34,233 bases of DNA from an uncultured Caryophanales bacterium. GTDB lineage: Bacteria; Bacillota_I; Bacilli_A; RF39; UBA660. Under the pieces are notes generated by a model. That model saw nothing but the letters and a program-made list of their open reading frames with translations. It was not told where the DNA came from and did not search any database. Below, piece by piece: positions 1 to 34,233 of this stretch; position 1 is the stretch's first letter, and each line of letters begins with the position of its first letter. The stretch is from the NCBI GenBank assembly GCA_948433085.1, contig CAOJDP010000010.1, positions 1-34,233 of the forward strand, given 5' to 3'. A program made the translations under genes and the position numbers.

Positions 1-37
1 ACATTTTTTTACTTTTGTGTTTTTTTATTTAATCTCT

Positions 38-211
38 ATGGCTGAGTAGTAACAAGATCATACAAAAACCAAAGACGGTAGGCAATGGTATTTTAAAGTA
101 TATAAAAAAAAATTTGAAGGGAATAACAAACCTTACAAATCAAAACGTTATTTAACAAAGAAAGAAGCACAAGATGCAGAAGCGTTATTTATTCTAAAAA
201 GAGATAATCCT
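38..211 (+). other. Interrupted N-terminal (arm-binding) part of the tyrosine integrase
   Basis: An ATG at 38 is in frame with the integrase below, but its fourth and fifth codons are TAG and TAA (47-52). From 53 to 211 the frame is open and reads like the small N-terminal DNA-binding domain of Tn916-type integrases: a K-D-G-R-Q-W-Y-F-K stretch, several lysines and aromatics, then K-R-Y-L-T-K-K-E-A. There is no ATG, GTG or TTG between the stops and 212, and no Shine-Dalgarno in front of 38. The domain is therefore seen but not obviously translated. Causes could be decay, two indels near the window edge, or an unusual start. Confidence is in the homology of the frame, not its expression. Confidence 0.55.
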
Positions 212-1222
212 ATGCATAAACTATTTCACTTAATTGCAAATGATTATATAAGATATGCTTATAAAACTCTAAAAGAATCAACAGCTTATAGCATCGAAGG
301 TTACTACAATAATCATATAAAAGACTTTTTCTACAATGACTTTATAGATGAAATAAGTGTTAGAATTATAAAAAATTGGCAAGAATATATGTTAAATAAA
401 AAACTAGCAATTAGAACGTTAAATAAAGCGTATACAGTCCTATGTAATATTTTTAATTTTGCAATGAAAGAACATGGAACAACAGTAAATGCTCCAAAAC
501 TTATAGGTCCATTTATAGAAAATAAGGAAAAAATTGTTACAGATGAAGAAAAAATTAGATATATTACAAAAGAACAATTTGAACTTTTTATCAGCGGCGT
601 TGATGATATTCTGTGGAAAACATTTTTCAGTTTTTTATTTTACACGGGAATGCGAAAAGGCGAAGTTCAAGCATTAACATGGAATGACATCAATTTTGAA
701 ACAAGCGAAATTATCGTAAACAAAACCTTATCTGTTAAAACAAATAAAACATCTAAACTGCGAATTAATAATGAAGAACAATTACTACGTTATAAAATAA
801 CATCTACAAAAAATAATCAGAATAGAAAAATAAAAATGAATAAGAATTTATGTGATATCTTATCTCATTACAAAAAAGAAACGATGAATTACTGTGATTT
901 TGCAAATGATTGGTTTATTTTTGGCAACACGAGATTCATATCTCAAACATCCATAGATCGATATAAACATCTTTATTTTCAAAAAGCAAATCTTGAAAAA
1001 GAAGAAATTACAATACACGAATTCAGACATAGCCATGTTTCACTTTTAATAAATGAATACATCAAAAGTAGCAAAGAAAAGAATATGAAAGTTGATACTA
1101 CTAAATTTTTCCTAATGATGTCTAATCGAATGGGGCATACAATTGAAGTAATGCAAAAAACATATATGCATTTATTTCCAACTGTACAAGATGAAATAGT
1201 AGATTTACTTGATAATTTATAA
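212..1222 (+). CDS. Tyrosine recombinase/integrase (element A), 5' end uncertain
   Basis: Site-specific recombinase of the phage/ICE integrase family, which cuts and joins DNA at attachment sites. After a SAM-like core-binding region (about residues 1-105) the catalytic domain shows G-M-R-K-G-E (first Arg), a T-S-T-K beta-hairpin Lys, H-E-F-R-H (HxxR box), M-G-H-T and K-T-Y-M-H with the nucleophilic Tyr near the C terminus. The ATG at 212 is the first start after the upstream in-frame stops, but homology continues upstream to 53, so this model is probably N-terminally short. The gene ends 66 bp before the TGGTGGAGCTG sequence shared with the ssrA 3' end. That is the usual position of an integrase next to its att site, so it likely belongs to an element extending left of the window. 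Function may be lost if the arm-binding domain is not made. Confidence 0.85.
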   Translation: MHKLFHLIANDYIRYAYKTLKESTAYSIEGYYNNHIKDFFYNDFIDEISVRIIKNWQEYMLNKKLAIRTLNKAYTVLCNIFNFAMKEHGTTVNAPKLIGPFIENKEKIVTDEEKIRYITKEQFELFISGVDDILWKTFFSFLFYTGMRKGEVQALTWNDINFETSEIIVNKTLSVKTNKTSKLRINNEEQLLRYKITSTKNNQNRKIKMNKNLCDILSHYKKETMNYCDFANDWFIFGNTRFISQTSIDRYKHLYFQKANLEKEEITIHEFRHSHVSLLINEYIKSSKEKNMKVDTTKFFLMMSNRMGHTIEVMQKTYMHLFPTVQDEIVDLLDNL

Positions 1223-1226
1223 AAAA

Positions 1227-1246
1227 TAGTACCTAAATAGTACCTA
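1227..1246 (+). repeat. Two helically phased TAGTACCTA repeats after the integrase
   Basis: TAGTACCTA occurs at 1227-1235 and 1238-1246, exactly 11 bp apart, between the integrase stop and the putative att site at 1288. Phased short repeats in this position are typical of arm-type sites for tyrosine integrases or excisionases. The role is inferred from position only. Confidence 0.5.
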
Positions 1247-1256
1247 GAAAAAGTAA

Positions 1257-1277
1257 AACCATTGAAAAACAATGGTT
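1257..1277 (+). terminator. Hairpin after the integrase
   Basis: AACCATTG, loop AAAAA, CAATGGTT form a perfect 8-bp stem. The following bases (AATTTCATT) are only weakly U-rich, so it may terminate the integrase transcript or be a structural part of the att region. Confidence 0.45.
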
Positions 1278-1284
1278 AATTTCA

Positions 1285-2760
1285 TTATGGTGGAGCTGTT
1301 GTACCCTCAAGCGAACATAATACCAAATTTCTGTCTGGAAGCTTGATATTATTGGAGTCTTGGGTAGTATAATTTATCACCATTTTATCATCATACAAGT
1401 AAATTTTGTAAATAAATGTATCAATTAGTAATCTTTTATACTTTTTAGTGTTAATATTTCCTTTTTTAAGTTCTGTTAGATAAAATCTTACTTCAGAAGC
1501 AGTTATAGGCATATTATTTGCTTCTTCATATTCTAATTGTGCTTTTAATCCTTTCTGTTGCTCTTGTGCTTTTTCTAATTCAGCTATTAAGAGATTTCTA
1601 ACACTATCACTTGTTGCCTGTCTAACTGCAGTTAATAAACTTTCAATTTCTTTTTGGCACTTCTTTAAAGATTTTTGGATTTTTTGGATTTCTGATAAAT
1701 CCTTATCTTTTTCTATAAATTCTATAACTTTATCAGCTATTATTCTAATATTTTCTTTAGTAAGCATTTTTCTTGTTTCATTAACTACTAATTCCTCAAT
1801 ATATTCTCTATCTACTTTTTCTTTACTACAGGTCTTCAAACTCCCTTTAGAATTAACACATTTATAGTAATGATATTTATGTTTTGCTACTGAACCAGTC
1901 ATTTTAGCACCACATAAACCACAATATAATTTATCTGTTAATAAATAATCACTCTTTCTACTATGTGAAATATGTTTTTGTTCAACTAAATCTTGAACTT
2001 CTTCAAATGTTTTTTTATCTATTATTGCTGGAATTCTCACTGGCATTTCTTCTCCTTTAAACATATATATTCCAATATACTTTGGATTGGTAACAATTCT
2101 TCTAATACTATTTTTATTAAATTCATTTCCTCGAGATGTTTTAATACCGTGCATATTCAAATATCTAACTATTTCTGCCATAGAATTATTTTCATGATAC
2201 ATTTCAAATATCTTTTTTACATGAGGAGCAAGTTCTTCATCAATTATTATCTCTTTATTAGAATTTGACTTATATCCTAATGGCAAAGATAATCCACCTA
2301 TTGATAATCCTTTTTTAGCATTCGTTCTTAATCCATCTCTAATATTTTTTGCTGTATTTTTTGAATAATATTCATTTACACCTCTCATTATATTTCTCAT
2401 TAAAGAAGCAGTTGGGTCATCATCATCACCATTAACATTTTCTGTCGCTGACAAAACATCAACACCATTTTTGCTAAGTATCATTTCGTTCATAACACTT
2501 TCGTAACTATTACGAGCAAATCTTGAAAGATTATAAACTATTACATGACTAAAACCTTTTTTATCACTATCAGATAACATTTGTTGAAATGCTTCTCTAT
2601 TATCATTAGTTCCAGATTTTGCTTTATCCTCATATACCTGAACTACATTTAAATTATTCCTTTTAGCATAACTTTTACATATTTCAACTTGTGTTTCTAT
2701 AGATTGTTCATTTTGACTATGTGAACTATATCTTGCATAAATAACAGAATTTGTTTTCAT
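1285..2760 (-). CDS. Large serine recombinase
   Basis: Serine-type site-specific recombinase, 491 aa, the usual size for phage and Tn4451-type enzymes. The N-terminal resolvase domain (about 5-145) has I-Y-A-R-Y-S-S with the likely catalytic Ser, S-I-E-T-Q, and the Arg-rich Y-N-L-S-R-F-A-R. Next come the recombinase domain (about 155-260), a zinc ribbon (C-G-L-C and C-V-N-S with a further Cys, about 275-310) and a coiled coil (about 365-420). The start overlaps the regulator stop as TAATG (2758-2762), indicating translational coupling. The last codons read T-T-A-P-P and lie on the TGGTGGAGCTG sequence shared with the ssrA 3' end, so the gene may run into the element's own att site. It is probably the integration enzyme of block B. 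Confidence 0.93.
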   Translation of the reverse strand: MKTNSVIYARYSSHSQNEQSIETQVEICKSYAKRNNLNVVQVYEDKAKSGTNDNREAFQQMLSDSDKKGFSHVIVYNLSRFARNSYESVMNEMILSKNGVDVLSATENVNGDDDDPTASLMRNIMRGVNEYYSKNTAKNIRDGLRTNAKKGLSIGGLSLPLGYKSNSNKEIIIDEELAPHVKKIFEMYHENNSMAEIVRYLNMHGIKTSRGNEFNKNSIRRIVTNPKYIGIYMFKGEEMPVRIPAIIDKKTFEEVQDLVEQKHISHSRKSDYLLTDKLYCGLCGAKMTGSVAKHKYHYYKCVNSKGSLKTCSKEKVDREYIEELVVNETRKMLTKENIRIIADKVIEFIEKDKDLSEIQKIQKSLKKCQKEIESLLTAVRQATSDSVRNLLIAELEKAQEQQKGLKAQLEYEEANNMPITASEVRFYLTELKKGNINTKKYKRLLIDTFIYKIYLYDDKMVINYTTQDSNNIKLPDRNLVLCSLEGTTAPP

Positions 2761-3404
2761 TATTTACCACCATTCTTTTTTAATTCATTAGCAATATTCT
2801 TTGAAATCTCCGATATTGTAAAAAGTGATTGATACTCTAAATCTTTAGGCTTTAACATAATTGGCTTTTTATAGTATCCTTTTTTGTTTTGTTCATTAAG
2901 AAATGTATTGCCTGGGTATTGACTTACACGCGCCTTAATATCAACAGAAGAATGTTCAAAAAGCGAATCTAATAACTCTATAAATATAGGTGCAATATTT
3001 GGACTTAATAATTTATTAAGTGTATCAATTGCATTTTTATTATTTTTATTAAGTTCTTCCAGTTTATTTAAAGAATAATCAGAAAACCCTAACATTTTTT
3101 TCATATCATCATATTCAGGCTTATAACTTTTTTTATCAAAATACAGATACTCTAATGACACATTAAAAAATTCTGAATATGCTAGTGCATATCTAAGTGA
3201 TAAACCATATCCATTTTCAATTTTGCTTATAACTTTATCACCGTTAACATTTTCTTCTTCAGGGACAGTACCTTCTCTTTTAGCAATTATATTCCGAAGT
3301 TCAACATACAATTTATCTTGTGTTAATTTGGGTCTTCTATCAGTTCTAAGCTTTGCTAATTTATTACCAATTTCTCTATCAACAATCTCCTTTTTAGAAA
3401 GCAT
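2760..3404 (-). CDS. Helix-turn-helix (Xre-type) regulator, likely repressor of block B
   Basis: A 214-aa protein with an N-terminal Xre-like DNA-binding region: K-L-A-K-L-R-T, L-T-Q-D-K-L, then V-I-S-K-I-E-N-G and the A-Y-S-E-F-F-N-V-S-L-E-Y-L-Y tail usual after HTH_3 domains. An extra loop of about 20 residues sits between the helices. The C-terminal half has no motif I recognise; no LexA/CI protease Ser-Lys pair is evident. AAAGGAG lies 9 nt before the ATG. It is co-transcribed and overlaps with the recombinase and is divergent from the helicase operon, the standard place for an element repressor controlling both directions. The DNA target is unknown. Confidence 0.8.
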   Translation of the reverse strand: MLSKKEIVDREIGNKLAKLRTDRRPKLTQDKLYVELRNIIAKREGTVPEEENVNGDKVISKIENGYGLSLRYALAYSEFFNVSLEYLYFDKKSYKPEYDDMKKMLGFSDYSLNKLEELNKNNKNAIDTLNKLLSPNIAPIFIELLDSLFEHSSVDIKARVSQYPGNTFLNEQNKKGYYKKPIMLKPKDLEYQSLFTISEISKNIANELKKNGGK

Positions 3405-3435
3405 ATAAATATTCTCCTTTCACAAATGTACCCAT

Positions 3436-3464
3436 ATTATACTATTTTTAAAATAAAAAGTAAA
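3436..3464 (-). promoter_or_regulatory. Promoter of the regulator-recombinase operon
   Basis: On the minus strand, -35 TTTACT (3464-3459), a 17-bp spacer and -10 TATAAT (3441-3436) lie about 30 bp before the regulator start. AGTATACT, an 8-bp palindrome at 3481-3488, lies just upstream between the divergent transcripts and is a candidate operator half-site. Confidence 0.6.
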
Positions 3465-3587
3465 CTAAACTTTCAATTTCAGTATACTTATTTTTCTGCT
3501 ATTATAAATTTGTCAACCGATAAAAGGCCTTTATTCGCGACAAAAGGAGTGATACAAAATGATTACTTAGAACTTTGTTTCAGCTAA

Positions 3588-3794
3588 TTGCATGAAAGGA
3601 GATGTACTGAGATAATTAGTGATGAACAAATTAAACAAATAGCTAATAGCATTAAGTATGAAGTTCATCGCTACATTATGGAGCATCGAACAGAATATGA
3701 GAAGTTTTTAGCTGATGAATTAATTGCTAATGATGACCATCCAGAATTTAATAATATTATAGAAAGCGAGGAGAATTTAGATGGCAAAACTTAA
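3588..3794 (+). CDS. Small acidic protein, unknown, start uncertain
   Basis: A short, mostly helical, acidic protein (up to 68 aa) starting the rightward helicase operon of block B. I recognise no family. The start is unclear. A TTG at 3588 has no Shine-Dalgarno. The good site AAAGGAG (3596-3602) has no ATG/GTG/TTG in this frame at proper distance, only ATA (3612) or ATT (3615). A tiny overlapping frame, ATG at 3592 to TAA at 3613-3615, ends exactly there, which would allow translational coupling. The first in-frame ATG (3678) would leave only about 38 residues. The next gene overlaps its 3' end. Confidence 0.55.
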   Translation: MHERRCTEIISDEQIKQIANSIKYEVHRYIMEHRTEYEKFLADELIANDDHPEFNNIIESEENLDGKT

Positions 3795-3987
3795 TATTAC
3801 ACAATCAATATTTAATAAATTAATGGGTGCTGGTAAAACTGAAACTTGTGAAAAGCCAGTAAAACCTACTACACCTAGGGTTAAAATACCCAGTACTAAC
3901 ACTAGTACAAGTATTTATAACGATGTTATGGATACTCTAGAACAACAAACTAAAGGAGGGAATAATAATGGACAGCAACAACAATGA
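3781..3987 (+). CDS. Small Thr/Pro/Gln-rich hypothetical protein
   Basis: A 68-aa protein with a Shine-Dalgarno (GAGGAG, 7 nt before ATG). It overlaps the preceding gene by 14 bp and the helicase gene by 20 bp, so the three form one tight operon. The N terminus is basic and amphipathic, the middle is Pro/Thr-rich and the end is a short Asn/Gln tail. It looks disordered. No family is recognised; its place just before a replication helicase suggests an accessory or loader role, but that is only inference. Confidence 0.6.
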   Translation: MAKLNITQSIFNKLMGAGKTETCEKPVKPTTPRVKIPSTNTSTSIYNDVMDTLEQQTKGGNNNGQQQQ

Positions 3988-5134
3988 TTTTGCTTCTACA
4001 AATACAGATAATGTATTTACAAACTTAAGCGTACCTTATAATGATTTAGAGGTACTTACGACTAGTTCTAAAGAACTAGAGCTAGTCGACTACTATTTCG
4101 ATAGCATATGTTGTCATGATAAGGAGATAGAAACTTTATTATATGAGGTTATTGGTTATTCACTAGCCAAAACCTCTAAATTAAATAAAGCCTTTATATT
4201 TATGGGCAAAGGGCGCAACGGGAAGTCGAAAATATTCAGAATTTTAGAAGCTCTACTTGGAGATAGTCAATGTTCTCATGAGCATTTAGAACAACTTTCA
4301 GGTAGTAAAGCTGGAAGCAAATCGACAGTTAAAACTTTAAATGAGTGTACTGTGAATATTGCTGAAGACCAGAAACAGCCAAAGTATATTAACAATTCGT
4401 TAATTACTAGGTTAATATCGGGAGAACCAATATCGATAAATGATAAGTTGGAAGATTTTACCTTAGTACCTTATGCTACATTGTTATTTTCAGTGAATGA
4501 AGTTATAGATTTCAAAGAAACTGGTATTTTTATAACAGACCGTTTCATTATAATGCCATTTCTTAATACATTTACTGATAAAGATAATAATCGTAATATA
4601 AATATAGGAGAGGAGTTGTGCAAACCTCTAGCATTGCAGATTATAGCAACTAGGGCTGTACAAGCATTCAAAAAAGTGCTTGAGAATGGTAGATTCACTA
4701 TTCCTACTATTGTGGAAGAAGCAACTAGAAACTACTTCATGGAATGTAATAATGTTGCAGAATTTTGTAGCATATTCCCGTTAAAAACTATTATGATTAA
4801 ATCACAACTTTATAATGAATATTGCAACTGGTGTAAGGATAATAATAGAGAAGCTGTTAGCAACTCCATATTTGGCAAAGAAGTTCTAGCTCTAGGGTAT
4901 AGAGCAGAACGATACTCTTTCGGTAATAAGAGGAACACTTACTATGCTAGTCAAGATTTTGATAATTCAGAATGTAAAGTCATATATGACAACTATCTTA
5001 AATATATGTGTTTTACAGAAGAAGCAGACATTGCGTACGACAATGATAAAAAGCTTTATTCCTGTGGTAAGACATTTAACGATTATCTATGTGATTGTTT
5101 TTACAATAGAATTGATATTGAGAATAGCAAATAA
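3968..5134 (+). CDS. SF3 helicase, P4/D5-type primase C-terminal domain without the primase part
   Basis: Replication helicase of the virus/plasmid SF3 (D5_N, DUF5906-like) group, which unwinds DNA at an element's origin. Walker A is G-K-G-R-N-G-K-S at residues 80-87. Walker B is V-N-I-A-E-D near 128. Motif C is L-L-F-S-V-N-E near 177, and D-R-F-I-I-M-P-F follows. The C-terminal region has the winged-helix-like Y-N-E-Y-C-N-W-C-K segment. AAAGGAGGG lies before the ATG. At 388 aa it is much shorter than typical P4-like proteins, and only about 70 residues precede Walker A, so the archaeo-eukaryotic primase domain is absent. A missing 5' part is unlikely because two small genes and a strong ribosome site precede it. 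It supports block B being, or derived from, a replicating or satellite-like element. Confidence 0.88.
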   Translation: MDSNNNDFASTNTDNVFTNLSVPYNDLEVLTTSSKELELVDYYFDSICCHDKEIETLLYEVIGYSLAKTSKLNKAFIFMGKGRNGKSKIFRILEALLGDSQCSHEHLEQLSGSKAGSKSTVKTLNECTVNIAEDQKQPKYINNSLITRLISGEPISINDKLEDFTLVPYATLLFSVNEVIDFKETGIFITDRFIIMPFLNTFTDKDNNRNINIGEELCKPLALQIIATRAVQAFKKVLENGRFTIPTIVEEATRNYFMECNNVAEFCSIFPLKTIMIKSQLYNEYCNWCKDNNREAVSNSIFGKEVLALGYRAERYSFGNKRNTYYASQDFDNSECKVIYDNYLKYMCFTEEADIAYDNDKKLYSCGKTFNDYLCDCFYNRIDIENSK

Positions 5135-5151
5135 CCCTACAATACCTCTGT

Positions 5152-5180
5152 GAGCCTCTAGGAGGCTCTAGGAGGGCTTT
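5152..5180 (+). terminator. Terminator after the helicase gene
   Basis: GAGCCTC, loop TAG, GAGGCTC is a perfect 7-bp stem at 5152-5168. It is followed by a second GGAGGGC and a TTTTATT run. It starts 18 bp after the helicase stop. Confidence 0.75.
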
Positions 5181-5238
5181 TATTATATAAGGCGATAAAA
5201 TTTTTGTAAAAATAGATATACCCCTGTAGCACTTATAG

Positions 5239-5260
5239 AAGCCCTTAGAGGGCTTTTATT
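5239..5260 (+). terminator. Second terminator
   Basis: AAGCCCT, loop TAG, AGGGCTT (7-bp perfect stem) runs into TTTTATT. The arms resemble those of the first terminator, so the pair may be a duplication giving tight insulation of the helicase operon from the region that follows. Confidence 0.75.
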
Positions 5261-5262
5261 AA

Positions 5263-5287
5263 GGAATGGTCCTATGCCACTATGCCA
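5263..5287 (+). repeat. 25-bp direct repeat, copy 1
   Basis: The sequence ends in GTCCTATGCCACTATGCCA and contains an internal direct repeat TATGCCAc/TATGCCA. It matches copy 3 (11214-11238) in 24 of 25 positions and copy 2 (6171-6195) in about 21. It sits just after the second helicase terminator. Confidence 0.85.
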
Positions 5288-5335
5288 AAGGGATAAGTAA
5301 TTTTTTATATAGGTATCCTTAAATATGTTTTTCCA

Positions 5336-5362
5336 TTATTAAAGTACGAAGTACTTTAATAA
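5336..5362. repeat. Perfect 12-bp inverted repeat
   Basis: TTATTAAAGTAC, loop GAA, GTACTTTAATAA. There is no U-tract beyond the stem, so it is more likely a protein-binding or origin structure than a terminator. Confidence 0.7.
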
Positions 5363-5577
5363 GTGTATCAATTAGAGATACATTTCACAAAAAAACGCAC
5401 TGCGTTAGTAAATGATTAAATGTTTAAACTAAACGGGATACTTATGTCATTAACCATAATTAAATTAACATCTAAAAATTATACTAACACAATGCGTTAT
5501 ATCTAAATATATACTTTTGCTAACAAAATAAATAATTTTCTCCTATCCCGTTATTCCTCTATTTTTAACTATAAGAA

Positions 5578-5601
5578 AACTATAGGTATTTCACTATAGT
5601 T
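5578..5601. repeat. 8-bp inverted repeat
   Basis: AACTATAG, loop GTATTTCA, CTATAGTT. It is preceded by another AACTATA, so three related half-sites lie close together. Confidence 0.55.
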
Positions 5602-5759
5602 GTTCTTACAAATTTTTTAATTTTTTTCTTTCTTGTTCCATTTCTAATCTTATTCTGTTTTAATATTATTATTCATTTTATCATTACTTTTTAATTTTAT
5701 TTTTCATTCTTTTTTATCATATCTTTTAGTATCATTTGTTTTTTAATTATTATTTAAAT

Positions 5760-6050
5760 TACTTATTGCGTAGTCACGAGAAATTTTAGCCCACAATACT
5801 ATAAATTTTTCTTTTAGATTTTAATATCTACATTATTGAATAACTACGACTAGATAAATTAACGGTCTGAGTTCCATTGTGTCGCCACAAGTGTTCAGTA
5901 TGACGGTTAAGGTAGACTTTATTCTTATTCAGATTTGGGCTGATAAGAGAATTACTCCTAAATTGTTCCGTATCTAGCGTGAGCAAGTTTTTTAAGTATT
6001 ACAATGAAGTAATAACTGGACATTATCTCTACTTGGGTCCTTTTTTAAAA
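5760..6050. ncRNA. Possible structured non-coding RNA (weak)
   Basis: This stretch has no open frame of note, yet is less A/T-extreme than its flanks. It contains a local hairpin with TTGTG, loop TCGC, CACAA inside a CTGA/TCAG closing stem near 5867-5900. On the plus strand it ends with GGAC...GTCC followed by TTTTTT near 6025-6048, a weak terminator. Large RNAs of phage-like elements (for example the GOLLD or ROOL classes) occur in such gaps, but I cannot match any known consensus by eye. Confidence 0.2.
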
Positions 6051-6170
6051 TGTAGAATTAGGTATTCTTGAACTTACCATAATAATATATACGAACTTAA
6101 TAACTCAGTATAGTTCTTAACCTTATATTTCTATACGAAGTACATAGTGTCCCGTTTACTAAAATATATT

Positions 6171-6195
6171 GGAATTTCACTATGCCACTATACCA
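6171..6195 (+). repeat. 25-bp direct repeat, copy 2 (diverged)
   Basis: It reads GGAATTTCAC then TATGCCACTATACCA, same orientation as the other two copies with about four mismatches. It lies 5 bp past the stop codon of the ClpP-like gene. Confidence 0.75.
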
Positions 6196-6199
6196 GATA

Positions 6200-6790
6200 T
6201 TATATTAGGTTTTTGGTTAGTATTTTGTCGCCTAAGCCATATTTTAGTGCTTCTTCTGCATTAAACCATCTATCCTTTAACTGAATGTCGTGTCTAACTT
6301 GCTTTATGGTTTTACCTGTATTTTCTGCTAGTAGTTTAATAATGCGCTCATTCAATGTATTAGTATGTTCATAATCAATTTTCAATTCTCCAACTTTTCC
6401 CATATTAAATGATGAAACTTCATGTATCATAACTTCACTATTAGGTGTTATGTATCGTTTGCCTTTAGTTCCACCACTAAGAAGCACAGCAGCCATTGAA
6501 GCACAACGACCTATACATATTGTCTTAACATCACTTTTAACCATTTGCATAGCATCATAAATAGCCATTCCTGCTGATACTGCTCCACCTGGGGAATTGA
6601 TATAGAATATTATATCCTTTTTACTTTTAATAGTATCTAGTTTTAACAACTGGTCGACTATATTCTCTGCAACTTCTGCATCAATGGTTTTATTCAAACG
6701 AATTATACGATTATCAAATAAATTAACATTTGAGGGAGTTTTAGGCTTAGTATCTTTCTTGGTTTTTCTTTTTGTTTTAGTATTACTCAT
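6200..6790 (-). CDS. ClpP-like serine protease of a mobile element
   Basis: Peptidase S14 fold. Its catalytic Ser lies in G-R-C-A-S-M-A-A, the His in M-I-H-E, and an Asp in L-K-D-R-W-F-N-A-E-E-A, so the triad looks complete. F-Y-I-N-S-P-G-G and Y-G-L-G-D are family hallmarks. The first ~25 residues are unusually Lys/Thr-rich. I prefer the second ATG (6790), 10 nt after AGGAAGG; the ATG at 6799 is only 2 nt from it. No Clp ATPase is nearby, so it would need host ClpX/ClpC or act alone, as phage prohead ClpP-type proteases do. It is last in an operon ssb - MBL - clpP with 6-15 bp gaps. Whether it is a capsid, regulatory or tagged-protein protease is unknown. Confidence 0.9.
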   Translation of the reverse strand: MSNTKTKRKTKKDTKPKTPSNVNLFDNRIIRLNKTIDAEVAENIVDQLLKLDTIKSKKDIIFYINSPGGAVSAGMAIYDAMQMVKSDVKTICIGRCASMAAVLLSGGTKGKRYITPNSEVMIHEVSSFNMGKVGELKIDYEHTNTLNERIIKLLAENTGKTIKQVRHDIQLKDRWFNAEEALKYGLGDKILTKNLI

Positions 6791-6805
6791 ATTCTTCATT
6801 CCTTC

Positions 6806-7993
6806 CTATATGTTATAAGACTTTTTATTTTTTAAATGTTTAGTTTTGTATGGTAATTTTAGTTTTTCAAAATCGTGTGAGTTCTCTCCGTGTATAGGTA
6901 TAATTACATTAGGCTTAACAATATTACAAACTTCTGTAATACCTTCTTTAGTTGCGTGTCCACTGGTGTGTAAGTAGTGGTAATCTTTTGGAACAAACTT
7001 AACAATACTTTCATCAGCAGTAGATCCTTGCAAATATCCTAGCCATTGAGAATAGATAAATATATTATCTTTGAAGTTAGGACTGTTAATAAACCTCTTT
7101 GAAAAGTAATTACTTCGTACTAGCATACAAAAACCATTATCCAACATTTCTTGATAAAACTTTTTATCAAAACTTTTAACATTTGAAAAGTTGTAATAAT
7201 CTTTATATTTTTTGCTAGTCTTTGTTACATAATCAAGTATCTCCTTTTGGTAGACATCACATATAAATAATTTCTTTCCTGCTTCTTCGTTTGCGTGGTA
7301 AAAAGAGGCAATTCTATCAATATTCGTAGAGGCACACATTATAAAGACATACTTATTATTTTTTATTAAGTCAACTGCTTCTTTCTGTAGCATTAATTCG
7401 GACATAAAAACCTCATCAAGTCTTGAAAGGGTAGTATGCTCACAAATAAGAACATCCACTTTTCCTATTTCCTTAAGTGCTTTAGGTATTGTTTCACCAC
7501 TAGGACCGTGTGTACGAAAATCTCCAGTATGTAAAACTCTTTTTCCTTCTGCTTCAATAAGAAACATATAACTATCAAAAGCCGAATGGTTTACTCGAAT
7601 CGGTGTTAAAGTCATATCTCCAATTTTTAAAGGTACATCTTGTTCAAATGTTTTAAAAGTTTCTAATCTATCAATATGCTCCTGTGTTACTTCTGCAACT
7701 TTAGGTTCTTGCATTTTCTTTTGATAAATAGTAAATATCTCTTTTGCTTGTTCTCCAATGTAGATAGGTATATCTTTTTTTACTTGCATATATTCGCCAA
7801 TATGGTCTAAATGATAATGGGTTATAAACACAGCATCACATTTTTTACTAATCTTAGCGACATTCACTTTTACTTTACTTGTACTATTTGGAAGATTAGA
7901 GCCTATATCAATAAGTATTCTAGTACTTTTAGTTTTAATTTCGGTTACACAACCCCCAATTTGATTAATACCCCTGTGAATTTTAATTTGCAT
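6806..7993 (-). CDS. Metallo-beta-lactamase-fold hydrolase, RNase J / CPSF-like
   Basis: A 395-aa MBL protein. The metal site H-Y-H-L-D-H is near residue 59, N-H-S-A-F-D-S near 135, G-D-F-R-T-H-G near 157 and C-E-H-T-T-L near 186. A beta-CASP-like insert contains C-A-S-T-N-I-D-R. The C-terminal H-T-S-G-H-A and I-I-P-I-H-G-E motifs are those of RNase J and CPSF73-type nucleases. It is shorter than housekeeping RNase J (about 555 aa) and lacks that C-terminal domain. AAAGGA lies 9 nt before the ATG. Its position between ssb and clpP in a mobile block suggests a nucleic-acid role in element replication, mRNA control or host takeover. The substrate cannot be told from sequence. Confidence 0.88.
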   Translation of the reverse strand: MQIKIHRGINQIGGCVTEIKTKSTRILIDIGSNLPNSTSKVKVNVAKISKKCDAVFITHYHLDHIGEYMQVKKDIPIYIGEQAKEIFTIYQKKMQEPKVAEVTQEHIDRLETFKTFEQDVPLKIGDMTLTPIRVNHSAFDSYMFLIEAEGKRVLHTGDFRTHGPSGETIPKALKEIGKVDVLICEHTTLSRLDEVFMSELMLQKEAVDLIKNNKYVFIMCASTNIDRIASFYHANEEAGKKLFICDVYQKEILDYVTKTSKKYKDYYNFSNVKSFDKKFYQEMLDNGFCMLVRSNYFSKRFINSPNFKDNIFIYSQWLGYLQGSTADESIVKFVPKDYHYLHTSGHATKEGITEVCNIVKPNVIIPIHGENSHDFEKLKLPYKTKHLKNKKSYNI

Positions 7994-8008
7994 AAAATAT
8001 TATCCTTT

Positions 8009-8323
8009 CTAACTTTGAGTTGCTAGTTTTTGATTACTTGATAAAAATGTTACTCTATCTGCAATTACACGAATTATATTATTTTCTATACTTTCAATTC
8101 TTCCTTTTATTCCTATTAGGTCATTCTTTTTACAATATTCAAATGTATTACTTCCAACATAACTTGTTAATTCAATAGGAATATAATCTGTGTCATATTC
8201 TCCATTTGCATTTTTAAAATTACGCATAACTTTTAACATTAGTCTATATGAAGTCTTCTCCTCACTTTCCATTTTTTCAATATCGTTGTTTATTCTGCCA
8301 ATAAGCACAACATTGTTCATCAT
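8009..8323 (-). CDS. ssb: Single-stranded DNA-binding protein
   Basis: OB-fold SSB: it begins M-N-N-V-V-L-I-G-R-I, followed by a beta-strand region with D-Y-I-P-I-E-L and G-I-K-G-R-I-E-S. It is short (104 aa) and lacks the acidic tip (D-D-I-P-F type) by which host SSB recruits repair and replication proteins, so it is probably an element-specific protein. Two adjacent ATGs follow AAGG; the upstream one is used here. First gene of the ssb-MBL-clpP operon. The inverted repeat at 8343-8366 lies immediately upstream and may control it. Confidence 0.88.
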   Translation of the reverse strand: MMNNVVLIGRINNDIEKMESEEKTSYRLMLKVMRNFKNANGEYDTDYIPIELTSYVGSNTFEYCKKNDLIGIKGRIESIENNIIRVIADRVTFLSSNQKLATQS

Positions 8324-8342
8324 ATTTTACCTTCTTTCTAGC

Positions 8343-8366
8343 ATACTAGTTAGATATTACTAGTAT
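8343..8366. promoter_or_regulatory. Inverted repeat upstream of ssb, candidate operator
   Basis: ATACTAGT, spacer TAGATATT, ACTAGTAT. The arms are perfect and each contains the palindrome ACTAGT. It lies about 20-45 bp before the ssb start, where a repressor would block transcription. Confidence 0.5.
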
Positions 8367-8411
8367 CTAATAATAAAATACCATAATCAGTTTTATAAGT
8401 TTTAATACAAA

Positions 8412-8442
8412 ATAAAAAGAGAGATTGCTTAACACAATCTCT
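8412..8442 (-). terminator. Terminator of the lipoprotein / RsgI-domain operon
   Basis: On the minus strand AGAGATTG, a 7-nt loop and CAATCTCT form a perfect stem followed by CTTTTTATTTT. The stem begins at the stop codon of the gene at 8441. Confidence 0.8.
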
Positions 8443-9595
8443 AATACGGAAGATTTTTATAGATGTTATAAGCATCTAAATGCTCTTTATATTGAAGATA
8501 CGCTACTTCGACTTGTCTTTCCTGATAAGGTATATTTACTTTTTCAGCATTTAGTCTATCTTCATAATATTTAAAATATCCTTTTGCATCCTCACAATAA
8601 GTAGTATAGTATTCTTTTTCTGCTTCTTCAACACTGACAGAACATTTTTCTAATCCAGTTTTATATTCATCATACTTTTTAAGTGTTACTTCATGGTCAG
8701 ACTTATACCAGTCTAAGACTCCTTTTTCTGACTCCCAATCTTTTCTAACTTCTTCTACTTTAGGTGCAAAATAATTCATCCAAAATTCCTTACAAGCATG
8801 TTTATCAATAGCATCTTTACAACCTAATTTAGAAGTAGACACAAATTTATGATACCTTCTTTCGCCATATGGGTTAACATCTTTACCATCTAGATAATCT
8901 CCATAGCCATCTGCATCTACAACATATATGCCTGGTGATATTTCTTTCTCAGTTGTAGGTTCTGGGTCTTTCTTTGGCACTTCATTTTGACTCGGCTTCT
9001 GACTATTATTAGGGTTTTTATTATTAGAAACATTATCTTTATTTGGCGAATTTGTTTCTTGATTTACATTATCTTTTTCTATTTTGACTTCTTCGTTTTT
9101 TAATAATTGATTTGATATTTTGCTTAACTCCTCATTTGAATTAACACTCACTTTATAAATTTCTTTATTTTTGGAATTTTCATTCATATATGCTTGAGCA
9201 TTATTCCAGTTGCTATATATCTCAACTTTATCAAATTTAATATTATTATTTTTTGTAGTTTCTGTTATTAAGTCTATAACCTTATAAAGAGTATTATCAT
9301 TCTGTAATAAGTCAATATCTTTAAAAATATTCTTAGCATCATCATTAACCAACTCATATTTTAAAACAATAGGCTCATCACATTTATTATTATTGCAAAC
9401 TTGTTTATACTCCAATTTTATTGAAGGGTTAATCTTAATGTAAGCAACATAATTACTTGTAGTTTCACTTTTATTTACATTAGTATCTTTATTATTACCT
9501 TTAAATAGGAATATGCCTCCAACGATTAAAATAGTTAATATCAATACAGAAATTATACTAATTAAGATTTTTTTGTTTTTTAAAAAATTACTCAT
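8441..9595 (-). CDS. Membrane-anchored protein with RsgI-like domain
   Basis: A 384-aa protein with a single transmembrane helix (about residues 8-30), so the bulk faces outside. Residues about 47-145 carry the pattern of the middle extracellular domain of RsgI-type anti-sigma factors: I-K-I-N-P-S-I-K-L, then L-V-N-D-D-A-K-N-I-F and a predicted helix T-L-Y-K-V-I-D-L-I. The cytoplasmic sigma-binding domain that precedes it in true RsgI is missing. A Pro/Asn/Lys linker (about 175-215) leads to an unrecognised Cys-containing, Tyr-rich, helical C-terminal part (about 225-384). The same leader GAGGAGTGAAAAATTT precedes its ATG and that of the upstream lipoprotein gene, 30 bp away, so both are one operon. 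The ligand is unknown. Confidence 0.75.
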   Translation of the reverse strand: MSNFLKNKKILISIISVLILTILIVGGIFLFKGNNKDTNVNKSETTSNYVAYIKINPSIKLEYKQVCNNNKCDEPIVLKYELVNDDAKNIFKDIDLLQNDNTLYKVIDLITETTKNNNIKFDKVEIYSNWNNAQAYMNENSKNKEIYKVSVNSNEELSKISNQLLKNEEVKIEKDNVNQETNSPNKDNVSNNKNPNNSQKPSQNEVPKKDPEPTTEKEISPGIYVVDADGYGDYLDGKDVNPYGERRYHKFVSTSKLGCKDAIDKHACKEFWMNYFAPKVEEVRKDWESEKGVLDWYKSDHEVTLKKYDEYKTGLEKCSVSVEEAEKEYYTTYCEDAKGYFKYYEDRLNAEKVNIPYQERQVEVAYLQYKEHLDAYNIYKNLPY

Positions 9596-9625
9596 AAATT
9601 TTTCACTCCTCTAAATTTGTAATTT

Positions 9626-10681
9626 TTATTTATGTGATATTCTTACCGATTTAGAATAAGAACCACAACTTATTGTATATTCAGTAGCATAAGGGTATTC
9701 TTGATTATAATTTTGTATTCTTTCATTACTGCTAATTTTAATATCTGTATTAGAATCCACTCTTATTTTTTCGCCTCGTAATAAGATTTCAACAATATTA
9801 TCTACATCTTTTTTTGTGCATTTTAAATTTTTATCATTGTTATTATTGTTATTATTATTTACTTCTTCGCCTTTTTTTAGAACTTCATTATCTAAACTAT
9901 CTATTTCATCTATCCAGTAAAGAAGCCCCTCTGTTTTAAATTCTAATTTAATTTCTTGTAAATCGGTAACATATTCTAAATATTCTTCTTTGCTCATATT
10001 ACCATCTTCCCAATCATAACGGGTAAGAAAACCTAAACCATTAGTTGTTTCATTAGTACTTTTTACATATCTTTCTGAAGTGTTATCGTAGTAAATTTCA
10101 CCCCAATTACGATTTCTTTCTTCTTTATCTTTTAAACTTGATACAGATACTGCATAATAACCTGTATAACCTGTATTTTTATTATTCTCTATAAGCCTTT
10201 GTGATAGATAAATATCTTTAGCAGAATTATAATATAAATTATCCCAATATTCTGCCCAATCTAAAAATTCTTTTATTTCTTTTGTTTCCATATCTATTGT
10301 ATATGCCATAATTACTGGTGTGTCTTCAAGTCGTTCAAGTTCACCTTTTGGAATTTCTCCTAGTAATATAAATTCTACAATTCCATCATTATTTAAATCT
10401 TTAAAAGTGTATGTTCTATTTTTTGAAGAATTTTTATAAGACTCTTTGTACTCTTGAAATGAGCCTGATGTATTAGTTAAGTTATTATATGCTACATAGG
10501 AAGCGTAACCTTTAATATACTCGTTCTTCTCTTTATCGTTATAGTTATTAATATAATAGTCTTCAACATTTTGAATGCTTATTTCATCTTGTTTAGAATT
10601 ATTATTTTCCTTTTCCTTTCCACAGCCTGTTATTCCCATTAATAAGGTTAAACATAATAAACATAAACCTATTTTTTTCAT
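9626..10681 (-). CDS. Lipoprotein of unknown function
   Basis: An exported lipoprotein: M-K-K-I-G-L-C-L-L-C then a hydrophobic stretch and the lipobox G-I-T-G-C, with Cys at about residue 20. I chose the ATG at 10681 (GAGGAG 10 nt upstream); an upstream TTG would overlap the Shine-Dalgarno. The mature part is acidic and Asn-rich, with a poly-Asn run near residue 280. It includes D-L-N-N-D-G-I-V-E-F, resembling a calcium-binding or FG-GAP-type acidic loop, as in lipoproteins that measure or bind at the surface. No catalytic motif is recognised. It is first in a two-gene operon and is preceded by an attenuator-like leader (10700-10819). Confidence 0.8.
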   Translation of the reverse strand: MKKIGLCLLCLTLLMGITGCGKEKENNNSKQDEISIQNVEDYYINNYNDKEKNEYIKGYASYVAYNNLTNTSGSFQEYKESYKNSSKNRTYTFKDLNNDGIVEFILLGEIPKGELERLEDTPVIMAYTIDMETKEIKEFLDWAEYWDNLYYNSAKDIYLSQRLIENNKNTGYTGYYAVSVSSLKDKEERNRNWGEIYYDNTSERYVKSTNETTNGLGFLTRYDWEDGNMSKEEYLEYVTDLQEIKLEFKTEGLLYWIDEIDSLDNEVLKKGEEVNNNNNNNNDKNLKCTKKDVDNIVEILLRGEKIRVDSNTDIKISSNERIQNYNQEYPYATEYTISCGSYSKSVRISHK

Positions 10682-10699
10682 AAATTTTTCACTCCTCAA

Positions 10700-10819
10700 T
10701 ATTATAACAAAACAAAAGGAACACGATACTGACTTGTGTTCCGACTGCTTAATGTTGGCTTAACTGCATACTGCAACCAACATTTAATACAATGTCGGAT
10801 TTCAGCACTTCTAACCGAC
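10700..10819 (-). promoter_or_regulatory. Attenuator-like structured leader (or small RNA) before the lipoprotein gene
   Basis: Read on the minus strand, segment 1 GTCGG (10819-10815) can pair with segment 2 CCGAC (10798-10794). Segment 2 can alternatively pair with segment 3 GTCGG (10745-10741). Segment 3 overlaps the first arm of a hairpin GGAACAC (10742-10736) / GTGTTCC (10724-10718), which is followed by TTTTGTTTTGTT. A separate stem TGTTGG/CCAACA (10782-10777 with 10758-10753) lies between. Pairing 1:2 would free the terminator; pairing 2:3 would block it. This is classical attenuation logic, seen directly in the sequence. The trigger is unknown and no known riboswitch class is recognised. 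A self-terminated small RNA is the alternative. Confidence 0.55.
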
Positions 10820-10825
10820 AATATA

Positions 10826-10855
10826 ATTTTAGCATAAAAATTCTAAAAATGTCAA
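10826..10855 (-). promoter_or_regulatory. Promoter of the structured leader and lipoprotein operon
   Basis: On the minus strand, -35 TTGACA (10855-10850), an 18-bp spacer with TATG just before, and -10 TAAAAT (10831-10826). Transcription would start at about 10819, right at segment 1 of the leader. Confidence 0.7.
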
Positions 10856-10871
10856 TACTTTTGTAGAGAGA

Positions 10872-10906
10872 TACCTTACAAAATTTTGTAAGGTAATACT
10901 TTACAA
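10872..10906. promoter_or_regulatory. Perfect 24-bp palindrome plus extra half-site (operator)
   Basis: TACCTTACAAAA followed by its exact reverse complement occupies 10872-10895. A third half-site TACTTTACAA follows at 10897-10906. The site ends 20 bp before the Xre gene start and lies 17 bp upstream of the -35 box of the opposite promoter. It is therefore placed to control the regulator itself and possibly the divergent leader-lipoprotein operon. Confidence 0.75.
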
Positions 10907-10925
10907 TAAATATAGAGGTGTTGAT

Positions 10926-11177
10926 ATGAGATTAAATAAACCACTTAAAAAACCCAACTTTGATACAGACATATACAATACCATTCGTAAGAACATTAAA
11001 AAATATCGAAAACTAAAGGGTCTAACATCTGAAGAATTATCAGAAATGGTTAATTTATCTCACGAGTTTATAAGACAAATTGAAAGTGAGAAATTAGCAT
11101 ATAACTTTTCTGTAGATACTTTATATAAAATTGCTGTTGCATTAGATGTTAGCGTAGATACTTTACTAAAGAAATAA
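10926..11177 (+). CDS. Small Xre-family (HTH_3) transcriptional regulator
   Basis: An 83-aa protein consisting almost only of a Cro/CI-type helix-turn-helix: I-R-K-N-I-K-K-Y-R-K-L-K-G-L-T, S-E-E-L-S-E-M-V-N-L-S, then F-I-R-Q-I-E-S-E-K and L-Y-K-I-A-V-A-L-D-V-S-V-D-T-L-L. GAGGTG lies 6 nt before the ATG. The perfect palindrome directly upstream is the expected autoregulatory operator. It is the only plus-strand gene in this part and sits between copy 3 of the 25-bp repeat and the lipoprotein operon. Confidence 0.9.
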   Translation: MRLNKPLKKPNFDTDIYNTIRKNIKKYRKLKGLTSEELSEMVNLSHEFIRQIESEKLAYNFSVDTLYKIAVALDVSVDTLLKK

Positions 11178-11213
11178 ATATGAGTTAGGATTACATACTA
11201 GCTCTTTATTATT

Positions 11214-11238
11214 GGAATTGTCCTATGCCACTATGCCA
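11214..11238 (+). repeat. 25-bp direct repeat, copy 3
   Basis: GGAATT then GTCCTATGCCACTATGCCA. One mismatch to copy 1 at 5263-5287, same orientation, 5.95 kb away. It lies in the 293-bp stretch between the Xre gene and ssrA, which otherwise holds an AT-rich segment (11239-11360) with no gene that I can see and the ssrA terminator. Confidence 0.85.
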
Positions 11239-11362
11239 TATTTAATAGTATATTTATGTATTAAGTATATAAATATTTCATTAATCCTATTAATTATTAA
11301 CACCTATACTTAATATAACATAATAATTTCTATAATTATTAATACAAATTAAACTATAATAT

Positions 11363-11394
11363 AAAAACGACTATTTCTTAAAACAGTCGTTTTT
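11363..11394 (-). terminator. Terminator of ssrA (bidirectional)
   Basis: AAAAACGACT / AGTCGTTTTT, a 10-bp stem with a 12-nt loop. The arms' own A and U runs make it work in both directions. It lies 77 nt after the ssrA 3' end. A weaker hairpin GCGAA/TTCGC at about 11422-11459 sits between. Confidence 0.8.
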
Positions 11395-11470
11395 ACTTGC
11401 TTTATTAAAGCTTTATATATACAGCGAAACCACCTCTAAAATAGTAGAAATAGTTCGCCTGTGCATCATC

Positions 11471-11850
11471 TGGTGGAGCTGAGGAGAATCGAACTCCTGT
11501 CCAAAAATATCCCAGTAATAGTATCTACAAGTTTAGTTGATTATTTTATTTCCTAAACTATGTCAGTAACCAACACTCCATAGCCTAGTAAGTTCCGAAA
11601 AATTCATTGTTACCCTAGAACAAAATAACAGTATATCCTACTCAATCAAGCCCTCTTAAATTCCCGTAGGAAAAGAATAAAAGAAAGCCGCATTCCTTAA
11701 TTCAATTAAGCGAAGGCTACAGTATTCTTATTGAATAAAGTAGCAAATGCATTTTTTAATTTGTTTCCATTTAATTTTTGTTTGTACGTAAGGTGTACTC
11801 CCCACTTGCAACTAAAACGAGAACACTCCTGTCGAAACCAAAGCAGCCCC
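11471..11850 (-). ncRNA. ssrA: Transfer-messenger RNA
   Basis: About 380 nt. The 5' end reads GGGGCTGCTTTGGTTTCGAC. The 3' end has the T-arm G-G-A-G-T-T-C-G-A-T-T-C-T-C-C and encoded CAGCTCCACCA, and the two ends pair as the tRNA-like acceptor. The mRNA-like part contains a frame ending ...F-N-K-N-T-V-A-F-A followed by TAA (11708-11706); the resume codon cannot be fixed by eye. It rescues stalled ribosomes with SmpB, encoded two genes upstream. Its last 11 bases are repeated at 1288-1298, which marks it as an integration site for the accessory block on its 3' side. The CCA end is intact, so the gene should be functional. Confidence 0.96.
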
Positions 11851-11858
11851 GTGAACAG

Positions 11859-11887
11859 ATTATAACATATCTATTCTTAGAAAGCAA
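11859..11887 (-). promoter_or_regulatory. Promoter of ssrA
   Basis: On the minus strand, -35 TTGCTT (11887-11882), a 17-bp spacer and -10 TATAAT (11864-11859), with 8 nt to the tmRNA 5' end. It begins directly after the stop of the preceding gene. Confidence 0.85.
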
Positions 11888-12721
11888 TTACTTTTTTACC
11901 TTTTCATTACTAGATTCCCCAAGCAAATATGTTAACATATCTGCAATTTTATCACGACTAACACCATTGAGTTTACCCAAAAGACGATGCGCACTAATCA
12001 AATTCCTTTTCGTATCCAAAAAAGGTTTTGTAATATAAGACGGTAACATTTTTAAACAAGCTTTTGCATACAAAACAATAGGTAATGTTTCAGAATTAAT
12101 ATCAGCGTCCAATATAGAAAATAAATAAGTTGTAATTTCAGATACTATACTATAAAAATACTGTTTTGATATAGCTAACTCCTCATCACACATTTCTTCG
12201 CTTGTAAATGGAAGAAATGTTTCACCTAAAAGAACATTTTTTTCAACACTAGGAGAGGTCGCTAACAATGCATATTTAAAATCTATAAGATGGTTTTTAG
12301 CATCTTTTTCCAATCTTTCTTGATTCATAAAACAATTGATTTCATTATAAAAACTAAGTTCAAAATTTCCTTGCAACTTCTTTGCTACTTCACCTTCTAT
12401 ACAACCATTTAATGTATAAAGATGTTTAGAATCCATTTGATTAGAAAACCGCATACTAATTAATACTTGGGAATCGAAATCTAAAAAGAAATTTCCATTC
12501 AATTGTTCTTTTATTGCTTTTTGATATTCTTCACTTACGATAGAATCGTCTATTTTCACTTTTTCATAATTTTCAACAGAAATCATATGTTCTAATAAAG
12601 AAAACATATCCTGATAAATTTTACTTTTCAATTTACCATTTTTTTCTAATTTAGCTAATTCTAAATAAACTTTTACCACTGACTTTGTATTTTTGAAAGC
12701 CTTTTGATATGATGTACTCAT
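11888..12721 (-). CDS. Conserved-looking hypothetical protein between smpB and ssrA
   Basis: A 277-aa soluble, largely helical protein that I do not recognise. It has no signal peptide, membrane segment or Cys-rich motif. The composition (Lys, Glu, Ser, Leu) and unbroken frame suggest a real gene. The ATG at 12721 is 8 nt after AAAGGAG; an ATG two codons earlier is too close to that site. It has its own strong promoter overlapping the smpB stop, so it can be expressed apart from smpB. Its stop abuts the ssrA promoter. Adjacency to the trans-translation genes may be positional only. Confidence 0.75.
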   Translation of the reverse strand: MSTSYQKAFKNTKSVVKVYLELAKLEKNGKLKSKIYQDMFSLLEHMISVENYEKVKIDDSIVSEEYQKAIKEQLNGNFFLDFDSQVLISMRFSNQMDSKHLYTLNGCIEGEVAKKLQGNFELSFYNEINCFMNQERLEKDAKNHLIDFKYALLATSPSVEKNVLLGETFLPFTSEEMCDEELAISKQYFYSIVSEITTYLFSILDADINSETLPIVLYAKACLKMLPSYITKPFLDTKRNLISAHRLLGKLNGVSRDKIADMLTYLLGESSNEKVKK

Positions 12722-12746
12722 AATCATTTCTCCTTTTTGCTGTATT

Positions 12747-12775
12747 AGTATATAGTAAACTCCTTATTTTGTCAA
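12747..12775 (-). promoter_or_regulatory. Strong promoter between smpB and the unknown gene
   Basis: On the minus strand, -35 TTGACA (12775-12770), a 17-bp spacer and -10 TATACT (12752-12747), about 26 bp before the start of the 277-aa protein. Confidence 0.8.
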
Positions 12776-12780
12776 AAAAA

Positions 12781-13221
12781 CTAGAAAGTTTTATATTTCT
12801 TTCTAATCTCTCTTTCCATATCTCTTTTTTTAATACTCTCTCTTTTGTCATACAATTTCTTACCCTTAGCAATTCCTAACAACAGCTTTGCCTTATTTCG
12901 ATTAAAATACAGTTTGATTGGAATCAATGTATACCCATCTAATTGTAAAGCATCACGAATTTTCCATATTTCCTTTTTGTGCAACAATAACTTTCTTGTA
13001 CGCAGTTCATCATGATTAAATTGATTTCCTTCCTTATATGGACTAATATGCATTCCGAGTAAAAAGATTTCACCATTTTTGTAAATTGCATAACTATCCT
13101 TTAAATTGGCATCTCCATTCCGAATAGATTTAATTTCTGTTCCTGTTAAAACAATGCCAGACTCATATGTATCTACAATTTCATAATCATATCTCGCTTT
13201 GCGATTATTAATTTCTATCAT
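12781..13221 (-). CDS. smpB: SsrA-binding protein SmpB
   Basis: The small OB-fold protein that carries tmRNA to stalled ribosomes. Family marks include [11 protein letters not shown] at the N terminus, [13 protein letters not shown] near residue 25, and the basic tail [15 protein letters not shown]. The ATG at 13221, after GAAGGTGATATC, gives 146 aa, close to the family's usual 150-160. Upstream in-frame starts would add a non-conserved extension. ssrA lies one gene downstream and rnr upstream, the standard grouping. The 262 bp to the rnr stop hold no convincing gene; a 29-codon frame there lacks a ribosome site. Confidence 0.96.
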
Positions 13222-13483
13222 GATATCACCTTCTATTACACTTCTTTCAATTATCAATTCCTTTTATATTTTAATCCGTTTTATTCATCTTATAATTGTT
13301 GCGTTTCGATTCCATTATATTCTTGTCTTTCATAAATTTGAGAATTTTGTAGTTTTCATTCATATTCTTTTGAGACACTATTATCTACATATTCCCCATA
13401 AATAATGATTTTCTAATTCATTTCAAAAGATTTTTTATAATTCTTTCTTGCATGAAACGAAATGCCTAATATTATTCAAAATT

Positions 13484-15625
13484 TTAAGATTTATCACTGT
13501 TATATTTTTTTCCATACAATTTTCGATTCTGATCATTCGCAAGCACAAAATCAACTGTCCTTAATTCTTTATTTGCTGCTTTCACAATTACATCCACAGT
13601 ATCTCCTAAACGATAGCCTTTTTTATTTTTTATACCTCGTAAAGTAAGCGTTGATTCATCGTACAAATAATGATCGTCTGTCAAATCATCTACGCGAACC
13701 AAGCCTTCTACTAAATTAGGAAGCTCAATAAACATTCCAAAATTCATAATACCGCTAATCATTCCTGTATATTCTTCTCCTATATGACTTATCATATATT
13801 CAGCCTTTTTCATATCATCCACTTCACGTTCGCATTCAATCGAATCTCTTTCTTTTTCAGAAGCATGCTCACATAAAATTGGAAGTTCCCTTTCCCAATA
13901 ACTAACGGTTTCAGAATCTACCTGGTGATTGAATAAATATTTACGTAATAATCGATGCACTGTGGTATCTGGATATCTCCTAATTGGAGAGGTAAAATGT
14001 GTATAACATTTACTAGCAAGTCCAAAGTGCCCAATATTTGTAGAATCATAAACTGCTTTTTGCATACTTCTTAATAGCAAAGAGGATAAAATATGAAATT
14101 CTTTTTTATCACTTAATTGTCTTAAAATATCTTGCATCACTCTAGGATGCATTTTTTTCAAATCACCTTTTACATGATAGCCCAAACTACTTACAAAATT
14201 AAGGAATTTTGTTATCTTTTCTTCATTTGGTTCTCCATGGATACGGTAAACAAACGGAAGTTCCATAAAATAAATACAGGAAGCAACTGTTTCATTTGCT
14301 ACAATCATAAAATCTTCAATTAATTTCTCTCCTGTACCACGATTTCTTAAAACAACATCAATTGCTTCTCCTTTATCGTTTACAATAATTTTAGCCTCAT
14401 CGATATCAAAATCAATATACCCCTTTTCTTCCATATGATTTCTTAAAATATCACTAAGTTTTTTCATTTGAAGTAAAGCATCTTTATATGGCGCATATCC
14501 TTCTGGAACTATATTTTCTTCTAATACTTGATTCACTTTTTTATAGGTCATTTGTTTTCTAGAACGAATTACACTTTCAAATATGTCATAAGAAACAACA
14601 TTGCCCCTCAAATCAATTTCCATCACACAAGAAACTGCAAGTCTATCTTCTTCTGGATTTAAAGAACAAATCCCATTTGATAATTTATGTGGTAACATGG
14701 GAATAACTCTGTCTGCTAGGTAAACACTGGTCCCTCTATCATAGGCTTCTTCATTTAATTTACTTCCCTCTTTTACATAATAACTAACGTCTGCAATATG
14801 TACACCTAGTTCATAATTTCCGTTTTCCAATACTTGAATTGAAATTGCATCATCTATATCTTTCGTATCATCCCCATCTATTGTAAAAATTTCTCTATCA
14901 CGAAGATCTTTTCTACCCATCATTTCTTCTGTTTTTACAAAATCAGGAATCTCTTCTAATTCAGCCATCACTTCTTCATTAAATGTATCATTGATACCAT
15001 ATTTATTTACAATGGATAAAATGTCGACTCCAGGATCATTTTTGTGACCAATAATTTTGACAATTTCTCCATTATAGGTGTTATTTTTTAACTTATTGGT
15101 CACTTTTACCAAAACCTTATGACCAGCCATTGCACCCATACTTTTTTCTTTCGGAATTAATATACTCAATTTTATCTTTTCATCATCTAAAAGAATCGTT
15201 CCAACACCATCATTTACAGTATACTCCCCAACCATAAGTTTTAATTTTCGATCGACGATTTTTACAATTCTTCCTTCTAAATCAGTTCCCTTTTTAGATG
15301 TAATTTCAACAATTACCTTGTCTCCATGAATTGCATTATTCATACATGTAGGTGGAATAAAAACATCTTCATCTCCTTCAATATCGACAAATCCATATCC
15401 CTTTTTGGTTGCCATCATACGTCCTAGTTTTAAATGACTATTATTGAACAACATATAATTATCCTTATTTGTACGATACAATAAAAGCTCATCTTCCATC
15501 CGATTCAGTTCTTTCAATAATTCTTTAAATTCATCTACTGTTTTATAAGCTAAAGCATCATTAATTTCTGTAACAGATAATGCTTTCTTTTCCTGTTTCA
15601 ATATTTCTATTATTTGTTCTCTCAT
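13484..15625 (-). CDS. rnr: Ribonuclease R
   Basis: 3'-5' exoribonuclease of the RNB family, which degrades structured RNA and works with SmpB-tmRNA in clearing non-stop mRNAs. The N-terminal winged helix (1-65) is followed by two cold-shock OB domains (G-Y-G-F-V near 80). The RNB catalytic centre D-G-D-D-T-K-D-I-D-D-A near 255 has the metal-binding aspartates. A C-terminal S1 domain (G-M-I-S-G-I-M-N-F-G-M-F, about 625-700) ends the protein. The ATG at 15625 follows GAAGGTGATACC, nearly the same leader as smpB. 713 aa is normal. A likely promoter (TTTACA, 17 bp, AATAAT) lies just after the U32 gene stop. Confidence 0.96.
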   Translation of the reverse strand: MREQIIEILKQEKKALSVTEINDALAYKTVDEFKELLKELNRMEDELLLYRTNKDNYMLFNNSHLKLGRMMATKKGYGFVDIEGDEDVFIPPTCMNNAIHGDKVIVEITSKKGTDLEGRIVKIVDRKLKLMVGEYTVNDGVGTILLDDEKIKLSILIPKEKSMGAMAGHKVLVKVTNKLKNNTYNGEIVKIIGHKNDPGVDILSIVNKYGINDTFNEEVMAELEEIPDFVKTEEMMGRKDLRDREIFTIDGDDTKDIDDAISIQVLENGNYELGVHIADVSYYVKEGSKLNEEAYDRGTSVYLADRVIPMLPHKLSNGICSLNPEEDRLAVSCVMEIDLRGNVVSYDIFESVIRSRKQMTYKKVNQVLEENIVPEGYAPYKDALLQMKKLSDILRNHMEEKGYIDFDIDEAKIIVNDKGEAIDVVLRNRGTGEKLIEDFMIVANETVASCIYFMELPFVYRIHGEPNEEKITKFLNFVSSLGYHVKGDLKKMHPRVMQDILRQLSDKKEFHILSSLLLRSMQKAVYDSTNIGHFGLASKCYTHFTSPIRRYPDTTVHRLLRKYLFNHQVDSETVSYWERELPILCEHASEKERDSIECEREVDDMKKAEYMISHIGEEYTGMISGIMNFGMFIELPNLVEGLVRVDDLTDDHYLYDESTLTLRGIKNKKGYRLGDTVDVIVKAANKELRTVDFVLANDQNRKLYGKKYNSDKS

Positions 15626-15710
15626 GGTATCACCTTCTATTATCATTATAATTCATTTTTCTAAAAAAATATAGTATATTATTGGAATCTCAAAGAGAAA
15701 TGTAAACCAA

Positions 15711-17876
15711 TTAAGAAATATTATCAAAAGAAACTGTATTTACACCGATTGAAAACAATTGCTCTGGTATCAGTAAATCTTGTTTTTTATGATAGTAAAT
15801 TTTTGTATATGCATCTGATTTTCGTATTAAAAATTGATGTTTTTTTTCATCTTCCATTGTAAGGGAATTTGAAGTTTGATAATAAGAAGGCAAGTCAAAT
15901 TTTGTAATCATTACTTCAGGATATTCTGTAATTAAAACTTCTACATTTGGTTTTTTATGATAGCGTTTTTGATAGGCCTCAATCAATTCCTGAATTTGTG
16001 CTAGATTTAGTTCTAAAGAAAGTGTAACACGTTGAATTCCAAGACTATGAAGAAATGCGACTGCATAAGAATTTGTTACGTTTAATGAAAAATCAGAATA
16101 AATTGGATGATAATAATAAATACTTCCCAATTCTCTTGCTATCAGTGGAGAATCAATTGATTCAAATTCTGTAATTACTCTAGGTAATTGATAAATATAA
16201 TGAGAATCTTCTTTCCACTTTTCATACATTTTTTTATCTTCCATGTATATTTGTTTATATTGGAAATCCCCTTTAATTTTCCCATCTTTCGTATGTATAG
16301 TATAACCCTGGTCTTCTATCCATTCTGGTACATTAATTGTATATTTTCCCCTATAACAATCTCTTTTATAGATTCTTTTTTCATTCAATTGTTCTATTGC
16401 TTGTCTACGAATTTGATTCAATTCTTGTATAGGGACAAAAACATTTTGGTCCATCTCAAAATCCAAATTTGTTAATCTATATACGGTATCTCCTAATTTA
16501 TTGAACTGTTCATATATACGTTCTTTACTAACGGGTAGTTTTTTTGCCTCTGTGACAGGAATTGTTCCCCTTACTGTAACTGTATGAAATCCATCATAGA
16601 TTTGATATTGTAGGCAGCACCCTATTTTCACTGTCAACTTTCCATCGATTGGAACTTTTCTAGGTTTACTAGCGATTTCCTTTTGAATAGCAAGTAATTC
16701 ATTGAAATCACTTGTTAATACAAGTGCATCTCCTTTTTGAAATGCCCCTTTCAAGAAAAAAGAAATTTCTTCATTTGTTTTTCCACTGTTTACTAATTTT
16801 TTATTTTGATATATTTTATTTAATATACAACCTTTATCTTCTTGTTTTCCTAAAATACGTATTCCATCGTTTTGATGTAGTGTACACATTAATTTACAAG
16901 TAACCCATCCTTTTTTGTAACAAATAACTTCTCCTACTTTTATACCAATATGATTAGGCCGTTTTGGATTGATCCATTTTGAATTCGATTCATGAAATAG
17001 AAATCCTTTGGTAAATCCTCTATGAAACAATTTTTTTAATGTATTTATTTCTATATCTGTGATTGTAATGTGTTTTGTATCACAATACTGATCAATGGCT
17101 TTACGATAAAGTTTTGTTACATAATATACATACTCTGGTCTTTTCATTCGACCTTCTATTTTAAGGCTATCTACTCCAATTTCAATCAGTTTTCCGATAT
17201 TGTCCAAGCTATTTAAATCCTTAGGACTTAAAACATAGGGATCCATATTTATTTTTCTACCATTATTATATAGTGTATAAGGCATTCTACAACACTGTGT
17301 ACAGGTTCCCCTATTTCCACTTCTTCCACCAATCATACTACTCATTAAACATTGACCAGAATAACAAAAACACAAAGCTCCATGAATGAATATTTCAAGT
17401 TCTATATTTGTATTTTGCTTAATATTACATATTGTATCCATATCTGTTTCACGGGCAAGAACGACTCTTTTTAATCCTAAACTTTGCGCAGCCTTTACCC
17501 CTTCAATATTATGAATATGCATTTGTGTGGAGGCATGAATTTCCAAGTTGGGATATATTTTGCGAACTAAATCCATCATGCCTAAATCTTGCACAATAAT
17601 CGCGTCTACATTATTACGATATAAAAAATCAATGTAGGTCATAAATCTATCTACTTCATTTTCATAGACTAAAGTATTGACAGTTACATAAACTTTCACA
17701 CCATAGAGGTGTGCATATTTTACTGCTTCTATGATAGCTTCGTCTGAAAAATTACCTGCAAAACTTCTAGCTCCAAATGCATGGCCACCTAAATAAACAG
17801 CGTCACATCCTCCTTGTACAGCTGCATATAAACATTCCATATTTCCAGCAGGACTTAATAATTCTGGTTTTTTCAT
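15711..17876 (-). CDS. Peptidase U32 family protein, RlhA-like
   Basis: A 722-aa U32 protein with K-P-E-L-L-S-P-A-G at the N terminus, G-C-D-A-V-Y-L-G-G, and V-Y-V-T-V-N-T-L. The cysteine cluster C-F-C-Y-S-G-Q-C followed by C-T-Q-C-C-R lies near residues 165-205, and I-E-G-R-M-K-R-P-E-Y near 260. A further ~350 residues follow (DUF3656-type and C-terminal regions). In E. coli RlhA this architecture hydroxylates 23S rRNA C2501. U32 proteins are now generally seen as iron-sulfur RNA-modification enzymes rather than proteases. The start at 17876 follows AGGAG by 8 nt; an upstream in-frame start would add a basic, unconserved stretch. The neighbouring rnr fits an RNA role. Confidence 0.88.
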   Translation of the reverse strand: MKKPELLSPAGNMECLYAAVQGGCDAVYLGGHAFGARSFAGNFSDEAIIEAVKYAHLYGVKVYVTVNTLVYENEVDRFMTYIDFLYRNNVDAIIVQDLGMMDLVRKIYPNLEIHASTQMHIHNIEGVKAAQSLGLKRVVLARETDMDTICNIKQNTNIELEIFIHGALCFCYSGQCLMSSMIGGRSGNRGTCTQCCRMPYTLYNNGRKINMDPYVLSPKDLNSLDNIGKLIEIGVDSLKIEGRMKRPEYVYYVTKLYRKAIDQYCDTKHITITDIEINTLKKLFHRGFTKGFLFHESNSKWINPKRPNHIGIKVGEVICYKKGWVTCKLMCTLHQNDGIRILGKQEDKGCILNKIYQNKKLVNSGKTNEEISFFLKGAFQKGDALVLTSDFNELLAIQKEIASKPRKVPIDGKLTVKIGCCLQYQIYDGFHTVTVRGTIPVTEAKKLPVSKERIYEQFNKLGDTVYRLTNLDFEMDQNVFVPIQELNQIRRQAIEQLNEKRIYKRDCYRGKYTINVPEWIEDQGYTIHTKDGKIKGDFQYKQIYMEDKKMYEKWKEDSHYIYQLPRVITEFESIDSPLIARELGSIYYYHPIYSDFSLNVTNSYAVAFLHSLGIQRVTLSLELNLAQIQELIEAYQKRYHKKPNVEVLITEYPEVMITKFDLPSYYQTSNSLTMEDEKKHQFLIRKSDAYTKIYYHKKQDLLIPEQLFSIGVNTVSFDNIS

Positions 17877-17950
17877 TGTGACAACTCCTAATCTAATTGA
17901 TTTTCTAATAAGGTTTATAAATTTTTTTCTATCTAATAGCACAAAATCAT

Positions 17951-18169
17951 ATTGATATTCTCATAACAAAGGCAGTCATAGATAACTATAAAGGTCTCCA
18001 TGCTTTCACAGAGAAACGAATTCAACTAACGATTGCAAATAAAGGGTATATTGGGATTATAGAAGAAGTTCTTAAAAAAAGTGAAAAAAAATTAATTAGA
18101 AAAATAGTAAAATCAAGTTCTAAAATATTCATACGCTTATTGGATAAGTCCACTAAAGATTTTCGCTAA
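17951..18169 (+). pseudogene. Orphan open frame without a start, gene remnant
   Basis: A 72-codon open frame on the plus strand ends at TAA 18167-18169, with no start codon or ribosome site in front. It encodes I-D-N-Y-K-G-L, F-T-E-K-R-I-Q-L and a Lys-rich tail. The I-D-N-Y-K-G ... R-I-Q-L pattern is faintly like YabP/YqfC-type sporulation proteins, but this is a weak visual match. It lies between the divergent-looking ends of the U32 and S66 genes. Probably a decayed fragment; it could also be chance. Confidence 0.3.
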
Positions 18170-18211
18170 ACATTTAACATCTAGTCAATATTTTGGATAT
18201 TTATTTACTTT

Positions 18212-19300
18212 TTATATATTTTTATCTTTTCTAAAAATAGACTCATTAATGAATATTTTTTTATTATCATAGTCTATTGTTGCTTCTGCATCATAAGGAA
18301 TAATGCATCTTGGAACTGAATGCCCAAAGTTAACGTTAAATAGCACAGGTGTATTTAAATCTTCAAATACCTTTTTATATACTTCTTTGTATTGTTCGTA
18401 GTATTGTTCATCTTGTGGTTTTCCAACAATAATTCCTTTAACTAGGCTTAATATATTTCTACTTTTGAGTTCCAATAACATTTGTTCTAATGCTTCAGGT
18501 TTTGGCTTTTCTTCTGATGTTTCTAAAAATAATATTTTTTCTCTCCATTCTTTATCTGTTGGAAATATTTTATATTTTTCAAAAATTTGTGGTTCATCAC
18601 CGTATCTATTCCCTGTATAATCATCATATATACTTTCAATACATCCGCCGTACAATTTACCTGTAACTTTGCCAGCTCCATTTAAAACTTCATATCCGTG
18701 TTCTTCTTTGCAACTTGTTCTTGGTTTCCCTATTTCTTCAACACCAAAACTTTCTCTTTCTCTATACCAAATAGGACTTGATATTATTTCATAATTTGAA
18801 TCATTTGAAAAAAATTTATTAAACTGTTCTTTTGTATAAGGAAGCATATCATTATCAAGTTCTGCTAAATCAACTATTACACAAGGTCCATAAAAGGTGG
18901 ATAGCCCTAATTTATTTAGCATTAAATGGTTATTCGTTGTATCTGAAAATCCAGTAAATATTTTAGGATTATTTCTGACTGCTTCTTTAAATTCTTCGTC
19001 TTCCATTAGATAAGGAATCGTTCTATAGGTATCATCTCCACCAATCGCACATATAATTCCTTTTATACTATCATCTATAAATGCTTGCTTTAGATCGCTT
19101 GCTCTTGCTTCTGGGTGTTCTTTTATAAAATCAATGCCTTTTAACGCATTTGGCATAATAACTGGTTTTAACCCAAAGTCTTTTAATCTTTTAATTGCGA
19201 TATCTAATTCATGCTTACAAAAAGGCATCCCAAGTAATCCACTTGATAAACTTACTATCGCTATCTTATCACCCTTATTTAATTTTTGTGGTTTCCTCAT
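18212..19300 (-). CDS. S66 peptidase (LD-carboxypeptidase / MccF-like)
   Basis: A 362-aa serine peptidase of family S66, which includes murein LD-carboxypeptidases and the microcin C7 immunity enzyme MccF. Visible marks are K-I-A-I-V-S-L-S-S-G, A-I-G-G-D-D-T-Y-R, the nucleophile Ser in G-F-S-D-T-T-N-N-H (about residue 120), L-Y-G-G-C-I-E-S with the Glu (about 225), and F-G-H-S with the His (about 335), completing the Ser-Glu-His triad. The G-G-C-I-E-S form is closer to MccF-like members than to LdcA. The ATG at 19300 is 9 nt after AGGAG, and a -10 TATAAT lies just upstream. It sits beside the outermost ghost of the secA end, so it marks the old chromosomal flank of the array. Confidence 0.9.
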   Translation of the reverse strand: MRKPQKLNKGDKIAIVSLSSGLLGMPFCKHELDIAIKRLKDFGLKPVIMPNALKGIDFIKEHPEARASDLKQAFIDDSIKGIICAIGGDDTYRTIPYLMEDEEFKEAVRNNPKIFTGFSDTTNNHLMLNKLGLSTFYGPCVIVDLAELDNDMLPYTKEQFNKFFSNDSNYEIISSPIWYRERESFGVEEIGKPRTSCKEEHGYEVLNGAGKVTGKLYGGCIESIYDDYTGNRYGDEPQIFEKYKIFPTDKEWREKILFLETSEEKPKPEALEQMLLELKSRNILSLVKGIIVGKPQDEQYYEQYKEVYKKVFEDLNTPVLFNVNFGHSVPRCIIPYDAEATIDYDNKKIFINESIFRKDKNI

Positions 19301-19364
19301 AATTATCAACTCCTATATATATATTATAACATCAATTATATAAAAAAAGGAGGTACGCAGTTAA

Positions 19365-19430
19365 AATGTTGTCTACATCCTTATTTTATCTTATGTTCCA
19401 CAACATTGCTTATACTTTTTTCCAAACCAC
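19365..19430 (-). repeat. Ghost secA 3' end, copy A (outermost)
   Basis: On the minus strand, GTGGTTTGG-AAAAAAGTA then a degraded version of the codons for Q-C-C-G, then ATAAGATAAAATAAGGATG. This is the same order as the real secA end, but with one deletion and several changes. It lies next to the S66 gene and probably is the original chromosomal right junction of the array. Confidence 0.65.
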
Positions 19431-19442
19431 GAGAAGTAGATT

Positions 19443-19545
19443 TTCCTATATTATCAATACATCTAATATTTATAATATTATTGATATTTCTAGTTTTTTA
19501 GGACTAGGTATTTCCTATATTATCGATATTATTAGTATCATTTTT
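19443..19545. repeat. Distal end repeat of the array units, copy in E3
   Basis: About 103 bp, roughly 88 percent identical by eye to 22583-22683. It contains the inverted pair TATCAATA / TATTGATA and the shared stretch TTTTTTAGGACTAGGTA (one base different in the partner). In both cases it directly precedes, on the minus strand, a ghost secA 3' end. Confidence 0.8.
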
Positions 19546-19547
19546 AA

Positions 19548-19736
19548 TACCTCAATTTTTATAAAAAGGATATCAACAAATTTATTTTTGCTGACATCCT
19601 TTATTTTCAATGAATCTTGTCCACATTTTATTTAATCGGTTGACAAACAACAAATTTGTTACCTTTTTAAAATTTAACTTTTCCTTATTTTATACTACTT
19701 TCCGCAACATTGCCTATATTTCTTTCCCGAACCACA
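19548..19736 (-). repeat. Ghost secA 3' end, copy B, with UTR and terminator
   Basis: It matches the true secA 3' end (26374-26561) along its whole length of about 189 bp, about 80 percent by eye. The first 20 bases TGTGGTTCGGGAAAGAAATA (19736-19717) are identical. It still encodes C-G-S-G-K-K-Y-R-Q-C-C-G-K and a stop. The terminator stem AAGGATGTC/ATATCCTT is retained in part. Upstream of the 20-bp match all similarity to secA stops at once. Confidence 0.85.
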
Positions 19737-19972
19737 AGTTGAAGCAAATCCAGTATATATAGTATTTATGTTATTTATTATATTATTGGTATTTCTTTAT
19801 TTTATGGATTCCGTAACATCAGTATTTGTGGTATTTATAGTATTATTGTTACTATAAATTATTTCTTATCAGCAAACATTTGGCAAACATTGTTTGCATC
19901 CTTCACTCACTAAGATTATATTACAAATATTTATTTTTTGTTTTTTTATTTATTAATAAGTAGCAATTAATT

Positions 19973-21240
19973 CTAATATTTAATAATCGTATTTATTATA
20001 TCCGATTTAACTATTTGTTCAAACGATTCGTTAGCACATTTTTTTGTTTCTTCATTGCTAATATTATAATAATTTTCTGTGGTTTCTACTCTACTATGTC
20101 CAAGTACACTAGACACATCTTTAATTTCAATTCCACTTCGTAATGTCTTAGTTGTAAAGCTTCCTCTTAAATCATAAAATCTACAATTCTTTATATTTAG
20201 TTCTTCATGGATAATTTTAAAAGGATATCTAAGCATATCTGTTCTAGAACATTTCCCATTCTTTTTTGTAAAAACTAAACTAACTTGTTTTCTATTTTTA
20301 GATTTATGCTTAAGATCAACTATTTTATACTCTACAAGCTTACCATATTTATTTTTAATTTCTTCTAAAGAATAATTATGATAGCTTTTTCTGTATAGTT
20401 TTTTGTTATTTTCTTGATTCTTTTTGTAGTTTTGCAAAGCCATTTTTAAAGTGTCACAGATATAAACATATCTACAACTACCTTGTGTTTTAGTCGTACC
20501 TAAATACCATCTACCAGTTTCATCGCTTTTCCTTGCATATATTGTTTTATTAACTTTTATTATTTGTTTTTCTAAGTCTATATCATCCCATGTCAATGCT
20601 AATACTTCTCCTGTTCTCATTCCTGTATAACATGCAGTTAAAAATGTACAAGTAAAAGTATAGTTATTTTTGAACCTTAATAGTATCGTATCAATTTCTT
20701 CTTGGGTATAGATATATTTTACATCGTTTTTTTTACCTCAAAAAAATAGACTCTTGGCAATTGTAAATCAGCAGCCAGATTGTTTTCAATAAATCTAAAA
20801 TAATAAGCAGCATCTCTGAGTGAACTCCTAATTACCTTTTGATAATTTCTTAATGCATCTTTTGAATTTACTCTTTGAGCAATTCTAAGTAGTACTTGAT
20901 TTAAAATATATGGTGTTATATAAGCAAGTTTATATTTACCCATTTCTTTTTTTTATGGTTTCAAACGCTTCAGAATATCTTTTTGCTGTTGTATATTTAT
21001 AATTAATTTCAAAATACTCCTTCATCCAATAATCTAAATAATCGGAATATGACATTTGTGATTGTCTAAATGTTACACCTCCATTAATATACTTTTCATA
21101 AGCAAGTTGTCCAGATGAATATCTTCATTCTGAGTTTTAAATCCTGACTTATTAATAAACTTCCTTTTACCATTAATAGTTCCAATCTCAAATTGATATT
21201 GATAAACCTTTCCTCTTTTTCTTACATTTACTCTTCTCAT
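19973..21240 (-). pseudogene. Tyrosine integrase of E2, three frame breaks
   Basis: Homologue of the E1 integrase, same domains. It starts at 21240 (AAAGGA before ATG) with an arm-binding domain R-K-R-G-K-V-Y-Q-Y. Breaks: a one-base loss near 21120; an A8 run (20947-20954) that needs A7; and an A8 run (20727-20734) that needs a -1 shift. The last is at exactly the site used in E1. With all three repaired the product is about 422 aa. The catalytic part has G-M-R-T-G-E, Y-D-L-R-G-S (Tyr where HxxR normally has His), L-G-H-S-R and E-N-Y-Y. The first two breaks look like decay; the third may be programmed. Confidence 0.8.
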
Positions 21241-21249
21241 ATAATCATC

Positions 21250-21300
21250 CTTTCCTTTTCTATATAAAACAAAAGAGCATTAACATTGTCTGTTAACACT
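21250..21300 (-). terminator. Terminator between the KilA-N gene and the E2 integrase
   Basis: On the minus strand AGAGTGTTAACA ... TGTTAATGCTCT pairs with a small internal mismatch and is followed by TTTTGTTTT. It separates the two genes of E2. Confidence 0.55.
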
Positions 21301-21307
21301 CTCTATT

Positions 21308-22360
21308 TTAATCAATTAATAATTCTTTTTCTTCATTAACTTGTTTTTGTAATAATTCTAATTCTTTGATATTCTTATTGTCTTTTAATACTTTCATTTG
21401 TCTTCTTGCTGAATTATTGAGTCTAACAAGTCTTTCATTTTGAGGTACTTTTTCTTCAATCAATAGAGCATTCGTATTTTGAAGATTATTTAATATCACT
21501 AAATGTAATAAATCAGTGTAATCTCTAATATTTCCTTCTTTTGCAAGTTTTGGATTATTATCTCTCCATTCTTTAGCTGTCATACCAAATAATGCAACAT
21601 TTAAAACATCAGCTTCTTCAGCATATACAAATTTCTTTTGTGCTTCAGTAAGCGTTGGAACTATATAAGTTTTTACTGCATCAGTGTAATCTCTAATATT
21701 TCCTTCTTTTGCAAGTTTTGGATTATTATCTCTCCATTCTTTAGCTGTCATACCAAATAATGCAACATTTAAAACATCAGCTTCTTCAGCATATACAAAT
21801 TTCTTTTGTGCTTCAGTAAGCGTTGGAACTATATAAGTTTTTACTGCATCAGTGTGAACTACATAATTTAACTTTGAAAGTATTCTATTAGCTTGCCAAT
21901 CTATTTTTTCTTGATATGCTTCATTAGTTTTTAATCTTTCAAATTCAGTTATTAAATATAATTTGAATTCTGGAGATAACCAACTAGCAAATTCAAAGGC
22001 AATATCTGGATGAGCAAAAGTTCCAATGCTATATCTTCCACCTTTAGAGATAATGCCTATTGCATTGGTTCTTTTAATCCATTGAGATGGAGACATTGCA
22101 AAAGAGTTTCTACCATACTCAGTTTTAATTTGGTCGAATTCGACCAAATTAAAATCAGGATTATGAATTTCTTCCCATAAACCAATGTAATCAATAGTTG
22201 TAATTCTTCTTAGCCAATTCTTTACTGTAAAAGATGGATCACTAGAATTTTGATACTTAGCCAAATCTGTTAATGAAATATAATTTACATTTCCTACTCT
22301 TAAAATTCCTACTTTATTTTCTTTTACAATTATTTCCGCTATTACTTCATCTTTTTTCAA
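21308..22360 (-). CDS. KilA-N domain protein with an internal tandem duplication
   Basis: A KilA-N family protein, a DNA-binding-type domain common in phages and mobile elements. I-S-L-T-D-L-A-K-Y begins the domain, followed by W-L-R-R, N-S-F-A-M-S-P-S-Q-W, G-R-Y-S-I-G-T-F-A-H-P-D-I-A-F-E-F-A-S-W-L-S-P-E-F, and L-I-T-E-F-E-R-L-K (about residues 25-150). The C-terminal part is helical. A 56-residue block is present twice in tandem without change, so the protein is 350 aa; with one copy it would be 294, which I take as the usual length. The frame is intact. Cargo of E2; its function there is unknown (regulation, superinfection control and defence are possibilities). Confidence 0.85.
   Translation of the reverse strand: MKKDEVIAEIIVKENKVGILRVGNVNYISLTDLAKYQNSSDPSFTVKNWLRRITTIDYIGLWEEIHNPDFNLVEFDQIKTEYGRNSFAMSPSQWIKRTNAIGIISKGGRYSIGTFAHPDIAFEFASWLSPEFKLYLITEFERLKTNEAYQEKIDWQANRILSKLNYVVHTDAVKTYIVPTLTEAQKKFVYAEEADVLNVALFGMTAKEWRDNNPKLAKEGNIRDYTDAVKTYIVPTLTEAQKKFVYAEEADVLNVALFGMTAKEWRDNNPKLAKEGNIRDYTDLLHLVILNNLQNTNALLIEEKVPQNERLVRLNNSARRQMKVLKDNKNIKELELLQKQVNEEKELLID
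21513..21848. repeat. Exact 168-bp tandem duplication inside the KilA-N gene
   Basis: 21513-21680 and 21681-21848 appear identical, and a third start TCAGTGT follows at 21849. 168 is divisible by three, so the frame is kept. The identity implies a very recent event, in contrast with the old, diverged repeats around it, or an assembly artefact. Confidence 0.9.
22123..22154. repeat. Perfect 32-bp palindrome in the KilA-N coding region
   Basis: TTTTAATTTGGTCGAA followed by its exact reverse complement, with no loop. It lies in the codons for N-L-V-E-F-D-Q-I-K near residue 75. Confidence 0.9.
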
Positions 22361-22394
22361 TAGATATTACCTCACTTTCTTGAATTTTAAAAGG

Positions 22395-22570
22395 ATGTTC
22401 ACATATTTTTTCTGTTTACATCCTTTATTTTAGGGCATTTAAGCCATATTTTTTAATTACTTGCAAACAAATTTAAATTTGTTAACATTTTTTAACTTTG
22501 CAAAACTCTTGCAAATCCTTTATTTATCTTACTTTCCGCAGCAATTTTTGTACTTTTTGCCCGAACCACA
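22395..22570 (-). repeat. Ghost secA 3' end, copy C, with UTR and terminator
   Basis: On the minus strand TGTGGTTCGGGCAAAAAGTA (22570-22551) matches the secA core in 17 of 20 bases and continues as codons for K-N-C-C-G-K and TAA. After an AAATTTAAATTT-type palindrome comes an AAAGGATGT/ACATCCTTT hairpin equivalent to the secA terminator. It separates E1 from E2. Confidence 0.8.
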
Positions 22571-22582
22571 AGAACTTTGTAC

Positions 22583-22683
22583 TCCCATATTATCAATACT
22601 TACAATATTTATAATATTATTGATATTTCTAAGTTTTTAGGACTAGGTAATTCCTATATTATCCGTATTATTAGTATTATTTC
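22583..22683. repeat. Distal end repeat of the array units, copy in E1
   Basis: Counterpart of 19443-19545, with the same TATCAATA / TATTGATA inverted pair and GGACTAGGTA stretch. Such conserved ends are expected to be recombinase-binding sequence. Confidence 0.8.
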
Positions 22684-22703
22684 TATTATAAATATTTCTC
22701 TAC

Positions 22704-22732
22704 TGTGGACAAATTGAGGACATTGTCCACAT
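22704..22732. repeat. Inverted repeat at the distal side of E1
   Basis: GTGGACAA ... TTGTCCAC is a perfect 8-bp pair. The motif TTGTCCACATT recurs in the secA UTR (26441-26451) and in ghost B (19617-19627). An analogous pair with different bases, GCAAACA/TGTTTGC followed by CATCCTTCACT, lies at the same place in E2 (about 19874-19899). Confidence 0.6.
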
Positions 22733-22785
22733 TCGTTCACTGTGATAAGTATATCATAATTTTAATATTTTATAAAATGTGCAAA

Positions 22786-23811
22786 TTACTTATCTTCAAT
22801 TTGCTTTGTTTCATTTAGCAATCTGTCAAAATCAGATATATAATTATTGTCTTGGATAACCTTGTATTTTTCATACTCACTTTCGGCTTTTTCCTTTGCC
22901 TGTTTGTGTGATATTTTACCTTTACTCTCCAAAACATCATAATGAAATACTTTTAATGCATTTTCCACTTCGTTCTTCCAATCATTCATATACATTGCAA
23001 TATTTCTTTCGGCATTATTTTCAGCAATATCTAAAAATAAGTTGACCAAATTATTCAAGTTTTTAATTTCTTTTTCGTCTAAATAATTTTTAGCAATTAT
23101 AACATCTGATTTCAGTATTTTTCCATCAGGAGAGTTCTCCCACGTTGTAAGTCCCATATTATCTTTTTTTGCATCAACTCTATTATAGACAATTTCAGCA
23201 GCAGTCTGACCAGTGATAGCATAGTGGAATTTATTTTGAACCGTTTTATAAAACGTCATTGCCATATCACTATCTTTATCGTAATCGATTGAACATTCAG
23301 CAAAAATATCAGTAATTTTTTGATAAAACATTCTTTCACTTGTACGAATTAATTTAATTCTTTCAAGCAATCTTTTAAAATATTCTTGATCAGACTTTCT
23401 TGCTTTCATAAATCGTTCATCGTTTAAAGCAAAACCTTGTACCATATAATCTTTAATTATCTTATTTGCCCAAGTTCTAAATTTAATTGCTTTTTTGGAA
23501 TTAACTCTAAATCCAATAGAAATAATCATATCAAGATTGTAGTATGGATAAACCCTTTTTACGTTTCGATTTCCTTCCTTTTGAACTTGTGCAATTTTTG
23601 CACAAGTTGACTTTTCTTCTAGTTCTTCATCTCTATAAATGTTATTGATATGTTTAACAATACCACTTCTATCAATGTTAAACAAAGTTGATAAGGCTTC
23701 TGTATTTAACCAAACATCTTCGTTTTCTAATAATACTTCTACTTTAGTATTACCATCTTCATCATTGTAAAATAAAATATTTTTCTCATTTCCAATTACT
23801 TTATCTTCCAT
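22786..23811 (-). CDS. RhuM-family protein
   Basis: A 341-aa member of the RhuM (virulence RhuM) family, widespread on mobile elements and in some defence-associated loci. The N-terminal part has V-W-L-N-T-E-A-L-S-T-L-F-N-I-D, S-G-I-V-K-H-I-N-N-I, then Y-Y-N-L-D-M-I-I-S-I-G-F-R-V-N-S, F-R-T-W-A-N, and I-K-D-Y-M-V-Q-G-F. The Fic-like C-terminal half includes H-Y-A-I-T-G-Q-T-A-A-E-I. The ATG at 23811 is 8 nt after AAAGGAGG. It lies downstream of the integrase in E1. The biochemical function of RhuM is not established. An 11-bp perfect inverted repeat lies in its early codons. Confidence 0.9.
   Translation of the reverse strand: MEDKVIGNEKNILFYNDEDGNTKVEVLLENEDVWLNTEALSTLFNIDRSGIVKHINNIYRDEELEEKSTCAKIAQVQKEGNRNVKRVYPYYNLDMIISIGFRVNSKKAIKFRTWANKIIKDYMVQGFALNDERFMKARKSDQEYFKRLLERIKLIRTSERMFYQKITDIFAECSIDYDKDSDMAMTFYKTVQNKFHYAITGQTAAEIVYNRVDAKKDNMGLTTWENSPDGKILKSDVIIAKNYLDEKEIKNLNNLVNLFLDIAENNAERNIAMYMNDWKNEVENALKVFHYDVLESKGKISHKQAKEKAESEYEKYKVIQDNNYISDFDRLLNETKQIEDK
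23584..23608. repeat. 11-bp perfect inverted repeat in the RhuM coding region
   Basis: AACTTGTGCAA, TTT, TTGCACAAGTT. It falls in codons for C-A-K-I-A-Q-V-Q. The KilA-N gene of E2 has a comparable palindrome in its N-terminal third. Confidence 0.8.
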
Positions 23812-23896
23812 TTTTAGCACCTCCTTTAACAATTATTCATTAAGTAATCAACTAATCATATTATACTATTTTTTATATCACTTAACAATGATACTA

Positions 23897-25134
23897 CTAA
23901 AATTTAGCTCTCAAATTTATATCTATTTCTTTTTCTATTGATTCACAAATTTTAATTAAATCATTAGTAGTACTAGTAATATAGTAATTTTGTGTTGTTT
24001 CAATTCTACTATGACCTAATAGTTTAGAAATATCTTTTATCTCATTTCCATTTCTTAATGCTTTTGTAGCAAAGCTACCTCTTAAATCATAAAATCTACA
24101 ATTGATTTCTAATTCATGATGAATAATTTTAAATGGATATCTTATAATATCTGTTCCAGAATATGTTCCATCTTTTCTAGTAAATACCATTTCTACTCTA
24201 TTATTTTTAGAATAACTTTCCACAATTTTATATTTAACTAACTTGCCATATTTATTTTTCACCTCTTCTAGAATATATCCTTTGTACTTTTTTCCATATT
24301 GCTTTTTTAAATTATTTTGTATATTTTTATAATCTATTAGTACTGCATATAAACTATTACAAATATAAACCTCTCTTTGACTACCTAGTGTTTTAGTTGT
24401 GCCTAAATGCCATCTACCATTTTCTTCATTATCTTTTGCATACACTGTTTTATTTATTTTGATAATTCTATTATCTAAATCTATATCATTCCAAGTTAGC
24501 GCAAATACCTCACTAGTTCTCATACCTGTATAGCAAGCAGTAAGAAACGCACATACAAATACTTTATTATCTTTAAATCTATTTAAAATTATTTCTATTT
24601 CATCTTTAGTATAAACATGTTTTACATTATTTTTTTTGATTCAAAGGATAATACTCTAGGTATTTCTAAATCACAGGCTATATTGTTTTTAATAAACCCA
24701 AAATAATATGTTGCATCTCTTAAAGAACTTTTAATAACCTTTTGATAATTTCTTAATGCTTCTTTCGTACTAGATGTTTGATATAACTTTAATAATGCTT
24801 GATTTAAAATATATGGAGTTAGAACTGATAATTTATAATTACCTAATTCTTCTTTTATATTACCAAAAGATTCTTTATATCTCTTTGCTGTAGAATATTT
24901 GTAATTTATTTCAAAATATTCTTTCATCCAGTAATCTAAATAATCTCCATATAACATATTGCATTCATTAGTAGTTACCCCGTTAAGGCGTTCATCATAT
25001 GCTTTTTGTCCTGCAATATACGCTTCATTTTTAGTTTTAAAGCCTGATTTTGTTATTTGCTTTCTCTTTCCATTTACTTTACCTGCTTCAAAGCAATATT
25101 GATATACATTACCACGTTTTCTAATATTGAGCAT
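23897..25134 (-). CDS. Tyrosine integrase of E1, needs a -1 frameshift at an A8 run
   Basis: Two open frames, 25134-24622 and the following -1 frame to 23897, together encode a 412-aa integrase. The first has the arm-binding domain (R-K-R-G-N-V-Y-Q-Y ... K-S-G-F-K-T) and SAM-like core-binding domain (Y-L-D-Y-W-M-K-E-Y). The second has the catalytic domain: G-M-R-T-S-E, T-T-K-T-L-G-S, Y-D-L-R-G-S, L-G-H-S-R and Q-N-Y-Y. The switch is at A8 (24637-24630). The zero frame reads S-K-K-I-M then TAA; the -1 frame continues S-K-K-N-N-V-K-H-V-Y-T. The E2 integrase has the same arrangement at the same codon. The HxxR His is replaced by Tyr in both. No other break is seen, so it could be functional through frameshifting. 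Confidence 0.85.
24630..24637 (-). promoter_or_regulatory. Putative -1 slippery site (A8) in the E1 integrase
   Basis: The zero-frame codons TCA AAA AAA ATA ATG TAA contain the heptamer A-AAA-AAA. A one-base back-slip gives AAT AAT GTA and keeps the integrase reading. No strong downstream stem is obvious and no upstream Shine-Dalgarno stimulator is seen, so transcriptional slippage (A9 mRNAs) is equally possible. The E2 counterpart is 20727-20734. Confidence 0.6.
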
Positions 25135-25175
25135 CTTATCATCTTCCTTTCTTTGACCATTATAATTTTACAACA

Positions 25176-25202
25176 CAAAAAAGGGTAGCAAGTTTTACTA
25201 CC
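25176..25202 (-). terminator. Terminator after the kinase gene
   Basis: On the minus strand GGTAG, loop, CTACC followed by CTTTTTT, 2 bp after the kinase stop and before the integrase start. Confidence 0.7.
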
Positions 25203-25203
25203 A

Positions 25204-26365
25204 CTATTTATTAAATATTTGATTAAAATATATTTTCATTTCTTCTATACTTTTAAAACGGTTATTGATATTATAATCCGTACCTTTTAATACAAATTCT
25301 TCTAATTTGGTATCACTATTTTTCTCTAAATTTGATTTTCCTGTCATAACAAAATATATAAGTCTTGTTAGTGCGTATGTTTCATATTCAACAGAATAAT
25401 TTTTGAAGCCAATAATAGCCAAATTGCTATCATTTAGTGATTCTTTTACCTCAGAATCCGTGCTTGTTAAATTACTATTTTCTTCCTTAACTAGACCAAA
25501 ATCTGAAGCTTTTATAATCATTAAATCATCGTATTTTTTTTACCAGAACATTTGTTAAACTAATATCTCTATGAAGATATCCCTTTCGATGAATATATGA
25601 AAAGGCTTTAAATAATTGATTTACTATATTAACTCTTATATCAGTTGTTATTTTATTATTATTCTTACTTATAAATTCATACAATGTTTGATTAACATAT
25701 TCTGCATAATATTCATTTCTTTCTTCATCATAATTATAAACCTCTAAAATATATGGTGATTTCAATTCTTTTAAAGTTTGATATTCTTTTTTAAATCTTT
25801 CTATTTCCTTTTCATCTAAATCTTTCTTTGCTTGTTTTATTACAAAGGTCTTATTATAAAACTTATCTACATATTTAAACACTTTTGCATAAGAACCCTC
25901 TCCAATTAAATGAATAGGATACCTTTTCTCTTCTAACTTGTTCACTATTTTTACAGACCTTGTCATTGTAAATATTGGTTCATACTCAATCAACTTAATT
26001 TTTTTTAAATCTTTAGGAATTGGACTACCTCCACTTAAAAGCAAAAATTTTTTACATTCTTCTATAAAAGAAGCATAATCTTTATCAATTTCAAAAGATA
26101 ACGATGTTTCTTTTAATACATATTTCATATCTTCATATAATTTTATATATTCATCTAATTCTCTACTTTCGTTTGCGTTAAAATGACCGTTTGTTTTTCT
26201 ATACATAAAATTAAGCAGACGATTAAATTCCTGATGTAAAATAGCAAATAATTTTTTTAAATACACGTTATTTATATCATTATACAATTCTTCTGTTCTT
26301 AGTACTCCTTGTAATTCATATCTATCATATTTTTGACTTAAAAAATATTCAATATTTACTGCCAT
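25204..26365 (-). CDS. Hanks-type protein kinase, split at an A8 run
   Basis: A Ser/Thr protein kinase-like protein. An N-terminal helical domain of about 165 residues (unrecognised) is followed by the kinase fold: G-E-G-S-Y-A-K-V-F (P-loop), V-I-K-Q-A-K (ATP Lys), and H-R-D-I-S-L-T-N-V-L (catalytic loop with Asp and Asn). After a frame change at A8 (25541-25534) it continues Y-D-D-L-M-I-I-K-A-S-D-F-G-L-V-K with the metal-binding D-F-G. The last ~95 residues (K-N-Y-S-V-E-Y-E-T-Y-A-L-T-R-L-I-Y) complete the C-lobe. A7 at this run would give one 386-aa protein; as written the first frame ends 3 codons after the run. The ATG follows GAGGTG. It is cargo of E1. Such kinases on mobile elements are sometimes anti-phage systems, but that is inference. 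Confidence 0.8.
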
Positions 26366-26373
26366 AATTATTT

Positions 26374-26561
26374 CACCTCAATATTTATAAAAGGATGTCA
26401 ACAAATTTATTTTGCTGGCATCCTTTTATTTTAATGGAGTTTGTCCACATTTTTATTTGTTGGGTGACAAACAACAAATTTATTACCTTTTAAAATTTTA
26501 ATTATTTCCTTATTTTATGCTACTTTCCACAGCATTGTTTGTATTTCTTTCCCGAACCACA
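26374..26561 (-). repeat. True secA 3' end, UTR and terminator (integration site of E1)
   Basis: It carries the last 13 codons of secA (from C-G-S-G-K-K-Y) and its stop. The motif TTGTCCACATT (plus strand) at 26441-26451 follows, then the terminator AAAAGGATG...CATCCTTTT (26388-26430). The core TGTGGTTCGGGAAAGAAATA (26561-26542) is identical to ghost B. All four copies have the same orientation. Confidence 0.85.
26388..26430 (-). terminator. Terminator of secA
   Basis: AAAAGGATG / CATCCTTTT stem, 9 bp, with a long AT-rich loop, ending in a U-run. Versions of it follow ghosts A, B and C. Confidence 0.75.
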
Positions 26562-29012
26562 TGGGCAAGATTCATTTCTCCCAATTTTATTTACCTGCTT
26601 CGGAGTTGCTTTTTTTGTTTTGGTTTGATCTGTAACTGCTTCTCCTTTGGCTACTTGCTTTCTTTCTATATTTTGACGAATTTCAGCTTTCAATAAAAAC
26701 ATAGTTGTTTCTTTATCAATGTTACTTAATAAATTTTCATACAATTCAAATCCTTCTGTTTTATAAGCACGCAAAGGATTTTCCTGGGCATAACCCCTTA
26801 AATAAATTCCTTCTCTTAAATGTGACATTGTATTAATATGATTCATCCAATGCGTATCTATTACTCTTAATGACGTAGCTTTTTCAAATTCTTGTGAGAT
26901 TTCTTCAGGGAGCTCTTTTAATTTATCTTCATATTCTTTTTTCAATAAATTATATAAATAGTCAATCAATTGATCTACATTTTTGTCCTGGAGATCAATG
27001 ATATCCATTTTTCTTTTCAGTAAATGTTCATTCACAAATTCTAAAATTTCTGAATAATCTTTTTCTGTTAAAAATCCTTCAGGAGCAATATGACTATCTA
27101 CAAAATCTCCTAAAAAGTTTTGAAAGGTTTCTAATATTCGTTCATGAATAGATTCAGAATCCAATATCTCATTTCTTTTTTGATATATATAAGTACGTTG
27201 TTGATTAATGACATCATCATACTCTAATAGCGTCTTACGAGTATCAAAGTTATTCCCCTCTACGCGTTTTTGTGCGGACTCAATGGAACCTGATAACATT
27301 TTATTACGAATTGACATATCATCATCAAAACCGACACGGGCTAACAATGCTTTTGCACGATCTGTTCCAAATCTTACCATTAATTCATCTTCAAATGACA
27401 CACAGAATTGAGAAAAACCTGGATCTCCCTGTCTTCCTGAACGTCCACGCAACTGATTATCAATTCTTCTAGACTCATGACGTTCTGTTCCTATCACACA
27501 TAAACCGCCTAATTCTTTTACACCCTTACCTAATTTAATATCCGTTCCACGACCTGCCATATTTGTTGCGATTGTAACAGATCCTTTTTCACCCGCTTTT
27601 GCAATAATTTCAGCTTCACGTGCATGATTTTTTGCATTCAAAATTTCATGAGGAACATGCTCTTTTTTTAACATCGAGCTAATTAATTCACTTGTTTCAA
27701 CTGCAATTGTTCCTACTAAAACAGGTTGCCCTTTTTCATAACGTTCTTTAATTTCACTTACTATTGCTTTATATTTACCTTTTTTTGTAGCGAACAACAA
27801 ATCACCATAATCTACACGTGCAACTGGTTTGTTCGTTGGAATTGAAATAACATACATATTATAAATTTCTCTAAATTCTTCTTCTTCTGTTTTTGCTGTT
27901 CCTGTCATACCAGCTAATTTATTATACATTCTAAATAAATTCTGAATTGTTATAGTTGCTAAGGTTCTTGTTTCTTGTTCTATTTCAACGCCTTCTTTTG
28001 CCTCAATTGCTTGATGTAATCCATCAGAATAATTTCTTCCTGCCATCAACCGACCTGTAAATGGATCTACAATCACGATTTTTCCTTCACTTACTACATA
28101 ATCGAAATCTTTTTTCATTGCATAGTTTGCTTTTAAAGCTTGATTAATATAGTGTACAAGTGTAGTATTATTGAGGTCATATAAATTTTCGACTCTAAAA
28201 TAAGTCTCACCCTCTTTAATTCCTTTTTCATCTAATGTAACTGTCTTATTTTTTTCATCATAAATATAACCATCATTTTCTTTTAATTTCTTTACAAATT
28301 TATCTGCATCGATATAAAGATTAGCGGATTCCATACGTCCACCTGATATAATTAATGGTGTTCTTGCTTCATCAATCAAAACAGAATCTACTTCATCTAC
28401 AATTGCAAAGTTAAATGGTCGTGCAACACGATCTGAAGCTTTTACAACCATATTATCTCTTAAATAATCAAAACCTAGTTCACTATTGATTGTATACATA
28501 ATATCAGATTCATACACTTTCTTTTTCTCACTATGTGTAAGTTCTCTTAAATTTACACCTACAGTAAGGCCTAAAAAACGATAAATATTTCCCATCCAAT
28601 CCGCATCACGTGTCGCTAAATATTCGTTAACTGTAATAATATGTACACCCTTGCCTGTTAATGCATTTAAATAAGCAGGCATCGTTGAAGTCAATGTTTT
28701 TCCTTCTCCTGTTTTCATTTCAGCAATATTACCATAGTGAATTGCAAGTCCGCCTAAAATTTGAACATAATATGGTTTTTCCCCTATGACACGATAAGCT
28801 GCTTCTCTTGCAACTGCAAATGCTTCTTCTTTAATATCCTCTAAAGTTTCTCCGCTATTTAATCTATTTTTAAATTCTTCTGTTTTCCCTTTTAATTCTT
28901 CATCATTTAATTTTTCTATCACAGGTTCTAATTCCATAATTTTATCTGCAATTAATTTAAATTTTTCTAATTCTTTATACTCATGATCAAATATTTTCTT
29001 TAAAAATTTCAT
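26520..29012 (-). CDS. secA: Preprotein translocase ATPase SecA
   Basis: Motor of the Sec export pathway, at the membrane with SecYEG. Walker A is M-K-T-G-E-G-K-T near residue 100 and D-E-V-D near 205. The preprotein cross-linking, helicase-2 (A-G-R-G-T-D-I, R-G-R-S-G-R-Q-G-D-P-G), scaffold and wing domains follow. The C-terminal zinc motif is E-S-C-P-C-G-S-G-K-K-Y-K-Q-C-C. The ATG at 29012 is chosen (9 nt from AAAGG); an ATG three codons earlier abuts that site. Length 830 aa is typical. The last 13 codons lie inside the integration repeat: the first Cys pair is host-encoded, the second comes from the element. A -10 TATAAT lies about 40 bp upstream. Confidence 0.97.
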   Translation of the reverse strand: MKFLKKIFDHEYKELEKFKLIADKIMELEPVIEKLNDEELKGKTEEFKNRLNSGETLEDIKEEAFAVAREAAYRVIGEKPYYVQILGGLAIHYGNIAEMKTGEGKTLTSTMPAYLNALTGKGVHIITVNEYLATRDADWMGNIYRFLGLTVGVNLRELTHSEKKKVYESDIMYTINSELGFDYLRDNMVVKASDRVARPFNFAIVDEVDSVLIDEARTPLIISGGRMESANLYIDADKFVKKLKENDGYIYDEKNKTVTLDEKGIKEGETYFRVENLYDLNNTTLVHYINQALKANYAMKKDFDYVVSEGKIVIVDPFTGRLMAGRNYSDGLHQAIEAKEGVEIEQETRTLATITIQNLFRMYNKLAGMTGTAKTEEEEFREIYNMYVISIPTNKPVARVDYGDLLFATKKGKYKAIVSEIKERYEKGQPVLVGTIAVETSELISSMLKKEHVPHEILNAKNHAREAEIIAKAGEKGSVTIATNMAGRGTDIKLGKGVKELGGLCVIGTERHESRRIDNQLRGRSGRQGDPGFSQFCVSFEDELMVRFGTDRAKALLARVGFDDDMSIRNKMLSGSIESAQKRVEGNNFDTRKTLLEYDDVINQQRTYIYQKRNEILDSESIHERILETFQNFLGDFVDSHIAPEGFLTEKDYSEILEFVNEHLLKRKMDIIDLQDKNVDQLIDYLYNLLKKEYEDKLKELPEEISQEFEKATSLRVIDTHWMNHINTMSHLREGIYLRGYAQENPLRAYKTEGFELYENLLSNIDKETTMFLLKAEIRQNIERKQVAKGEAVTDQTKTKKATPKQVNKIGRNESCPCGSGKKYKQCCGK

Positions 29013-29090
29013 GATATCCATCCTTTCCTATACTATATTTTATCAAAAATTGATTATAATAGAAAGCTTTTTTTACTTATAAATGAAAAT

Positions 29091-29122
29091 CAAAAAAGAT
29101 TGCTGAAATTTTTCAACAATCT
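29091..29122 (-). terminator. Terminator of hpf
   Basis: On the minus strand AGATTGTTGAA, loop AAAT, TTCAGCAATCT (11-bp stem with one G-U pair) followed by TTTTTT. Confidence 0.9.
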
Positions 29123-29128
29123 CAAAAT

Positions 29129-29659
29129 TTATTGTATTTCTATAATTCCGAAATTTCCATCTTTTCTTTTATATAGTACAGCAACCCCATTTGTTTGATC
29201 ATCTTGGAAGATAAAAAAGTCATGTCCAAGTAAACCCATTTGTAACATCGCTTCTTCTTCACTCATTGGTTTTGCTTCAAATTGTTTTCTCTTTACAATT
29301 GTTTGTTCTTCTGATTCTTCCTCGTTCACTTCAAAATCAACAAATGCAGTCATTGTATCTTGTGTCTTTTTATGACGCATTTTTGTTTTGTTTTTACGAA
29401 TTTGTCTTTCTAGTTTGTCGGATACGATATCGATTGCTGCATACAAATCTTTCCCTCTTTCTTCTGCGCGTAATACTACTTTTTTAATGGGGATTGTTAC
29501 TTCAATTATTTGATCAATTCCACTCATACGTACTACTACATTCGCACTAATTTCCTTTGGGTTTTCAAAGTACTTGTCAAGCTTTCCTAACTTGCTTTCT
29601 ACATAAGATTTGATTGCCTCAGTAATTTCAATTTTATTCCCTCGAATATTGAATGTCAT
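29129..29659 (-). CDS. hpf: Long-form ribosome hibernation-promoting factor
   Basis: A 176-aa long HPF (YvyD/RaiA group), which dimerises 70S ribosomes into inactive 100S particles. The N-terminal S30AE domain (1-95) has I-R-G-N-K-I-E-I-T-E-A-I, Y-V-E-S-K-L, and D-L-Y-A-A-I-D; the basic segment R-Q-I-R-K-N-K-T-K-M follows. After a linker, the C-terminal dimerisation domain has K-P-M-S-E-E-E-A, M-G-L-L-G-H-D-F-F-I-F and V-L-Y-K-R-K-D-G-N-F-G. The ATG at 29659 follows AAAGGA. The order ligA-hpf-secA has hpf directly before secA, as in many Firmicutes. Its own terminator separates it from secA. Confidence 0.95.
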   Translation of the reverse strand: MTFNIRGNKIEITEAIKSYVESKLGKLDKYFENPKEISANVVVRMSGIDQIIEVTIPIKKVVLRAEERGKDLYAAIDIVSDKLERQIRKNKTKMRHKKTQDTMTAFVDFEVNEEESEEQTIVKRKQFEAKPMSEEEAMLQMGLLGHDFFIFQDDQTNGVAVLYKRKDGNFGIIEIQ

Positions 29660-29745
29660 ATCATCATTCCTTTCTAATTTTAGTATAACATAGGAAAAGA
29701 AAAAATGATAGAAATTATCCAAAATTACATAATTTTACATAATAA

Positions 29746-31728
29746 TCAATTATTCAATTTTTCTAAAAATTCCGTTTCATTCCAAATTACAATTCCCAAA
29801 TTTTTTGCTTTTTCATATTTACTGCCTGGATCTTTCCCAACTAATACTACACTTGTTTTTCCTGTTACACTACCTGTTACTTTCCCACCCCTTTTTTCAA
29901 TTTCTAAGCTGGCTTCTTCTCTTGTCATTTGTTCTAGTGTACCTGTTAGTACAAATGTTTTGTTTTGAAAAGCTTCATCTACAACGAGTTTTGACCCTTT
30001 ATATGTCATACATAATCCAAGTGCTTTTAATTGATTAATTTGTTCTATATTTTTTATATCATTTTTATAAGCTACGACACTTTGTGCGATCATTTCTCCG
30101 ATATTATCGATTGCGACTAATTCTTCATAATGAGCGGCTAAAAAAGCATCCATTGTTTGATAATGTTCTGCAAGTATTTTGGCATTTTTCTTTCCAACAT
30201 ACCGAATACCTAAAGCAAATAATAGTCTCTCTAACGAATTTTGTTTACTTGATTCAATGCTATCTAATAGATTTAAAATACTTTTAGCACCAAACCCTTC
30301 TAATTCCATTAGTTCTTCTTTATACTTATCTAAATGGTAAAAATCGACGAAGGTTTTGATGTATCCCATATTATAAAAATCTTCAATTATTCGTTCTCCA
30401 AAGCCCTCTATATCCATCGCATTTCTAGAAACAAAATGGATTAAACTCTCAATATGACGGGCTGGACAATGGTCATTTGGGCAATAATGATTCGCATCTT
30501 TTTTAATCAATTCTGCGCCACACATGGGACACGCTGTAATCATTTTAAATGGTAGGGTATCTTCTTTTCTTCGTTCTAATTTCACTTCTACGACTTCAGG
30601 AATTACATCACCTGCTTTTCGAATTGAAATCACATCTCCTAATCGTATATCTTTGTCTAAGCAATAATCTTCATTATGAAGTGTTGCTTTTGTAATTAAG
30701 GATCCTGCTACATGGACAGGTGAAAATATCGCATTTGGTGTTATTTTACCAGTTCTTCCAACTGTAAATTTAATTTCTTTTAAGGTTGTTAAGACTTCTT
30801 CTGCTGGAAATTTATAAGCAATTCCCCATCTAGGTACTCGTGAAGTAAAACCAAGTTTTTTTTCGTCTTCCAAATTGTTTACTTTTAAAACAACACCATC
30901 AATTTCATATGGTAAATTTTTTCTTTTATTTGCAAGGGTATCAATTACAGATACAATTTCTTCTACAGAATGTGCAACTGTATTGAGTTTATGATTGGTT
31001 ACAAAGCCTAATTTTCTTAAGTATTCTAAAGATTCTGATTGTGTTTGAATCCCATAGTCTTCTGGATTCGGTAAAAAATAAGCCATAAAATCTAAATTCC
31101 TAGAAGCTGCAATTTTACTGTCTAGCTGTCTTACAGAGCCTGCTGCTGCATTTCTTGGATTTGCAAATAGGTTTTCCCCTTTTTTTTCTCTTTCTAGATT
31201 TGCCTGTTCAAAGGAAGATTTACTCATATAGATTTCACCACGTACTTCAATATCAATATCTTCTTTTAAATGTAAGGGAACGGATTTAATGGTTTTCACA
31301 TTTGCTGTGATATCTTCCCCAACTACTCCATCTCCTCTAGTGGCAGCTCTTATTAAAATACCATTTTTATATAATAAAGAACCTGAAAGCCCATCCATTT
31401 TGGGCTCTACTGTATAAGTTGGATTTTGAATTACTTTCCGAATTCTTTCATCAAAGGCAGCAATTTCATCTTCATTAAAAATATCATCAAATGACAACAT
31501 TGGAAATTCATGTGTCACTTTGTTAAATTTATCCAATACTTCTCCACCTACACGTTGTGTTGGGGTATCTTCTCTTTTAAACTGTGGATATTTTTCTTCT
31601 AATGATAATAATTCTTTGTAAAAGTCGTCATATTCTTGATCGGTAATCGTTGGATTATCTAAAACGTAATATTCATAGCTTGCTTGATGGATTATTTGTA
31701 TTAATTCATTTATTCTTTTTTCTATCAT
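29746..31728 (-). CDS. ligA: NAD-dependent DNA ligase
   Basis: A 660-aa bacterial DNA ligase that seals nicks in replication and repair. The N-terminal Ia domain has Y-Y-V-L-D-N-P-T-I-T-D. The AMP-accepting Lys is in E-P-K-M-D-G (about residue 113). Then comes the OB domain, the zinc finger C-P-M-C and C-P-N-D-H-C (about 400-425), the HhH region (G-F-G-A-K-S, G-I-R-Y-V-G-K) and a BRCT domain (F-V-L-T-G-T-L, about 585-660). The ATG at 31728 follows AAAGGTGATATA; an upstream start would add an unconserved stretch. The frame contains an A8 run (codons for K-K-G) and is intact, a useful control for homopolymer accuracy. Confidence 0.97.
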   Translation of the reverse strand: MIEKRINELIQIIHQASYEYYVLDNPTITDQEYDDFYKELLSLEEKYPQFKREDTPTQRVGGEVLDKFNKVTHEFPMLSFDDIFNEDEIAAFDERIRKVIQNPTYTVEPKMDGLSGSLLYKNGILIRAATRGDGVVGEDITANVKTIKSVPLHLKEDIDIEVRGEIYMSKSSFEQANLEREKKGENLFANPRNAAAGSVRQLDSKIAASRNLDFMAYFLPNPEDYGIQTQSESLEYLRKLGFVTNHKLNTVAHSVEEIVSVIDTLANKRKNLPYEIDGVVLKVNNLEDEKKLGFTSRVPRWGIAYKFPAEEVLTTLKEIKFTVGRTGKITPNAIFSPVHVAGSLITKATLHNEDYCLDKDIRLGDVISIRKAGDVIPEVVEVKLERRKEDTLPFKMITACPMCGAELIKKDANHYCPNDHCPARHIESLIHFVSRNAMDIEGFGERIIEDFYNMGYIKTFVDFYHLDKYKEELMELEGFGAKSILNLLDSIESSKQNSLERLLFALGIRYVGKKNAKILAEHYQTMDAFLAAHYEELVAIDNIGEMIAQSVVAYKNDIKNIEQINQLKALGLCMTYKGSKLVVDEAFQNKTFVLTGTLEQMTREEASLEIEKRGGKVTGSVTGKTSVVLVGKDPGSKYEKAKNLGIVIWNETEFLEKLNN

Positions 31729-31795
31729 TATATCACCTTTTATCTTTCTTTTATTATAGCAAAAATCATACAATATACAAACTATTTTTGCAGAT

Positions 31796-31820
31796 AAAAA
31801 CTGTGATTTTTTTCACAGTG
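31796..31820 (-). terminator. Terminator-like hairpin upstream of ligA
   Basis: On the minus strand ACTGTGA, A-rich loop, TCACAGT followed by TTTTT. It lies about 200 bp after the stop of the prepilin-RCC1 gene and probably ends that transcript. The rest of the 288-bp gap (31729-32016) is AT-rich with a GAATTC-centred palindrome near 31896 and no gene. Confidence 0.7.
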
Positions 31821-32016
31821 TGCATATCGTTATATATACTATTTTATAATGGTTTATTTCTTACAAACTATTTAGAACTATAAGCTTGGAAGAAATGAAT
31901 TCATTCTTATGGTAAGAACAGTCTATCCTATACCTTGTATTCCCCATTTCTATTATACAATTTTTACATATATTCTAGTTTTCTACTTTTTCCACGAAGA
32001 AATTTTTTATTCATCA

Positions 32017-33273
32017 TTATTTTTGGAGTTTTGTTATCAAAAATGATTTTCCATTGTAGAGCCACATCCATAAATTTCCTTCACTATCAATTACGCTATT
32101 CTCTATTCTATTATAATCAGAATATGAACTCGCTACTGCACTTTGGAATTTCATTTCTGGCATGATTTGGCTTGGAATTGCATTATTGTCTGATTGAACA
32201 GCACTATTCGCTCCAAAGCCCCACAGATTTCCATCTTCATCAATAACCATTGCATGGCTATTTCCCGCTGACACACTTTGGAATTTGATTCCAGACATAA
32301 TTTGTGCTGGGGTCACTCTATCTTCCGTTGTTCCATCTCCTAATTGCCCTCTATCATTGTTTCCCCAACTCCATAGGTTTCCGTCTTCATCGATCGCCAT
32401 TACATAATCTGTTTCTCCTACATCAACTGTTTTAAATTTTTTACCTTCCATAATTGGTGTCTTTTCTATGTCAGTCATTATAAGTTCATCCTCCGTGTGA
32501 TCCGCTATAAAAATATAAGACCACAAGTTTCCTTCACTATCAATTACCATTCTATTTTCATTTCGAGTTGAAGCAGAAACATACTTCACTTTATCCGAGT
32601 TTGGAATGATTGAAGCTCTACCTATAATGTTATCCTCATCATCCATCGAGTACCATAGGTAAAATAAATCGCCCTCACTATCTATGGCTAGATTTCCACT
32701 AATCATTTTAAACTTTTTATTGGATTCATACTTTACTCCTTGTAGGTTTCCTTCCAATAATCCCATGTACCATACTGTTCCTTCACTATCAATTGCATAC
32801 CTCGGTGAGTTTATTCCAAGTGTAGGCCCTATTGCAACTTCATCGGGCTCTTGATTTTGTGTTTCTCCTCCTTTTACTACACTCTCTACCTTTCCATTTT
32901 GAATCGTTACTTCATATCCACTAAATGTTAACTTTCCTTCTTCTATGATTCCTTTGTCATTTAATTGAATATAATCTTCTTTTCCACTTGGTTTTTCTCC
33001 TTTGACTTCTATTAAGTCTCTTAAACAAGTTGTTTCACATGCATTTATTTTTACTATTTCATTTTTTGGTATTTGATACATTGTACTATCTAGTTGCCCT
33101 TCTACTTGATATTTTTCTACTGCTTCTATATATCCATTTCCACTTTCTTTTACTGCTCCTCTTCTTGCTTTTTCTACTACATTTAATATCATTGGTGTTG
33201 CAATAAGGGCTATGATTGCTAATATCACAATGACTGCCAACAATTCTATTAATGTAAATCCTTTTCTTTTCAT
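32017..33273 (-). CDS. Prepilin-type signal protein fused to RCC1-like repeats
   Basis: A 418-aa protein. It starts with a class III (type IV prepilin) signal: M-K-R-K-G | F-T-L-I-E-L-L-A-V-I, with cleavage after Gly5, Glu at +5 of the mature chain, and a hydrophobic helix to about residue 32. A pilin-like stretch to about 140 contains Cys79 and Cys83. From about 155 to the end are RCC1 / BNR-like repeats with the recurring A-I-D-E-D-G-N-L-W-S-W-G and G-Q-L-G-D-G-T-T-E-D, which should form part of a beta-propeller. The ATG follows AGGAGG. It is probably exported and displayed on the surface by a type IV pilus/competence-like system encoded elsewhere. A second gene with the same repeats lies upstream. 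Confidence 0.85.
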   Translation of the reverse strand: MKRKGFTLIELLAVIVILAIIALIATPMILNVVEKARRGAVKESGNGYIEAVEKYQVEGQLDSTMYQIPKNEIVKINACETTCLRDLIEVKGEKPSGKEDYIQLNDKGIIEEGKLTFSGYEVTIQNGKVESVVKGGETQNQEPDEVAIGPTLGINSPRYAIDSEGTVWYMGLLEGNLQGVKYESNKKFKMISGNLAIDSEGDLFYLWYSMDDEDNIIGRASIIPNSDKVKYVSASTRNENRMVIDSEGNLWSYIFIADHTEDELIMTDIEKTPIMEGKKFKTVDVGETDYVMAIDEDGNLWSWGNNDRGQLGDGTTEDRVTPAQIMSGIKFQSVSAGNSHAMVIDEDGNLWGFGANSAVQSDNNAIPSQIMPEMKFQSAVASSYSDYNRIENSVIDSEGNLWMWLYNGKSFLITKLQK

Positions 33274-33349
33274 ATAACTCCTCCTACTTTATATTCTATT
33301 TTTGAGATACCATCCATTCTTTACATTTTATCCATCCTTTCCAATCACT

Positions 33350-33372
33350 AAAAAGAGGGGATACCCCCCCCC
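33350..33372 (-). terminator. Terminator-like hairpin containing a G9 tract in the prepilin leader
   Basis: On the minus strand G9 (33372-33364), TAT, CCCC, TC, TTTTT. A further stem GTTTGCAA/TTGCAAAC (33411-33373) lies directly before it. Both are between the promoter at 33435-33463 and the prepilin ATG at 33273. The homopolymer could change length by slippage. Confidence 0.6.
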
Positions 33373-33434
33373 GTTTGCAATTGGCAAATTCAATTTGTTC
33401 TTTTTGCAAACTATTTTATGATTTTCTATAGCTT

Positions 33435-33463
33435 ATTCTACCATATATCAAAGGAAATAGCAA
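33435..33463 (-). promoter_or_regulatory. Promoter of the prepilin-RCC1 gene
   Basis: On the minus strand, -35 TTGCTA (33463-33458), a 17-bp spacer and -10 TAGAAT (33440-33435). The predicted leader is about 155 nt and includes the G9 hairpin. The remaining bases of the 335-bp gap (33274-33608) hold no gene that I can see. Confidence 0.65.
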
Positions 33464-33608
33464 ATATTTTTGCAATACAATTAAATTAAATAGGATAGAA
33501 TGATTTAAATTATTTTGTTCTTATATTTATCTATAAAAGTAAGATGTTATTTTTTCTTCTAATAATCTTTTTGTATTTAAAAATAATCTTATTTATCTTA
33601 ATTCATTT

Positions 33609-34233
33609 CTATTTTTGCAACGACATTATGATAGTTGGTTCTAGTTCAGTGTCATGCTCATACCCCCACATCCATAGATTTCCATCTATATCAATCACTG
33701 ATGTGTATCCACTATATTCTTCATATTCACTTGCTGAAGCACTTTTAAATTTCGTTCCTTCTATAATTTTTATTGGAACTATTTTATCTTCTTTTGTTCC
33801 ATCGCCTAATTGACCTCTAAAATTATTTCCCCACCTCCATAGATTTCCGTCTTCATCTATGGCTATCGTATCACTGTTCCCTGTTGATATCATTTTAAAA
33901 TGAGTCCCTTCTTTAATCTGTACTGGAACTAATCTATCTTCCGTTGTTCCATCTCCTAATCGACCTCTAAAATTGTCTCCCCAGCCCCATAGGTTTCCGT
34001 CTTCATCTATCGCCATAGTACGATCGAATCCTGCGGATACGGTTTTAAATTTTGTACCTCCTTTAATTAGGACTGGATTTGCTTTATCTTCTGTTGTCCC
34101 ATCTCCCAGTTGACCATACCTATTACCTCCCCAACCCCATAGGTTTCCTTCTTCATCTATCGCCATTACATATTCTAATTCTCCTACATCAACTGTTTTA
34201 AATTTTTTACCTTCCATAATTGGTGTCTTTTCT
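33609..34233 (-). CDS. RCC1-repeat protein, cut by the window end
   Basis: The C-terminal ~208 residues of a second RCC1-like protein; the frame is open through the last base of the window. At least four repeats are seen, with A-I-D-E-E-G-N-L-W-G-W-G-G and G-Q-L-G-D-G-T-T-E-D units about 50 residues apart. The first visible residues (K-T-P-I-M-E-G-K-K-F-K-T-V-D-V-G-E) are almost the same as residues about 278-294 of the prepilin-RCC1 protein, and both end in L-Q-K. They are therefore paralogues, and the missing N terminus may also carry a prepilin signal. Repeated near-identical DNA between the two invites recombination. Confidence 0.85.
   Translation of the reverse strand, partial: EKTPIMEGKKFKTVDVGELEYVMAIDEEGNLWGWGGNRYGQLGDGTTEDKANPVLIKGGTKFKTVSAGFDRTMAIDEDGNLWGWGDNFRGRLGDGTTEDRLVPVQIKEGTHFKMISTGNSDTIAIDEDGNLWRWGNNFRGQLGDGTKEDKIVPIKIIEGTKFKSASASEYEEYSGYTSVIDIDGNLWMWGYEHDTELEPTIIMSLQK

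Follow-up and report, generated by a model that had tools for sequence, protein, structure and literature searches.

A new attenuator-type RNA family with a repeated GNAGUA tag in mobile-element operon leaders of uncultured Bacilli

The window, a 34,233-nt stretch of the genome of an uncultured Caryophanales bacterium, carries on its minus strand a leader of ~110 nt (about 10819 to 10708), read directly from the sequence immediately 5′ of a lipoprotein gene, which belongs to a real and new attenuator-type RNA family with an unusual repeated tag, GNAGUA. At the sequence level, the family is defined by a promoter, alternative folds, covariation in the P1, P2 and terminator helices, loop-to-loop complementarity, and enrichment and characteristic placement of the tag. 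That the leader works as a switch of this kind, a transcription attenuator, is likely.

Leader anatomy and promoter

The initial annotation had described three copies of a GTCGG/CCGAC segment, arranged so that pairing of the first two allows, and pairing of the last two prevents, a U-tailed terminator hairpin. All of these elements are present (Table 1), and since segment 3 overlaps the terminator 5′ arm, the 2:3 helix and the terminator are mutually exclusive. Beyond these, we found a middle hairpin (P2), an antiterminator helix that joins two loops (10808-10802 with 10732-10726) and the repeated GNAGU tag, of which only four or five copies are left in the window leader. In the folding check that had been proposed, the leader was more stable than all 200 shuffled sequences (z -4.0). 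The leader terminator is absent from the list of an automatic terminator scan of the window, probably because the scan accepts loops of at most 8 nt and this one has 11.

Table 1. Features of the window leader, its promoter region and operon, and tag arrays at other loci (array positions are those of the locus named; U, RNA; T, DNA).
Feature	Position	Strand	Remark
Segment 1 core GTCGG	10819-10815	-	Direct reading
P1 5′ arm (segment 1 as UGUCGG)	10815-10820	-	P1 covaries with 10793-10798
Segment 2 UCCGAC	10799-10794	-	Partner of segment 1 (P1) or segment 3 (antiterminator)
P1-loop strand GUGCUGA, outer antiterminator helix	10802-10808	-	Partner is UCAGUAU of terminator loop
Tag GAAGUG in P1 loop	10811-10806	-	Overlapped by GUGCUGA
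Middle hairpin P2	10751-10784	-	Two-sided changes in 6/6 counted pairs
P2-loop tags GCAGUA and GCAGUU	10774-10769, 10767-10762	-	
Tag GCAGUC	10748-10743	-	Overlaps segment 3
Segment 3 GUCGGA	10745-10740	-	Overlaps first bases of terminator 5′ arm
Terminator 5′ arm GGAACAC	10742-10736	-	Direct reading
Terminator loop AAGUCAGUAUC with outer antiterminator strand UCAGUAU	10732-10726 (strand)	-	
Terminator 3′ arm GUGUUCC	10724-10718	-	Direct reading
U tract TTTTGTTTTG	10717-10708	-	Direct reading
Whole intrinsic terminator with U tract	10708-10742	-	
Promoter TTGACA-18-TAAAAT, extended -10 TG	10826-10855	-	11/12 consensus
24-bp palindrome TACCTTACAAAATTTTGTAAGGTA	10872-10895		Checked as perfect; 5′ of -35, between divergent XRE gene and leader promoter
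Divergent small XRE-type repressor gene	10926-11177	+	Pfam HTH_3
Ribosome-binding site GAGGAG, first gene	10692-10697	-	Direct reading
First gene, lipoprotein	9626-10681	-	Signal peptide and lipobox (...MGITGCGK); ATG at 10681
Second gene, membrane-anchored protein	8441-9595	-	KINPSIKLEY motif; cluster F5
SSB gene	8009-8323	-	Pfam
Metallo-beta-lactamase fold gene	6806-7993	-	Pfam
ClpP-like gene	6200-6799	-	Pfam
Array L252 (genome G118)	5142-5207		9 tags
Array L253 (genome G118)	6002-6115		14 tags
Array L254 (genome G012)	6687-6772	-	10 tags

The good promoter noted earlier at the first segment was found as described, with its +1 predicted from the sequence near 10819. It is the only strong promoter and lies at a fixed distance upstream of segment 1, which argues against a start downstream of 10742, the contrary case that the annotation had raised. 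Promoters of the homologous leaders likewise match mostly at 11 of 12 positions, their -10 element ending 4 nt before the first aligned leader column. No short open reading frame with a ribosome site, as for a leader peptide, occurs in the window leader; three marginal GTG frames in other leaders are not conserved. The palindrome upstream of the promoter is, by its sequence, presumably a repressor operator.

Homologous leaders, covariation and alternative folding

Thirty-two loci in 31 genomes carry a homologous leader, and every one of these genomes belongs to the window's family of uncultured gut Bacilli. A genome of the window's genus supplied the first relative, at 80% identity, and a pattern search with the leader core further ones; with too short a pattern, matches on genome contigs were mostly due to chance, four being true. 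Covariance model R1 gave matches in 23 of 386 family genomes (E up to 0.1) and model R2 in 24 of 385 genomes of an order-wide sample (E up to 0.01); a class-wide sample gave none outside the window's own family, and pattern scans of IMG/VR with the leader core yielded nothing or chance coding matches only. The initial annotation had seen no T-box or known riboswitch feature, and in agreement with this Rfam matched only the tmRNA in the window, with no leader match at the gathering score, no convincing one at relaxed thresholds and no match either when the leaders and arrays of ten loci were scanned. Its suggestion of a new cis-regulatory RNA is borne out by the 32 leaders and their covarying helices. 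The final alignment (A3) has 34 rows, two of which (L212 and L213) have leaders identical to those of L099 and L058, apparently from the same contigs, and were counted once.

Covariation, which the annotation had asked of the homologues, was found in P1, P2 and the terminator. In A3, which was fitted to this structure and whose pairing counts therefore lean towards it, 95.4% of cells in these helices are paired, compared to 35-55% when the strands are slid. Two-sided changes occur in 13 of the 19 pairs, and 0 of 500 shuffles were as good on any measure, the shuffle controls, like the loop permutations below, taking no account of the relatedness of the leaders. The terminator helix is 95% paired over 31 distinct leaders, with two-sided changes at two pairs. 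Segments 2 and 3 are paired in 87% of cells (27-50% slid), but the covariation of their helix taken alone equals that of shuffles, as is to be expected of strands on which P1 and the terminator also impose their pairing; one 2:3 pair (columns 28:155 of alignment A2) changes jointly from U-A to C-G in L009, L099 and L183. Leaders L185, L186 and L219-L221 are divergent and lack P1, and the terminator or a helix is degenerate in L172 and L183.

When the nascent RNA is folded without the terminator 3′ arm, the 2:3 helix dominates in about two thirds of the 34 rows, and is usually lengthened by the helix between the P1 and terminator loops. The two loops of a given leader pair at -4.72 kcal/mol, compared to -3.81 when permuted between leaders (sd 0.25; p 0.00025) and -2.02 with shuffled letters. 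Loop changes are matched, with GUGCUGA:UCAGUAU in the window but GUGCUA:UAGUAU in L169, and L218 has GUUACUU:AAGUAAU. This complementarity could instead reflect a kissing contact between finished hairpins of the terminated RNA.

Operon and mobile-element context

The first gene, which has no Pfam match, carries the signal peptide and lipobox expected from the earlier description of a lipoprotein operon. Cluster F5, to which the second gene belongs, provides the first gene in some other elements, and a first gene of the related-looking cluster F23 matches RsgI_M. The genes for SSB, the metallo-beta-lactamase fold protein and the ClpP-like protein (6200-8323) are presumed to form the remainder of the operon; this gene set recurs in other elements. 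Among homologous leaders the first gene mostly encodes a lipoprotein, a secreted or a membrane-anchored protein, and the genes downstream share no common pathway. In rows with flank available, a divergent small repressor lies 100-150 nt upstream of most leaders. It is of the XRE type in elements with SSB, metallo-beta-lactamase, ClpP and primase, the window's type, and is replaced by a ribbon-helix-helix repressor (Pfam RHH_1) in others, including those of the sortase/FtsK type. These gene contexts agree with the location on a mobile element that had been suggested; similar DNA was not found in phages or plasmids.

The element lies just past the 3′ end of a tmRNA gene (11471-11850, minus strand) whose tag peptide ends VAFA (GNKLKNAFATLFNKNTVAFA); a second copy of the tmRNA 3′ end at the element's other side was sought in the window and not found. 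At locus L180, a homologous leader has some 1 kb ahead of it an Rfam match to ssNA-helicase RNA (44.5 bits, 517-566). Elsewhere on the minus strand of the window, short tyrosine-integrase-like frames (19973-20620, 23897-24523 and 24622-25134) are probably fragments of other integrated elements; a KilA-N protein (21308-22360) has in its translation about 56 residues repeated perfectly in tandem (DAVKTYIVPTLTEAQ...GNIRDYT); a protein kinase frame (25204-26365) is apparently split into an HRD part (25526-26365) and a DFG part (25204-25521); and a prepilin-type N terminus (N_methyl) is fused to RCC1 repeats, with more RCC1-like repeats in an adjoining partial frame (32017-33273 and 33609-34217).

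GNAGUA tags, stand-alone arrays and proposed mechanism

The leaders contain 98 GNAGUA tags, compared to 9.5 ± 3.0 in dinucleotide shuffles of the same set, which includes both repeated rows. Most have 4-6 tags in hairpin loops, about 7-20 nt apart. P2 loops, 10 to about 60 nt long, hold 42 GNAGU tags (2.6 in shuffles) that base pairing does not need, with two or more in 16 of 25 distinct loops and up to six or more copies; in L175 the run is expanded, to ten tags over the whole leader. In the terminating fold, 138 of 140 GNAGU tags are wholly unpaired (61 expected), whereas about half are buried in the antiterminator fold. From the nascent antiterminator to the terminating fold, the predicted mean unpaired probability rises from 0.40 to 0.86 for tags in the P1 loop, from 0.24 to 0.46 for those before segment 3 and from 0.37 to 0.94 for those in the terminator loop. 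Judged by their sequence, the tags look like docking sites for an RNA-binding protein; our literature search found no described bacterial protein that binds GNAGUA and no matching element leader.

A tag census of 117 family genomes, by pattern search only, also revealed dense non-coding tag arrays. In L252, L253 and L254, the tags recur about every 6-8 nt and lie mostly within a loop closed by UUGUUAG/CUAACAA, with promoter-like sequence before the array and a common terminator (GAUCGUC...GACGAU-U8) after it, and no antiterminator overlapping this terminator by inspection; L255 is a related hairpin series. Like the leaders, these arrays belong to the window's family, and each lies where a conjugation-type operon ends: just 3′ of a T4SS coupling protein gene identified by Pfam (L253), of a coupling-protein homologue identified by sequence (L254), and of a gene without Pfam match beside a VirB4-like frame (L252). 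The few array matches beyond the family look like simple repeats or lone chance hits; viral matches were rejected as coding low-complexity repeats.

In the mechanism that we propose, RNA polymerase would start at about 10819 and the emerging RNA could adopt either of two folds. In the terminating fold, segment 1 would pair with segment 2, and the middle hairpin and the terminator would form, with a stop at about 10710 that yields an RNA of ~110 nt; in the read-through fold, the 2:3 helix and the pairing of the P1 and terminator loops would lock the terminator 5′ arm. A putative factor, most likely a multimeric RNA-binding protein, would bind the GNAGUA tags. Since the terminating fold is predicted to leave those of the P1 loop, the stretch before segment 3 and the terminator loop more open than the read-through fold does, binding should favour termination, a sign that would also follow by analogy with TRAP; without the factor, polymerase would by default read through into the operon of surface proteins. 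The factor would be soaked up by terminated RNAs and by array RNAs of other elements. That the ligand is a protein, that it acts with this sign and that RNAs serve as decoys we infer; for the complete scheme, with a GNAGUA-binding factor that favours termination and array RNAs as possible decoys, we see an even chance. No single element protein is common to all elements compared, and hence a host-encoded factor is the simpler guess.

By binding to NAG repeats, TRAP keeps the antiterminator from forming (PMC7430163, PMC4347634), and the present leaders resemble the Bacillus trp leader that it controls in their mutually exclusive antiterminator and terminator, several short NAG-containing motifs and predicted repression by termination (PMC7430163, PMC4347634). 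However, TRAP requires unstructured RNA with 9-11 NAG repeats at intervals of 2-3 nt, in contrast to the fewer, more widely spaced tags here, and the genes behind our leaders encode mobile-element surface proteins. The HutP-controlled hut leader (PMC7430163) shares with ours NAG clusters near a terminator and, presumably, attenuation that depends on a protein, but here the tag has six bases and the antiterminator is loop-to-loop. TRAP (TrpBP, PF02081) and HutP (PF09021) were found in none of eight genomes, with Bacillus subtilis as positive control for both, and the leader therefore resembles the TRAP type in logic at most and does not belong to it.

Among the alternatives, the foremost, though unlikely, is that the locus chiefly serves to make the ~110-nt terminated RNA, which would act like CsrB or RsmY as a small decoy and titrate a GNAGUA-binding host protein, with operon read-through incidental. 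CsrB/CsrC and RsmX/Y/Z resemble our RNAs of about 110 nt or the longer arrays in having an intrinsic terminator and a tag repeated in loops and linkers, and the loop exposure of multiple tags documented above is of their kind. The stand-alone arrays, with their own promoter-like sequence and terminator, also fit a decoy. CsrA, though, recognises a GGA motif rather than GNAGUA, and the present leader is borne by mobile elements and heads an operon; its terminator lies directly 5′ of the first gene's ribosome site and its antiterminator pairing is kept, neither of which a pure decoy needs. Rather improbable, too, is the opposite sign, in which the tag-bound factor favours read-through. HutP on its NAG clusters does prevent terminator formation (PMC7430163), and a factor reading single-stranded terminator-loop tags could destabilise the hairpin, but the predicted exposure of tags is greater in the terminating fold and HutP itself is absent from the eight genomes.

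A metabolite riboswitch with P1 plus P2 as its aptamer would account for the conserved loop sequence and the classical expression platform; we consider it very unlikely, given P2 loops of widely varying length filled with a repeated short tag, unlike a single pocket, the lack of an Rfam match and downstream genes without a common pathway. Control by antisense RNA, as in copy control of plasmids pIP501 and pT181, is highly improbable: the mobile DNA and mutually exclusive hairpins are shared, but the best antisense promoters into the leader score at the chance level of shuffled DNA (8.6 vs 8.4 of 12, with 10.4 for sense promoters), no replication gene follows directly downstream, and a tag repeated within one molecule is not expected of such a design. 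Equally remote is an RNA of the put/EAR kind, which would modify RNA polymerase in cis for processive antitermination, as the position just before a terminator at the start of long element operons might suggest, since among the arrays at transfer-operon ends L252 and L254 have their next same-strand gene about 370-440 nt away and L255 has none for over 4 kb.

The attenuator reading, which we prefer, thus describes a family of RNAs that Rfam lacks, clearly built as a switch and spread across unrelated mobile elements of uncultured bacteria. More tentatively, and on balance doubtfully, it may represent a new RNA-protein system in which a GNAGUA-binding protein runs loop-loop attenuators of mobile-element operons and is contested by the array RNAs of different elements; elements living in one host would then sense or disturb each other by way of this common host factor. 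The leader points to a protein that would recognise RNA by a precise tag, GNAGUA, which is usable as bait, and would give a handle on how the conjugative and integrative elements of this group silence their operons.
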